In this document: positions 1-64,000 of the stretch, piece after piece
How positions within the stretch are numbered: position 1 is the stretch's first letter
Layout of the letters: every line of letters begins with the position of its first letter
Assembly: GCF_032854445.1 (NCBI RefSeq)
Contig: NC_088305.1
Coordinates: forward strand, 7,879,606 to 7,943,605
Source of the DNA: Liolophura sinensis
Lineage: Eukaryota; Mollusca; Polyplacophora; Chitonida; Chitonidae
Direction: 5' to 3'
DNA length: 64,000 nucleotides
Program-made: the position numbers and the translations under genes
Notes under the pieces: generated by a model
The model's input: only the letters and a program-made list of their open reading frames with translations
Database searches by the model: none
Told to the model about the DNA's origin: nothing

Positions 1-540
1 ATGGTCAAGGAGTGAGCTTAGAGAGCCAACTTTTTTAGTTATTTTAGTGTCATTATTTTGAGAATAATGGCCAGTGTAGCAACTACGAAGTCCAGATCTA
101 CTGTCCATGTACAACAGGTATGTTCAAGGAGTGAGCTTAGAGAGCCAACTTTTTTAGTGATTTCAGTGTTATTATTTTGAGAATAATGGCCAGTGTAGCA
201 ACTACGAAGTCCAGATCTACTGTCCATGTACAACAGGTATGTTCAAGGAGTGAGCTTAGAGAGCCAACTTTTTTAGTGATTTCAGTGTCATTATTTTGAG
301 AATAATGGCCAGTGTAGCAACTACGAAGTCCAGATCTACTGTCCATGTACAACAGGTATGGTCAAGGAGTGAGCTTAGAGAGCCAACTTTTTTAGTGATT
401 TCAGTGTTATTATTTTGAGAATAATGGCCAGTGTAGCAACTACGAAGTCCAGATCTACTGCTCATGTACAACAGGTATGTTCAAGGAGTGAGCTTAGAGA
501 GCCAACTTTTTTAGTGATTTCAGTGTTATTATTCTGGTAC
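1..540 (+). repeat. 119-bp tandem array of a WxxW exon end, its splice donor and intron
   Basis: The period is 119 bp. Four complete copies of a 70-nt exon-like segment lie at 48-117, 167-236, 286-355 and 405-474. Each is preceded by a TTTTTTAG...TTTCAG-like acceptor and followed by GTATG. The frame reads as the C-terminal strand of a WxxW/CysD domain (NGQCSNYEVQIYC), ending in phase 1. That matches the exon at 1477, which starts with two bases of a codon. The array is cut by the window edge, so more copies probably lie upstream. A fifth unit begins near 475 and diverges after about 534. Confidence 0.85.
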
Positions 541-3500
541 TGAATTCAATTTGTTTGTTACGCTGCTCTCAAAACAATGATGCAAAGATGGCCAGGTTTG
601 TTATTAATATTTCAATACATTTGTAAAACTTATTTTGCAGTGCATAAAAATCCGGCAATAAGTCATAATAATCAAGATTGTTAATTACATTAAAACTTGT
701 GTAAACTGATCATGCCAAATACCACAAGAAAATGTCGGTTTATGGAAGTTCTTTGGGCAGCAACTACAAGAAGTCACTTAGATTGTACAGACTAATAACT
801 AAGGAAAATAATGTTTATATTTGTCTCAAATTTTATTTCTGTGAACTTGAAATAGGACAAAAGAAGTAGTACTTACCCAGGTAAAACTGCTCCTGCTTTT
901 CAATATGGCTGCCCACACTTCATTCAAAATTGAACTTGTGTTGAAAAATCTAGTGCTGGTTTTGAGAAAGTCTAGCAATACTGAATAAGTTGAACTTATC
1001 AGTTGGACATTTCCAACAACGTCTCTTACTCCTAGCAGGTTGATCAGCCATGGTTGCTTCAATGAAATATGTGAAACAAAGTGACAGAAAAAAACATAGC
1101 AATACTGCATTACTTCCTTCCCTGAATTGCTCAATGTCATCTCAGCTGATGGTTAACACGAAGTGAAATGTACCGATCAAAATCAAGTTTATGAGAATGT
1201 CTATTAATTAGAGAAATTTATCACCAAGAGGATTATTTCCCTTCTCTGACCTCTTCTTCCCCAAGCGGTGATAACATGCACTAGATACAATGGAGACTGG
1301 AAATTGCAGGTGGTATTCACAATAGACAAGTGTCCGTTTATTCAATAAAATAACGTGTTGTGAACGGAGGTAAAAGAATTAGAGAGTTGGCAAGTTTTAC
1401 TGCATAGATGTATGTGTATTGTAACATAAATCAGAACGGCATTTTGAAGTCATTTTACTGGACTTTTTTGCTTCAGTTTCACCACACATACCACCTTCTG
1501 TGTCAGGAACACCACAACCCACAACACCACCTACTGGTTCTCCTACACCATCTCCTACAACAGGATCTACCATGTCACCCCGAACTGTGTCAAGTTCAGT
1601 GACTTCAGGAACACCACATACAGGGTCACCACGCACACAATATTATGTGTCAGGAACCCCACATCCTACAACAGGGTCTACTGGTTCTCCTACACCATCT
1701 CCTACAACAGGATCTACCGTGTCACCCCCAACTGTGTCAAGTTCAGTGACTTCAGGAACACCACCCACAGGGTCACCACCCACACCATATTTTGTGTCAG
1801 GAACCCCACATCCTACAACATGGTCTACTGGTTCTCCTACACAATCTCCTACAACAGGATCTACCGTGTCACCCCCAACTGTGTCAAGTTCAGTGACTTC
1901 AGGAACACCACAAACAGGGTCACCACGCACACCATATTCTGTGTCAGGAACCCCACATCCTACAACAGGGCCTACTGGTTCTCCTACACAATCTCCTACA
2001 ACAGGATCTACCGTGTCACCCCCAACTGTGTCAAGTTCAGTGACTTCAGGAACACGACACACAGGGTCACCTCCCACACCATATTTTGTGTCAGGAACCC
2101 CACATCCTGCAACAGGGCCTACTGGTTCTCCTACACAATCTCCTACAACAGGATCTACCGTGTCACCCCCAACTGTGTCAAGTTCAGTGACTTCAGGAAC
2201 ACCACAAACAGGGTCACCACGCACACCATATTCTGTGTCAGGAACCCCACATCCTACAACAGGGCCTACTGGTTCTCCTACACGATCTCCTACAACAGGA
2301 TCTACCGTGTCACCCTCAACTGTGTCAACATCAAGAGTTTGCGGCTGGACACCGTGGATGAATGGGAACGTGCCTGGAAATGAAGGAGAGGTGGAGAATA
2401 TTCCAAGTCTTCGTAGGATGTACACATTCTGTCGTTCAGAAGACATCACTGCAATTGACTGCCGTATCGTCGGTTCAGAGGCAAATCTGGAAACAGACGT
2501 TATCTGCAATCTTCAGTACAATGGTCTTATTTGTGATAACACTAAACAACCATCTGGAAAATGTTCTAACTATGAAATCAGGGTTTATTGTGAGCCACAG
2601 GGGGTCACGTGCCCAGTGTCTCCAGTCAGTGTGGTTACAGTATCTCCACCCACAGGATCTACTAGGACAGGATCACCACAACCCACAACACCACCTACTG
2701 TTTCTCCTACACCATCTCCTACAACAGGATCTACCATGTCACCCCCAACTGTGTCAAGTTCAGTGACTTCAGGAACACCACACACAGGGTCACCACCCAC
2801 ACCATATTTTGTGTCAGGAACCCCACATCCTACAACAGGGTCTAGTGGTTCTCCTACAAGATCTCCTACAACAGGATCTACCGTGTCACCCCCAACTGTG
2901 TCAAGTTCAGTGACTTCAGGAACACCACACACAGGGTCACCACGCACGCCATATTCTGTGTCAGGAACCCCACATCCTACAACAGGGCCTACTGGTTCTC
3001 CTACACGATCTCCTACAACAGGATCTACCGTGTCACCCCCAACTGTGTCAAAATCTACTATCAGTCTTTCAGGTAAGATTGTGGTTTTTCGAAGTCCTAT
3101 TTGGTGTTTCAGGGTTGTATAAAATGCAAGGGAATCATAAATCATCCGTATATTAATGGCAAAGCTACATCTATGAGATGAATACTTGGAAACTGAGAAA
3201 TGTGGTGGACCCTGTGGTAAATATCAACAGTCACATTCCAAATTATGCATTTTTTTTCACTGAAAGGTTTTCACAGTGAACATAAATCTGTTAGCTATTT
3301 GCCCAAGGGTCAAGGGCTCATTACGAACACTTTTGTTTTTGGCCACTCATGAAACTAAACAGGGTAATTTGAACTGCATTTTGGAAAGTCAATCAATCGA
3401 TCAATAATTTATGATGTATTTTTATACTTACAGCAAATTGCACTTTGAGCATGCAGATGGTTCAGCACAGCAGCAACTCAACGACCATCCGCGGTAGCTC

Positions 3501-6500
3501 CTTTGCTCCCCAGAATGCTGTTCTGCAGGAGGCATCTTCATGGATGCCATCAGTGGATAATAAAGACCAGTATGTTGAAGTGGATTTCGGCCGTTCCTGG
3601 CTTCTGACTGGTGTGACCACCCAGGGAAGGGGAAGCATACCGAATTATGTGAAATCATACACTGTTGAGTACGCCTACAATACTCACCACTGGAACACCT
3701 ACCAGGAGAAGCAAGGTGTTGACAAGGTAAGGAAGGAGGAGCATACCCAGTTATGTGACCTATTGAGTACACCTACAGTACTCACCACTGGAACACCTAC
3801 CAGGGGCAGCCAGGTGTTGACAAAGTAAGGTAGGGGAGCTTATTCATTTATGTGCCCTATTGAGTATGCCTACAGTACTGACCACTGGAACACCTACCAG
3901 GGGCAGCCAGGTGTTGACAAGGTAAGGATGGGGAGCATATATCTAATTATGTGACCTAATGAGTACGCCTACATTACTCACCACTGAAACACCTACCAGG
4001 AGCAGCCAGGTGTTGATAAAGTAAGAGAGGAGGAACATACCTAATTACGTGATCTCATACACTGTAGAGTTTTGTTTGTTGAAGATCACTTGTCTTCCAC
4101 CAATATGCTGTGCTCTGTTGTGGGTATATGTTGGAAAACTTTGTTAATAATTTGCTTAGAAATTTGTGCTGCACAATCACTCAAACTAACAGCCAGGGTG
4201 TGGGCAAAAAATTCTTTAGTATGGTGTTGAACTGCAATCAATCAAATAATTAGAGGAAAGTTGTCAGGTACATGTGCACAATGAAGGGTGGTTACTACAA
4301 ACCCTGCTGTTTCGACACCATGGCCTCTAAACCCTCCTGTTTTAACACCGTTGACTCATCTATGCCTCTCATTTCAGATCTTTACAGCCAACAATGATTC
4401 CACCACACCTGTGACCAACTGGTTCAGTAAACCAATCAGAGCTCAGTTCATTCGGATCCGACCCAAGAGCTGGCAGAATAAAATAGCACTTCGATTTGAT
4501 ATCCTTGGTTGTTACACAGCACAAAGTAAGTGCATTTGATATCATTGGTTGTTACACAGTGCAAAGTAAGTGCATTTGATATCCTTGGTTGTTACACAGC
4601 GCAAAGTTAGTGCATTCGATATCCTTGGCTGTTACACAGCGGAAAGTAAGTGCATTTGATATACATGGTTGTTACACAGTGCAAAGTAAGTCCATTTGAT
4701 ATCCTTGGTTGTTACACAGCGCAAAGTAAGTGCATTTGATATACATGTATATACTTAGACAAAAGCCAGTTTGTTTGTATCTGACCCATAAGCTGGGAGA
4801 CCAGACAACATTCTGCTTCAATGTCCTTGTTTTGCTACATAACAGAAAGTTGTTGGAGTTAAAATAAATTCTTTGACAAAGCAGATGTCACCTGAAAGCA
4901 CATGTGGGACACAGCATACACTTCCCCCAACATGTAGTGTTTTATCTGTTCAAATTTTTTCCCTTCATGTAGAGGTAATAGTTTGTGTGGCCATTCAACA
5001 GCATATGGATAAAGATAGTTTTGTAAAAAAAACCTGTCATTTTCATATATGATACTTTAGATTTTATTTTACAATAAATTCGGTACATGTATGCCAGATT
5101 AGATTGGGCCACCATAAATCCTGTGACCACATTTTATGTGTACTTGGTTTCAGCAACAAGTACTCTCCGTGTTTCGCAAACAACACCAGTGACTACCACA
5201 GAGGTGACAACGCCTGTTACAGAACAAGGTACTGTCAGTTTAGCGTTGAACATGGTTATTGACACATCACGTTTGGTTGCAGATTCGCTTAGGTTTGCAC
5301 TGATTTCATTTCACATGCCAAATGTGATTTGAGAAATTTGGTTGGATTTTGGAGGTTTTGATTTATGTCTGCTGAGTCAAAAGGAGTATGGCTCCATTTT
5401 GCTAAATTCAATTTGATTATGACAGCGCATGTGTGCAGCACTCACATTTCCTGAGCTAGACTGAAGTGTGACGTACTGTAACACCAGAAACGGTACTGAA
5501 CTATGTCAAACCGTGTTGATACATGTATGTAATATTGGAATTGGAAAAAATTTATTCCAGTTATATAAAAATCAAATTCGAATTTATGCAAATTAAATGA
5601 AATCTATTTGTGGTGTCATTGGTTGTTTTTCTTTGTACATGTACTTTTGTCACAGTACCAGTTTTTCACACTGTCCCATTATTCTGTTTTAGTGCATTAA
5701 GTTTCTCCTATCGCTCATGGCATTTAAACTTTATATGTTTTCATAAATAAATTATATTTATTATAAATTAAGAAAACGAGTAGTGAAATTGACCTTGATT
5801 AAATCCTGCAATTAGCACAGTTTGCACAGCTGCAGTATGGTCATCTTCAAAATATGAATGTGTTAAAGACTAAAGTAAACAATTATAATGCTCTCTGTTC
5901 ACCCAGACTGCATTAAATGGGGAGCGTGGATTAACAATCACCACCCAACCCCAGGGAATAAGGGAGACATTGAGCCAATTGAACAGGTGCATGGACCTTG
6001 CCAGCAGCCAATGGAAATCGAGTGCAGGACTTCAAGCCCAGACAAGACCCCCCACAGGCTGACAGGACAGAAGGTCGGCTGTAATCTATGGACAGGGCTC
6101 ATCTGTAACAACAAAGACAATGCCCCACTCTGCTTTGATTACGAAGTCCGTGTGGGATGCCTGAAGCTTACACCAGAGTGCAGTGAGTATGACATTTTGA
6201 CTGCTACCCTATTTCTTCTAAAATTTGGGACACCTGGTCTGCTCATTTTAGCCAATGTATATGTAACTCTAGCAGGAATATTGAGTTTTTCTCATATGGC
6301 TAGACCATCTAATGAACAATATTCTCATATGTTTACTTTTCCAAGATTGTAGGCTGGGAAAGAAATGTAATATTCTACTTTCAACACTATTAGGATTTAG
6401 GATTAGGGTATTTAGATTGTCTGTCTGCCTTTAGTGTAAGGTGGAAGAGAACAAAACAAAAAATTTGCATTAATTGTCAGCAGAAAAACCTCTGAAATTA

Positions 6501-9500
6501 TATATTTATTTACTTTATATTTAGATGTTTTTTATGGGCCACATTTGGCATCACCTAATCAACACATTTGATAAACGGCGGTGGTTTCCTTCACTCACAA
6601 ACTTGAAAGAAAACAAATTGTTGGAATCAGTATTTTTGGTTACCCTTCTTACTTCACTTACTAGCTGGTGCTAGTTGAGATGGTCAAGGTGTTGGCTTGC
6701 TGTTCCACTGCCACCTTAAGCCAGTACATGTAGGCTTGGCAAGCACCTGACAAATGCTGGTAGTTTACTCCACACACCCTGGTCTTCTCCATCCACAAAT
6801 CTCACCATCGCCATAACTAAAAGTGTCATAAAACTGGCATTAAACGCCAATCAATCACTCAGCCAGTCGGTCATTAAAGAGGCTATAGCAGAAATTTTTG
6901 GCAAAAAATCAAACAGCTTAAAGGAATCATTACTATTACACGTATTTAGTCCAGATATTTACCTTTAACCAAAAATCACCCTCAAATGTGCTCATGTGAC
7001 CAGTCAAAATCATTAATAAGGCTCCTGAAATTTATAAACTGGCTCTCCATTATAACTTTTTTAAACTTCAGATTCATTTTATCGGTATAAGTAGTGCAAA
7101 GTCAATTCTCATATTACCCTACTTTCTCAACCTTTTCGCATACGAAAGAGCAAATTTCAGTGCAATTTATGCACATTTTTAATTTAATTTTGGGAACAAA
7201 ACTACATTGGTTCGATTGGCCATTTTCAGGGCCTCACAAAACGTACAGTTTTATCAGGCAACACAATAATGCTTTCAGAATATGCTTGAATAAACACCTT
7301 GCAAACATGCGAAAAGGTTGAAGAATTACCATAACTCAGGGGAAGTAACTTGAACTCTTCATGGTAAATACCAAAATTTGATATGATTATCGATTTCTTT
7401 GAACAAAATCTCTGCCATAGGCGCTTGAAATAAAGGTTCCATTTCTCAACTATTGCACAAAATCTCTGCCATAGCCGCTTCAAATAAAGGTTTCATTTCT
7501 CAACTATTGTTTCTCTCTTCGGCAGTGGTGTCAACGACGCCATCTGTGACAACAACGTCCAACATCCCTGTGTGTTATCTGGGAATGAACACAACATTTT
7601 GCCCTAAGGAAGGCTGCCCTAACGGCATGTATTGTGACGGGCAGAAGTGCGTCATGATAAAGAATTGCCCCTGTCGTGTGGATAGTAAAGTCATCAAGGT
7701 AACCATGCATGCAAAGAATTCTGTTCTGTGAGTTCTGTTCTGTGAGTTCTGAGACAGATATTTTTACATGCATGTATAGGTTGATTTTTTGAAGGATAAA
7801 TAAGATTCAGCCATAAAAAGAATATTTATCATGTTTCTAAAGCATCTAAAAATGCTGTTTCTTCAGGGAAACGCAGTATGTGTGTAAAAGTTCGAATACA
7901 TGTAGATATAGAAATAATAGTAATCGGCCCTAATGTAGCACTCTGGCACATAGTGAAGATGAATAATGTGAACATGTTGTTCAGTGTCAATCATATAATA
8001 TGTACCGTGGCAGTGGGTTTCCCCGGGTTCTGCTCAGTTTCCTCCCACGATAATGCTGGCTGCTGCATATAACTGAAATATCATTGAGTACGGCCTAACT
8101 CACCAATCAAATAAATGAATAAATATAATGTGTACCACTGCCCTTATTTGTAATTTTTTTCATGTTTACCATATGAGTGTATGTTATTATACCACTCATG
8201 ATTTTATTGTTTTTATTTGCACTCATGGCTATTTTACCTAATAAAAGCCGCTTATTTTACCTAATAAATAATGGTGCATGGTTTTATGTGGCCGGAAACA
8301 GGACTAAGGCCCTGGCATTATAGCCTGTATGAATGACAGCCATATTGTTGTTGTTGTTGTAGCCTGGTCATATCGGTGTCGACAAACAGTGTAGAACGTG
8401 TACCTGCTTCAGTGGAACTGTTCACTGCATTCCTAAGAAATGTCCCCCTTGTGATCAGGTGAGTGTTTTACAAGTGCAGTAAAAACCTTAGATAAAGGTA
8501 CCTCAGGTTGATTGTGAGCACTACAAATCCGTACATGGTGCAGGAATTAACTCTGCTGGAGCGTATTATCTGATCTTTAGTCTGTCTGCCTGACTTTCAA
8601 CTTTTTTCAAGTACATTAGTTCATAAGTCATGATTGTATTATGTGAAATCCTAGTAGGTACAGTAAGTATTTCCAGCACAGTAAAAAAAAAAAATTTGGC
8701 ACATTTAGTGTATAGTTTGTAGTGAAAAATCTGCCAAAGCTTCTCTTTGGTTACCTATTCTGTTTTATTACAGTGAATGTGTCATTTGAGAGCATAAAAC
8801 AAATTGCATGAGCAAGTTACATGCAGTTTAGGTATGACAGTTAAGTCTCGTGGCTCACAGTGGCACGGACAAATTACATACAGTACAGGCATGACAAGTC
8901 TTGTGGTTCACAGTGGCGCGGACAAATTACATACAGTACAGGCATGACAAGTCTTGTGGTTCACAGTGGCGAGGACAAATTACATACAGTACAGGCATGA
9001 CAAGTCTTGTGGTTCACAGTGGCGCGGACAAATTACATACAGTACAGGCATGACAAGTCTTGTGGTTCACAGTGGCGCGGACAAATTACATACAGTACAG
9101 GCATGACAAGTCTCGTGGTTCACAGTGGCGCGGACAAATTACATACAGTACAGGCATGACAAGTCTTGTGGTTCACAGTGGCGAGGACAAATTACAACAG
9201 TACAGGCATGACAAGTCTTGTGGTTCACACTGGCAATTGGTTCATACTAACTCACCACTACAAGGCCTTTGTGGCATAGTTATAAGCCATGTACATAAAT
9301 CCCCAGATAGCTTGTTATATATGTGCAAAGATCCCCAGATAGCTCGTTATACTTGTAACCATAAAGCATCCCACTTTCAATTTTGATTAGGCACAAGTCA
9401 TCTCTATAACCTGAGAACACAGCTGTTACGGCTTACATCAGTGGAACTATGGTTTGGCTTTTAACACCATATGTTTGTGGGCTACAAGTGACACAACATC

Positions 9501-12500
9501 TTTTTCCCTGTTGTGGGCTAAAAGTGGCACAACATCTTGCTCCCTGTTGTGGGCTACAAGTGACACAACATCTTGCTCCCTGTTGTGGGCTATAAGTGAC
9601 ACAACATCTTGCTCCCTGTTGTGGGCTACAAGTGACACAACATCTTGCTCCCTGTTGTGGGCTACAAGTGACACAACATCTTGCTCCCTGTTTCTTTGTC
9701 TCGTTACCAAGCACATATAATGGCTGTTGCCATTTAGGTCAGTTTCCGTCTTTCCTTCTGAATAACTCAGCTTTTATCAGCGGCCAACGCAGTGCATGAC
9801 TCAGTGAGTAAAATGAATGAAACCTTCATTTAAAGAGGGTCAAACTGTACAATTTGCTCTTCCCAGAGGTCCCCTACACCAGTACATGAACAAGTAGAAA
9901 CAGTGTGTACTATTGTATTTTGAAAGCAATACATCTACACCCATCAGGTGAGAGCATAAATAAATAGACACCTGTTTTAATTTACTGGTTGCAGTAATAT
10001 TTAAAATATCATGACCTGAAATCAGAAAGTGGTGGTGCTAGTTCGATTTTGTATTCTAGAAAACATAGTACAATATAATGTTTGAGTGAGTCAGTGCTTG
10101 AGGTTTAATATTGTACTTTACAATTTATCAGTCATATGATAAGGAAGGAATCCTTACAATGCATGTGATATGCCGCCTTGTTGCAGGGCGGATTTCCACA
10201 GCTCTTTTATCTAATGCTGCTTCACCGAGACGCCTTACCGAAGGCAAGAAAGCCTCCCCGCCCAAGCCATTATACTGATACGGGTTAACCAGTAGTTGCA
10301 CTATCCCCTTCATGATGAACGCCAAGCGAGGAAGCTGCAGGCTAGGGGGCACAGTCAGTGTTTGAAAAAAGGGAAATATTTTTGTGATTGCCAGACTTGT
10401 TTTTCCACTGCAGGGTCAGATTCAGACGCTGGACAATGCAACCTGTGCGTGTAGATGTAAGGGTCTCAAGTGTAAAGTCAATCAGTTTAGATGTCACAAC
10501 GGTCAGTGTCTAGATGAGAACCTCCTGTGTGACGGTGCTATTGATTGCGACAGTGACGAGCTGAACTGCAGTAAGTTTATAAACACACACACCAGAACTC
10601 TTAATGGTTTATCCCACAGTATGGCCCTCCATTTAGATTGTCACAAGAGTTTAAACTGGCCACCATGTGGAAACGGGAACGTTGGTTTATTTGGTGCAAT
10701 TGATTAGTCTGGACGCCACAATACCATCGGCCATTATTTGGGCTTTGGTGCAGACAGGCATATAAAGAAGATTATAGTGTGTAGGGAACTGTGATTATTT
10801 TTCAGCGGGTTAAGCGTGTGAACTGGTCTGTATGTACCAACATGTGTACATGTGGCTTTGCAGGCACTGGGTCCAGCTTCTGGATCAAGTTCTACGCACT
10901 AGTTCTTGTTTTAGGCAGTGCCTGGCTGGGAGTGCTTTTACAGATTAATTATCAACTACAAAGCTGAATCTGCTAAGTTATTTACATTATGCGCCTATTG
11001 TGCCATGCAAGTGCTTTCTTCTCGAGAACAATGTGGTGGACAATGGGCTGTCTGTGCCATGCAAGTGCTTCCTTCTTGAGAACCATGTGGTGGACAATGG
11101 GCTGTCTGTTCCTGAAAGTGCTTCCTTCTTGAGAACCATGTGGTGGACAATGGGCTGTCTGTTCCTGAAAGTGCTTCCTTCTTGAGAACCATGTGGTGGA
11201 CAATGGGCTGTCTGTTCCTGAAAGTGCTTCCTTCTTGAGAACCATGTGGTGGACAATGGGCTGTCTGTGCCTGAAAGTGCTTCCTTCTTGAGAACCATGT
11301 GGTGGACAATGGGCTGTCTGTGCCTGAAAGTGCTTCCTTCTTGAGAACCATGTGGTGGACAATGGGCTGTCTGTGCCTGAAAGTGCTTCCTTCTTGAGAA
11401 CCATGTGGTGGACAATGGGCTGTCTGTGCCTGAAAGTGCTTCCTTCTTGAGAACCATGTGGTGGACAATGGGCTGTCTGTGCCTGAAAGCGCTTCCTTCT
11501 CGACAACCATGTGGTGGACAATGGGCTGTCTGTGCCTGAAAGCGCTTCCTTCTCGACAACCATGTGGTGGTTTGGTTTGGACCATTTGAAGACAAGCAGT
11601 AACACATCATGCATATGAGCTTGTAAAACTCTGTATATTATATAAGATATATTTATGTATAAGATGGGGTTCAGAAATAGGTTCAGGAGAAGGATCGCTC
11701 AAAGCACACACATTGAACAGTAGAGCTACATGTACTCTGTAATATAAGTACAATCCTGCACCCATCATAAAAGTCAAACATCTTTTAGCTGTTCTTGAAA
11801 GAAACCCTGTTGTTAATACACATCAGCGGTATGTTTGATTCCATTTCAGCTACCATGACACCTCCCACATCCACAATTTCCGCGACAAGAACAACACCGC
11901 TGTCCTCCACGATCAGTGTGAGTGTGACAATGCCACCCACGACTCCCACAACAACCAGTAAGTCCATAGTCTTCATCCGTAATAATCTGTTCTCATGATG
12001 ATATGGGATGTTGGACTTCATTTTACTATAAAAATCTACATTTCAGCAGTGAAAGTGATGTTTTATGACCTTCAGTTGGTCCCAGAATGCAGACAAATCC
12101 AGTGGCTCAGGGCTGAGTGTGTACTGAGTGGTAAATGTCTATAAAGTTGAACACATTGCCTAATGTTGAGAGTTGTATTGATGTTTGATGGAAAAAATAT
12201 TGATGTGAGGGTTGCTTGGACAGTTAGTCCGGTATCTTTTTACTGCAAGTTTCAGCTACAAAAGTAATATACAGTGTATTACGACATTACTTTGCCTCTG
12301 TAAATGCCCTCTTTGGGGCAAAACATAGTTCATTCACTCAAGTTGTGGTTTTAAGAGTGAAATTTGGTGTGCATATCATTAACTGGGTCACATGGGAAAG
12401 TATATCAGTAACTTTCCAAAGGGCAGAGATTTACCGGGATTTCCCCCAGTGGTAAAACTGACCACCATTGTATCTTCATGCATGTACGTGAAAAAATCAT

Positions 12501-15500
12501 GAGTATGGCATTTAACAACAGTCAAATCAATACTGTATTCCATTTGAAGTGAAATGCTCTTTTAAAAGCACATACTTCTGACACGGACACTTAAATTTTT
12601 CAGATAACAATTTAATCAAACTTCACAAAAAAAAATCTACATGTGACCTTGCAAAGTGGCTGAATCAGTCAGAATCAAAGCTAAATGCGTGACTTGATAA
12701 AAGCTACGTGTAAACTTGAACTGAAATACACTGAATAAGTATTAATACAAGTGAAAGTCACCCCACCATTTCTGTGGCAGATGTGTGCGACAAGACAATG
12801 TGTCCACCTCTGTCTGAGCCACCCAAGAAGCTTGGCGAGCAGCACATCCTAGTGAAGACCTCTGATGGTTGCTGTGATATTTATAAGGTGGTGTGTAACT
12901 GTTCAGGACTAACCTGTCAATACCCAATGAAACCAAAGAATGTGTCCACTAAGGAGTGCTGCCCTCGCTGCTGTAAGTTATAACCCTGTGCTGATTATTG
13001 TAATTAGTGATGGAAGAGAACGAAAACGTGACCTTGAAAAATCCAGTGACATTTATGTGACAACTAGAGTCAAAATGGAGTACTTTTTCCTCACATTATG
13101 GCAACCCAGGTCCAAGCTGGACTGACCTTTGGTCTCTTATAATACATGAGTACTACGTTACCAGTTTGCTCACAAATCTTTGTTGTAAAGGCAGGAATGA
13201 ACAATAGATTGCACAGCTTGGACCTCAATTACATCAGGCAGGAAAAATCTCCCATTATGTCATAATGACACAACATTGAGGTTTATTCATGCTCCTCATA
13301 TACGTATTTTAAAACCTACAGAGCAGCCCTGAAGCTGTGTTTCTACCACTGTGATGCTGTTGCTCTAAATCTTTTAAAATGTTTGAGGCTTAAAAATATT
13401 GGCTAATTCATCATTGATTTAGATTGTACTTGTAAACTTGACCATGTTACAGCAAAATGTGACGTCGATTAAACATGTTTACAACAATATACGATGTAGA
13501 TGAGTTTTAATGGAGAAAAAAAGATCAATTATTCTGATAATGAGAGTCCACTGCCCACTTTAAATAGTCCATGTAGCTGTACCTCTCCCGTGACCGGTAG
13601 CAATGTAATACTTGTCATACTGGTGAAGGTATTAGATCTAGTCTGTTAGCCATTGAAAGCTCTGAATCCTGTATGTCACTGCTTTGGTTGTGCATGTTCA
13701 GTCACACAGTGACCTCTGGTGGCTAGGCGTGGATAGAAGAGTGTGGTGAACTTCATAGAATACTAAGATGTATTCAAGCTGAAGACTACAGGATTACCTC
13801 CAGGCGCTGAAGAGTTACATATCACGTTTATTATTGCACACCCCAGTGCCATGACATCAAAAAGAAATATTTTGTTTTATGACGTTCCAATCTAAGCTTA
13901 GCGGAATGATGTCATAATACAAGTTCAGTCAGCTTTAACATTTCGTGCGTCACGCACCAAAATACGACGTCATACAAGACATTTATAGCTGACAACCTAC
14001 AGCTATAAACATGGCTTAATCTTAATCTGGTTCAAATACACGAAATCACGATATTGTCAAAATGGAAATAATGAAATAGAATTAATCTCATGGGTCATCG
14101 TTTTCACCTCTCGCTGGAGAAAGATTTATGATATTCAACCTTCACAGTGCAATATCCTTTGTTCATAAAAAAAACGTAGAAATAATCCTATGTACCACTG
14201 ATATAAAACTAACTTTGAAAATTCGTGTTTTTTTGAGAGACAGCATCATTTGAGAGTTTTCTTCTTGTCTTTGGCCAAACAGAGGCATGGTGTCACTTCT
14301 GCTGTCTTGATTTTGTATGTTTAGTATGAGAAGACACTTGAGGTGTCATATTGTCATCATATCACCAATTATGTGTTGAGCTTTATGGATGATAAAGATG
14401 ACATATAATTTTGCACGTTTCAGCTTGCCCATCAGTCTGCCCACCACCAACTGACATAACCTGCCGTTCGGTAAATTTTCATTTTTTAAATTTTCAGATT
14501 TTTTTTTTGTATGTTTATTGTCCTATAGTGGGTGACTTATTCTCCCTTAATTTTATAATGGTGGCATAAAGTAGTTTCACATCACATCAGCAGGAAACAT
14601 GTAAATGTATAAAGTGGTTTCACATCACATCTGCAGGAAACATGTAAATGTATAAAGTAGTTTCACATCACATCTGCAGGAAACATGTAAATGTATAAAG
14701 TAGTTTCACATCACATCAGCAGGAAACATGTAAATGTATAAAGTGGTTTCACATCTCATCTGCAGGAAACATGTAAATGTATAAAGTAGTTTCACATCAC
14801 ATCAGCAGGAAACATGTAAATGTATAAAGTGGTTTCACATCTCATCTGCAGGAAACATGTAAATGTATAAAGTAGTTTCATATCACATCTGCAGGAAACA
14901 TGTAAATGTATAAAGTGGTTTCACATCACATCAGCATGAAACATGTAAATGTATAAAGTGGTTTCACATCACATCTGCAGGAAACATGTAAATGTATAAA
15001 GTGGTTTCACATCACATCTGCAGGAAACATGTAAATGTATAAAGTGGTTTCACATCACATCAGCAGGAAACATATAAATGTATAAAGTGATTTCACACCA
15101 CATCTGCAGGAAACATGTAAATGTATAAAGTGATTTCACATCACATCTGCAGGAAACATGTAAATGTATAAAGTGGTTTCACATCACATCAGCAGGAAAC
15201 ATGTAAATGTATAAAGTGATTTCACATCACATCAGCAGGAAACATGTAAATGTATAAAGTGGTTTCACATCACATCTGCAGGAAACATGTAAATGTATAT
15301 AGTGTATTATGTTTAAATATGGTTTTAAGTATTGTTTTCGATTTGTCTGTAATGGGAAAAAGACATTCTGGAAATTTTTTTGTACTTACTTGGGACAACC
15401 TCTTGAAATGAATTAATGATTATGGCAAATGGTCACAGGTAACCGGTGAAATCCAGCATCTTGTCACTTTACATTTTTTCTTTTAGTTTAATGGGGTTTT

Positions 15501-18500
15501 ATTCTGTTCAAATAAATGCTTCAAAAGGTAGCAATATACATGCCCCTAGTACAATGGCTTAGGTCCAGAAAAAAATACAGTGATATTAATTGCAGTTCCT
15601 GTCGCTGATTTAGAAACCCACAAAAGGTGGTGTGGTCATCATTTTTGTGATAATGATGCATGTTTCTGGCCTATTTGCAGGGTTCTACCAGGGTGACTGT
15701 CATCTCTGTATGTAACTGTAAATCTTACGCCTGTGGTAAGGAAACTTCAGCAAATTATAGAGTATGGCATTAAGCGTCAACCATGTAAATAAATAAAATA
15801 ACTGGCTGGGGTCATGTCAGTATAGTGTGACGCCTCAGGGTCATGCCAGTATGGTGTGACTGGGCAGGGTGACGTCAGTATGGTGTGACTGGGCAGGGTG
15901 ATGTCAGTATAGTGTGACTCTTCAGGGTCATGTCAGTATAGTGTGACTGCGCAGGGTCATGCCAGTATAGTGTGGCTGTGCAGGGTGATGTCGATATGGT
16001 GTGACTGCACAGGGTGATGTCAGTATAGTGTGACTGTTCAGGGTCATGTCGGTATAGTGTGATGCCTCAGGGTCATGCCAGTATAGTGTGACTGTGCAAG
16101 GTGATGTCAGTATAGTGTGACTCTTCAGGGTCATGTCAGTATAGTGTGATGCCTCAGGGTCATGCCAGTATAGTGTGACTGTGCAGGGTGATGTCAGTAT
16201 GGTGTGACTGTGCAGGGTGATGTCAATATGGTGTGACTGTGCAAGGTGATGTCAGTACGGTGTGACTGTGCAGGGTGATGTCAGTATGGTGTGACTGTGC
16301 AAGGTGATGTCAGTATGGTGTGACTGTGCAGGTTGATGTCAATATGGTGTGACTGTGCAGGGTGATGTCAGTATGGTGTGACTGTGCAGGGTGATGTCAG
16401 TATGGTGTGACTGTGCAGGGTGATGTCAGTATGGTGTGACTGTGCAGGGTGATGTCAGTACGGTGTGACTGTGCAGGGTGATGTCAGTATGGTGTGACTG
16501 TGCAGGTTGATGTCAGTATGGTGTGACTGTGCAGGTTGATGTCAGTATGGTGTGACTGTGTGGGGTCATGCCAGTATAGTGTGATTGGGTAGCACTGAGT
16601 AGTGGCCTTGGTGAGCTGATACCACTGTAATGTGACTGAGATAGGTGATGGCTGGGTGGAGTATAATGTGGGTGTGGCAGTGCCAGTAGTGTGACTTGGA
16701 AGTGTTCTGGCTTGGTGGAGTGATGCCAATAAACTTCCTGGTTGCTCTGATTGATGTTCTAGTGTGACAGCAGGGCAGCAGTTTGGGCGGCTCCTAAACC
16801 CAGTTGCCAGATCGCTATCGTTTTAGTGATAAAATGTTCAGCACTGTATAATAAAATACAGCCATCGATAACTTGGCTGACTAAGATACATGTATCTCTT
16901 AAAACAAGCAATTAAATATGAAAATTAAAAGTGAGGTCATCATGTGTAACAACATTGTTGATGTATTTTCTACCCTTTACTCTATTTCTCACAGTGGATA
17001 ATACTACAGCCCCCACCACCTCTGCCGCAACCACCATCTCTGTTGGCACAACGCCTCATGTGACACCCCCACCGCCGTGTTCCCGCACTCTACCTAACGG
17101 GACGAGTCACACCTATCAGGTATGTGAGTGGCAGGCACAGCTACATACTTAGTCTTCATGTAGCTCCCATGGAGCTTGCCTCTTCTGTAAATATACAAGT
17201 ACCTGATTCTGGTTGTAACCCAAGCTGAGCTCTCTGGACTGATGTTTTCAATGATATGTCAGCACTGCCACAGACCTACTGCATGGGGGGATACACTGGC
17301 GGCTGGACAGTTTGACTGAAATAAGTGTTAAATCCCATAGCCAAACAGGTTGCAGTGCACAATGCGGCTGAAACATTAGTGTGGTGCAATTGAGCGGTCA
17401 ACAGTGCTCTCTGGTCAGACCTGTCAGGTGTCAGTAGGATGTAATTGAGCCGTCAACAGTGCTCTCTGGTCAGGCCCATCACAGGTCAGCATGGTGTAAT
17501 TGAGCTGTCAACAGTGCTCTGTGGTCAGACCTGTCACAGGTCAGTGTGGTGTAATTGAGCGGTCAACAGTGGTCTGTGATCAGGCCTGTCACAGGTCAGT
17601 GTGGTGTAATTGAGCTGTCAACAGTGCTCTGTGGTCAGACCTGTCACAGGTCAGTAGGATGTAATTGAGCCGTCAACAGTGCTCTCTGGTCAGGCCCATC
17701 ACAGGTCAGCATGGTGTAATTGAGCTGTCAACAGTGCTCTGTGGTCAGGCCTGTAACTTGTCAGTGTGGTGTAATTGAGCTATCAACAGTGGTCTGTGAT
17801 CAGGCCTGTCACAGGTCAGTGTGGTGTAATTGAGCTGTCAACAGTGCTCTGTGGTCAGGCCTGTAACTTGTCAGTATGGTGTAATTGAGCTATCAACAGT
17901 GGTCTGTGATCAGGCCTGTCACAGGTCAGTATGGTGTAATTGAGCTGTCAACAGTGCTCTGTGGTCAGACCTGTCACAGGTCAGTATGGTGTAATTGAGC
18001 GGTCAACAGTGGTCTGTGATCAGGCCTGTCACAGGTCAGTGTGGTGTAATTGAGCTGTCAACAGTGCTCTGTGGTCAGGCCTGTAACTTGTCAGTGTGGT
18101 GTAATTGAGCTGTCAACAGTGCTCTGTGGTCAGACCTGTCACAGGTCAGTATGGTGTAAATGGCCTGTCACGTGTCAGTATGGTGTAATTGAGCTGTCAA
18201 TCATGTCTTCTGGTATAGCCTGCCATGAAGTTTGCTGGAGGTTTGCTCTCCACCAACATGACGTGCCATACATGGAAAGGTTTGCCGGTATAACTTGCCA
18301 GGGGTCAGTGGTTTATCACAAGCACTCAACTTTCCTCCACCCATAAGTTACCGGCCACCATCATATAACTGAAAAGACTTCTTTGTAACTGAGATGATGT
18401 TTAATGTTAGTAATTAAGACACAAACTTTGTTTTGTTTCCATCGCTGTGAGTTCAAGTCCAGCTCATGCTGGCTTCCTCTCCAGCCGTACATGGGAAGGT

Positions 18501-21500
18501 CTGCCAGCAGTCTGTGGATGGTTTTGGGTTACCCGCGGCTCTGCCCGTATTGCTCCCTCTATAATGTTGGCCGCTGTCATATTTGTGAAATATTGGGTGT
18601 GTGGTGCAAAACACCAATCAAATAAATAAATAAATTGTTTTGTTTCCAGCCCGGTCAGAAGTGGAACGAAACCTTGTGTAGATCTTGTAAGTGTGAAGAT
18701 GACATGAAATCCAGTGGGGGAGTGACCTGTATGGAAAAGCAATGTGAAAAGTGTAAACTGGTAAGACATGAGTGTGGTGGTATCAAAACCAAATGGAAGC
18801 CAACATTACAATGTACATGTAGTTTATATCTTTAAATCTCCCCCAAATGATTCAGTTGATAATGATCACGTTGGTAATGAACCTGTTTATGATGAGTCAG
18901 TTTTCATGAGCCTGTTGATAATGAACATTTTGATAATGAACATTTTGATAATGTTGATAATGAACATTTTGATAATGACTGTGTTTCATATTCCTCTTGT
19001 TAATGTTCCTGTTGATAATGCCCACCTTGATAATGTCCACCTTGATAATGAACCTGTTGGTAATGACATTGTTGATAATGACCCTCTTGATAATGACATG
19101 GTTGATAATGACTCTCTCGATAATGACCATCTTGATAATGACATGGTTGATAATGCCTAATGTATAATGACCTTGTTAATAATGTCCTTGTTGGTAACGC
19201 CCCTGTTGGTAATGTCCCTGTTGGTAATGTCCCTGTTGGTAATCACTCTTTTGCTCTAGTACATTTGATTAGAAATCTTTTAACAGGCTTTGGCCTTTCT
19301 TAAGGGCTGAGTAGTTATTATGTTTGACCTATTTGTTTGTAAACAGGGAGAGAAGGAAGTGAAAATTCCTGGTCAGTGTTGTCCAGTTTGTCTTCCGTAT
19401 GCATGTGTTGTGGATGGCAAAGTTTATACGGTAATTTCAAACCACCAGATCGCTGCGAGTTCAAGTCCAGCTGATTCTGGCTTTTTATACAGTTATATGT
19501 GAAAAGGTCTGGCAGCAACATGTGGATGGTCATGGATTTCCACTAGGCTCTGCCCAGTTGCTTAGCCATTGTATAAGTGACATTCTTGAGTACGGTGTAA
19601 AACACCAATCAAATCAAATTTAAATCAACAATCACCTAGCCTCCAGTAATAAAAATAATGCACCATCTGAAAGCCACAAGCCACCAATGAACAAAAGGCT
19701 GCACTAACCACTTTGTGGACTAGTATCATATAATTATAACAATATGTTTTTTTTTTACCACTTCGTCTAAAGATGTGTTTTAAAAACTGTCAGGCTTACA
19801 GTTTGCAAAGGGTAGTGGTTTCAGCTAGCCTCTGCTTGATTTGTCTTCCACCAGTAAGGTGTACATATGCAGTTCATCGGTAACTTCCCAAAGGTTGGTG
19901 GTTTACCCTGGGCACTAAAGTTTACATTTCAATACATTTAAATACTGAATGTATACATACGCTTATTACATCTTTTTACAATAAATATGACATTTAACAG
20001 CAAACAGATGAATTAAAATGTAAGCTAGTCCATCAATACTGTTTCCTGTAACTGTTGTTTCTTGTAGCCATTGTTTGTACGGCTGTATGGTTTGATTCTC
20101 TTCATTAGGCTGGGAAAGTCATCCCCTCAGCTTCACCTGAAGACAAGTGCTTAACCACGACTTGTGAACACAGGCCAAGTGACCGCGCTTACTACATCCG
20201 CAAGTCCTGGGTGTCCTGTCCTGTCGACCTTCCCTTCTGTAAAGAGGTGAGATCTTAGTATACAGGTTTTAGACGAGGACACCTCCAAAACACTCAGAGC
20301 ATACCAAGGTTAAATTGATTTCCAAGTGTAATCAAGCCTGTAGTTTTTGTACAGTTTATAAACATTCTTGATTATGTAATTCTGTTGTGACCATTCGTTA
20401 AACTCTCGCTCCCTCGGTCACTGCAGCGGATGGGCTTCGGACTGATAAGGTTGCATGTTCATATCCAGCTGATGTGCGACCGTCTGGTCGAGACTTTTTT
20501 CTCTACCTGGCAAAGAAGCAGCATTTTCCCCACCCACATAAATTGGTTGTGTCGTAAATGCAATGTAAAAATCCATATCAAATGAATATCTGAAGCATCC
20601 ATGATTACTTTCTCTTCCAGGGCCAAAGAGATCGAGATATAACTGGTTGTTGCCCGCTTTGTCTAAACAGTAGTAAGTTTCATTGTTTTGAAGAACAAGC
20701 ACATTGTAAAATTTTACTTATATGCCTGCTGTGATTTGAAAACATTTACCAGAGTTAGGAAGGTTTTCTCCTGGTTCGCAGATTTTCACCCGTAAACCTG
20801 ACCGCTCTAGAACAAAGCCTGTTAAACATGTTCCCTTTGCTACTCCAACAAACAAATGTTTTTCAAAGAAACTACGTGTAATGGCAACCACTTTGGCTAT
20901 GTATCCCATTTTTAAGAAAAATTACATTTATTATAAGATATTGTGAAACCATCACACTGTTTCACACCATGTCCAATTGTATCAGCAGGCATAAATGACT
21001 TTGACTGTCCTTAGTTTTGCATTACCGGGTAACTAATGGGTCATGGGTTGACCAGGGCTCTGCTCGGTTTCCTTCCACTACATTGCTGGTCGCGGTGGTA
21101 TATATCAGATATTCTCCAGTACGGCATAAAACACCAATGAAATAAATAAATCATTCCGCACGAACAAGCCAAATTCGGGTGGTTCATGGCGTATATTTGT
21201 TTACATACAAACAATAGCTGCAACGACAATGTGATAGTTGGCAAGAGGTGACTCCATTCATTGAAGACCGTGTGGGTTGTCCATGTTTACATTTAATTTC
21301 TTTATTTTTCAGCCGAAAGCACGTGTGCCACGTGTGATGTGAAACTCGTCTATGGCATTCCTTCCAAATCCATTGGCTTCTTCAAGGTCCAGGACAACGG
21401 CGTGGTCTGTAAAAATACCGAAATCATTCCGGACTTGAGTGAATGCAGTGGGTACTGTGGCTCATCGGCCAAATACAAGGACTTGCTGTCTGGTCTGCAG

Positions 21501-21638
21501 AATGACTGCCGTTGCTGCCAGGCGCAGACGACCGTGTCCAGACCGCTGAAGCTGAAGTGTGATAACGGTACGATCATCGAGCGGTCCTACAAAGTGCCGA
21601 CCAGCTGTGGCTGCAGCGTGTGCACCGGAAGTCCATAA
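48..21638 (+). CDS. Secreted mucin/VWF/hemocytin-like gene, 3' part (18 joined exons plus a 5' exon array)
   Basis: This is the C-terminal part of a large extracellular Cys-rich mucin-like glycoprotein. Exons at 1477, 3434, 4378, 5154, 5907, 7526, 8363, 10414, 11850, 12781, 14424, 15681, 16995, 18650, 19347, 20109, 20621 and 21313 all have GT/AG borders and matching phases. Together they give 4,052 nt: two bases completing an upstream codon, then 1,350 codons including stop. Domains in order are PTS repeats, WxxW, PTS, F5/8 type C, WxxW, Cys-rich TIL/VWC-like, LDLa, VWC-like and CTCK. From family knowledge, gel-forming mucins, von Willebrand factor and arthropod hemocytin/hemolectin end in VWC and CTCK modules, and the CTCK mediates disulfide dimerisation. 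A role in mucus or in haemolymph aggregation is inference. The signal peptide and any VWD modules would lie upstream of the window. No single known family matches the whole architecture, so I give no symbol. Confidence 0.85.
541..1476 (+). other. Intron, no further feature recognised
   Basis: This is intronic DNA between the WxxW exon array and the large PTS exon. It is AT-rich and I see no repeat or exon in it. An antisense open frame at 826-1140 has no recognisable domain and I treat it as chance. The intron ends in a good pyrimidine tract and CAG at 1474-1476. Confidence 0.6.
1477..3072 (+). CDS. Giant exon: mucin PTS repeats flanking a WxxW (CysD) domain
   Basis: The exon is 1,596 nt and enters and leaves in phase 1. 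Residues from about 1500 to 2336 are Thr/Ser/Pro-rich repeats of 49 residues (147 bp), typical of heavily O-glycosylated mucin regions. At 2340-2591 (84 codons) lies a WxxW domain opening with CGWTPWMNG and ending with CSNYEIRVYC, with the expected spaced cysteines. This domain occurs in mucin-2/5-type proteins and some invertebrate matrix proteins. A second PTS stretch follows to 3072. The acceptor is TTTTTTGCTTCAG and the donor is CAG|GTAAGA. Reading continues past the donor to a stop near 3120, which I take as intron. Confidence 0.9.
1534..2330 (+). repeat. Coding 147-bp tandem repeats (49-residue PTS units)
   Basis: The phrase CTGGTTCTCC recurs at 1534, 1681, 1828, 1975, 2122 and 2269, an exact 147-bp period. 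Units differ by a few substitutions, many of them synonymous or Thr/Ser/Pro conservative. The near identity also keeps antisense frames open, for example at 1643-2509 on the - strand. I regard these as by-products. Confidence 0.95.
2650..3050 (+). repeat. Second block of 147-bp PTS repeats
   Basis: About two and a half further copies of the same 49-residue PTS unit follow the WxxW domain. They are as similar to the first block as the first-block units are to each other. This suggests exchange or duplication across the intervening WxxW segment. Confidence 0.9.
3073..3433 (+). other. Short intron, nothing else recognised
   Basis: This 361-bp AT-rich intron separates the PTS/WxxW exon from the first discoidin exon. 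No repeat, RNA gene or mobile element is seen. Confidence 0.6.
3434..3726 (+). CDS. Exon: F5/8 type C (discoidin) domain, first two thirds
   Basis: The exon is 293 nt and runs from phase 1 to phase 0. It encodes NCTLSMQMVQ, SSWMPS, QYVEVDFG, TGVTTQGRG and a YTVEYAYN strand, the usual order of conserved strands in F5/8 type C domains. These domains bind glycans or phospholipids in coagulation factors and discoidins, and arthropod hemocytin also carries them. The donor GACAAG|GTAAGG is the first of four tandem donor copies. Confidence 0.9.
3640..4065 (+). repeat. About 97-bp tandem array across the discoidin exon donor
   Basis: The last roughly 90 bp of the exon and its donor are repeated. GTTGACAA(G/A)GTAAG occurs four times, at about 3719, 3817, 3913 and 4011, each preceded by a diverged copy of the ACTCACCACTGGAACACCTA segment. 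A fifth partial unit near 4040 still matches exon sequence (TCATACACTGTAGAG). Copies 2-4 carry stops or frameshifts relative to the exon, and I see no acceptor in front of them. Confidence 0.9.
4066..4377 (+). other. Rest of the intron inside the discoidin domain
   Basis: This single-copy intronic stretch contains a short imperfect duplication near 4295-4350 (ACCCTCCTGTTTTAACACC-like). The acceptor is CTCTCATTTCAG at 4366-4377. Confidence 0.55.
4378..4525 (+). CDS. Exon: F5/8 type C domain, C-terminal third
   Basis: The exon is 148 nt and runs from phase 0 to phase 1. It encodes NNDSTTPVTNWF, a PIRAQFIRIRPKSW strand and ends IALRFDILGC, the usual closing strand and Cys of the discoidin fold. 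It completes the domain begun at 3434. The donor is ACAAA|GTAAGT, the first of a 40-bp tandem array. Confidence 0.9.
4489..4748 (+). repeat. 40-bp tandem array of the discoidin exon end with its donor
   Basis: Units start at 4501, 4541, 4581, 4621, 4661 and 4701, an exact 40-bp period. The first unit is the real exon end and donor. The others repeat GATATCCTTGGTTGTTACAC and CAAAGTAAG. Five of six copies keep a GTAAG donor, and the third has GTTAG. Confidence 0.95.
4749..5153 (+). other. Intron, nothing else recognised
   Basis: This AT-rich intronic stretch lies between the 40-bp array and the small PTS exon. No repeat family is recognised. The acceptor ends TACTTGGTTTCAG. Confidence 0.55.
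5154..5228 (+). CDS. Small PTS linker exon
   Basis: This is a symmetrical 75-nt phase 1-1 exon of 25 codons rich in Thr, Val and Ser (STLRVSQTTPVTTTEVTTPV). It ends GAACAAG|GTACTG. It forms a short linker between the discoidin domain and the second WxxW domain. It could be skipped without a frameshift. Confidence 0.75.
5229..5906 (+). other. Intron, nothing else recognised
   Basis: This is 678 bp of AT-rich sequence. I see no minisatellite or SINE. The acceptor TCTCTGTTCACCCAG is at 5892-5906. Confidence 0.55.
5907..6182 (+). CDS. Exon: complete second WxxW (CysD) domain
   Basis: This symmetrical phase 1-1 exon of 276 nt encodes one whole WxxW domain. It opens CIKWGAWINN, has internal CQQPMEIECR and GLICNN, and ends CFDYEVRVGC. 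The whole domain on one symmetrical exon fits exon shuffling or duplication, unlike the first WxxW copy, which is embedded in the giant PTS exon. The donor is TGCA|GTGAGT. Confidence 0.9.
6183..7402 (+). other. Intron with one degenerate SINE
   Basis: This intron holds a degenerate SINE at about 6660-6870. The remainder is AT-rich single-copy sequence. Confidence 0.55.
6660..6870 (+). mobile_element. Degenerate SINE, family B (GCATTAAACGCCAATCAATC tail)
   Basis: A tRNA-like head is followed by CTGGTAGTTTACTCCACAC, TCCACAAATCTCACCATCG and a terminal GGCATTAAACGCCAATCAA. The same order of blocks appears at about 18200-18385 and, partially, at 19825-19920. I judge it a second SINE family by this shared order only. 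Confidence 0.5.
7403..7509 (+). repeat. Tandem duplication of a branch-point region before an acceptor
   Basis: A 54-bp unit (ACAAAATCTCTGCCATAG ... CATTTCTCAACTATTG) occurs twice, at 7403 and 7457. It ends 16 bp before the CAG acceptor at 7525. TTCTCAAC resembles a branch-point sequence, so the 3' splice signal may be duplicated. Confidence 0.8.
7526..7698 (+). CDS. Exon: Thr-rich linker plus TIL-like Cys-rich module
   Basis: The exon is 173 nt and runs from phase 1 to phase 0. A short Thr/Ser linker is followed by CYLGMNTTFCPKEGCPNGMY and then CDGQKCVMIKNCPC. The spacing resembles the TIL or E modules of VWF and mucins. The donor is ATCAAG|GTAACC. Confidence 0.8.
8007..8123 (+). mobile_element. 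SINE family A, 5'-truncated, with target-site duplication
   Basis: It matches the 3' half of the window's main SINE family: GTTTCCTCCCAC, ATAATGCTGGC, GAGTACGGC, CACCAATCAAATAAAT. A 13-bp direct repeat with one mismatch (TATAAT(A/G)TGTACC) lies at 7994-8006 and 8124-8136 and marks the target site. Confidence 0.8.
8363..8458 (+). CDS. Exon: Cys-rich VWC-like module
   Basis: This 96-nt phase 0-0 exon encodes PGHIGVDKQCRTCTCFSG and then HCIPKKCPPC, a CxxCxC signature of VWC-type modules. It continues the module begun at 7526. The acceptor follows a (GTT)n run and the donor is GATCAG|GTGAGT. Confidence 0.85.
8870..9235 (+). repeat. 53-bp minisatellite, about 7 copies
   Basis: The unit begins GACAAGTCTTGTGGTTCACA and recurs every 53 bp from 8893. 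The last copies are slightly shortened. A diverged unit starts near 8830. Confidence 0.9.
9478..9692 (+). repeat. 36-bp minisatellite, 6 copies
   Basis: The unit GGGCTACAAGTGACACAACA plus 16 bp recurs every 36 bp (for example at 9551 and 9587). Because 36 is a multiple of three, several frames stay open on both strands. I do not regard them as genes. Confidence 0.9.
10180..10345 (+). repeat. Dispersed repeat C, copy 1
   Basis: It shares an order of blocks with 56795-56880: TTATACTGATACGGGT, AACCAGT(A/C)GTTGCAC, ATCCCCTT, CGAGGAAG. Both copies have the same orientation. The type of element is unknown. Confidence 0.65.
10414..10570 (+). CDS. Exon: Cys-rich segment plus LDL-receptor class A module
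   Basis: The exon is 157 nt and runs from phase 0 to phase 1. After TCACRCKGLKC it encodes a full LDLa module with six cysteines: FRCHNGQC, LLCDGAIDC and DSDELNC, including the acidic calcium-binding residues. LDLa modules bind ligands in many extracellular proteins. The donor is CTGCA|GTAAGT. Confidence 0.9.
10999..11572 (+). repeat. 53-bp minisatellite, about 10-11 copies
   Basis: The unit GCTGTCTGT(G/T)CCTGAAAGTG plus 33 bp has an exact 53-bp period (for example 11101 and 11154). Since 53 is not a multiple of three, one low-stop unit keeps all three - strand frames open for about 200 codons. These are artefacts of repetition. Confidence 0.95.
11850..11957 (+). CDS. Exon: PTS linker
   Basis: This symmetrical phase 1-1 exon of 108 nt encodes a Thr/Ser/Pro stretch (TMTPPTSTISATRTTPLSS onward), a probable O-glycosylated spacer after the LDLa module. 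The donor is CAACCA|GTAAGT. Confidence 0.8.
11958..12780 (+). other. Intron, nothing else recognised
   Basis: This is 823 bp of AT-rich single-copy sequence with no minisatellite or SINE seen. Confidence 0.55.
12781..12972 (+). CDS. Exon: VWC-like Cys-rich module
   Basis: This symmetrical phase 1-1 exon of 192 nt encodes VCDKTMCPPLSE, SDGCCDIYKVVCNCSGLTC and a terminal KECCPRC. The CC, CxC and CCxxC pattern resembles VWC modules. The donor is CTGCT|GTAAGT. Confidence 0.85.
12973..14423 (+). other. Intron, nothing else recognised
   Basis: This 1.45-kb intron is largely single-copy and AT-rich. I see no tandem array or SINE. It ends TTGCACGTTTCAG. Confidence 0.5.
14424..14470 (+). CDS. 47-nt Cys/Pro exon
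   Basis: This very short exon runs from phase 1 to phase 0 and encodes CPSVCPPPTDITCRS. It fits phase with both neighbours and carries cysteines in a VWC-like context. The donor is TTCG|GTAAAT. Confidence 0.75.
14557..15300 (+). repeat. 43-bp minisatellite, about 17 copies
   Basis: The unit TATAAAGTGGTTTCACATCA plus CATCTGCAGGAAACATGTAAATG has a 43-bp period (for example 14608 and 14651). Two main variants, CATCTGCAGG and CATCAGCAGG, are interspersed. Confidence 0.95.
15421..15471 (+). repeat. Dispersed repeat D core (GGTGAAAT family), copy 1
   Basis: It carries GGCAAATGGTCACAGGTAAC and CGGTGAAAT, then TTGTCACTTTAC. Related copies lie at 24210, 25255, 44289 (reverse) and 61491 (reverse). 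Confidence 0.6.
15681..15735 (+). CDS. 55-nt Cys exon
   Basis: The exon runs from phase 0 to phase 1 and encodes GSTRVTVISVCNCKSYAC. The CxC...C pattern continues the VWC-like module. The acceptor is CTATTTGCAG and the donor is TGTG|GTAAGG. Confidence 0.75.
15805..16580 (+). repeat. 29-bp minisatellite, about 26 copies
   Basis: The unit is GGGTGATGTCAGTATGGTGT plus GACTGTGCA. Copies to about 16180 are mixed with GGGTCATGCCAGTATAGTG variants. Later copies are more uniform. Confidence 0.95.
16995..17119 (+). CDS. Exon: PTS linker and start of VWC-like module
   Basis: The exon is 125 nt and runs from phase 1 to phase 0. It encodes a Thr/Ala/Pro-rich spacer, then CSRTLPNGTSHTYQ, which leads into the Cys-rich module at 18650. 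The donor is TATCAG|GTATGT. Confidence 0.85.
17345..18200 (+). repeat. 55-bp minisatellite, about 15 copies
   Basis: The unit GTGTAATTGAGCTGTCAACA plus 35 bp (period 55, for example 17494 and 17549) ends in CCTGTCACAGGTCAGTATG. Several sequence variants recur in blocks, suggesting higher-order duplication. Confidence 0.95.
18200..18390 (+). mobile_element. Degenerate SINE, family B
   Basis: It has GCCAGGGGTCAGTGGTTTAT, CTCCACCCATAAGT and CATCATATAACTGAAAAG in the same order as the element at 6660-6870. It is truncated and has no clear target-site duplication. Confidence 0.5.
18442..18634 (+). mobile_element. SINE family A inserted at a splice acceptor, with 14-bp target-site duplication
   Basis: The element runs from GTGAGTTCAAGTCCAGC (tRNA B-box region) to AAACACCAATCAAATAAATA. 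An identical 14-bp direct repeat, TTGTTTTGTTTCCA, flanks it at 18428-18441 and 18635-18648. The downstream copy is the polypyrimidine tract and most of the AG of the acceptor for the exon at 18650. Confidence 0.9.
18650..18760 (+). CDS. Exon: VWC-like module
   Basis: This phase 0-0 exon of 111 nt encodes PGQKWNETLCRSCKCEDD and then CMEKQCEKCKL. The WxxxxCxxCxC pattern is the classical start of a VWC module. The acceptor tract directly abuts a SINE tail. Confidence 0.9.
18855..19250 (+). repeat. 15-bp minisatellite (GTTGATAATGACCTx type)
   Basis: About 25 imperfect 15-bp units built on GTTGATAATGA fill most of the intron. Since 15 is a multiple of three, a VDNDxLDND-like frame stays open. I do not treat it as coding. 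Confidence 0.9.
19347..19430 (+). CDS. Exon: VWC end and start of the next VWC
   Basis: This phase 0-0 exon of 84 nt encodes VKIPGQCCPVCLPYAC and then VVDGKVYT. CCPVC closes one VWC module, and the C(V)xxG...Y motif opens another. The donor is TATACG|GTAATT. Confidence 0.88.
19443..19615 (+). mobile_element. SINE family A next to a splice donor
   Basis: It starts about 12 bp downstream of the donor at 19431 with GATCGCTGCGAGTTCAAGTC and ends GAGTACGGTGTAAAACACCA and ATCAAATC. It is diverged and shows no clear target-site duplication. Confidence 0.8.
19616..20108 (+). other. Rest of intron
   Basis: AT-rich sequence with a fragment of SINE family B near 19825-19920 (GGTTGGTGGTTTACCCTGGG). Nothing else is recognised. 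Confidence 0.45.
20109..20246 (+). CDS. Exon: VWC-like module, middle part
   Basis: This phase 0-0 exon of 138 nt encodes AGKVIPSASPEDKCLTTTC, then YIRKSWVSCPVDLPFCKE. The IP(S)xxxCxxxxC pattern resembles the last VWC module of hemocytin- and mucin-type proteins. The donor is AAAGAG|GTGAGA. Confidence 0.9.
20410..20600 (+). mobile_element. Possible tRNA-derived SINE of a third type
   Basis: A tRNA-like head contains GGTTGCATGTTCATATCCAGC (B-box-like GTTCATATCC), and the stretch ends near AATGTAAAAATCCATATCAA. Only one copy is seen, so the call is weak. Confidence 0.3.
20621..20672 (+). CDS. 52-nt exon closing the last VWC-like module
   Basis: The exon runs from phase 0 to phase 1 and encodes GQRDRDITGCCPLCLNS. 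The CCPLC motif ends the VWC module just before the cystine knot. The acceptor is TTTCTCTTCCAG and the donor is AGTA|GTAAGT. Confidence 0.88.
20673..21312 (+). other. Last intron
   Basis: It contains a SINE copy at 21040-21150. Nothing else is recognised. Confidence 0.6.
21040..21150 (+). mobile_element. SINE family A, 5'-truncated
   Basis: Recognised by GGGCTCTGCTCGGTTTCC, GCTGGTCGC and GTACGGCATAAAACACCAAT followed by an (AAAT)n tail. It is diverged. Confidence 0.8.
21313..21638 (+). CDS. Last exon: C-terminal cystine knot (CTCK) and stop codon
   Basis: The 326-nt terminal exon encodes about 108 residues and ends with TAA at 21636-21638. It begins ESTCATCDVKLVYG and contains VVCKNTEI, CSGYCGSSAKY, CRCCQ, LKCDNGT and a final CGCSVC. 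The CxGxC, CRCCQ and CGCxxC spacing is that of VWF/mucin-type CTCK domains, which make disulfide-linked dimers. Its position at the extreme C-terminus is canonical. Confidence 0.95.
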
Positions 21639-21757
21639 ACACCATCGGCCATTCCAACCGAAACACGGATCATCCGAACCGTTCCCGTTACCCGAACTTT
21701 TATTAGCCCAAGGACAAATTCTTACGGCATTTTAACTTATGTAGACAGTATGTTAAA

Positions 21758-22072
21758 AATAAATATATAAATAAATAATCTTCAATTTGTGGTTTCAAGA
21801 GGGAGTTTCATGTTTTGATCATTTTTTGTCCAGATGGACTGTTCATTTAAGATATTCTTAAGAGTACCAATGTGCTTCATGGTAACCGTGTTGCAGCCAA
21901 ATGGTTGCTGAAATTCTTAATTATGTAGTGTACATTATGGTTACCGTAATTAAATTATCAAAATAAAGTGAAAAGCAGCGCATGTGTGTTGAAATGTAAA
22001 TTATTAAGCGCTTAATCTTGTCTTGTGACATATTTGATTCAACTCCCACTCTGCACATTGTCATTCAATAAA
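21758..22072 (+). terminator. Candidate polyadenylation signals of the mucin-like gene
   Basis: AATAAA hexamers occur at 21758, 21770, 21962 and 22067. The first two lie about 120-135 bp after the stop codon. Which one is used cannot be told from sequence alone. Confidence 0.5.
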
Positions 22073-22149
22073 ACTAGTCTCTGCATGCTAAATATGGTTG
22101 TTTTGTTTTTGCACTTACATTGCCGAATGCTTATTCTAATACGTTAGCA

Positions 22150-22495
22150 GACCGCTTCTGTGGCCTAATGGATATAGCGTCTGCCTCGAATTCGGGTGAC
22201 CCGGAATCAAACCGGGTAGTACTAAACACTTTTTAAGCACATGTACTTGTTGCTGCCTCGCTTGTCGCCTAGCACAGAGGTTAGAGCAAGGAAAGAGGAT
22301 TGGTTTGCCCGGTGTCAGCATGATGTGACTGGGTTGAGTGTCATGTCTGGTGTCTTCGACATGATGCTTCAGTGACTGCATGTACTCGCTCTGCCACAAG
22401 AAGACACAGTATATGCACACACACACCTATTGAATCCTCCTCGTCATATGACTGAAAAATTGAGAAGTACGACATTAAACCCCAAAGGATTGATT
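22150..22495 (+). mobile_element. tRNA-Arg-like SINE, near full length
   Basis: The head TGGCCTAATGGATATAGCGT matches the A-box/D-arm of animal tRNA-Arg, and GGAATCAAACC is a decayed B box. The body holds GTCAGCATGATGTGACTGGG, GTGTCTTCGACATGAT and AAGAAGACACAGTATATGCA. The tail is GTCATATGACTGAAAAATTG and GACATTAAACCCCAAAG. Related truncated copies lie at 33865-34030 (reverse) and 34190-34400. Confidence 0.75.
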
Positions 22496-22499
22496 CATT

Positions 22500-24205
22500 C
22501 ATTTATATGTTCTGGTTGTAAATTCTCCGTAATACCAATAATCTTTGAGCACCATGATCTTGCGGGCTTACCATAAGATGGATTACATGCAGGATTACAC
22601 CAATGACATAAGAACCGATCGAGACCTCACTGCGGTAACTTAATTATTATGAATTATATTATAATGAATGATAGGGGTTGAACTCTTCAGTGACAGTACG
22701 TCTTACTTTCAAATTTTGACTGAAGTTATGAATGGTTTTGTAGATCCAGAACCTTATAATTGTCAAATTGATTTCTGAAGTTGGCACTCAGCTTAATGGG
22801 ACAGGTTAAGTTCCGGTTTCACCAAACTTTTATCAAGTCTTTTTTTTCTTAGGCATTACATAATACCATGCGTATTTGGTGTTTGACTTAAGTTTTTCGG
22901 GAAATACTCCATGTTGGAATTATAGTCAACAAAAAATCGGCTTACATGTAAATAATTTACTGATTTAGGAAGCTTTGTGGAACCGGGCTCAGATAGCTTG
23001 GATGTGGTGTCCCGTCTGCATGGTGTCATGTCTGCATGGTGTCTTCACAATGTTTCAGGGAGTCCACTCATTGTCGTCACTGGCACTAATCTGTTACAAA
23101 TATGTTATCGCAGCCGTGATACGACGAAAACAATGATAAAAGTGATGATTAACCTCAACCAAAAGTAGAACATGATGGCAGATTTTTTTAACCTGTCTGA
23201 GGTTTCACACGAATCTCAAGAATACTTCACTTAGACAATAACGGTCAAGTTTAGCTGCCCGAAGAAGCCAGTTAGATTTAAAAGAAAAGACAACAACAAC
23301 ACAATCCATTTTACATCCATGCAGAATCATTCCGCAAGACGGGCGAAAACAAACCAAAACGGTGACATATTTTTTCCGACATGCTTGGTAATTTCATAAA
23401 TTAACTTCTGATAAGGAATTCTTTCGAGGCCATGGGAGCCATGTTTTTATAAGGCAGCCAGAAAAACGATGTCGCGTCACTCGTACCTGAGTACGGACAT
23501 ATCCTTGAAAGTCAAAACAGGGTCTGGGAGACGTCAGCGGAAACAGTTACGTTCTGGGGTTATAGAAATAACTCACGTCTGAGTGAATAAAACTTATAAC
23601 ATGGCGGCGATTTTGATTTTCTCATTGCACCATTCTGCTTATTTTGAACTGCGATATCTCAGTTGTGCAACATCACAAAAAACAAAAATTATGCTTTTTA
23701 AAACTTTGTGTTGGATACTGTATCGATGCATACACATGTTTGCGTTTGAACAAGTGTTGTATTTTATTTTAAACATGCACCCCTCGCAAAAGCTTGAAAA
23801 GAAGAGCGAGTCTTACTCTGTAACAAACGTCATGATTGAGCTAAATTAAAGGCATGTTTTAGATTGTTCAGGCCCAGCTTCGTCACTGGTATCCTTGCGC
23901 GGAATTAATTAATTAGCATTCGTCAATAAAACTATAAAGCGAACGTAGAGAACGGCGCATGCGCTGTGAGGAGTATGTAAGACCCTCGGCATGAGGAGAG
24001 TATAATAGTCTGGAGTGAAACCGAGAGACTGAAACACTATATAGCGCCAGTCACGTGCCTTCCCAAACTGTCCTCTTCCTGACAATATAATACCAGTAAA
24101 TTGTCTGTCTGGTGTAAATGAATATGTATATTCGGTAGCCTACATGTCGTGCCTATGTGAAAAATCAATCAAACAAGCACAACACGATACACTAAATATA
24201 AAGAC
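22500..24205. other. Intergenic, no feature recognised
   Basis: AT-rich single-copy DNA downstream of the mucin-like gene. Short open frames such as 23583-23849 show no recognisable domain or splice context. Confidence 0.5.
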
Positions 24206-24209
24206 TGAT

Positions 24210-24302
24210 AATAGAGAGTAAACTTAGAGCAGGGACGAAAGTGTGATATTTGGCAAATGGTCACACGTAACCGGTGAAATCTCACATCTGGCCAACTTAC
24301 TT
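24210..24302 (+). repeat. Dispersed repeat D, copy 2
   Basis: It carries AGAGAGTAAAC, AGAGCAGGGACGAAAGTGTG, TTGGCAAATGGTCACACGTA and CCGGTGAAAT, then CCAACTTAC. It aligns with the copies at 15421, 25255 and 44289. Confidence 0.65.
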
Positions 24303-24449
24303 GTTTTAAGGTTCGTGTCAATGCTTGAACAGAAGCAAATTAAAATGTTGTTTTGTCATTACATTTAGGCCTAACAAACAATAACATTAACATGTCCTAA
24401 ACTGAAATGATATGGACACCAAAAGGGTGTGTAACTACATAATCAGCTG

Positions 24450-24640
24450 GCGTAAGATGGTTAGCGTGCCAGCGCGGCGCAATGACCCAGGAACCCCTCA
24501 CCAGTTCGGCCTGTTGTCAGTCCATGTTGAGCTCATGCTGGCTTCCTCTCCGGCGGATGGTCGTGGATTTCCCTGAGCCAGGTTTGAGGTCGTATTCTTG
24601 ATTACGATATTCTTGAGTTCACTAAAATAAATAAATAAAT
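24450..24640 (+). mobile_element. SINE family A, internally deleted
   Basis: It runs from GGTTAGCGTGCCAGCG (tRNA A-box side) through GAGCTCATGCTGGCTTCCTC to ATTCTTGAGTTC and (AAAT)n. The central block with CCACCATAATGC is missing. Confidence 0.75.
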
Positions 24641-25026
24641 AATTTGTACAGGCTGGCATGTATTCGTGTGTTTCTTTAATATATGATTTTAAAAAGCCCG
24701 AATAACATGGATAATATAGTTCACACTCGAATTAAATGAATAAAAAAATTTTCAATCATATTTAGAAAGAGTGGAAAGAAAGTACAGCTAGTATCACCCA
24801 TGTGGCTGGAGGGGTTGGGTTAGTCAAGTGCGAGGGACTCCCCATTTATACCTAGAAGAAATGAATGAAGAAGAAATCAGGAATCAGGTGAAGAACAAAG
24901 AGGGACAAAAGAAGGGGAGCCTTGGATGTGCCCTGCAGATACCCTGGCTCTGGGTCATAAACAATGGTTCATCATGTCAGTAAAGGGCTACGTATGCTAA
25001 AAAGGACTAGTTCAAAACCTTACACA

Positions 25027-25195
25027 GTGAGTTACCCCCGGGCTCTGCCAAGTTTCCTCCCACCTTAATGCTGGCGTTCTCTCCGGCCAACCGTTGGGAA
25101 GCTTGCCAGCGGATGGCCGTGTGTCTCCGAGCCCTGTTTCCTCCCACCATGATGCTATGTTGCCTTCATTCTTAATAATGTTTATATAGTCCACA
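25027..25195 (+). mobile_element. SINE family A, rearranged
   Basis: Two copies of the GTTTCCTCCCACC block are present (near 25050 and 25140) with TTCTCTCCGGCCAACCGTTG between them, so the element is partly duplicated or chimeric. Confidence 0.6.
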
Positions 25196-25254
25196 AGAAG
25201 AATCCTGTTTTATGCAGAAATGCAATATGAAAGAACAAACCAAACAGAATAAAA

Positions 25255-25335
25255 TCAGAGCAGCGAGGAGTGTGATAGTTGGCTTATATGGTCACACTTA
25301 ACCGCGGTGAAATGCGACCGCTTGTCAACTTACCC
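25255..25335 (+). repeat. Dispersed repeat D, copy 3
   Basis: It has AGAGCAGCGAGGAGTGTGAT, AGTTGGCTTATATGGTCACA, GGTGAAATGCGACC and TGTCAACTTACCCC. Confidence 0.65.
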
Positions 25336-25489
25336 CAGTCAGGGTGACCTGGCACCATGGATTAAGCTGAAATAGGTAAATAAAATGCAGTGAATTGATG
25401 TTCATTTCAATTCATTACATATCACAGATCTAGACTTACTCAAAATACTGTGTTACTATCGCATTTAATAATAAACAATTTAGTAATTA

Positions 25490-25625
25490 ATTTATTTATT
25501 TGATTAGTGTTTTACACCGTACTCAAGAATATTTGACTTATACGGCGACCGTCAGTATTATGATATGAGGAAATCGGACAGAGCTAGGGGGAGCCCACGA
25601 CCACAGATAGGTCATTCAGTGCATA
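25490..25625 (-). mobile_element. SINE family A, reverse orientation
   Basis: It begins TTTATTTATTTGATTAGTGT and TACACCGTACTCAAGAATAT, then the reverse-strand body up to CCCACGACCACAGATAGG. It is truncated on the tRNA side. Confidence 0.85.
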
Positions 25626-26177
25626 GATAGTAATAAAATGTGATATGTTTAAACATGAAATGAAGTTAAATATAACAATATAAATATAAATGTGTCTCTC
25701 ACGATAGCACATCATTACAACATATACTCGGGGGATTACTTCCCGCTGTCTTCCTGGATAATTCAAAAAATTTTAAATGAAGCAAAAATGCCCTTACGTA
25801 CCACGACAACATATGTTGTAGAGATGTAAAGTGCTCTTAGCTGAGGGCAACTTAACGCTAAGTAAGCTTCATGAAATCGGCCACTGGGCCGAATTGCACA
25901 AAGCCTTCTTAACGTTCACACCATGTAACCACTATGGCGATGTTATGCCAACGGTGCTTATTGTCATGGTAGTTACGTGCTCTTAGTGCAAGTGGGCCCT
26001 GGTACAAAAAACAATATTTTCCATAAGCCACCACAATCACCCTAGCTCGCTTAGCGCCATCCACCAGGCCGTTTTCTGGACAAAATATATTACACCCACT
26101 ACTTAGCTGTGATCTAGCTCTACCCACGACGACGACCGCAAGTGCTTCTACAAATTCTGACTAGTCTAACTATGATT

Positions 26178-26232
26178 TTTTTATTCACTTGATTGGTGTT
26201 TTACGCTCTACTCAAGAATATTTCCAAACTAT
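26178..26232 (-). mobile_element. SINE family A tail fragment, reverse
   Basis: Only the tail block is present: ATTCACTTGATTGGTGTTTT followed by ACGCTCTACTCAAGAATATT. Confidence 0.75.
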
Positions 26233-26440
26233 GAATTAGATCACCAACCATCGCACTTGATTAACAAACTTGTACACTTCAGCAATCGCTGCGTTTTGTT
26301 CCTTGGTTTTGTTTTGTTTCGTTTTTTGTTTTGTTGTTGTTGTTATTATAGTATAGTGATTTTACACTTAGAGAACAGATGTGGTGCTTGACAACTGCCA
26401 GCCACTTGCAGCAAATAATGAAGTTTTCCAAGTGTGGGAT

Positions 26441-26520
26441 AAAACAACTCCTCATAATTGGAGATAAAACAACTCCTCATAATTGGAGATAAAACAACTC
26501 CTCATAATTGGAGATAAAAC
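26441..26520 (+). repeat. 25-bp tandem triplication
   Basis: The unit AAAACAACTCCTCATAATTG plus GAGAT occurs at 26441, 26466 and 26491, nearly perfect. Confidence 0.95.
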
Positions 26521-27551
26521 AAGTCCATGACCCTTTGTGAGATGGCTGTTGAAAGGTTGGATGATTTAATTTGATTAAAATAATTTATTTTTCTTTTGAC
26601 GTTGGAACAGGATCGTTTAGTGTGTTCTGAGGTTGATTTTGTTACCTGTACTCGTGTTCCGGATTATGAATTAATCGTCTGCGTACAGGCCATTAGGCCT
26701 ACTCTTGAATGTGTTCATCATATAATCTTAAAAACCCGTCAATAAGAGCCCTTGGTCCGTTTGTACAGTTCTAATTCTACTTAAAGGTAATGTTGCGTAT
26801 GTAGTGACAAAGGACCCCTTGCAACTATAGATAGGAAATCTCAGTGCAGCAGTGAGATGGAGTTGTTTTTTTTTCTTGTAGAAAAACAAGTAAAACTTAC
26901 TTCAATATGAAGTACCGAACCGAAAAACATGTGCGTGAAAAAGTTGGAGTGAATTGATTGGCGGATGTGATTTATACTTTTTATTTTATCAAAAGACAAA
27001 AGTAGGGTCAAAAGCAGATTTTGCTGTTTTCAGGGGTTTTCCCACATAATCAATCATATCATGTCCACATATTTAGTGACGAGTTTGGGAGTAGTAAACT
27101 ATATCGAAATATCGTGTTGGTTCATGCAATCATATTTTTATAAATCGGGGAAAAAATAATAATTTGGAAGCTTAGAGTAGCCTACATTCACCATAATATT
27201 TCATGTGATTTAACGTATTGTCCGCATTGGTCTTGCGGCAATATGCGTGCATTGAAACCGTTGTGCCCAATAGGATAACGAATTCGATTCCTATAACTGC
27301 ATATTTATTGTAGTTCCTAAGAAGTGTGGTAATGGAAGAGAACGGGGTTTATTTGAAGCACACAAGAAATTTTTTTTTGTATTTCTTCATATATTGTCAC
27401 GCTGTTTTAGATAAGCTTAAATATGTCATTGTAAATCTATAGGCCTACAGATTATAGACGTTATTCTTCCACTGAAAGCTCAACGCTATTAATTTAGCTA
27501 ACATCATCTCGTGCAATTACATTAACAAAGGGGCACCTGTTTATCATTTTA
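26521..27551. other. Intergenic, nothing recognised
   Basis: AT-rich DNA without domain-bearing open frames, repeats or RNA genes that I can identify. Confidence 0.5.
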
Positions 27552-27835
27552 ACTTCGTAATAAATTGTCTATTAAAGACAATGTTTTATACTTTTAACAT
27601 GTACAAATATTTTTTTTGTAATATTGTAATGTTAAGAGATGTATCTGTGCCATTTTGTGTATAGATCAGAGATGAAAATGTTTTTGTTTCCTAACCTCGT
27701 AATGAATTGTCCATTAAAGACAATGTTTTATACTTTTAACATGTACAAATATTTTTTTTGTAATATTGTAATGTTAAGAGATGTATTTGTGCCATTTTGT
27801 GTATAGATCAGAGATGAAAATGTTTTTGTTTCCTT
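27552..27835 (+). repeat. 142-bp tandem duplication
   Basis: Two nearly identical copies (27552-27693 and 27694-27835) share ATTAAAGACAATGTTTTATA and GTATAGATCAGAGATGAAAA. The few differences indicate a recent duplication. Confidence 0.9.
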
Positions 27836-27968
27836 CCTGTTTCAAGAAGAAATTACAATTTTTATGTGGCTTAGGCATTTGTTAGAATGCTATTGTAGTC
27901 CACTTCAATACCGAGACTGCGTTAGTCCGTGTTCGTAATGTGGGTAAGTGCGAGTTGTTTGTAGACAG

Positions 27969-28052
27969 CATGACGTCATCGCTTTCTCCATTCTGCGTTG
28001 TACTTTAGCTGAATGCGATTCGAATATAAAGATGCCAATTTGTCTACTTCCA
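27969..28052 (+). repeat. CRE-containing duplicated segment, copy 1
   Basis: It contains ATGACGTCATCGCTTTCTCC, ATTCTGCGTTGTACTTT, TTCGAATATAAA and TTTGTCTACTTCCAG. The same order appears at 28867-28966. TGACGTCA is the consensus cAMP-response element. Confidence 0.8.
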
Positions 28053-28866
28053 GGAACGTAAATATCTCATAATCGTGAACCAATTGAGAGAATTAGCGTA
28101 ATGTAACGCGAGATGTTTATAACGAAGTCGTCTGATAGAGTGCGCCATTACACGCAAATTATGCGCCAAACTTTCACGTGTAGGCCTACATTTACAGTGA
28201 GCAGACGTCGTAGATAAGCAAGTCTGCTTGGAAAACATATGTAGCTGTTGAAAGAGACAACAAGCAGTTTAAAGAAGGACAGGAAACATAGTGAAATAGT
28301 AAAATTTCGTTATTAACTGTCATTTTATAGGATGACCATAAACTCATTACGTTACGTTGACGTTACGTTTTGTGGTAGTTGTTCACTTTTGATTTTCATA
28401 ATAAATACGTAGCTATGTTATCTGCATTTTTGACAGAACTGTGGAAGCTTGTTATGATTAAACTAGTAAATTGTCTAAACGATATGAGGAAAGTAATTGT
28501 TGACTAACCGTGTAGTTTTAGTAGTTCACTTTACATTTTAATGATGAAGACTTAGCTTTTTGTTAAAACTATGGAAAGTGGTTAAGCCCATAATAACTAC
28601 CCCCAGCAAAATGTCTGAAAACATTTAGGAAGACATCGTTCTAGCCGTTGCCCCTTGTTTCCATGTTTAAGGTTTGACATTTTCTGTTTCTTTGCTTTTG
28701 TTCTATAATATATGGAAGTCTGTTCGGACCATATTGGCAATCCAGTAGGATTATTTCAAGAAAGCCACAGTAAACTAGAAATAGTACTAGGATTTTGCGA
28801 TATTGTAAGACGCTTACAAACGTAATTATGTACCATATGATACATACAGTTATTTATAGCCTACAT

Positions 28867-28966
28867 GCAGTGATGTATGACGTCATCGCTTTCTCCATTC
28901 TGCGTTGTACTTTGCCGAATGCGAGTCACCCATTCGAATATAAAAATGTCATTTTGTCTACTTCCA
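28867..28966 (+). repeat. CRE-containing duplicated segment, copy 2
   Basis: The second copy lies about 900 bp downstream in direct orientation, with a small insertion (GAGTCACCCATTCG) relative to copy 1. The CRE palindrome TGACGTCA is intact. No adjacent gene is evident. Confidence 0.8.
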
Positions 28967-30665
28967 GACTTCCTGTGTTGTGTCAAGTAATTTTCGAATT
29001 CGTAACCCGGGCCAACAGAGGGTAACATATTCATTCAGGGTTTAATTCGTAAGACTAAACTCGTTTTCAGATACCAACATTAGAGGAAAATGATCGTATG
29101 CATTTAACGGCATACACCAGGCTGATGGTTAGCAAACAATATTTTAGCTTGACCTATTTCATCGACTACACCTGTTACACAACAACTTCAACCGCATTCC
29201 GGAGAAGCCCTTGGGTCATTTGGCAGACGATCTGTCAGTGTGAGCAGGCTGGCAATCGACCTCGTGACAGAGGTACAATTTCCCTTCTAGTTACTACGAG
29301 GCCTTTTGTACCATTTGCTATTCCAAGGGTCTGTAGTTCTGGGCTCCGAACTCAAATATGTCGTTTTCCAGTATTAATTGGATTCCCATCAGAATGAAGT
29401 CTTTCTTGTATCTTGCATGGATCTGTCTTTTCCGGTTATCTGTATAGCCTGTATTCAACAGATTTAAGACAAGGCCCACGATGTTTATCAAACGTCTGAA
29501 GACCTAAGTAAAAAGTCTGAAACAGCTACCATTAAAATGATTTGCTCAAGGAAGTTAAAAATTTGCACATGGATTTTCACAGCAAAACTATGTATATAAC
29601 TACAATTTAAGATTTTCCTGTTTTAATTTGGCGTTTAAGGTGACTTCCTCAAGTCTGAAATGCTTTATAATTACGAGATCAGTTTCGTGGTCAGTCTTGC
29701 TGTATACAAGTACATTGATTATATTGCACGTGCGCAGTATGTCTGCTTTGCATTGTGGGAGACGACTGAGACAATTTATGACATCTCGTGCATCAAATTT
29801 CACAAAAGTAAGGTTTGAAAAGAATTAGGAAAATTGAAAAACAATTAGGTCACTAAAATGGCATGTGGAACGTTTTGGACAAGAGACGAACGGTCTGAAC
29901 TTAATGTCTTTCGCATGTTTTACTTGCATAAATTCCGAAATCTGTTCATTAATAGCCATAAGAATATCTTCGGATTTGTGAGTTTTTTGATAAGCCTTAC
30001 AATAAATAGTTTAATTTTGCTTTTACATTTAGTGAAGCACTCTTTCTTTGATTTGGTGAGTTTTTTGGTAAGCCGTAGAATTAATTGGCTAGTTTTGATT
30101 TTATATTTAGTGGGGCAATATTTCTTTGATTAGGTGAACCTCATACCATGTGGATGAATTTATATATCAGTTCTCCTTCTGGTATAAGTTTATCCGTATT
30201 ACATTTTGTTGGTAATTCACATATTCGGTTATCCCACATATAATTTCATGATTATTTCAACCCTGAGATTTAACCTCGAAACAGCCCTCAAATTTCTCAG
30301 CCGTAAAAGGCGAGCCAAATGACTGTTCCCAGACTTATCGGACGTGACGTTTACAAAACCTTTTTATCAATACTTGTGTAGGCATATTTGTCTTATCTGT
30401 CACTGGTACGACAAAAGTCTTAGCACCGCGTTTATCTCTTCAAATATACCAGATACCGCCATTCTTATCAATGTCAAATTTAAACTCACCGTTTTCAGTC
30501 AGCGGGCTGTGAATTCCCACGCAAGCGCAACAGATGGTGGAATTAATCTGAGCGATTTCTCTATTCAAGGCATTTACCTGTCGCGGATAACTTTTGTTTA
30601 AAGTTGATTTCGTACTCGTTTAATCATTATTATGTGTTATACACGGAGGAGTGTTAAAGAACACT
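28967..30665. other. Intergenic with a small internal duplication
   Basis: A roughly 80-bp imperfect tandem duplication around 29975-30130 (GTGAGTTTTTTG(A/G)TAAGCC) keeps a hydrophobic frame open at 29858-30133. I find no domain and consider it chance. Confidence 0.45.
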
Positions 30666-30675
30666 GGTGTAGGTT

Positions 30676-30770
30676 GCCATTTGCATATACAATCATTCGG
30701 CGCCATTTTGTTCCAAGCAGATGTCGATTTCCCGTGCGCGTGAGCGTATAAATACGTAGGACACGTGTTA
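30676..30770 (+). promoter_or_regulatory. Possible core promoter: octamer, TATA box and E-box
   Basis: ATTTGCAT (POU octamer) lies at about 30679, GCGTATAAATACG (TATA-like) at about 30744 and CACGTG (E-box) at about 30761. They stand in that order upstream of an ATG at 30810. The arrangement is seen directly. Promoter function is inference. Confidence 0.35.
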
Positions 30771-30809
30771 CAATGTTCAGCCTTGTGTGGTAGCACGAGA
30801 AGAGAGGCC

Positions 30810-30862
30810 ATGCATCCTATTCTACAGCTTCGCTTTGTTCAAATCCAGCCCATGTATGACTG
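30810..30862 (+). CDS. Possible first coding exon of an unidentified gene
   Basis: An ATG opens 17 codons (MHPILQLRFVQIQPMYD) ending at TG|GTAAGTAG, a near-consensus donor. It sits about 60 bp downstream of a TATA-like box. I do not recognise the peptide and found no matching second exon downstream, so it may be spurious. Confidence 0.25.
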
Positions 30863-30870
30863 GTAAGTAG

Positions 30871-33860
30871 ATTACTTGCATGAGGCCCATACCTTTCTTT
30901 TGTAGGTACATGTATTTGTAGGCAAAATAATCAAAACATTATTGATTTACGGATACCGGTATCTAAGTGTTGAATATACTAATACTGTAGTTCAAACCAT
31001 AGGCTTAAATGTAAAAAAAATCTCTAGCATCAGGAAATTTTAAAGTTAGAATACACAAAATTAGACAGGCTGTCCGGAGATCTACATTTACAAACATTTT
31101 ATCACTTGTAGATTCTAAAGAAACAGCCTTGAATTGTTTAGTCATCACGATACAGACTAGCATATGGTTGAGCTTCATTGTTGGCCGTAACTGGCTTAGA
31201 TAGACACTTGCTTCTTAATCATTTACCTTTTGAAAACAAGAGGTGAAAATGTGTTCGAAAAAAAGGGAACCGTCCAGAGACAGACCTTTCCTTACATTGT
31301 TGTATCCTTTACTAGTTCAAATGAAACATTCAGTAATAGAGCTCATACAAAAAGCCGATCGATTTTAGTTTGTTTTTTATGTATCATATGAGTAAAAGTG
31401 TGTCAGTCGTAAAAAACTGACTGGCGTACTTTGTGGCGACGAAACTTGAGGGGAAACCTTGGTAAAATGTAATGTGTTCATTCACTTGATCTCACGATTC
31501 GATTGAATGAAGACGTTTATGACGTAACACGACTAGGGACAAGAAGCCATACTTCATCCGTTATTTGAGATCATTTGTCGCCGCTGTTCTGATTTTGTTC
31601 TCTATGCTGCACGTCTTTAATCATATTATAATACTTACACATTGAATATAATGGATAATAAATATATTGCTAGTAGGTAAAAGTTTTAGAGAGGCTGATG
31701 CAGAGCCACGTTTTCACCCAAACACTTTTCACCTGGTGAAAAACTGAAATATATTATCTATTTGGTTATAGTGACCAATTAAGTCCAGTTAAAGGTAAAC
31801 CGTTACAGAATGTCCGATTCGCGACTTTATTCTCAAGAGTAAATTTAAAAAATACACGCTTTTAAAATACAGCAACCTTCAGTGTTACCTAATTGAAAAT
31901 TCTACCTATATTTTACAGTAAATTTGCAAATTTTTAACGCAGTGTAAAATTAACATCGCATTATTTTGATTCCATAATGCTAATTTTAGTGTGCCGAGGC
32001 CCTACGGCCTCATTACCTGGCAAGAACAAGACCCAGTGCAGCTTTTTTATTTGTTTGGTATTTTGATAAACCACAAGAACCAAAATCTCAGCCGCACCTG
32101 CCAGAGTTGCGGGATATTGAATGTGCAGTTTTCTTACAACTTACAACATCACACAAGTGTGGATTAACATCGCAGCATTATTTGTGAGAACAAATTTCAC
32201 AATTTTTTTGGAAGCCCCATTTAAGGCAGCATAAAAACTCCAAAACTCTCCCAACTATTCTTCAAATACTTTTCAGAAAGAAAAAGGCAGGTAAGCCAGG
32301 GTGCTTAAGTTTTGCAGTAAAATATATTATGTCCTGAAATAAAACTTCATGTATTTCTGTGTTCTTAATTTTCCAATACTTAAGTTGTTCAGTTAATTAG
32401 ATATAATCTTTAACAGGTTGATGACAATAATGAATTTGTGAAACTTAATTTTTGATAATAAGCGAAAAATCCCATTGCACCAGAACGAATTACTTAGTAG
32501 GGCCTATCTACTTATAATATATGCGCAACAGATTGCAGAGGTAAAGTAGACGATGCACAACCAACGTATGCTTGCATATGGAGTGAGTGTGGTCCATAAA
32601 ACCCGAGTGTGTGGAAGACAGCTGCATGTACACTACACTAAATCAAATTTCCACCTTCAAAACTTCAAACTATAACATGGGTTTTAAACAGGTGTGGTAT
32701 CGATTTTGCTTAAGCAGTCAACGTGGGGCTGGTGAAGTTCGGCAGCGCTGTATGCTATGACCCTTCTTTTTCCGGCTGTCGGACAGCGCTGACTCGGTTA
32801 ACAGGTGATCAGATAGAGCCAGATTCGATGACAAAACAAACACTTCAGACCCAGCCTCAATCCTATAACAAGCTGTCCACTCGCTCGATCGTCCGATCAA
32901 AAGCTGTAAAATTCAGTAAGCCCCCAATCACATAATCTATCCAGCCAGAAGTGAGTGCGTGTGAAATACATGTATAGGTACTTCCAAATTTAATTGCTAA
33001 CTACAGCTATGAAAATGATATAAAATCGTGGAACACATGTATTGTATACATCAGCACGATAACGTTAACTGGAAAGCAAAGTTGACCAAAAACCCCAGGC
33101 AGGCGCACTGGTGATTAGAAACGCCAGGAAGGAGCAAAGTTCTTTTTTTTGATAGTATTCTGCTTTATCTATTGCATGCGATTTTGGCTTATGCAAATTT
33201 ATTTCATTTCGCTGGAATGGTTTTAGCTCAACTTCATGGGTTTATTTTCATAAGGTTCTGTAAATCTAACGATGGAAAAGTGAAAAGTAACGACAAATAA
33301 AACAGGTGTAGTTTTTAAGACCATTCTGTCATTTTCTGATTCTTTTTTAACAAATTTAAATTATTTGATAGAAAAGATTGTAGGGAACAGTTTATCGCCT
33401 TGTTTCAAAGCAGTGACCGATGATACCGTATGTTGAGACATCAAGCCCAAAAGGCTACTCAAGCTTCAAACATATACACTCCAAAAACGTGTATTTATTT
33501 TATTCTAATTTTAAAAGAAAGCCTGTTGTCTGAGTGATGCTAGAATGTATTCTGTTACTATAGCATAATATTCAACATATTAGCCTGTTACAATATTTTT
33601 TGTTGTTATTAAAAAAGTATGTCTGCTATATTTAACAGAACAATCTGCCCCAATGGCAAAATGTAATCTAGCACTACTCAGACAAAGGACTATTTTTTGA
33701 GATTATTTCTTGAGAGTATGTGCAAGATGTATGCCAGATTTCGCCGATGTCCCGAAATTTATTAACCGGCATTTCCTGCTATAGTAGTTATCACTGTCTC
33801 TAGAAGACGGCTTACATTGAGATTTGAGATTAACCAATGCAAAGCGCAGATCCATATGAC
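30871..33860. other. Intergenic or intronic, nothing recognised
   Basis: About 3 kb of AT-rich DNA. Short open frames (for example 32723-32935) have no domain signature. Confidence 0.45.
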
Positions 33861-33864
33861 AAAA

Positions 33865-34030
33865 GAGGAAAAATCAGTAGGTGTCAGTAGGTGTTTATAC
33901 ATATACTGTGTCTTCCTGTGGAACGGCGAACTCATGCCGCCGAAGTGCTGCCGCCACTGAGGTATCATACCGAAGACACCAGACAGGACATCCCAGCCAG
34001 TTATATTATACTTTCGTTGATCTAACGTTT
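33865..34030 (-). mobile_element. tRNA-Arg-like SINE body, reverse orientation
   Basis: Read on the - strand it carries GGCTGGGATGTCCTGTCTGG, TGTCTTCGGTATGATACCTC, AGTGGCGGCAGCACTTCGGC and AGGAAGACACAGTATATGTA. These match the + copy at 34190-34400 in the same order. An open frame on this strand (33762-34130) is an artefact of the element. Confidence 0.7.
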
Positions 34031-34189
34031 CATTGCTGAGCCCCAAGCGAGACAGCAACTGGTAGGCTACTATTTTCAAAGTCTTCAATATAATCCAGCC
34101 AATATCACTCGGCTCATACCACTCACCCACCTGTTTAAATACTTATATTTTTATGAAAGCACGATATTGATTAGCAACTGATTAGTCCC

Positions 34190-34400
34190 AGTACAGAGAA
34201 CAGGACTGGTTGGCCCGATGTCAGTATAATGTGATTGGGTGGGATGTCTTGTCTGATGTCTTCGGCATGATACGTCAGTGGCGACAGCACTTTGGCGACC
34301 TGGACTAGCCCTACCACAAGAAGACACAGTATATACACACACACCTAATGGTCCCTCCTCGTCATATGACTGAAAAATTGTTAAGTGCGACGGAAAAAAA
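34190..34400 (+). mobile_element. tRNA-Arg-like SINE, 5'-truncated
   Basis: It shares GTCAGTATAATGTGATTGGG, TCTTCGGCATGATACGTCAG, AAGAAGACACAGTATATACA and the tail GTCATATGACTGAAAAATTG with the fuller copy at 22150. With the preceding reverse copy it forms an inverted pair. Confidence 0.75.
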
Positions 34401-36477
34401 ACATACATACGTACGTACATAGAGTGGTCGCGCTCGGGCACGGCGTGTGTTTGGGTCTATCGTTAGTGACAATATATAATATGCAGAAATCGAGATTTGA
34501 TGTTACAACTGAGTGAGGTCCCATTGAGACCTGACGTCATCACTTTATGTGTATCTTCTGAATCATGTTGTTCATTAGGTTTGGGTTCCCATTGTTGCAA
34601 AAATAATGATGTTCTGTCGGTAGTTTGATCTAAACAAGAATATTCTGACACGTTATAAAATAGGGAAGTGCACACAAAAAACACTTGTGTTATATGAACA
34701 CAAACTTGGGTTTTTTTTCCAACAAAATCTTGTCATGCTTAAGCAAATCTACCTTGTGTTGAATTAAAAACAAGGTCTTGTTTGTGTTTTATTTTTTTGC
34801 AGCACAAACATGTGTAGTTTACATTTATTTAACGCATGATTGTGCTGATGGTTAGATTTCAACACAGGTGTTTTTTGTGTGTATAGCCCTGTCATGCCAT
34901 AAAACGACGGCGTCTGGGACGCATTAAGACGTCACTCTGTTGTGGCAATGACGTAACTCGAATACTGTGTATAGGAGGTATACGTGTAGCGTTTTTAGAT
35001 TGATTGAATGACGACTTAATGGCGGTCTTGACTTGAAGAGCTACGGGGATTCATACACACGACTTCAATGGTTAAGGGTCTGATAGCCGCAACTGGCCAA
35101 CAGGTTTAAACATTTTGCGTGTTTTGCAGATTGTGTTCAGAAGGAATGTAAAATCAGCAAACAAAAACTGTACCAAACGGGGAAAGTATCAGCCTGATTG
35201 GAATATCTCAATGAATGTATGTCCACAACACAGGGTCCGCAATGCTTTAGGCGTTAAGCGTTTCCCAACGCATCCAGTCTTAACACTGGTATGGACGCGC
35301 TCTTTTATCTAAGTCACCGGAAACCCACACTTGCCCTTGTCTGAGGTCCTTGTCTTACATACACTTGGACTCGGTCGCTGTCCTATTGGGTACAGATGTT
35401 AAAAGCCGTTGTGGGCAAATGATATCTGATTTTGACAATACACTAGCGGTTCATAGAGAGATGTTTATCAACAACGAACTGTGCCCAGAAATAGCCTAAA
35501 TTATCCTTATTACATTTTTTCTAGCCCATTCAGAAATAGCCTTATAGCAAATATTTACTGAAGTAGGACCATATTTTGCAAAGGATTTTCATCAATTTCA
35601 ACGTCTGAAAGTACTATAAAACTTGCTGAATTGGTTCTCAGGGAGTTTACCAGATGATTTCATAAGAAATAACTATTTTGAAAATGATCTGTTGACAAAT
35701 AATGGAAATTCTTGTGAAGAAAGAGATGTGGCAGTCTTGTTTTCCATGTTTTGACAGCCAAGGAAAAATTCTAAGAATATGGACAGTTTTGTTTGACACA
35801 GCAAATGAAACCAACTTCTCATGAGTCATCGTTTACTTAAAGAACTTTAGAATCAACAAACTAGTCCTTCAACAAATAAAGGTGATTGCGCACCCAATCA
35901 CAGCTCCCATCTTTTTGTGTGTGTGTGTTGGTAGTGAGAAGTGCAGTGGGAAAGAGGGACCTGCGGTGCAAGAGAAAGGCTGCGTTATTTGACAAAATTT
36001 TTGTTTCAGAGAAATGCTCATTCCTGGGTATTTGGCTGGTTCCTATGAAACAACGTTACGTCAAAGCGCTAAAACTGGTTGTGAAAATTTCAGTGAACCA
36101 GACATGTTGCAGCTTATGGTGGATATAAAGTATTTGCTGTCTTCGGAAACGTTGGGCTCCATAACAGTGCTCGAACCCCTGCATGATGAAAATTTAAACG
36201 AATCAGAAGTATAGTAGCTCATGCTAGATATAACGTTTTTTCACAGCAGGACTGATGTATACCGCTTGTTGAATCGGTGCCGTTTTGCATGAAGACCCCA
36301 GCTTCCAGAGCTCCTGCCCGATGACTCGATCCGAGCGTACAAGGCTTTCACTAAAGCAATGGTTTTGTTCGTTCGGCTCGCGTTACTGTGGTATGAGGAA
36401 ACCAGCACCTTCATCCCAACCGTAGGCTCGGTGGCGTTTATTTATTTATTTTTTGGTGGCAGGGGAGGAGTTGGGGT
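34401..36477. other. Intergenic, nothing recognised
   Basis: AT-rich DNA with a T-rich patch near 34710-34800. No gene or repeat family is identified. Confidence 0.45.
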
Positions 36478-36496
36478 GGGGGGGGGGGGGGGGGGG
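36478..36496 (+). repeat. Poly-G tract (G19)
   Basis: Nineteen consecutive G within a G-rich stretch that begins GGCAGGGGAGGAGTTGGGGT. It could form G-quadruplexes. Length may be inexact because homopolymers sequence poorly. Confidence 0.9.
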
Positions 36497-36880
36497 TTAC
36501 AATCCCAGCTTCTTACAGAATACATACACTCATCAGATCAATTAATCTTTGGCGGCTGTTTCAACGCTGTGGTCAGGTGACAATACAATTTCAGCTGAGT
36601 TAAACATCCAGCTTAAAACACGGCTAAAGTTTGTGAAATCGTCCTCAGGTTATATCAACGCTACTGTTTATATTTCTCTCTATTATAGAGTGTGGTAAAC
36701 AGCAGTATCAAGAAAATCACCTCATCGTGTAACTAAGCTTACATTTAAAAAAATTCGGTCCCATTAAGAAACAAACAACTGGAATAGGTTGAAGTCCCAT
36801 ATCACAAATCGTTTTTATTTTCCATTTCATCCCCCGTACAATCATTGAAGCAAACGCATACTCCCTGTTCTAGAAAGAAA

Positions 36881-36900
36881 CCCCCCCCCCCCCCCCCCCC
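36881..36900 (+). repeat. Poly-C tract (C20)
   Basis: Twenty consecutive C flanked by A-rich sequence, about 385 bp after the G19 tract and complementary to it. Confidence 0.9.
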
Positions 36901-39290
36901 AAAAACAGACTGATGACCAAAAACAAAAAACGTTAAAGTAATCTCGGATGACTTAATCTCGGTCGATTTCATAGCTTCACAATCGTCTGTTTCTTTGCCG
37001 ATTTCGGCGGTATAGAACTATTACTTGACTGAGACCAACTTTGTTAAGACGATGTTTGAAGACGAACCCAAATGGAGTGCCTAAGCCCTATGCAAGGGAG
37101 ACAAATCCTGTAATTTTTGGGACAGCAGTGCGCACAACGTACTTAAATAATAATGGCAGTTATTTTAGCAACCATTCAGCTTATCACGAATAACCATGGC
37201 TGGCATTGTTATTCAAGTTGGTTGAAGGCCCCAATGTCCCATCAGTTACAAGATTTGCTTCCCTTGACAGACCGCTCACAAATCCCATTTCAAATCTTGA
37301 ATCAGTAGGCCATGCAGTTTGTGATGTTCTTTTTGTTTTTCCATTTGTACCTAAACAAATCCAACATTGAACAAATCAGAGAATCTTTTAACTTCAGTCT
37401 TTCCGGGTGTATATATAGGGTCGTGAGTTTTTACCTGCACAATTATACTCGCAAGTTGCTGGTTTACATAATCCTATCAGTGCACTGCGTTTTTTCAACC
37501 AGTAGGGCTAATGTATAGTAGGCCTACCTTTCGTACGCAGTGGGCAAATTTGACAAGTTAAAAACTTGTACAGCCTCAGGGCTGAATAATGTTTTTATAA
37601 CAATGAAAACAAAAAAATTCTGACTCTGTCTACAGCCCATAGTAAATTAAACTCGGATAAGGACTGGCAGTGGCATTGTGTATCCATATAACTCCAGTAC
37701 AACAACAGCGTTGTAAATTACACAACTGCATGTAGCATCCCAAGAACGAAGAGTGCAGCCTATATGCAGATGTTCGGCTTCTGACAATTCAATTTGTCAT
37801 TCCAAGCACTTTTTACAAATACATCTTCAAATATGGAAGTTAATCTGATATGGCAATAAAAGCACAACGATATGTGTGTGACGAAATTTTGGCTGTAAAT
37901 ACGAGAGGTAGGCCTATTCAGGTTCAAACTAGGCCTGTGTGAAATCGAAAAGAATGAGTAGGCTACAACATGCAACAGAAGGCAAGAACAGAATTACAGG
38001 AATCTATATTTGCAAAAGAAGATTAAAGATATTTTTATTAGTTTAAAAACGGTATCTTTTTAACGCCCTACTTCAGAATATTTCATTGGCATGACGGTGG
38101 TCATGATTACGAATGGGTGCAGTTATCCCTGTACATTCCAGTAGAAACTAAAATCTGCACCGATACCTAATCATAACGCTTTCAAACGCATGAAGAAAAT
38201 ATCAGCTGAACCATCATTCCACATATACAATGTAAAACTCATATAATCAGAAGAAAACAAGAATACAATAATAATATATATATATAAGTAACACCAAATG
38301 CACTTCTCTGCCACAAGTAAAACGTATTACAAATGTTCTATATGTGTGACCCCTGTCCATGCGCATACCAGGGGTACATCCACTAAACCATGGAATGTCT
38401 ACGCGGACAGTTTACACACGATTTTTTAAAAGTGTACCACTACATGCACCCTCAAGCAGTGTTACACAACAGAAAGAATCTTCGCCTTCTTGTTTCAAAT
38501 CTTAACATGAATTCACAAGTTAATAATTCTAATGTGATTGTCAAAACAAATAACGCACATACGCAATACGTTTAAATAAACATAATAAAGCAGAAAAACT
38601 ACAAATTAACATTTAAAACGAATCCTCAATCAGACCATATTTTTGGAAGGCATAGAACAAAAATTGACATGTATATCGAATTCTCAATCAAACGATATTC
38701 TTGGGAGGCATAGAACAATTTTATACCAATCTTTGTGTTGTGAGCTCCAACATGACTGGCCCTACTTCAGTATGCACTCAGGTATCACTGAAGTTTCAAC
38801 AATATGTCAACGAATAATACGTCATACAATGCACTTATATAAACCTCGAACGGGAGCCCCTCACTTCATATTAGCTCACATTAAACAGAAACTTCGCAGA
38901 TCTAAAACATGTCGTTTAAGGGTGCACTCGCTGGTGCTATTCTGTAATACACCGTTTCTGTATAGTTGTGTTCATAAAGAGAAGAAGTGGTTCACACGCA
39001 CAGCAGAGATTGATGGGTTTGTTTTTAAATGGGGAAAATCTTTGACACCTGTGATTTGTTGATCTTCGTACATGCTTGGCCGGAAGTGTCTAAAGGCCAA
39101 AAATAGTCATCCTGCCAACAGAGGAAATGGATTATGATGTGTGAGGGGGGCTGAGCAGTTCTCGGCCAGAGGAATATACAACAGACGCATCAGACATGCT
39201 GATGTTTTGGTGTCCGATTACTCAGCAAAGTGATTTTAAAGGATACGTGAGAAGGTACCACCAAAGCCAAGAGCATGGTTTAAGGAAAAC
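36901..39290. other. Intergenic, one small duplication
   Basis: An imperfect duplication near 38620-38720 (AGGCATAGAACAA twice, 61 bp apart) keeps a frame open at 38643-39062. A weak reverse SINE A remnant is possible at 38068-38130 (CGCCCTACTTCAGAATATTT). Nothing else is recognised. Confidence 0.45.
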
Positions 39291-39294
39291 GAAG

Positions 39295-39600
39295 AAAGAT
39301 CTCCCAAAAAAAAATAATGATAATAATAATAATAATCAGAAACAAACTTTCATTTTCGAGGCATATTTTACAATTCTTAATAACCTCTATTTTATGCATA
39401 TCTTCCGTCAATTTTCGGAAATGACGTCATCGATGAACACAGTGAGAATGGACTAGCTTAGTGCCCCTAATTCGGGCTTTCCCCCTGGACAAAGTTGTTT
39501 TGACAGATGTTACCGTGAGGTTACCACAGCAGGCTACTTAATTTCCAGACAGAACCCATAGGACATAAGGAAAACTGTAGTTTAAAGCACCCACCCCCAC
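39295..39600 (+). repeat. Dispersed repeat E, copy 1
   Basis: It shares with 40862-41090: TTCGAGGCATATTTTACA, TTTTATGCATAT, ATGACGTCATCG, GCAGGCTACTTAATTT and AAACTGTAGTTTAAAGC. The element type is unknown. Confidence 0.65.
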
Positions 39601-40860
39601 CACAAGACGAAAGCTGACAATTTTTTTTTTACTTTTGTGTTCGGCCACTTCATATACTCCATGTAAAGAAATTAAAACCAAGGGTATCATGTATCCGTTA
39701 GGATCACTGTACTTTAAAGCCATGTTTACGCCCCATGAAGAAATAGGAGAAACTTTTTTGTGTTTTTTTATAGGCCACATTACATACTCCGTGTGTATGG
39801 GGGGTGCTCAATTAGCCAGCTACATACCGAGCAGATAGGATGGATACTGTTACCTCAGGCCGGGAACTCGTCGCCTTCCCTCGTTTTATTTTCTGTGGGG
39901 GACTGTATAGTAACATGGTCCGATTGCATGAAACAGCATGACTAAAATTTGTAAGTTTTCATCAACTAAAACGTTTTAAAGGAAGGAGTTGTGAGAATGA
40001 TCCTCACATCTGCTTTACCTTTCCGTTTTTGTTATGAAAACATGACAAATTTTTATAATGCCTTTCATAAGAGATACATTTGAATTTTTTTTTTTCACTT
40101 CCTTTGTAATGAAATTTATCTTTCAGATGTCGGATACTGGATTTTATAAGAATAATATTTATAAAACTTTGGTCATTTTTTTAAAATCAAATATCACATC
40201 TAAACAAAACACAGCTTGAAATATTTTTTTCTCTCTCGTATTTCATGCAATCAACAAGCAACATTGCACTAAGCACTCTCAAAATATACTTTGCATATTA
40301 TTTACGTACATTCATATCATAATGCTTCAATAACATATACATTATCTTTCCTTTCTGTTTTTTTGTACACAAAATATCACATCATGTAATTATATGTACA
40401 TGTATATATGTATATATATGTACACTGTGACAGAAAATGCAATAATGGTTCAAATTTGTGAGATAATATGAATTTTTTTTTGGACTGGGATTGTAAATAG
40501 AATAAATCTATTCATTAACGGCAGCAAGCTTATAGACTGATTCACTTCAAAATGAAAACAATGAATTTTGCCCTGACTTATGCCATGATATTAAATGCCA
40601 ATAAAGCCGTTTACAAAATCTCTTGTTATGTTTATAAAGGTTGACAAGAAGGCACCTGCAATGGAAAGACAAGCAGAAGACTTCCTACTGGTTGTAGGTC
40701 TACACTTGGGGTGTTCCAAAATTGGACTACCGGCCACTTTGAAATGAAATAAATGACTGCCGGCTTAAAATGATTTTTGATTCTTTTTGTTCATTTGCTT
40801 TCGGATCTCATTTTCGGATGCCCGAAAAAGTATAATAAAATAAAGAGCAGAAACAAAGAC
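39601..40860. other. Intergenic, nothing recognised
   Basis: AT-rich sequence with a short ATATATG/TACATG-rich patch near 40390-40430. Confidence 0.45.
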
Positions 40861-40861
40861 A

Positions 40862-41090
40862 GATACGGCCAAAAAAAAAAAATAGAAATCTTTTTTTATT
40901 TTCAAGGCATATTTTATATTTCTTCATAATCCATGCATTTTGTGCATATTTTCCATCAGTGGTCAGAAATATTTGGGCTCTCACCCCAACAAAGTTATCA
41001 CCGATGACGTCGCCTCAGCAGGCTACTTAATTTTCAGACTGACCCCTGGGGCCTTATGAAAACTGCAGTTTAAAGCCATTTTTTACTGCC
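40862..41090 (+). repeat. Dispersed repeat E, copy 2
   Basis: It matches copy 1 block by block: TTCAAGGCATATTTTATA, GCATTTTGTGCATATTTTCC, CGATGACGTCGCC, GCAGGCTACTTAATTTTCAG and GAAAACTGCAGTTTAAAGCC. Confidence 0.65.
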
Positions 41091-41215
41091 AAGACCCTTT
41101 TTGTACTAACATGTGCACTTTTAAGGGTAAATAAATATCATATAACATTATTTTTGATAACGAAACTTACGTTTTCTATATCATCCCATCTACAAAACAA
41201 ACGTCAAACCATTCT

Positions 41216-41258
41216 AAGATCAACAGAACTCTCAGAATCAAGAAAAATGAGCAGTCAG
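41216..41258 (+). repeat. Dispersed repeat F, copy 1
   Basis: The string AGATCAACAGAACTCTCAGA followed by ATC recurs at about 55392 in the same orientation. The shared region is about 40 bp. Confidence 0.55.
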
Positions 41259-41259
41259 T

Positions 41260-42074
41260 CATGCATGAAATCTTAGGTCACTTTGGGTAGTATTTTTTCA
41301 CTCATCATCTTCTCCAGTGCCAGATCATTAAATACAAAGATTGCCTCCAGGTTTAGGTGCTGACCTACCCTGTATTGGAGTTGACCTCTGGTCTCCCTCT
41401 TACTGGACTGGTGTTCTATTAAATCTGTTGTCTACTGTGGTACACATTAATACAGTACACGCAATGTTAATACAAACGGCATACATTTTAGAGCCACTTG
41501 TTTCTAACCTCTTTTTGTAGTCACTATGAGCCAATTAATAATTCCCATTACCCAACATGCCTGACAAGAGAAAAAACATTTTCAGTATAAAAGAGAATTT
41601 CACATTTACTTCCCCCAAAACACAGCCAAAACGAGGAAGAAAAAAAAAATCAAGAAACCAGCAATCTGAAATCCCCCAAATGCTTCCACATGTGCAGATT
41701 TTTAAATGAAGTCTTAAGACAATTCGGTATTGAAACAGCTTTCTTTACAAAACGTGACAATGAAAGTAAAACTCCAACACTCTGTCCTCTGCACCTTCTG
41801 CTGTCCTTATGACATGTTTGAAAATAAACAATCTGCAAAAATGTATGAAAATGTTTCCCTGACATGAATTTCATAAATGTCATCTAATGAGAAAATCCCT
41901 GCAAAAAACTACTGTAACTTGTACACAGAAATAAAACCTCAAGTTCTGGGTTGTTTGGACCAGTGGCTTACATCCCATTTGGACTGCCCAGAACCTTGTG
42001 TTCTTTTTGTGACACTGTTTTATATGTGTGACTTTTTTAATTACATATATATGAATTTCTGAATGGAGTAAAGG
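41260..42074. other. 3' flank of the SOAT gene
   Basis: This lies downstream of the SOAT stop codon on the - strand and probably includes its 3' UTR. No clear AATAAA on the - strand close to the stop was identified. Confidence 0.4.
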
Positions 42075-42140
42075 TTATGATTTGATTGCAGTGAAATCGC
42101 ATGTCCATGAACGTGGAATGATGAAATCCCAAAACGGTTC
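42075..42140 (-). CDS. SOAT: SOAT last exon with stop codon
   Basis: The exon encodes [20 protein letters not shown] plus Ser and ends TAA (complement of 42075-42077). The PRSWTC motif is the conserved SOAT C-terminus. The acceptor on the - strand is TTTTAAATTTCAG, and it joins the upstream exon in phase 0. Confidence 0.92.
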   Translation of the reverse strand, partial: EPFWDFIIPRSWTCDFTAIKS

Positions 42141-45100
42141 CTGAAATTTAAAAGAATGATTGTTATTTAATGGCAGAAATTGAAAAGACAGGTTGAATGT
42201 TACAATGCCAAAAACTGAAAGGACTGAAAAGATTGTTGTTTCAGTGACAAGAACTAGAAGGCTGACTGATGTTTCAATGCCAAAAACTGAAAAGACTGGT
42301 TGTTGTTTAACACCGGAAACTGAAAAGACTGTTTGTTGTTTAACGCCAGAAGCAGAAAAGACTGGTAGTTGTTTAACACTGGAAACTGAAAAGACAGGCT
42401 GTTGTTTAACACCAGAAACTGAAAAGACTGGTTGTTGTTTAACACCCGAAACAGAAAAGACTGGTTGTTGTTTAACACCCGAAAATGAAAAGATTGGTTG
42501 CAAGCCAGAAATTGAAAAAGACTGGTTGTTTTCTAAAGTCAGAAACTGGAAACATAGATTGTCACTTAATAATGTCAGACAATGAAAATAATCTAACCAA
42601 ATGATGCAATTACAAGGTGTTATTATTATTTTGTGGGGGTGGCGAGGGTGGGGGGGGGAGTGGCTTCTACATACATATTTTTACTTAATATGTTTGATGG
42701 AAGTGAGCTTTCATGTTCGGGGAAACCAAAGTGTCCTGAGTGAACTACTGACAAACTTCCTGTCTTATAGCAAACTCTGGATTCGAACACACGGCCTAAA
42801 TGGTCAAGGGTTTAATGGTCTCTGCAAAGTGCCTAATCCATCTGACCCAGAAAGGGGCCCTGAGAGGGACTTTAGCATGTCTAAGATTGCGATATCTGAA
42901 TATCAGTGCTGTTCAAAGTCTGGCAGTTTTGACATTTGTCAACATAAAGAATATGCACAAAACTGCATGATTCTCATTTTCCTACAATGAAGTAAAAAGT
43001 CTTTCAACTAATTACTCCGTCGATTACCTTATGTTAGTCAAGAGCTTGGCTCTGATACTAGACTATTTACTGGCATTTACATTAGCCATCAACTCAGTTT
43101 CCTTCCACCATAATGCTGGTCGCTGTCATATAAATGAAAGATTCTTGAGTACGGCGTAAAACACCATTCAAATAAATAAATAAATAAATTAGCCATGAAC
43201 TTGGAATTGATCCTAGAGTAGTCTATTCACTGGCCATTACAAGACAACATGAACTTGACGTTGATACTAGTGTCAGCTGACTGGCCTTCATGTAAGGGCA
43301 CATGATACTTCAGACTCACATTGACGACGGGACAGGTGCGTCTGGCGTACCACTCCATGCTGTATGTACACATCAGCACCCCGTCCCCAATAAACAGCGC
43401 TACCCACAGAAAGACGTTCCAACTGCGACTAACACCTTTGTCTGTCAGGAAAATAAAACCAACTGCAAAGAAAGAAGTACCAAATGTTATGCACAGTGTT
43501 GCATTGTAATGTATAAAGGTAGTGTATATTGTGTAAAGTGTACTCTATGGTACCACTACAGCATTACTAACAATAGCAAAGTGATGTCCCTTTGAAGTAT
43601 GGCAACACTAGTTCAAGTCACATTATGATGCATATGTGAAAATGATTTATTTATTCATTTATTGGACTGTTGAGTAACTCCATACCCAATTTTTTTTCTC
43701 TCTTTTTTGAACCAAATCAAGCTGTCTGGCCCTATGTGGGATAATCTGCAAGCAAGGTCATGGGTTTCGCCAAGCACAGTTCCCTACATAATGAATGGCC
43801 ACAGTCATGTTAGTATTAACAATGAAGGAAACTGGAATGCTGAGTACAAACCACTGACCAAGTTACTGATGAACTTTCTCAAATGTGACGAACATACTTG
43901 CACACCCTGTCGGTGGAGAACGGTTGCTCTTCATTGAACATTAGGCTGTGCCAACGGCCTCAAGGGCTTCATTAGTACTGATCATATCAAGGTCCCATTG
44001 GCAATGAAAGCCAGAGACGTTACACTGTGAAATTTAAGATGGGCTCTTCTGACCTAGCCATAATTACAAATTCAATCTCCAGTAAGATCTTTACTTTGAC
44101 TGATTCTGTTAAACGTAATGACAGCACACTATTTTGGGTAATTCGAGACCAGTGACATGTAATAAATTCCAATTACATTGTAACATCAGATCATTTTTTT
44201 TTACCTAGTTCTTCCACGGTGCTAGGGGGCAGGTAATTTGCTCCTATTTAACTATTTACATGAACAGTCAGAATAAAACCCTAACTCAGGTAAAGTGACA
44301 AAGGGCCGTATTTCACCGTTTACGTGGGACAATCTGCTACACTATCGTCACTGCTCTCGTTCTACTCTCTGTGCTGTCAATCTTTTTTAATATTATTACT
44401 CTATGTACCAATCAGATCTACAAACACTTGGCGCGAAATAGAAAGCGTGTACTTACATCCTGCACCAGCAAACATCACATACAGGACTGGGTAAAAGAAG
44501 CCCATGGACACGGACAGGATGAACTCGTGGAAGACCGCTGAGATGAAGAAGACCATGCCCATGGCCAAGGCTCGGTACCGTGGTCCAAACAACTGACAAG
44601 ACAAAACAAAACTACTACTGATTGATTAATTGATTTACTAATGTTTAAGGCCGTGCTCAAAAACACTTTACTTACATGATGGCCGTCAGGTTGATTTTGT
44701 TATTTTGATTGATTGATTAATTGATTTTTTATTTTATTTTTGCCATTCTTTAGTAAATGACATACCCAGAAAAACATAAAAGGTTCTGATTCTAAACTTT
44801 AATGGTGACATTGTGACTGTGCATAAAGAAATTTTAAAAGTGCAACTCAAAATGGGGCTTTCTAAGAGCTCTTCAATCTGAGCTTTTAAACAAACATTTA
44901 TATGAAAACTTAACTTTTTATTGGTAAACCCTCATATTTTTGTTTAATTTGTATGTTGGCTTTATTACAACTTGATTAGTTTGGGCGGCCAACCGTTTTC
45001 CAGAACAAAAGTAAGTCAGGATGGCCCTGACGGCAGCGGCCAGAATTGTGGCGGGAGCACAACGAAAACGGGCAGGGCAGCCAGATTTGCCATTTAGTCT

Positions 45101-48100
45101 AAGTGACATTCACACAACTAACAGACTTTAGGTGGCTATGAAAGGTTTGTGAAACAGGTCTGAGAATGATGGATGCTCTAGCCTCTTCGCCTTCACCATG
45201 TACCATAAACGTTTTTGAAAACTAGCTAAGCCTATCGTGTAAGAAGCAATGCCAATCAGATTTGGTGGTAATAGCTAAAACGTACAGGACTGGCCTATTT
45301 CTCAAGTGAACCTGTTCTTCAAATACAGTTGTAACATAAAAATCATATATATCAAAAAATGGCCCATATAAATTTTGAAGTTACATGTATGTGGCTTGTT
45401 TTCAATCGGTTTCTGCCCTGCTGATAAAGATTTTTCAAAAAATTCACCAAATTTTATATCTCTTCAGTGGAATGGTTTAGTAGATTTAGTGGTATGGCCA
45501 AAATGTTTTTGTACTGACAGACAATGTCATTCAACAACAACACATTACAAGAAACAGCTATGCACAACTCACGTAATAAAAATCTTTGTAGATGTAGCTG
45601 TACAGCCAATCATGGACCACAACATTCCAGGTTCGGTAATAGTTTGCAAAAGTGGTTGAATTCCACCAATCCTGTAATAACCCAGAAAAGAATGAAGTTC
45701 AATTAGAAACTGGTTGTGGAAAGACAACATGATGATCAGGTATTTAAATAATGAATATTTATTTATTTATCTGATTGGAGTTTTATCCCATACTCAAGAA
45801 TATTTCGCTTATACGATAGCGGCCAGCATTATGGTATGAGTAGAGCGGGCAGATCAAAGGGGAAACCCACGACTGTGCAGAGATTAATGGTAGACCTTCC
45901 CACAAACGACTGGAGAGGAAGCAAACCTGAACTGGTTTTGAATTCTCAGCAACCGCATTCGTGAGATGCTCCCGAGTCATTGTGCTGCACTAGCATGCTA
46001 ACTAGGCCGTGGAGGCCCCTTTTATGTACTAAACATAAAATTACCTATGACCGGAGGATTTACAAAATGTAGCTGTTGAACTATGACTGTAAAAATGTTC
46101 AGTACTTAAAAGGATGTACAGTATAGAATCGTTGCTTACTGGCTGATGTGAGAGACAGGCTATGTCTCGTCTGAGCTAAAATATAGGTACATGCATGGAC
46201 TGATTATTGTTGAAAAAGTTTTGAGTAAAACCTCAGTGGACAAAGAGAGGGAAAATCAGTATCAATATTTCGTAATTATAGTTCTTACCTTATAAAAGAG
46301 TCTGTCTCCAAAACGCAACATTTCAGAAAATGCATTCAACCAGGAGTGTAATATTGCAAAAAAAGCTGAAAGAAAATGTAACACAAGAGGTTATTTGTTT
46401 GCCCTACAAGCTGCTAAATTCATACATTAGATGGCTGGTAAAAGCATACAAGCAGCAATATACACAAATTACCTCACAGATGGCTACCGCTGCAAACCAT
46501 CTATTCAGGACATGTCAATTGTCTTATCAGATATTTTGACAATGACAAAGACTTAAATAGAAAATAAACGAACAACAAACTTGATGGCAAGGTCCACACA
46601 CATATACCTTTTAAAAACAGAGTTATGTCCCTTCAAACTGAAATTTCATTACAAATCCTATTGCTTGAAACCTATGTCATTTTTGCTTCTGATTACAAGT
46701 AAGGCCTACATGTACATGAACTGACCTTAAAGTGTGCACTTGCCTAAGTTGTACATTTTGCCCAATTCTGAGGTTCACATGTGTTTTGAGGTTTGTTTCA
46801 GAGATAACGTCAGTGCTAACAATAACATTTTATAACACTTTGTTGTTTTAGGGAGGGGGCAAAATTTTAGCTCATTTACCATGTCAAAATTATAAATATC
46901 CAACATTACTATAGTATGGGAGTAGTACATGTAGCTGGCAAGGAGCCTATTGAATAAACTATGTCCTTGGGACTTCCTAATGTGGGGAGGTGCAGAGTAG
47001 AGTAAACATTCACCTATAAACAGGCAGAGTGTTCCCGGCAGCATACAGCCGAACACGGACAGCAACATGCGCTTCGGGGTCACATGATCCTCATTGAAGT
47101 TCCGAAACACCGGAACAATAAATCTCTCAAAAATATAATACGTGTAAAATAGACAGGCTAGCACCTGAGCAAAATTGGACACCACATAATTCCAACGAAT
47201 CGTTTTTGTCCTGAAAACAATAATAATAATAATAATAGTAATAATTATAATGAAATTAAACAAAACATAAAATGCTCTTAAACATTTATTTCTTGTTTCA
47301 GTCTACATAAAAACAACCATGAGAAATGTACAGAAGCATGAAAAGCTATTGTGTCTTAGCATCAAAAAGCAAAAGAAAACAGGAACCCCGGCAATGTTAA
47401 CCATATCTGTGAGAATACAACTGGTGTGAAAATATATACATAAAGCAAAGCTTACCTTGGATAAGAATCTCTATATACAAGACATGGGGCAAACAAAAAA
47501 TATAAATATTTGGAGAAATCTGGACATGGTCCATCTTTGTTTTCAGCATTATCTTCATCTGTTAAAACAAAAAAAAAAAAACACACACACAAGGGATTAA
47601 GCACTACTTCAGAATCACCTTAAAATAGAAGTTTCGTCCGTCAATATGTATATCCGTAAGATTAACAAAAGACCCATACCCTGTCAAATCACAAAATCAA
47701 CAGAAACCTGTAGGCTTTATTTTAGTTCTCAATGTCTCCCCAGTACCGATCCTCAAAAGCTACAGTTCTATTCAAACTCAAAAACAGCGCCAAAAGGCAA
47801 TGAATTATTTCCCCTTAATTGTCAACCTCATTTCACCAAATAGTCAGCAGACAACATATTTTTCTGAACTCTCCCTATATTTTGTTTGGAAATATTTATT
47901 TATTTGATTGTTATTTGATGCCCTGTACTAAGCATTTTTCTGTTCAACGATAGTGGAGGAAATTGAAGTGCTTGATGTAAACTACTGACCTTTGGCAAGT
48001 AACTGACAAACTTCCCCAAATGACACAGGGATATACACACCACATTGGTGGGAAACAAGCTGTCTTCAGCTCACTGGCACCAAGGTCTCACAGGCTGTGA

Positions 48101-50229
48101 CAGTGTGGTAATGTACAAATTCGAAGTTGAAGATTGGGTTGGAGCCTGCGCCTTACCTTCCCAGAGACTCAAAGGCTAGTGCCTTTAGTTTAACCACTTG
48201 GCCAGGGCCCCCCCCCTCTCTCTCACTCTCTCCATTTTTTAACTAGGTCTGGAGACATGTGATTTACACAGTTTGTGGAAGAGATCCGTCAAGAAAATCT
48301 GCTTTATAAGAACATAAGTCTTAGTTCATGTACCTTTGCCGTGTTTATAGCGAAGTGCCTTTGGTATGTTTTCTCGTACGAAAGCATGGACCTTCATCAC
48401 CAGGCGAAGCTACAACAGAAGTAAGGGAGACCATACATGTAGAAATGTGGAAGGTATTTAAAATACATGTAGCACAATGACGTGGTCTTCCAACTATTTC
48501 CTGAAAAACATTTTAAATAATTCATACAAGACCACAGAATTAATATGTGTACATCTTAAAACCATGTTTCAGAAGAATATGTACTAAGAACTAAACCTAA
48601 ACGTAAGACCTAACATACAACTCGCTCCCACCCCCACAATCCCTACCACACGCCACATAACTTGTCATAATACCTCACCTTAATTCGTAACAGCTAAATA
48701 GGATCTGTATAAATTTAAAAGTGTTGTAACCTATCCAAGTTAAACTTTCCAATGATATTGACTTCTAAAGGTATTGGAAAGCCTGCATTAACTCAGCAAT
48801 ACAAATAAAGGGGCACAACTATGTTTTCTCTTCTTTTATTTGTGTACATGGGAGAATCTAAGGTTGGACATGCCTTCCTTATTATTCAGTAGATAACACC
48901 TGATCATATGACACTGCGGACACTGGTCAGATTTTTCCCCAAGAATACATCGACTAGGGCCTTTGTGGCCGCGGTGGTTAGTGTGACTCCCCTAAAACTA
49001 TCTGCGCACACATCCTTCTACTTATTACAGAAAGCAACATCTCTAACGTGACAGACATCAAATTCTTCAAAGAAACCCTACATAGTTGTATACAAGGACA
49101 TAGGAAGTTTACCTGCTCCGTGACCACAATAACGGCTGATGCTGGTGGTAGGTGGTTCTCAAACACAAATGTCACAGGTAACACCAGGAATGCTACTTGA
49201 TAGATGACAAACGCAGACAGCCAAATGTAGTCCTGCACACCTACAGACACACACATACACACACACATGAGGTAAGCTACAGCTTCTTAATGGAAACCGT
49301 AGTATATAACACGCTGAAGTACATATAGCAGTATATATAGTCCAAATTTTCTGACCATAACATTTATGTATTTATTTAATTGGTGTTTTACGCCGCACTC
49401 AAGAATATTTCACTTATGCGACGGCGGCCAGCATTATGGTGGGAGGAAACCCACGACCATCCGCAGGTTGCTGGCAGACCTTCTCACGTATGGCTGGAGA
49501 GGAAGCCAGCGTCTGGCTATTAGATAAGCTACAGATAATTTGTGTATAGACTTTGGCTTTATGTACAGCAGTTTTATATGGTCTCTTCCAGGCTAAAGAC
49601 CCACCTCTGGGAACTGTCAGTCTGGCTATTAGATACGCTACAGATAATGTGTACAGATTTTGGTGTTATGTATACACAGCACTTACGGACTCTGCCTGGC
49701 TTTCTTCTTGTGGACCAGAAATAAAAGAGTGGGTAGACCAACAGCAACGTGGTAAGATGCATCACTACCCACAGAGCCATCACCTTAGGGTACTGCCCAA
49801 ACGCCCAGGATATGAGATCAAAACTAAGGCCAATACGAGACAATGACAGGCTGTAAGATCCAGTTTCACTGCAAGGGAAAAAAAAAACTTTTCTGTAAAT
49901 CCTTTTGCAACAATTCCACCTACATTTTTTTTTTAAATATCTGTGTACATATATTTAATTCATTTTAGTTCCTACTTTTGAACTGGAATATTCTTGAATA
50001 TTTTCAACAGTTTTGAAACCATGTTTAGAACACTTGTTAGTTCAGTTTATCAAATCATTCAACTGTCTTAATTTGTAAGTGTCTGACGTCATTCTGGGCG
50101 CATTTATTTTCGACACCACTTCATCTGTCTTAGCCAAACTGTAATCTAAAGGCCTGGACCCTCAATCAAATAAAAAGCTATTATAATTTATTAACCTCAA
50201 TGTTTATTTCCTTAATTATATAATTTATT

Positions 50230-50261
<32 letters not shown>

Positions 50262-53045
50262 TTATATAATTTCATTTTACAAAAGAATGAGCCTCAGTAG
50301 AATGGTTTACTTGCTCCTAAGTGATTTTAAATTCAAATCTTCTAGATACACAACTCCTGGACTTTTCAACAAAGCTATCAAAAAACTGAAGCTTACCTTC
50401 CTTTTTCAATGATGTCATAAACTACAGTGTTGAGGCTGAACACTATGAGAATGGCGACAAAGATGTGATAGATTGTTCTGATGTGGTTGATTTCCAATAA
50501 CTCCCTGGAACAGAAAAGGCAGACATTAAAATCATTTGACTGTCTCTGATTACTGGGTCACAAGAGAATCTCCACAGAAAATGAAGCTGTATTTATCTGT
50601 TTTTGATCGAGTACAGAGTGAATAATTCAACTTTATTTGATTGCTGTTTTACGCTGTACTCAAAAACATTTCACTTGTATGAGGGTGTTGAGATGAATCC
50701 GGGCACAACCCGCAGGAAACCCACAGGTTGCTGGTGGACCTTCCCACATACAGCCAGAAAGGAAGTCAGCATGGGCTGGATTTAAACTCACCACCACCGC
50801 ATTGGTGGGACCTCTCACCATAATGGTGGTCACCACTATATAAGTCAAATATTCCAAGAGATAGAGCATCGATCAAATAAATAAATAAACTAATGAATAT
50901 AAAGACAAAATCATTTCTGTGGACTCACGTTAAGACAGATCTTCGTGTGACATAAACTTTATCTGGCAAATGGCCTTCTTTAATCTTCTGTTTACTGTAA
51001 AAGCAAAAAAAAGAAAAAAAGAAAAAAAAAGACATGAATATTTATAATGTAATTAAAACACTTAATTAATTAAATACCCATACCACACATAAATATAGTG
51101 CTACCAACACTACCAATACTCCCAGAATGTTTGGTTAGTCCAAGACCCAATGCAATTTCAATATCATGCAAGGAAAAAAAGAAATGAGCAACCATTTAAG
51201 GACATATACAAGTACAACTTTTGAATTATTTACGTCTCTGATCTAAGGTTTAACAATGTACATTATGATGGGAAGGTGAAACAAAATATTTCTAGTACTA
51301 AATATCAATGCGTGAATAACATATTACCAAGATTATCATTTTAAATTATGACCTTACATTTAAAACCAAATTTGAAAACTTGTAGTTAAAGAAAGCAGCG
51401 GAAAAGGTAAAGTCTGGAGTCCTAGAATAAATTTAAAATGGCATGGAAAGCAGTTAAAGGCATCCACTTTTTTTTATTTTTCTTAGAGAGTAGTTGCAAT
51501 ATTAAAGCAAACCAAAATGCAATGCTATGCCAACAAATGCCCCCCAAAATGTTAATGGTGCAAGAAACAAAAATTCTGTGCTGCTCAGCGTTTATATTTC
51601 ATCCAAATAAAGCTGCAAAAACCAAAGCCCCATGGCTGATGAGATCAAAAGAAAAGCAGGCAATTTGATTAAAAGATGGCTCCACTTAGGGACCTGCAGT
51701 TTTGAGGGCATGACTGTGCCACATGTAGAATAATTCCACCATGAACTTCGACCTACAAATTAGACGGCACATGTGGATGTATCCATGATAGCTTACACTG
51801 TCAGGAAGCTAATGTGGTACGAGCAATCCACACAGGAATCCATGGTCCTTGACATCTGACACTATAGTTTTGGTGATATGCAAATGTTTCACAAGGAAAC
51901 TAATAAATGTGAAACATCTCACAAGGAAATTAATAAATGTGAAACATTTCACAAGGAAACTAATAAATGTGGAACATTTCACAAGGAAACTAATAAATGT
52001 GGAACATTTCACAAGGAAACTAATAAATGTTGAACATTTCACAAGGAAACTAATGACTGTGGAACATTTCACATGGAAACCAATAAATGTGGAACATTCT
52101 GTTATTTAAAAAAAATGTCTACAAATATTGTGTAAGCTAGTTCAATTTGTTATGCTTCCTACTAAAGCTATATTTGTTAAAATATCTAAAAAGATTAAAA
52201 TATGTATAAAGATCCAGACTAATATTCATTTTGCTCCCATCGTTTGTGGACAACCTGCAGATTGTCAACATTGGAGTGATGGAAGGACAATGGGTATAGA
52301 GCATGGACTGACAGACAATGTTTAGCACATGGCTAAACCACCATTGTACGAAGAGGGCACTGGAGAGGAAAAAAAAAAATACCGTAGATTTGTTAACACT
52401 GGTTCTAATACACAATCCACTAAAACACTTCATGTTTATTCTGTATGTTGTACATTGTACTTTGCATGTACGCCACGCCCCGTCACAATACAGTCAGTAA
52501 GTTTTATGACACTGGGGGCATTGTACAAGCTATGATTGTACAAGCTATGATTGTACTTTGTACAGGCAAGCTAAAAAATAAACAAACAAAACTCAATCAT
52601 TGGTGAACTTTTAGGTCAAACAGTAATGCAGTAATCTATTTTTTTTTTTATTACCCCTGATAATCATGTTTAACAAAACATAACTTGTGGCTTTGTCACA
52701 AATGGTTAGTCAGTGAAAATAAACACAAAGAGGGATTCTGGCCAGGTACAGCCAATATGGGAGTAAAGCTAGATCACTCAAAATTAACATTAACCCTCTA
52801 CCTGCATTTTATTTACATGATATAGGGGATATTAAAACCAGTGAAGGTTAAATACTGCAAATGTTATTTGAATGAAAGGTGAAAATGATAACCTACAGGT
52901 CAAGTGAGCTATCATTTCCACCATGTTATTCAACCTTCACTGTGCAATACTTTATTCATTATTCATGTTCAGACTACATGATTTTGTGTACCTGAACAGT
53001 TTCACATGTGTGTTGAATGCTTTTAGCTGTAGGCCTTCTGAGACT

Positions 53046-53083
<38 letters not shown>

Positions 53084-56000
53084 TTTTATATATATATATA
53101 TATATATAGGGCAAAGTCAAACATGATATCCTCTCTTCTTGAGTGACCTACTTGTATGAAGGTTAAGTTCACCTAACTAGTAATATGTCGTTGTTGCACT
53201 CAGCTCAGGCTGGAACATCACAAAGCAAAAATTAATATTTCTTTTTTTGGCATCATGGCATCTGGGTGTGAAGTATCAAAAGGTAATAACAAATGTGACA
53301 TCTGACAGCTGAAATAACACTTTTACACAGGACAGAAATCCTGATATTCACTTAAATGTATATCTAACTTTCAACTAAGCACGTGTAAGTATTGCCTATA
53401 CACGTGCATGTATGTGTAGATGAAGTATTCAACAGACTGGCCACCACTCACATAGGTACACGTTAGTGTATGTATCGCATTTCAGTCGCGATGATTTCAT
53501 GGAAATATCACCAGCGAGAAATGATATTCTCCGCCATTCTGTGTTTTAGATGATTGACAGTAAGCTGATGGGACGATATGGCAAATCCCAGATCCCAAGA
53601 GAAAACACGTCCAAGTACTCAATACGGCGTCTACAGAAGCCTGAACATAAATGAAACCGCAGATTTTCATGAAAAAAAAAGACATCGTTTTTGATATATG
53701 GAGGGTATAACTATTAATGGCAAGCAGGTGTGAGGGATCAGAGAACTGGGGAGGCAGATCAGCAGGTGTCACATTTGTCTCTTCTTTACCCAGCAGGCCA
53801 AGCTTTTAAAGCAGGATCTGTACTCCATCAACACCTGCACAAATTTGCGTCGATAAGTTCACCTTTAAAGACAATTTTGCTTTCCAGCCCCAACCTTTGT
53901 ATACATGTACATGCATGTTGATAAAAAAAAAAGGGAGACAGCACTACGTCAACTTCGCATATATGACATGTATTCTGAATTTTGAAATAAATGGATCCGT
54001 GTATCCGTGTAATCAAGGACACAACTACAGTGCACATGTACTTGTATATCATAGTTGTTAACATTTCCCATCTTTGTATTTTATTTCTTTTCTTCACTAC
54101 CCATTTTTATCTGATTCTTTCACGTGTTAAGAGGAAGCCATTACGCCATCAGCCTATTAACGGCAAGGCTACATGTAGCAAATCATTCATTACAATAACA
54201 GTCTTGACACTTAACTCTTTTATCACTGGTAAAAAAATAAATATAATACGTGTGTGATTTGTTAAAAGTCTAGTCTTGTTCCAGAGCCACAACGACTCCC
54301 TCATCTTCCATCATTTATCCATCTCGAAATTTATTTGTTTTGTTTTTTTCACGCCACACTCAGCACTATTTCGCTTACAAAATGGCATCCAGAATTACAG
54401 TGGGCCCCACAGGCCCTGAGGGAAAACCCACAACCATTTGCTTGATCGTCAGTAGGCTACTCAAAATAACTTTGTGAAACCCTTTTGTTTTTCAGGCACC
54501 CTTGTTTACCCCCCCCCCCCCACCCAAAAAAAAAAATCAATCAATCAAAAATAGTTGCCTAACAGTTCTGACAGGTCATATGACATAACAGGACAGGACA
54601 GGATTCAAACTCTCCCACTTCAATTTACTTAATTCCAATGTATTTGCTAACAGAGCCAAACCCTACCAACACCAGTCAAACTGAGAGTTAAAGGTGCTTG
54701 GATAGCATGTGTTAGTATAAAACAAACAGGTGAAAAGCCCTTTAGAGTACATGTAGTAAAAGAAAGCACAGTTACCCCAGGGATCCAAATATATACTCTA
54801 CCATTCTTTCTCATTTTTAAAATGCTTGTGATTTGCATATGTGCTGTCAGGAAAGAAAGCAATGTTAAAAGAAATAAGATTAATGTTAAAAACGGCAATC
54901 ATACATTTAATTAGGCACACATAAACAATTTTTAAACCAATATTAAATCATATTTTTACCACAATTCGGAGAGAAGTTTAGGCTTTTGATTGGTCAATCT
55001 GCCTTGAATCAGCTATTGTATTGGCTGAGCAGGTGAGGAAGATAGCCTCCTATCTTGGATATTTTTTTCTGTCTACCTACACTGTCATGGACGTATGCTT
55101 CAGCCAATAGCAACACTCATGACTCTGTACTGATCAATAACGTTACATTTAAACAAACAAACAGTACTTAGCAAATCAATATTCCCTCAGGGGAACATAC
55201 ATGTACTTGATTTCCTGTATTTGACATAAAAATCTATCTCCTAAAAGTGCAATTTTTAACTTTTTTCAGAGCGAAAAAAAAATTCACAAAACATTACTTT
55301 TAGCACTTACACGCATTAAAGTACGTTTTCTTTTTTTCTAGTAGGACATCATCTTATCTTTCAGGCCATTAAACCACAAATCTCAATTCTCAGATCAACA
55401 GAACTCTCAGAATCGGGCAAAATGATGAAATCATGGCCAACATTTTCGATCAAATAGAGTATTTAATAAGTTCACATGAGCTCTGCAGCTCCTAACAATA
55501 CTGTACATCTGTCAACAATCACGAGGGCTGCACACATATACAGTACAATGTATTTTCCCTAGTGTGTTGTTTTGGGGAATGTATATGTTCGTGTATGTTC
55601 ATATTAAAGGGTTTTACAAAGAACCAAATGTAACCGAAGACAGTGCGTGAAATGCCTTTTGCCTTAACCATAATCTGAAAGTCGGGGCAGAAAAAATATA
55701 AACTGAACACATTTACTTTCCCACTAATTCAGGATAGAAAAGACGTTTACTTTCCCGATATTTCTGCATAGAAAAGAGATTTACATTAAAGTTCCACAAA
55801 TACATGGACTGATTTTGAAGTCTTCTGCTGATGGATCATGGACAAACTTTTGAACATGCATGTTCACAATATCATTTGGTTAATGTAGGCACACGGGTAA
55901 AAAATGCAACCTGCCTTCAAACTGAGTATTAAAGTAAAAGAAAGCTAATATACAGAGTCAGCTTCATTATACAGACAAATGAAAACTATGCGTAAAAATA

Positions 56001-58877
56001 CTTTCATTCATTTTTCCAGACCTTTTTGAGAGTGTTGAAAGGCATTAAAATACTTGTAAACTATGGTGACTTTATGAAACATACTGACAGTAGTGAAGAA
56101 CTCTGACGGCACATCACCTTTTTTCCTCATGTTCACCAGAAGGAAGTAATTTTTGGGAACATTATTTCAGTAATCTTTCACTCATGGGTAAAAAGATTCA
56201 TTTCAACACTCATTGTCGTGATTACAGTTGGATAAACTTCTTGTGACATCACAGTTCCTAGCCTCTGACATTGTCTGATAGTATGGTCCATAAAGCTCAC
56301 CACAGAACCCAAATGTTCGAGCACTTTTAACTCTTTTCACAAAAATCTAAGAAAATTAATTAAAGTATATTTATGCGTAAGTTTAAGCAATCTACTTAGT
56401 GATGCCTACTTTGATTTTTAGAGGTCTTCTCCTGTGAAAGAAATCTTGTGTTTTGTGGACATCTTCTGTGAATATATCCACATATTGACGTTCATGCATT
56501 TGCCATTCTTAAATACAACGTTCATCTTAATACATGCACATGCACCTGGTATCTAAAGCCATTTTCATGTCTAAACGCATGTAAGCTGTAAATTTTTGAA
56601 AACTGGTTTTGAAGAGCTACTTTTAGTGGCATGCCCTGGGAAATTAATAGTGATTAACAGTGTAATTAATCTTACAAATGTACATGCACGCTCCTAACAT
56701 GCATGCAAAATTCATGGAAGGTAAACGGTCTGGAATGACCGAAATACTCCACAAACAGCCTCGAAAATGTGGAACCTGGGCCACATGAACAGCCGCCCCA
56801 CCTGAGCCTTTATACTGATACAGGTCAACCAGTCGTTGCACCATCCCCTTAACACCTAGCGAGGAAGTTACAACTTCCTCTTTTAAGGTCTTAGATGTGA
56901 TCCGACCCAGGATTGACCCAGATTCTACTGTCCCCGAAAGCAACAGGCTTGGAATGACCCCCACTACATGTACATGTGCCTTTTGGATGGAGTCATGTAT
57001 GAACCCATCCTACATGTGCCTTGTCGATGGAGTCATGTATGCACCCATCCTACATGTGCCTTATGGATGGAGTCATGTATGCACCCATCCTACATGTGCC
57101 TTGTGGATGGAGTCATGTATGCACCCATTCTACATGTGCCTTGTGGATGGAGTCATGTATGAACCCACCCTACATGTGCCTTGTGGAAAAAGTCATGTAT
57201 GAACCCACCCTACATGTACCTTGTCGATGGAGTCATGTATGAACCCATCCTACATGTGCCTTGTGGATGGAGTCATGTATGAACCCACCCTACATGTGCC
57301 TTGTGGATGGAGTCATGTATGAACCCACCCTACATGTGCCTTGTGGATGGAGTCACATATGAACCCATCCTACATGTGCCCTGTGGATGGAGTCAGGTAT
57401 GAACCCATCCTACATGTGCCTTGTGGATGGAGTCACATATGAACCCATCCTACATGTGCCCTGTGGATGGAGTCATGTATGCACCCATCCTACATGTGCC
57501 TTGTGGATGGAGTCAGGTATGAACCCATCCTACATGTGCCTTTTGGATGGAGTCATGTATGAACCCATCCTACATGTACCTTGTGGATGGAGTCATGTAT
57601 GAACCCATTCTACATGTGCCTTGCGGATGGAGTCATGTATGAACCCACCCTACATGTGCCTTGTGGATGGAGTCATGAATGAAACCACCCCACATGTGCC
57701 TTTTGGATAACATATCTCACTCAAAAGTTAAGCTTGTTTAAAGTCACACATTGGGCTTTACTCTGATTGACTGATCCACCTTATTAAGCTTTATAGGACG
57801 ACTGGAGAGCTTTTTGTGAAATTTGATTGGAGTCTTTTCAGAAAAACGTAAGCACTGGCATCAAAAGTATCATCTTTAAAGCCTTTAGTTGCTTTTGAAA
57901 GTGCATCTTTGGTTTGGCACGGCATAAGTACATTAACAGGATAACAAACGTCTTGACATTAAGTTGCTACTGAAACAATGATATCTGGATTCAAACATAC
58001 AAACTCATGGGTCAAGGACCTGGTGTTCACTGAGAGCCAGCATTTCAACCAATCTGAGCCAATGAGGTACGCAATATTTGTATTACTAGACACATTACCA
58101 ATAAAAAAAGGCTGACACAAATCAACATATTTGTACCTCATACTGGAGGACTTCTGCCAATTGCCTGCCAGACCATTCTGTTCTATCTGCTCCACTTCTG
58201 TGATGAAGGTGTCAAACAACTCATTCAGTTCCGAGTTCAATTTGTTCACCAATTCCCCTTGAAGTGCCTGATGAAAATGAAATAACCAACGCTGTTACTG
58301 AAAACTCTTAACAATAAATTGCCTGTATTGTCAAGTATATGCACATTTAGATGTTTATTCTGCATCAGACAAAATAAGTACTCCACTGAACTCTCTTTGG
58401 ACAACAACGGTCATTTGGGCAACGTGTATATCCCCAGGGGAAACCCATGATTATCCAAAGATTGCTGGCAGACCTTCCCACAAACCACCAGAGAGGAAGC
58501 CAGTATGAGCTGGACTTAACTGCAGTGTAATGACCCAGGAGTTTCTCACCAGTGCGGTAGCTCTGAGTTCAAGTCCAGCTCATGCTGGCTTCCTGTCCGG
58601 TTGTACGTGGGAAGGTCTGGCAGCAACCTGTGGATGGTCGTGGCTTTCCCACGGGCTCTGCCCAGTTTCCACCCACCATAATGCCGGCCGCCGTTGTATA
58701 AGTGAAATATTCTTGAGTGCGGCGTAAAACACCAATCAAATAAATAAATAAATAAATAAAGACACAGGCAGCGTGTTTGCCCAAGTTCCATGTACATGTA
58801 CCTTACCTGAGCTTGATCTCTTATTCGCTGAAGGTTCACCTCCTTCATTGCTCTGTTCTGTACTGGGCTGGCCACTC
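42075..58877 (-). CDS. SOAT: Sterol O-acyltransferase (ACAT/SOAT), 14 joined exons
   Basis: The enzyme is an endoplasmic-reticulum membrane-bound O-acyltransferase that transfers fatty acyl-CoA to cholesterol or other sterols to make storage esters. Fourteen exons on the - strand join with consistent phases (1,583 nt, about 527 residues), against about 550 residues for vertebrate SOAT1. Diagnostic segments are [20 protein letters not shown], the transmembrane segments of the next exons, [33 protein letters not shown], the catalytic-His segment SAVFHEFIL and the C-terminal PRSWTC. The HDWLY and PRSWTC segments favour SOAT over DGAT1. The initiator exon is not firmly placed. The gene converges with the mucin-like gene. 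Confidence 0.93.
42186..42535 (+). repeat. 33-bp minisatellite in the last SOAT intron, about 10 copies
   Basis: The unit GAAAAGACTGGTTGTTGTTT plus AACACCCGAAACA has a 33-bp period (42421 and 42454). It lies within about 50 bp of the last exon. Frames on both strands stay open because 33 is a multiple of three. Confidence 0.95.
42536..43319 (-). other. Rest of last SOAT intron
   Basis: It contains a SINE A copy at 43085-43190 and a G-rich patch at 42635-42660. A fragment near 42730-42850 resembles dispersed repeat G at 43715 and 47895. Confidence 0.5.
43085..43192 (+). mobile_element. SINE family A, 5'-truncated
   Basis: It has CTCAGTTTCCTTCCACCATA, ATGCTGGTCGCTGTC, TCTTGAGTACGGCGTAAAAC and an (AAAT)n tail. 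Confidence 0.88.
43320..43462 (-). CDS. SOAT: SOAT exon 13 of those found
   Basis: The exon is 143 nt and runs from phase 1 to phase 0. It encodes [20 protein letters not shown] and [11 protein letters not shown], equivalent to the last transmembrane region and the EWYAR segment of SOAT. The donor is AAT|GTGAGT. Reading through it would give a different C-terminus, but PRSWTC in the next exon supports splicing. Confidence 0.9.
43715..44080 (+). repeat. Dispersed repeat G, copy 1
   Basis: The blocks AAACCACTGACCAAGTTACT, AACTTTCTCAAATGTGAC, CACACCCTGTCGGTGG, TGAAATTTAAGATGGG and CTTCTGACCTAGC resemble 47895-48200 in the same order. The element type is unknown. Confidence 0.45.
44289..44380 (-). 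repeat. Dispersed repeat D, reverse copy
   Basis: On the - strand it reads AGAGAGTAGAACGAGAGCAG, TGACGATAGTGTAGCAGATT, CACGTAAACGGTGAAATACG and TTTGTCACTTTACC, matching the copies at 24210 and 25255. Confidence 0.6.
44457..44592 (-). CDS. SOAT: SOAT exon 12 of those found: catalytic His
   Basis: The exon is 136 nt and runs from phase 0 to phase 1. It encodes [20 protein letters not shown], then [18 protein letters not shown]. The His of FHEF aligns with the conserved MBOAT catalytic His, here followed by Glu-Phe where vertebrate SOATs have Glu-Tyr. The donor is GGAT|GTAAGT. Confidence 0.92.
44593..45572 (-). other. SOAT intron, nothing else recognised
   Basis: AT-rich intron with two short TTGATTGATTAATTGATTT patches (about 44620 and 44707). 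No mobile element is recognised. Confidence 0.5.
45573..45671 (-). CDS. SOAT: SOAT exon 11 of those found: DWWN motif
   Basis: This phase 0-0 exon of 99 nt encodes [20 protein letters not shown] and [13 protein letters not shown]. With the preceding exon it completes FYKDWWN, the conserved SOAT/DGAT1 motif, including the Asn that lies in the active-site region of MBOAT enzymes. The donor is TAC|GTGAGT. Confidence 0.95.
45755..46022 (-). mobile_element. SINE family A, full length, reverse
   Basis: It starts TTTATTTATCTGATTGGAGT, contains CCAGCATTATGGTATGAG, AGACCTTCCCACAAACG and GAGAGGAAGC. It ends in the tRNA head CATGCTAACTAGGCCGTGGA and GGCCCC. Confidence 0.9.
46289..46365 (-). CDS. SOAT: SOAT exon 10 of those found
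   Basis: The exon is 77 nt and runs from phase 1 to phase 0. It encodes [20 protein letters not shown] and RLFYK, leading into DWWN. The [15 protein letters not shown] segment is highly conserved in SOATs. The donor is AAG|GTAAGA. Confidence 0.95.
46366..47013 (-). other. SOAT intron, nothing else recognised
   Basis: 648 bp of AT-rich intron with no repeat identified. Confidence 0.5.
47014..47210 (-). CDS. SOAT: SOAT exon 9 of those found
   Basis: The exon is 197 nt and runs from phase 2 to phase 1. It encodes [38 protein letters not shown] and [10 protein letters not shown], matching the SOAT region with the RW.YV..NFAQV signature and a long membrane segment. The donor is ATAG|GTGAAT. Confidence 0.94.
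47456..47558 (-). CDS. SOAT: SOAT exon 8 of those found
   Basis: The exon is 103 nt and runs from phase 1 to phase 2. It encodes an acidic stretch ([18 protein letters not shown]) followed by [17 protein letters not shown], the conserved [18 protein letters not shown]-like segment. The donor is CCAAG|GTAAGC. Confidence 0.94.
47559..48333 (-). other. SOAT intron with dispersed repeat G
   Basis: An A12 and CA-rich patch near 47567-47590 and a likely second copy of dispersed repeat G at about 47895-48200 (AAACTACTGACCTTTGGCAA, CTTCCCCAAATGACAC, ACACCACATTGGTGGG). No exon is seen. Confidence 0.5.
48334..48409 (-). CDS. SOAT: SOAT exon 7 of those found
   Basis: The exon is 76 nt and runs from phase 0 to phase 1. 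It encodes [20 protein letters not shown] and YKHGK, equivalent to the conserved LVMKxHSFVREN segment of SOAT. The donor is CAAAG|GTACAT. Confidence 0.93.
48410..49112 (-). other. SOAT intron, nothing else recognised
   Basis: AT-rich intron of about 700 bp. I see no repeat family. Confidence 0.5.
49113..49240 (-). CDS. SOAT: SOAT exon 6 of those found
   Basis: The exon is 128 nt and runs from phase 1 to phase 0. It encodes [20 protein letters not shown] and then [22 protein letters not shown] is conserved in SOATs between membrane segments. The donor is GAGCAG|GTAAAC. Confidence 0.92.
49362..49522 (-). mobile_element. SINE family A, reverse, truncated on the head side
   Basis: It has TTAATTGGTGTTTTACGCCG, CTCAAGAATATTTCACTTAT, GGCGGCCAGCATTATGGTGG and GGAGAGGAAGCCAGCG. 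It lies between SOAT exons 5 and 6. Confidence 0.9.
49687..49868 (-). CDS. SOAT: SOAT exon 5 of those found
   Basis: The exon is 182 nt and runs from phase 2 to phase 1. It encodes [40 protein letters not shown] and [10 protein letters not shown], covering two membrane segments. The acceptor TTTTTCCCTTGCAG and donor GTCC|GTAAGT are good. Confidence 0.9.
49869..50396 (-). other. SOAT intron with (TTTA)n microsatellite
   Basis: A (TTTA)n run lies at about 50222-50262. Otherwise it is AT-rich and unremarkable. Confidence 0.6.
50397..50504 (-). CDS. SOAT: SOAT exon 4 of those found
   Basis: The exon is 108 nt and runs from phase 2 to phase 2. It encodes [20 protein letters not shown] and [15 protein letters not shown], matching the conserved ELLEVxHIRTIYHMF and first membrane segment of SOAT. 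The donor is GGAAG|GTAAGC. Confidence 0.95.
50634..50816 (-). mobile_element. SINE family A, reverse arm of a head-to-head pair
   Basis: It contains TTGATTGCTGTTTTACGCTG, CCCACAGGTTGCTGG, ACATACAGCCAGAAAGGAAG and CACCGCATTGGTGGGACC. It directly abuts a + fragment at 50817. Confidence 0.85.
50817..50893 (+). mobile_element. SINE family A tail, forward arm of the pair
   Basis: It has CACCATAATGGTGGTCACC, AGTCAAATATTCCAAGAG and ATCAAATAAATAAATAAAC. Confidence 0.75.
50929..50994 (-). CDS. SOAT: SOAT exon 3 of those found
   Basis: The exon is 66 nt and runs from phase 2 to phase 2. It encodes [20 protein letters not shown] plus Leu, equivalent to the KxFxARRSLL segment just before the first membrane span. 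The donor is TAAC|GTGAGT. Confidence 0.9.
51885..52100 (+). repeat. 30-bp minisatellite, 7 copies
   Basis: The unit ACATTTCACAAGGAAACTAA plus TAAATGTGGA has a 30-bp period. Frames stay open on both strands because 30 is a multiple of three. Confidence 0.95.
53048..53109 (+). repeat. (AT)n microsatellite
   Basis: Two AT runs flank a short GTTTTTT interruption, all within about 60 bp. Confidence 0.95.
54330..54455 (-). mobile_element. SINE family A, reverse, diverged
   Basis: It has CACGCCACACTCAGCACTAT, TCGCTTACAAAATGGC and AAACCCACAACCATTTGC. Confidence 0.65.
55392..55432 (+). repeat. Dispersed repeat F, copy 2
   Basis: It repeats AGATCAACAGAACTCTCAGA seen at 41216. The downstream AAAATGA is also shared. 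Confidence 0.55.
56720..56900 (+). repeat. Dispersed repeat C, copy 2
   Basis: TTTATACTGATACAGGTCAA, CCAGTCGTTGCACCATCCCC and CTAGCGAGGAAG match the copy at 10180. Sequence further upstream is not clearly shared. Confidence 0.65.
56965..57710 (+). repeat. 40-bp minisatellite, about 18 copies
   Basis: The unit TACATGTGCCTTGTGGATGG plus AGTCATGTATGAACCCATCC has a strict 40-bp period. Variant units (GCACCC versus GAACCC, AGTCACATAT) occur in blocks. Confidence 0.97.
58137..58267 (-). CDS. SOAT: SOAT exon 2 of those found
   Basis: The exon is 131 nt and runs from phase 0 to phase 2. It encodes [20 protein letters not shown] and [12 protein letters not shown], a helical hydrophilic region like the cytosolic N-terminal part of SOAT that drives oligomerisation. 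The acceptor is ATTTTCATCAG and the donor is ATGAG|GTACAA. Confidence 0.82.
58430..58527 (-). mobile_element. SINE family A, reverse arm of a second pair
   Basis: It contains GGGGAAACCCATGATTATCC, GATTGCTGGCAGACCTTCCC and GAGAGGAAGCCAGTATGAGC. It abuts a + copy. Confidence 0.8.
58528..58765 (+). mobile_element. SINE family A, near full length
   Basis: It runs from AATGACCCAGGAGTTTCTCA and the B-box-like GAGTTCAAGTCCAGCTC through CCACCATAATGCCGGC to GCGGCGTAAAACACCAATCA and (AAAT)n. Confidence 0.92.
58807..58877 (-). CDS. SOAT: SOAT exon 1 of those found
   Basis: The exon is 71 nt and runs from phase 1 to phase 0. It encodes [20 protein letters not shown] and QAQ, continuing the N-terminal helical region. 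The acceptor is TTTGTTTTTCAG and the donor is CTCAG|GTAAGG, 42 bp from a SINE tail. Confidence 0.8.
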
Positions 58878-59781
58878 CTGAAAAACAAAAAAAAGAAGAT
58901 CGACTGAATGACATGAATGACTCATCAATCAAATTGATGGAACATCTCAGAAAAAAAAAAATCGATTTTCAAAAGCACCAAAGAGAAATTAGCGACTGGA
59001 CACTGTTAAAACTGAGAGGTTTTATGCCTACATGTGTAGGTACATGTGTACTAGGCCAGAAACAAAAACCACCTACCACAACAAACATACATGCATATAT
59101 GTGCAAGTCGCAGTACACGTACCTCACCTGTTAGTGTATCGGAGATCCTCAACAACTTTAAACACAGTGCATGCACCAGATAAACTGCCGTGGACATTCA
59201 TGCATATGCAGTATGCAATGTCCTGCTGGCAGAGGTGTTAGTCTGCTAGTTAATGCGCAGGAGACACCTGACATTATAAAGCCCATCCGCTTTTCTGGCA
59301 CAGTAAAAAGTCACGAGGACTCCTCATAGTTCCTGGTCATTTAATTATTCTAATTCTTCATGGAGATAAGGGGCATGTATGTTTTACATCCGCAAGATTT
59401 AGTCTTCTAACACAATTAACAATTAACAATCTGCTGAGTTTTGTGCCAGTTCTTTTTCTTCCTTTACTTTGAGGCTGAGAGGATTTCTCTCTGAAAGTTA
59501 CCCCCCCATCTGTGTGTTTACAAATGTGCATGTAAGTAGATTTCGTCGCACATGTCAATGACCAGGGCACATCTGGGCAGACTGTCACATCATGCTAAAC
59601 ACATCTGTGCACGGATGTAAATTTTTTAACCCTAAATGCTCATGTGTCGTTTACACCTGTAGAAAGCAATGCTTAAATAATATTTTCGATTCTCGTGCTC
59701 ACACACAACATAGGGCGTGAAAACAAAGCCTCCAAAATGTCTATTGTAACTTTGTACATTCAATGACTGATAAGCCAGCAG
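58878..59781 (-). other. 5' SOAT intron or flank, nothing recognised
   Basis: AT-rich sequence with ACATGTA-type patches. No domain or repeat family is seen. Confidence 0.4.
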
Positions 59782-60048
59782 GTTTTATTTATTTGATTGG
59801 TGTTTTACGCCTTACTCAAGAATATTTCACTCATAACACGGCGGCGAGCATTATGATGAGAGGGCACAGAGCAGGGCCCCGAGGAATCCCACGACCATCA
59901 GCACACTGCTGGTAGGCCTTGCAATGTACAACCAGAGAGGAAGCCAGCATGAACTGGACTTGAACTCACAGCCACCACATTGGTGAGAGGCTCCAGGGTT
60001 GTTGTGCTGCACTTTCACACTAACCAATTCAGCCATGGAGGCCCTCCC
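59782..60048 (-). mobile_element. SINE family A, full length, reverse
   Basis: It starts TTTATTTATTTGATTGGTGT, includes CGGCGAGCATTATGATG and GAACTGGACTTGAACTCAC (reverse B box). It ends with the tRNA head CACTAACCAATTCAGCCATG and GAGGCCC. Confidence 0.93.
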
Positions 60049-60813
60049 AGAGAATTCAAACCTTGATATGTATCTCAATGCGACAATGATCTTCTTTGAA
60101 CCAAAGGACATTCACAACAAAAAAGAAAACTAACTAAAAACACCTGATAATGAATGAAAGAAAAACTGACTATCCAACACACTTTGTCACAAGATTTTGT
60201 GGAAGGCCACACACACGCACAAAAAAAAACAAACAATTTACAGAAACTCATTTCACCAATCAAACCACATAATACTAATATTCCTTTCTTTAAAAAGTTC
60301 CTGTTTCAGCATACACAACAGGACTGACAATAACAACAACCAATAGTAAGCGAAGTATCCAACTCACAGTCAAGGGCTTCAATCGGTAAAACAGTATCAA
60401 AGTCAAATTATTAAAGACCAGCTTCATTAATAACATCAGTAGTATCACAGTCTCCTGAAATTATATATATTATTGTAACGTTTCAAAAAATTACCTGGAT
60501 GCAAAAGTACATGTATCCAAGTTTTGGTTTTACACCAACTGTTCATACATGTATAAATAGAGTGGTGACATTAAAACTGTCCCATGTTTATCTACTCTCC
60601 CACGCCAGTGGTTAAGTGACTCGCTTCATCAGGTAACAGATGTAATTGTAGGGGGCTAACTCAAGAGTGCGCTGAACAGAGACAATAAACCTCATTTGGT
60701 TTAAAAACAAGATCTGAATTTACATCACAAAACAGGGTTTTGAATGTACTAACAGCTGTTATTCTACATGTACAGGTGAACAATTAAAATAGCTCAACAC
60801 ATGTACACAATTT

Positions 60814-60859
60814 GTGTGTGTGTGTGTGTGTTTTTTTTTTTGCGGGGGGGGGGGGGGGG
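60814..60859 (+). repeat. (GT)n, T11 and G16 composite simple repeat
   Basis: A GT run is followed by eleven T, GC and sixteen G. Length may be unreliable. Confidence 0.9.
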
Positions 60860-61490
60860 TAATATAAGCAACACTCTCAACACTATTTCAGTCCTACCAC
60901 AACAGTGTGTCCATGTACAAGTAGCAAGCCTGTTTCAATGCCCACAGATTTATAGTGCTGCCTCACTGGAATATCACAGCAAAGACACTTTGAAAAGAAA
61001 CCGGATGTATCCTAATATAAAAGTGCAAAGAAAAGCCTTGTTCCTAGTAGGCAAATTTGGCCTTAAGCAACACATAGTCCTGTACTTTGCAGCCACACTG
61101 TTCTGCTGTTATTAACCAATGCGCCTGTAATTGTAACATATATACACATTTTCTCTTTTCTCACATTGTTAACCTATCTAACATGTTTAATGAACAACAC
61201 ATTCATATCTCCACTTTTCTGAAGAAAAAAAAAGGTTGAAAAATATAATTAATAGCTTTCAGCACTGCTAACATGTATCCCCAAATAAGGAAAATTACAG
61301 TACATTCATAACAATTGAGTAGTCCTAGACTGCTGACATCTTACATATATCATAACGTCACTGCGTATTATTTTTTCACATTTTTTATTTATCCAATTCT
61401 GCTCTAATAAACAAGCTGCTAGAGGCAGAAAGCTAATTGCTACTCTCTAATTTAAAGCACTAAAACACAGTGTGATAATAAAACTCTGAG

Positions 61491-61545
61491 GTAAACTGAC
61501 ACTGTCAAAAAGCTGTATTTCACCAGTTACGAGCAACCACTTGCG
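61491..61545 (-). repeat. Dispersed repeat D, possible fifth copy
   Basis: GTAAACTGACA, GTATTTCACCAGTTACGAGC resembles the - strand arrangement at 44289. It is diverged. Confidence 0.4.
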
Positions 61546-62436
61546 TTTAAAATGTGTGTACACTTACAGATAAATATATTGCAGATTTAAAGTGAACATG
61601 ACGTCTTCCATTATATATACAAAGCAAAATGATATCGGACACAGCTATCACACAAGAAATATGTAAAAGAAAAAAGTTTTGAAAGCCCAAAAGATGAAGT
61701 TCAGCATTTGGGATATAGCACTGATGGACAATTCTTAGTAGTCATGTTGTAGAAGCCCTTATGAACTTGGCCAATTGCTAGTGCTGAAAATGTCACCTGA
61801 TAATTGGCCATCACATCAAAAATCCTATTAGCTCTCAATCAGTGGAGTTTCTTAAAGTGGATAGACAGGTAGATGCAATAAATTGGATTTTGCAGTTAAG
61901 TGTTAAACTGATGCATTTTGGGTCGCACATTTATGGGCAGGGAATTGAAAACAGCTGAAGGTGAGCTGGTAAGAGAACTGCCTCAAGAGAGTCACTGCTA
62001 GAAGAAAAATATTGCGACTGCATTAGTTTTCCTTTGCAAAGATTCATTACGAAAATATCTTCCAGAAATCTGAATGAAAGAGTCTGTTATGAATCAGACG
62101 ATCCTGCTATGTTCTATAAAAACCCTGAAGTCGGTACAGCCCTCTAGGCCAAATGCTTACACACATGCAGGACGGGGATGAGCAGGACCACTAAAACACA
62201 AGACTTGCGTCCATAAACATAACCCTGATCGAGTGGCACACTAAAGAAGCATCGGCTCTTTGAACATGGAACAGAATTTACACTCTTTGGTTTAGTATCA
62301 GGCGTTTTTGTTTAATACTGATATTACGGGACAGCTCCTTGGTTTTGTGACGTCACTCTAGATAGCTAGATCATGGTAAAATAGAGTCACCAAATGAGTG
62401 CCTAGGTACTACAGGTACATCTATATAACTTGTATT

Positions 62437-62551
62437 TATTGGAATGGTGTTCTACGCCATGCTCAAGAATATTTCACTTATACGATGGCGGCCACCCCTA
62501 TGGAGGGAGGAAACCGGGCAGAACCTGTGGGAAATCCACGACCATCCACAC
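62437..62551 (-). mobile_element. SINE family A, reverse, truncated, with target-site duplication
   Basis: It carries GGTGTTCTACGCCATGCTCA, AGAATATTTCACTTATACGA and GGAAACCGGGCAGAACC. An imperfect 12-bp direct repeat, ATAA(C/T)TTGTATT, flanks it at 62425-62436 and 62552-62563. Confidence 0.82.
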
Positions 62552-62563
62552 ATAATTTGTATT

Positions 62564-63365
62564 ACCTTACTCCTGGTCTTTGTATAATGTGTTGTCCAAA
62601 TCAGCTCTTTTCATACTGTCGACAGGAGGCCTATCCCTGTCTGTACACTTATTCCAAAGTAGGTCTATACATCAATAACCCACCTCCACACTATTGCATA
62701 ATCCGCATCTACATGTACCTGGTCAAAAAATCAATAAGATCAATACGATGTAGGCTAGTCTATGGCCTATCCATGCCTTCAACAGATGGTCATGGTATTG
62801 ATCATGAGTTCTGGTTTAGCTAGTGCATATATATACAGCAGGTATATCACTGCTTTTCACTATTAAAAAATGTCACTAAAAGAACAGGAAAACTTAGTGG
62901 AACTGACCACCAATGGAACATGGGTACATTGTAATTGCGTATGCCTCTCTCCAAGGTCCTTTGACATTTTGTACAAGTGCTGTAGAGCTTGTCTGCTTAT
63001 TGTGTTCAAATTTATCAGCCCCTATATTCAATTCTACCTACGAACTATGCTTACGCAATGGACTGATGCTTCTGAATACGAGCTGGTGACATTCAGCATG
63101 AACCAGTACAAGCATGACAAGTCTGAAATGGCCTGGCGGTTAGTCCGCTGACTTGTACCTCAGTTCCGTATTATATATGATACACATGCGGGTAACCCCA
63201 ATCCCGGTGATCCGGTCACAGAAACGGTCACAAAATGAACGCTCTTGCACGTACAACCATTACATGTATGCACATGAAATTACACAATATTTAACCCGCT
63301 ATAATATTTAGACGACATTGCCATCACAACAGCCCCATGATGATAAAAAAAAAATACATGTTTAC
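62564..63365. other. Non-coding, nothing recognised
   Basis: Open frames at 62398-62823 and 62870-63151 on the + strand overlap the SINE or lack any domain. I see no exon. Confidence 0.4.
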
Positions 63366-63442
63366 CTGTTAAGGCAGATGCTCTATTTAATGTAGCTTCC
63401 CGCAGGCTTAGCAGACTGTCACTGGTTTCTAGTTCAGGTTTA
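63366..63442 (-). CDS. SOAT: Possible upstream SOAT N-terminal exon
   Basis: On the - strand the frame reads ETSDSLLSLREATLNRASAL then Thr and ends ACAG|GTAAAC in phase 1. That is the phase needed by the exon at 58877. The upstream border is unclear, because an in-frame stop lies about 90 bp upstream of the donor and no strong acceptor is seen. The N-terminus of SOAT is poorly conserved, so homology cannot confirm it. Confidence 0.4.
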
Positions 63443-63962
63443 TAGTGATATGCCACAGGTTAGGTCAATATTATTCTAGACAGTCTGCATAAATTTGTGT
63501 CAAGGGCTTGAGATATGGCTAGCTGTGTTTACTCTTTTTGTTAATAAAGTAATATCAAATCTCACAAGTGCATTTAAGAATCCGATACATGTAGAAGAAG
63601 AACTGCAGACTGAAAACTGATGATAACAATACAAGTTTGATTTCCAGTTTTTTGGAAATCCACAGACATGTACTTGTACCTTATACATGTTTTACATACA
63701 TATATAAGTACATATACAAGAACATAAGTACACATACATGTAGCTACATGTACACATGTAAACGTACCGGCCTTAAGGCACAGGTCAAATAATAACAACC
63801 TTTGTGCTGTTTCAATTAAGGTTGTACAAGCTGGCCATCTAGGACAGGAAAAACACACTTCAAATTCTACCATTTCTTTCCTCAATTTCTCTGCATCCAA
63901 GAAAAGTATGTCCGGTATAACCAAACATTAGGACACACTCTCAGAATATTTATTTTGTTAAT

Positions 63963-64000
63963 ATATTTGATTGGAGTTTTACGCCGTACTCAAGAATATT
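63963..64000 (-). mobile_element. SINE family A tail, cut by the window end
   Basis: TATATTTGATTGGAGTTTTA and CGCCGTACTCAAGAATATT are the tail block of a reverse copy continuing beyond the window. Confidence 0.85.

What the first reader, a model, noticed from the sequence alone, without database searches (positions are those of the whole stretch)
1..4748. Three separate tandem arrays in one gene each duplicate an exon end together with its 5' splice site
Within 5 kb, three arrays with different periods (119 bp at 1-540, about 97 bp at 3640-4065, 40 bp at 4489-4748) all have a unit made of the last part of an exon plus the GT donor plus a little intron. The sequences are unrelated, so the common factor is position over a donor, not sequence. 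This puts 4, 4 and 6 consecutive donor-like sites in a row. Possible readings are replication or R-loop slippage at exon-intron borders, tolerance because the first donor suffices, or tandem donors acting as splicing decoys or buffers. I do not know a described system of this kind.
Basis: partly seen in the sequence, partly recalled or inferred. Interest (0 to 1): 0.78.

Follow-up and report, generated by a model that had tools for sequence, protein, structure and literature searches.

The report
Minisatellites copying splice donors in chiton
In a chiton, short DNA repeats have grown over the ends of exons so that one splice site becomes many, yet only the first copy gives a readable protein; such repeats were already known from amphioxus, but here they turn up at about three in a hundred of the exon ends sampled.

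Summary
Array 1 is cut by the window edge: it has 14 donor copies, the real one 1.07 kb upstream of the window. Arrays 2 and 3 have 4 and 6. The gene is mucin-like (WxxW, F5/8C domains), in a chiton that I infer is Liolophura sinensis. Joined at the first donors the exons stay open; each of the 21 inner donors gives a premature stop.

They are not special to this gene. In 260 kb of dynein and EGF loci, 10 of 57 arrays span a donor (hand-read), 3 duplications span an acceptor, 1 array seems to hold a short exon. Random founder placement predicts 1.9-3.6 donor hits (P 0.0002-0.012 for the 9 strict hits). Against this, random intron points are repeated as often as donors (5.0% against 4.5%).

Inner donors decay like their neighbours (GT kept in 122 of 142; other dinucleotides 85%), so decoy function is unsupported. 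Best reading: neutral minisatellites, harmless because exon definition picks the first donor; a mild mutational bias towards donors remains possible.

The parts
1..533 (+). Array 1, 3' portion (119 bp unit: about 61 nt exon end + 58 nt intron). The whole array is C11:7878472-7880138, 14.0 copies; the true exon end and first donor (C11:7878533) lie upstream of the window.
118..480 (+). Last four of 14 donor copies of array 1 (GT at 118, 237, 356, 475; CAG|GTATGT/GG)
1477..3072 (+). Next exon: Pro/Thr/Ser-rich 147-bp coding repeats and a WxxW domain; donor GT at 3073
3434..3726 (+). Exon, first part of F5/8 type C domain; true donor GT at 3727, phase 0
3665..4025 (+). Array 2 (97 bp unit: about 62 nt exon end + 35 nt intron), donors at 3727, 3825, 3922, 4021
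4378..4525 (+). Exon, second part of F5/8 type C domain; true donor GT at 4526, phase 1
4494..4742 (+). Array 3 (40 bp unit: 32 nt exon end + 8 nt intron), donors at 4526, 4566, 4606, 4646, 4686, 4726
5154..5228 (+). Next exon; the joined frame stays open only with the first donor of array 3

Best explanation
These are mirage-type minisatellites. A segment covering an exon end, its 5' splice site and some intron was duplicated in tandem and then expanded by ordinary unequal exchange or slippage. The first copy stays the working exon end; all later copies are removed as part of the intron. They are harmless because the exons are recognised across the exon (exon definition), so the donor nearest the upstream acceptor, i.e. 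the first, wins. By the mirror argument the last acceptor copy wins at acceptor arrays. The inner copies then drift and homogenise like any intronic minisatellite. Shown: the arrays, the true first donors, the open frame with first donors only, the recurrence in other loci, the neutral decay of inner donors. Inferred: which donor is used in RNA, exon definition in this animal, and the expansion process.
For: Joining the exons at the first donor of all three arrays gives an open frame of 842 aa with 0 stops; each of the 13, 3 and 5 inner donors, with the other two arrays at their first donor, gives a premature stop. Use of the second donor gives a stop or a frameshift in 12 of 12 donor arrays examined, 3 of this gene and 9 of the sample (the tenth sample array, L014, was not examined). 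Inner copies keep GT in 122 of 142 (0.859) against 0.854 for other dinucleotides in the same flanks. 80% of 260 gaps between successive supported exons exceed 250 nt, as do 9 of 9 donor-array introns measured, 8 of 9 with the array left out. In published minigenes two identical CAG/guaagu donors 52 nt apart, in exons flanked by 365-nt introns, were spliced exclusively at the upstream one (PMC9225289, passages). Amphioxus mirages are reported not to disturb regular splicing (PMC3087553 and PMC3902484, passages). Donor-spanning arrays recur in 8 of 23 sampled loci (from my hand list).
Against: No RNA was available, so use of the first donor is inferred from frame only. If arrays were merely tolerated, donors should be hit at the random founder rate, yet 9 strict hits stand against 1.9-3.6 expected (P 0.0002-0.012), so tolerance alone may not explain the placement. 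In human transcripts the upstream donor is preferred in only about 60% of competitions between donors of near-equal strength, and the downstream donor in about 60% of all competitions (PMC9225289, passages), so exclusive first-donor use is not assured. In three arrays (L006, L008, L027) the copies right after the first have a broken GT, which could hint at selection against the nearest competitor; numbers are small.
Confidence: 0.72

Rival explanations
1. Donors are mutational hot spots: tandem duplication is started more often at 5' splice sites, for instance by transcription-coupled or R-loop-linked slippage, so placement over donors is a property of how the arrays arise.
For: 9 donor-spanning arrays by the strict rule (10 with one whose first copy has diverged, 11 with the array that seems to hold a whole short exon) of 57, where founder placement predicts 1.9-2.7, or 3.6 if exon interiors are barred. 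In the replicate specified beforehand, of 9 arrays 1 spans a donor, 1 an acceptor and 1 seems to hold a short exon.
Against: In the homology scan, before hand reading, 13 of 286 donor windows (4.5%) and 9 of 286 acceptor windows (3.1%) have a nearby copy, against 40 of 807 random intron points (5.0%): no excess over intron DNA by this measure. I think that measure favours introns, because all copies of an expanded array count as intron points while a donor counts once, but this is an argument, not a test. Small sample of two gene classes, home-made exon calls, unblinded hand reading; hits cluster (L006 and L027 are one gene) and two of the three replicate genes already had hits. Acceptors are hit at about expectation and 10 to 3 is not significant. 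The octamer test does not discriminate: 16 donor-octamer arrays against 14 reversed-control arrays on C1 0-67 Mb, counted by hand from the listings, with singles 26,582 against 29,090.
Confidence: 0.17
2. The tandem donors are functional: decoys, buffers or regulators of splicing or of unproductive isoforms.
For: Many inner donors are still intact (GT kept in 122 of 142). Human IFI6 uses two downstream repeat units of a minisatellite as donors (PMC4526556, passage).
Against: Inner donors are kept no better than adjacent bases; all 21 inner donors tested in this gene give premature stops; unit lengths and sequences differ between loci.
Confidence: 0.05
3. Chance only: a region very rich in tandem repeats (32%) happens to have three arrays over donors.
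For: Repeat coverage 31.8% in 38 kb here against 7.3% in 260 kb sampled. In the 10 kb further upstream (L030) I found no further donor-spanning array. 15 of 23 sampled loci have none.
Against: The founder unit, not the array length, must contain the donor; the rough expectation is 0.39 for this gene (P 0.007), and independent loci exceed founder placement too.
Confidence: 0.17
4. Assembly artefact.
For: Long arrays can be mis-sized; the paper gives 14X HiFi data with a mean read length of 8.3 kb (PMC11068029, passages).
Against: Mean read length exceeds every array measured here (longest about 3.1 kb); copies of most donor arrays differ from each other by point changes; many independent loci show the pattern.
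Confidence: 0.03

Closest known systems
Mirages, minisatellite-like tandem duplications of exon-intron borders in amphioxus (Adh3, globins BflGb6 and BflGb9, troponin C, PGBD5)
   Same: Tandem units of 10-160 bp that include an exon end or start, its splice site and some intron; unit lengths differ between genes; many copies keep AG/GT; the authentic border is told apart from its copies; both donor and acceptor sides occur (PMC3087553, PMC3902484, passages).
   Different: Host is a mollusc; copy number reaches about 57 donor-like copies (L027) although some arrays have only two; occurrence counted over 286-344 sampled exons; splicing and length polymorphism, reported in amphioxus, not tested here.
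Human IFI6 (6-16) minisatellite providing multiple splice donor sites (Turri et al. 1995; title seen in the reference list of PMC4526556, paper not read)
   Same: A minisatellite at an exon end gives several donors.
   Different: In IFI6 two downstream repeat units are used as donors to make coding variants (passage). Here all 21 inner donors tested in the mucin-like gene break the frame.
Internal tandem repeats at exon-intron boundaries in human segmental duplications (PMC2812944, passages)
   Same: Minisatellites at exon-intron borders of several genes; 27 intron modifications reported.
   Different: There the focus is repeat variation between paralogs and formation of new introns.
Intron gain by tandem duplication of AG/GT (Rogers model, seen as cited in PMC3087553 and PMC2812944)
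   Same: Tandem copies of a splice site lie in one gene.
   Different: Here the arrays extend an intron at its 5' end; no new intron is shown.

Membership tests
Mirage minisatellites | Tandem repeat whose unit spans an exon-intron border | tested here: met
   3 of 3 arrays of the finding and 10 hand-read donor-spanning sample arrays
Mirage minisatellites | Copies carry AG/GT splice signals, many but not all | tested here: met
   GT intact in 122 of 142 inner copies of 13 donor arrays
Mirage minisatellites | Units of different length and sequence at different loci | tested here: met
   Donor-array periods 21-127 bp with different sequences
Mirage minisatellites | Regular splicing undisturbed | tested here: inconclusive
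   Only the first donors give an open frame; no RNA available
Mirage minisatellites | Length instability between alleles | not testable with these tools
   One assembly only (G000)
IFI6-type minisatellite with used tandem donors | Inner donors give productive transcripts | tested here: not met
   21 of 21 inner donors of the mucin-like gene give premature stops; tested by frame, not by RNA
Intron gain by tandem duplication | The duplication creates a new intron in a formerly continuous exon | tested here: inconclusive
   Array-bearing EGF and dynein exons are seen in paralogs, but intron age was not tested

The most novel reading that the evidence does not exclude
5' splice sites of this chiton are preferred birthplaces of tandem duplications, seeded several times more often than neighbouring intron DNA and more often than acceptors, through a process tied to transcription or splicing. 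On this reading thousands of donors would carry such arrays, forming a standing pool for new exons and introns in a protostome.
Probability: 0.13. Interest if true: 0.72.

Novelty: new member of a known kind. Interest (0 to 1): 0.45.

Why it matters
In the papers I saw, mirages are described from amphioxus genes. Finding the same structure at about 3% of sampled donors in a mollusc with a chromosome-level HiFi assembly offers a large natural experiment on how the first of many identical donors is chosen, and on whether splice-site duplication feeds exon and intron gain. It also warns annotators: gene finders may take inner copies as exon ends, as my own simple one did at several loci.

Tried and rejected
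Rejected: (1) amphioxus as source. The mitochondrial code and gene order are invertebrate-type (AAA=K, ATA=M; nd2-cox1-cox2-atp6), which alone would not exclude amphioxus (recalled), but assembly size and scaffold number match the chiton paper. The GFP family search was empty, and its controls rang nowhere, so it says nothing. (2) Array length times donor density as null: arrays grow by insertion, so I took the founder unit (period minus 7). (3) The first automatic tally of 8 donors and 2 acceptors of 249 exons: hand reading dropped L021 885, L023 7191 and the false exon L025 1235 (its donor and its acceptor), and added L008, L009 and L014, later L006 8930 and the acceptor copy L005 918. (4) The homology scan (28 of 40 matching) listed 21 donor and 18 acceptor windows of 344 loose exons, 13 and 9 of 286 strict ones. 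I dropped L020 (paralogous EGF exons, 4 donor and 4 acceptor rows), L015 8802, L021 1039, L023 7235 and 7441, both L028 rows and L026 5471, and rows that are copies inside an array already counted. Random intron points gave 40 (downstream) and 36 (upstream) of 807. Arrays that only abut a site (L004 5184, L015 8792, L021 5097, L023 1154, L029 3606) were not counted. (5) Whole-genome triple AGGTAAGT against its reversed control: 672 against 509 matches, but 16 against 14 arrays on C1 0-67 Mb; not discriminating. (6) A selective purge of the second donor: suggestive in 3 arrays, not tested further.

Literature searches for this kind. No mollusc case over a splice site was seen in those listings; an abalone gene has an intronic minisatellite that the passages do not place on a splice site (PMC6905558, passages). 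The library holds open-licence papers only. Canestro 2002, Turri 1995, Yuasa 1998 and Rogers 1989 were not read; titles and citations seen in reference lists.

Full report
Identity. The window lies at C11:7879606-7943605 of a 609,464,459-base, 632-contig assembly. Mitochondrial cox1 reads with the invertebrate code, in the order nd2-cox1-cox2-atp6 (genes other than cox1 named from recall). The size and number match the published chiton assembly of 609.5 Mb and 632 scaffolds, first called Liolophura japonica and later corrected to L. sinensis (PMC11068029, passages; PMC12441733, whole text). I infer that species.

Anatomy. TRF confirms the three arrays. DNA upstream of the window shows that array 1 runs from C11:7878472 to 7880138 with 14.0 copies of 119 bp, starting in the true end of an exon encoding a WxxW domain (PF13330, E 4.9e-23). 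Arrays 2 and 3 cover the ends of the two exons that make one F5/8 type C domain (PF00754). Exonic and intronic shares of the units are 61+58, 62+35 and 32+8 nt. Further domains nearby are more WxxW, an LDL-receptor class A domain and a cystine knot, which fits a secreted mucin-like protein; that all 38 kb (L030, L001, window 1-22000) are one gene is assumed. This stretch is 31.8% tandem repeat against 7.3% in 260 kb of other loci. In L030 there are WxxW exons, two of them near-identical to each other by eye, and I saw no array spanning their donors.

Which donor works. I joined the exons in a script. With the first donor of each array the frame is open for 842 aa without a stop; each of the inner donors (13 + 3 + 5), tried with the other arrays at their first donor, gives a premature stop. 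So only the first donors are productive. This is inferred from sequence, not seen in RNA.

Is it special to this gene? I took 23 pieces of 10 kb from 15 dynein heavy-chain loci and 8 EGF-rich loci, chosen by density of Pfam matches (two of the EGF pieces may belong to one gene). Then came three continuation pieces of dynein genes and L030 as a replicate specified in the notebook before fetching, chosen for repeat content; two of the three dynein genes already had hits. Exons were found by similarity between paralogs and a small gene finder: 286 well supported, 344 with a looser rule, in 260 kb holding 57 arrays (TRF score 50 or more, period 7 or more). I read the arrays by hand, not blinded. 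Ten span a donor: L005 (86 bp), L006 (34 bp, and a 93-bp array whose first copy has diverged so that TRF starts 67 nt later), L008 (28), L009 (86), L010 (37), L014 (21), L023 (98), L025 (127) and L027 (53). Acceptor side: L026 (a 34-bp, 3.1-copy stretch joined to a degenerate 48-bp array counted as one), L027 (116 bp, 16.4 copies) and a two-copy duplication in L005 that TRF does not list. One array in L027 holds what looks like a whole short exon with both sites; I read GGRLLIRLGD as a dynein motif from recall. In all, 8 of 23 loci have a donor-spanning array and 3 of 23 an acceptor-spanning duplication (from my hand list). L030 added none.

More than chance? For an array to span a donor, its founder unit must contain it. 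With unit length minus 7, uniform placement predicts 1.9-2.7 donor hits; barring exon interiors gives 3.6. The 9 hits by the strict rule have P 0.0002-0.002 and 0.012 respectively; 10 or 11 hits have P 0.004 or 0.0013 against 3.6. Acceptors (2 to 4, by rule) fit the expectation. Donor against acceptor is 10 to 3 (P 0.09), or 13 to 3 with this gene (P 0.02), the latter biased because this gene was picked for its arrays.

Results against an excess. A scan for repeated 40-base windows, before hand reading, found copies for 13 of 286 donors (4.5%), 9 of 286 acceptors (3.1%) and 40 of 807 random intron points (5.0%). By this measure donors are not hit more than intron DNA. I give it less weight because every copy of an expanded intronic array counts as an intron point while a donor counts once, but I did not test that argument. 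A whole-genome check with a strong donor octamer did not discriminate either: 672 triple matches against 509 for the reversed word, but 16 against 14 arrays on C1 0-67 Mb, with 26,582 and 29,090 single matches. Further limits: two gene classes, clustering within genes, home-made exon calls.

Are the inner donors under selection? In 13 donor arrays, inner copies keep GT in 122 of 142 (0.859); other dinucleotides in the same flanks are kept at 0.854. That is neutral decay: neither decoy maintenance nor a general purge. In L006, L008 and L027 the copies nearest the real donor are broken; this is noted but not tested.

Mechanism. The sampled introns are mostly long: 80% of 260 gaps between successive supported exons exceed 250 nt, median 435 (missed exons would make this an overestimate). 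In that regime splice sites are thought to be paired across the exon. Published minigenes with two identical strong donors 52 nt apart, flanked by 365-nt introns, used the upstream one exclusively, while in human transcripts at large the upstream preference among near-equal donors is about 60% (PMC9225289, passages). So a row of donors is expected to do little harm, and the added copies lengthen the intron. The mirror argument, which is mine, predicts that the last acceptor wins at acceptor arrays; the real acceptor is indeed the last copy in L026 and L027.

What is known. Amphioxus genes carry mirages, minisatellite-like tandem duplications of exon-intron borders on either side, reported not to disturb regular splicing and proposed as a source of new introns (PMC3087553 and PMC3902484, passages). 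Human IFI6 has a minisatellite two of whose units serve as donors (PMC4526556, passage), and human segmental duplications have repeats at exon-intron borders (PMC2812944, passages). The chiton arrays fit the mirage description in anatomy; splicing and polymorphism are untested here. I saw no mollusc case over a splice site in the listings, within an open-licence library.

Verdict. A real feature, correctly described in essence, of a known kind, in a new phylum as far as I could search, and not rare. Whether donors are hit in excess is open and testable; decoy function is not supported.

Noticed in passing
L027:9181-10000: 125-bp array, 6.6+ copies running off the piece, whose unit seems to hold a whole 32-nt exon with acceptor and donor (GGRLLIRLGDR, dynein-like from recall).
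   Followed up: partly
L027:183-2094: Acceptor-side mirage: 16.4 copies of 116 bp, each with a strong acceptor and about 15-25 nt of exon start; the real acceptor is the last copy.
   Followed up: partly
L026:6589-7304: Compound, partly degenerate array of acceptor-like units ending in the true start of an EGF exon.
   Followed up: partly
window 1479-2328 and 2668-3051: 147-bp coding repeats (Pro/Thr/Ser-rich) inside the mucin-like exon, in frame.
   Followed up: no
L030:3601-4183 and 5482-6098: Two near-identical tandem copies of a WxxW exon region upstream, with no array spanning their donors.
   Followed up: no
G000:C99 and C632: Contig C99 (108,685 bases) holds seven cox1 matches about 15.5 kb apart: it looks like a head-to-tail concatemer of the mitochondrial genome, probably an assembly product.
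   Followed up: no
arrays in L006 (4352-5016), L008 (8304-8428 on the reverse strand as oriented for the gene), L027 (2752-5844): Donor copies directly after the working donor have a broken GT; most later copies are intact in L006 and L027, while L008 has only two inner copies, both broken. Possible selection against the nearest competitor.
   Followed up: no
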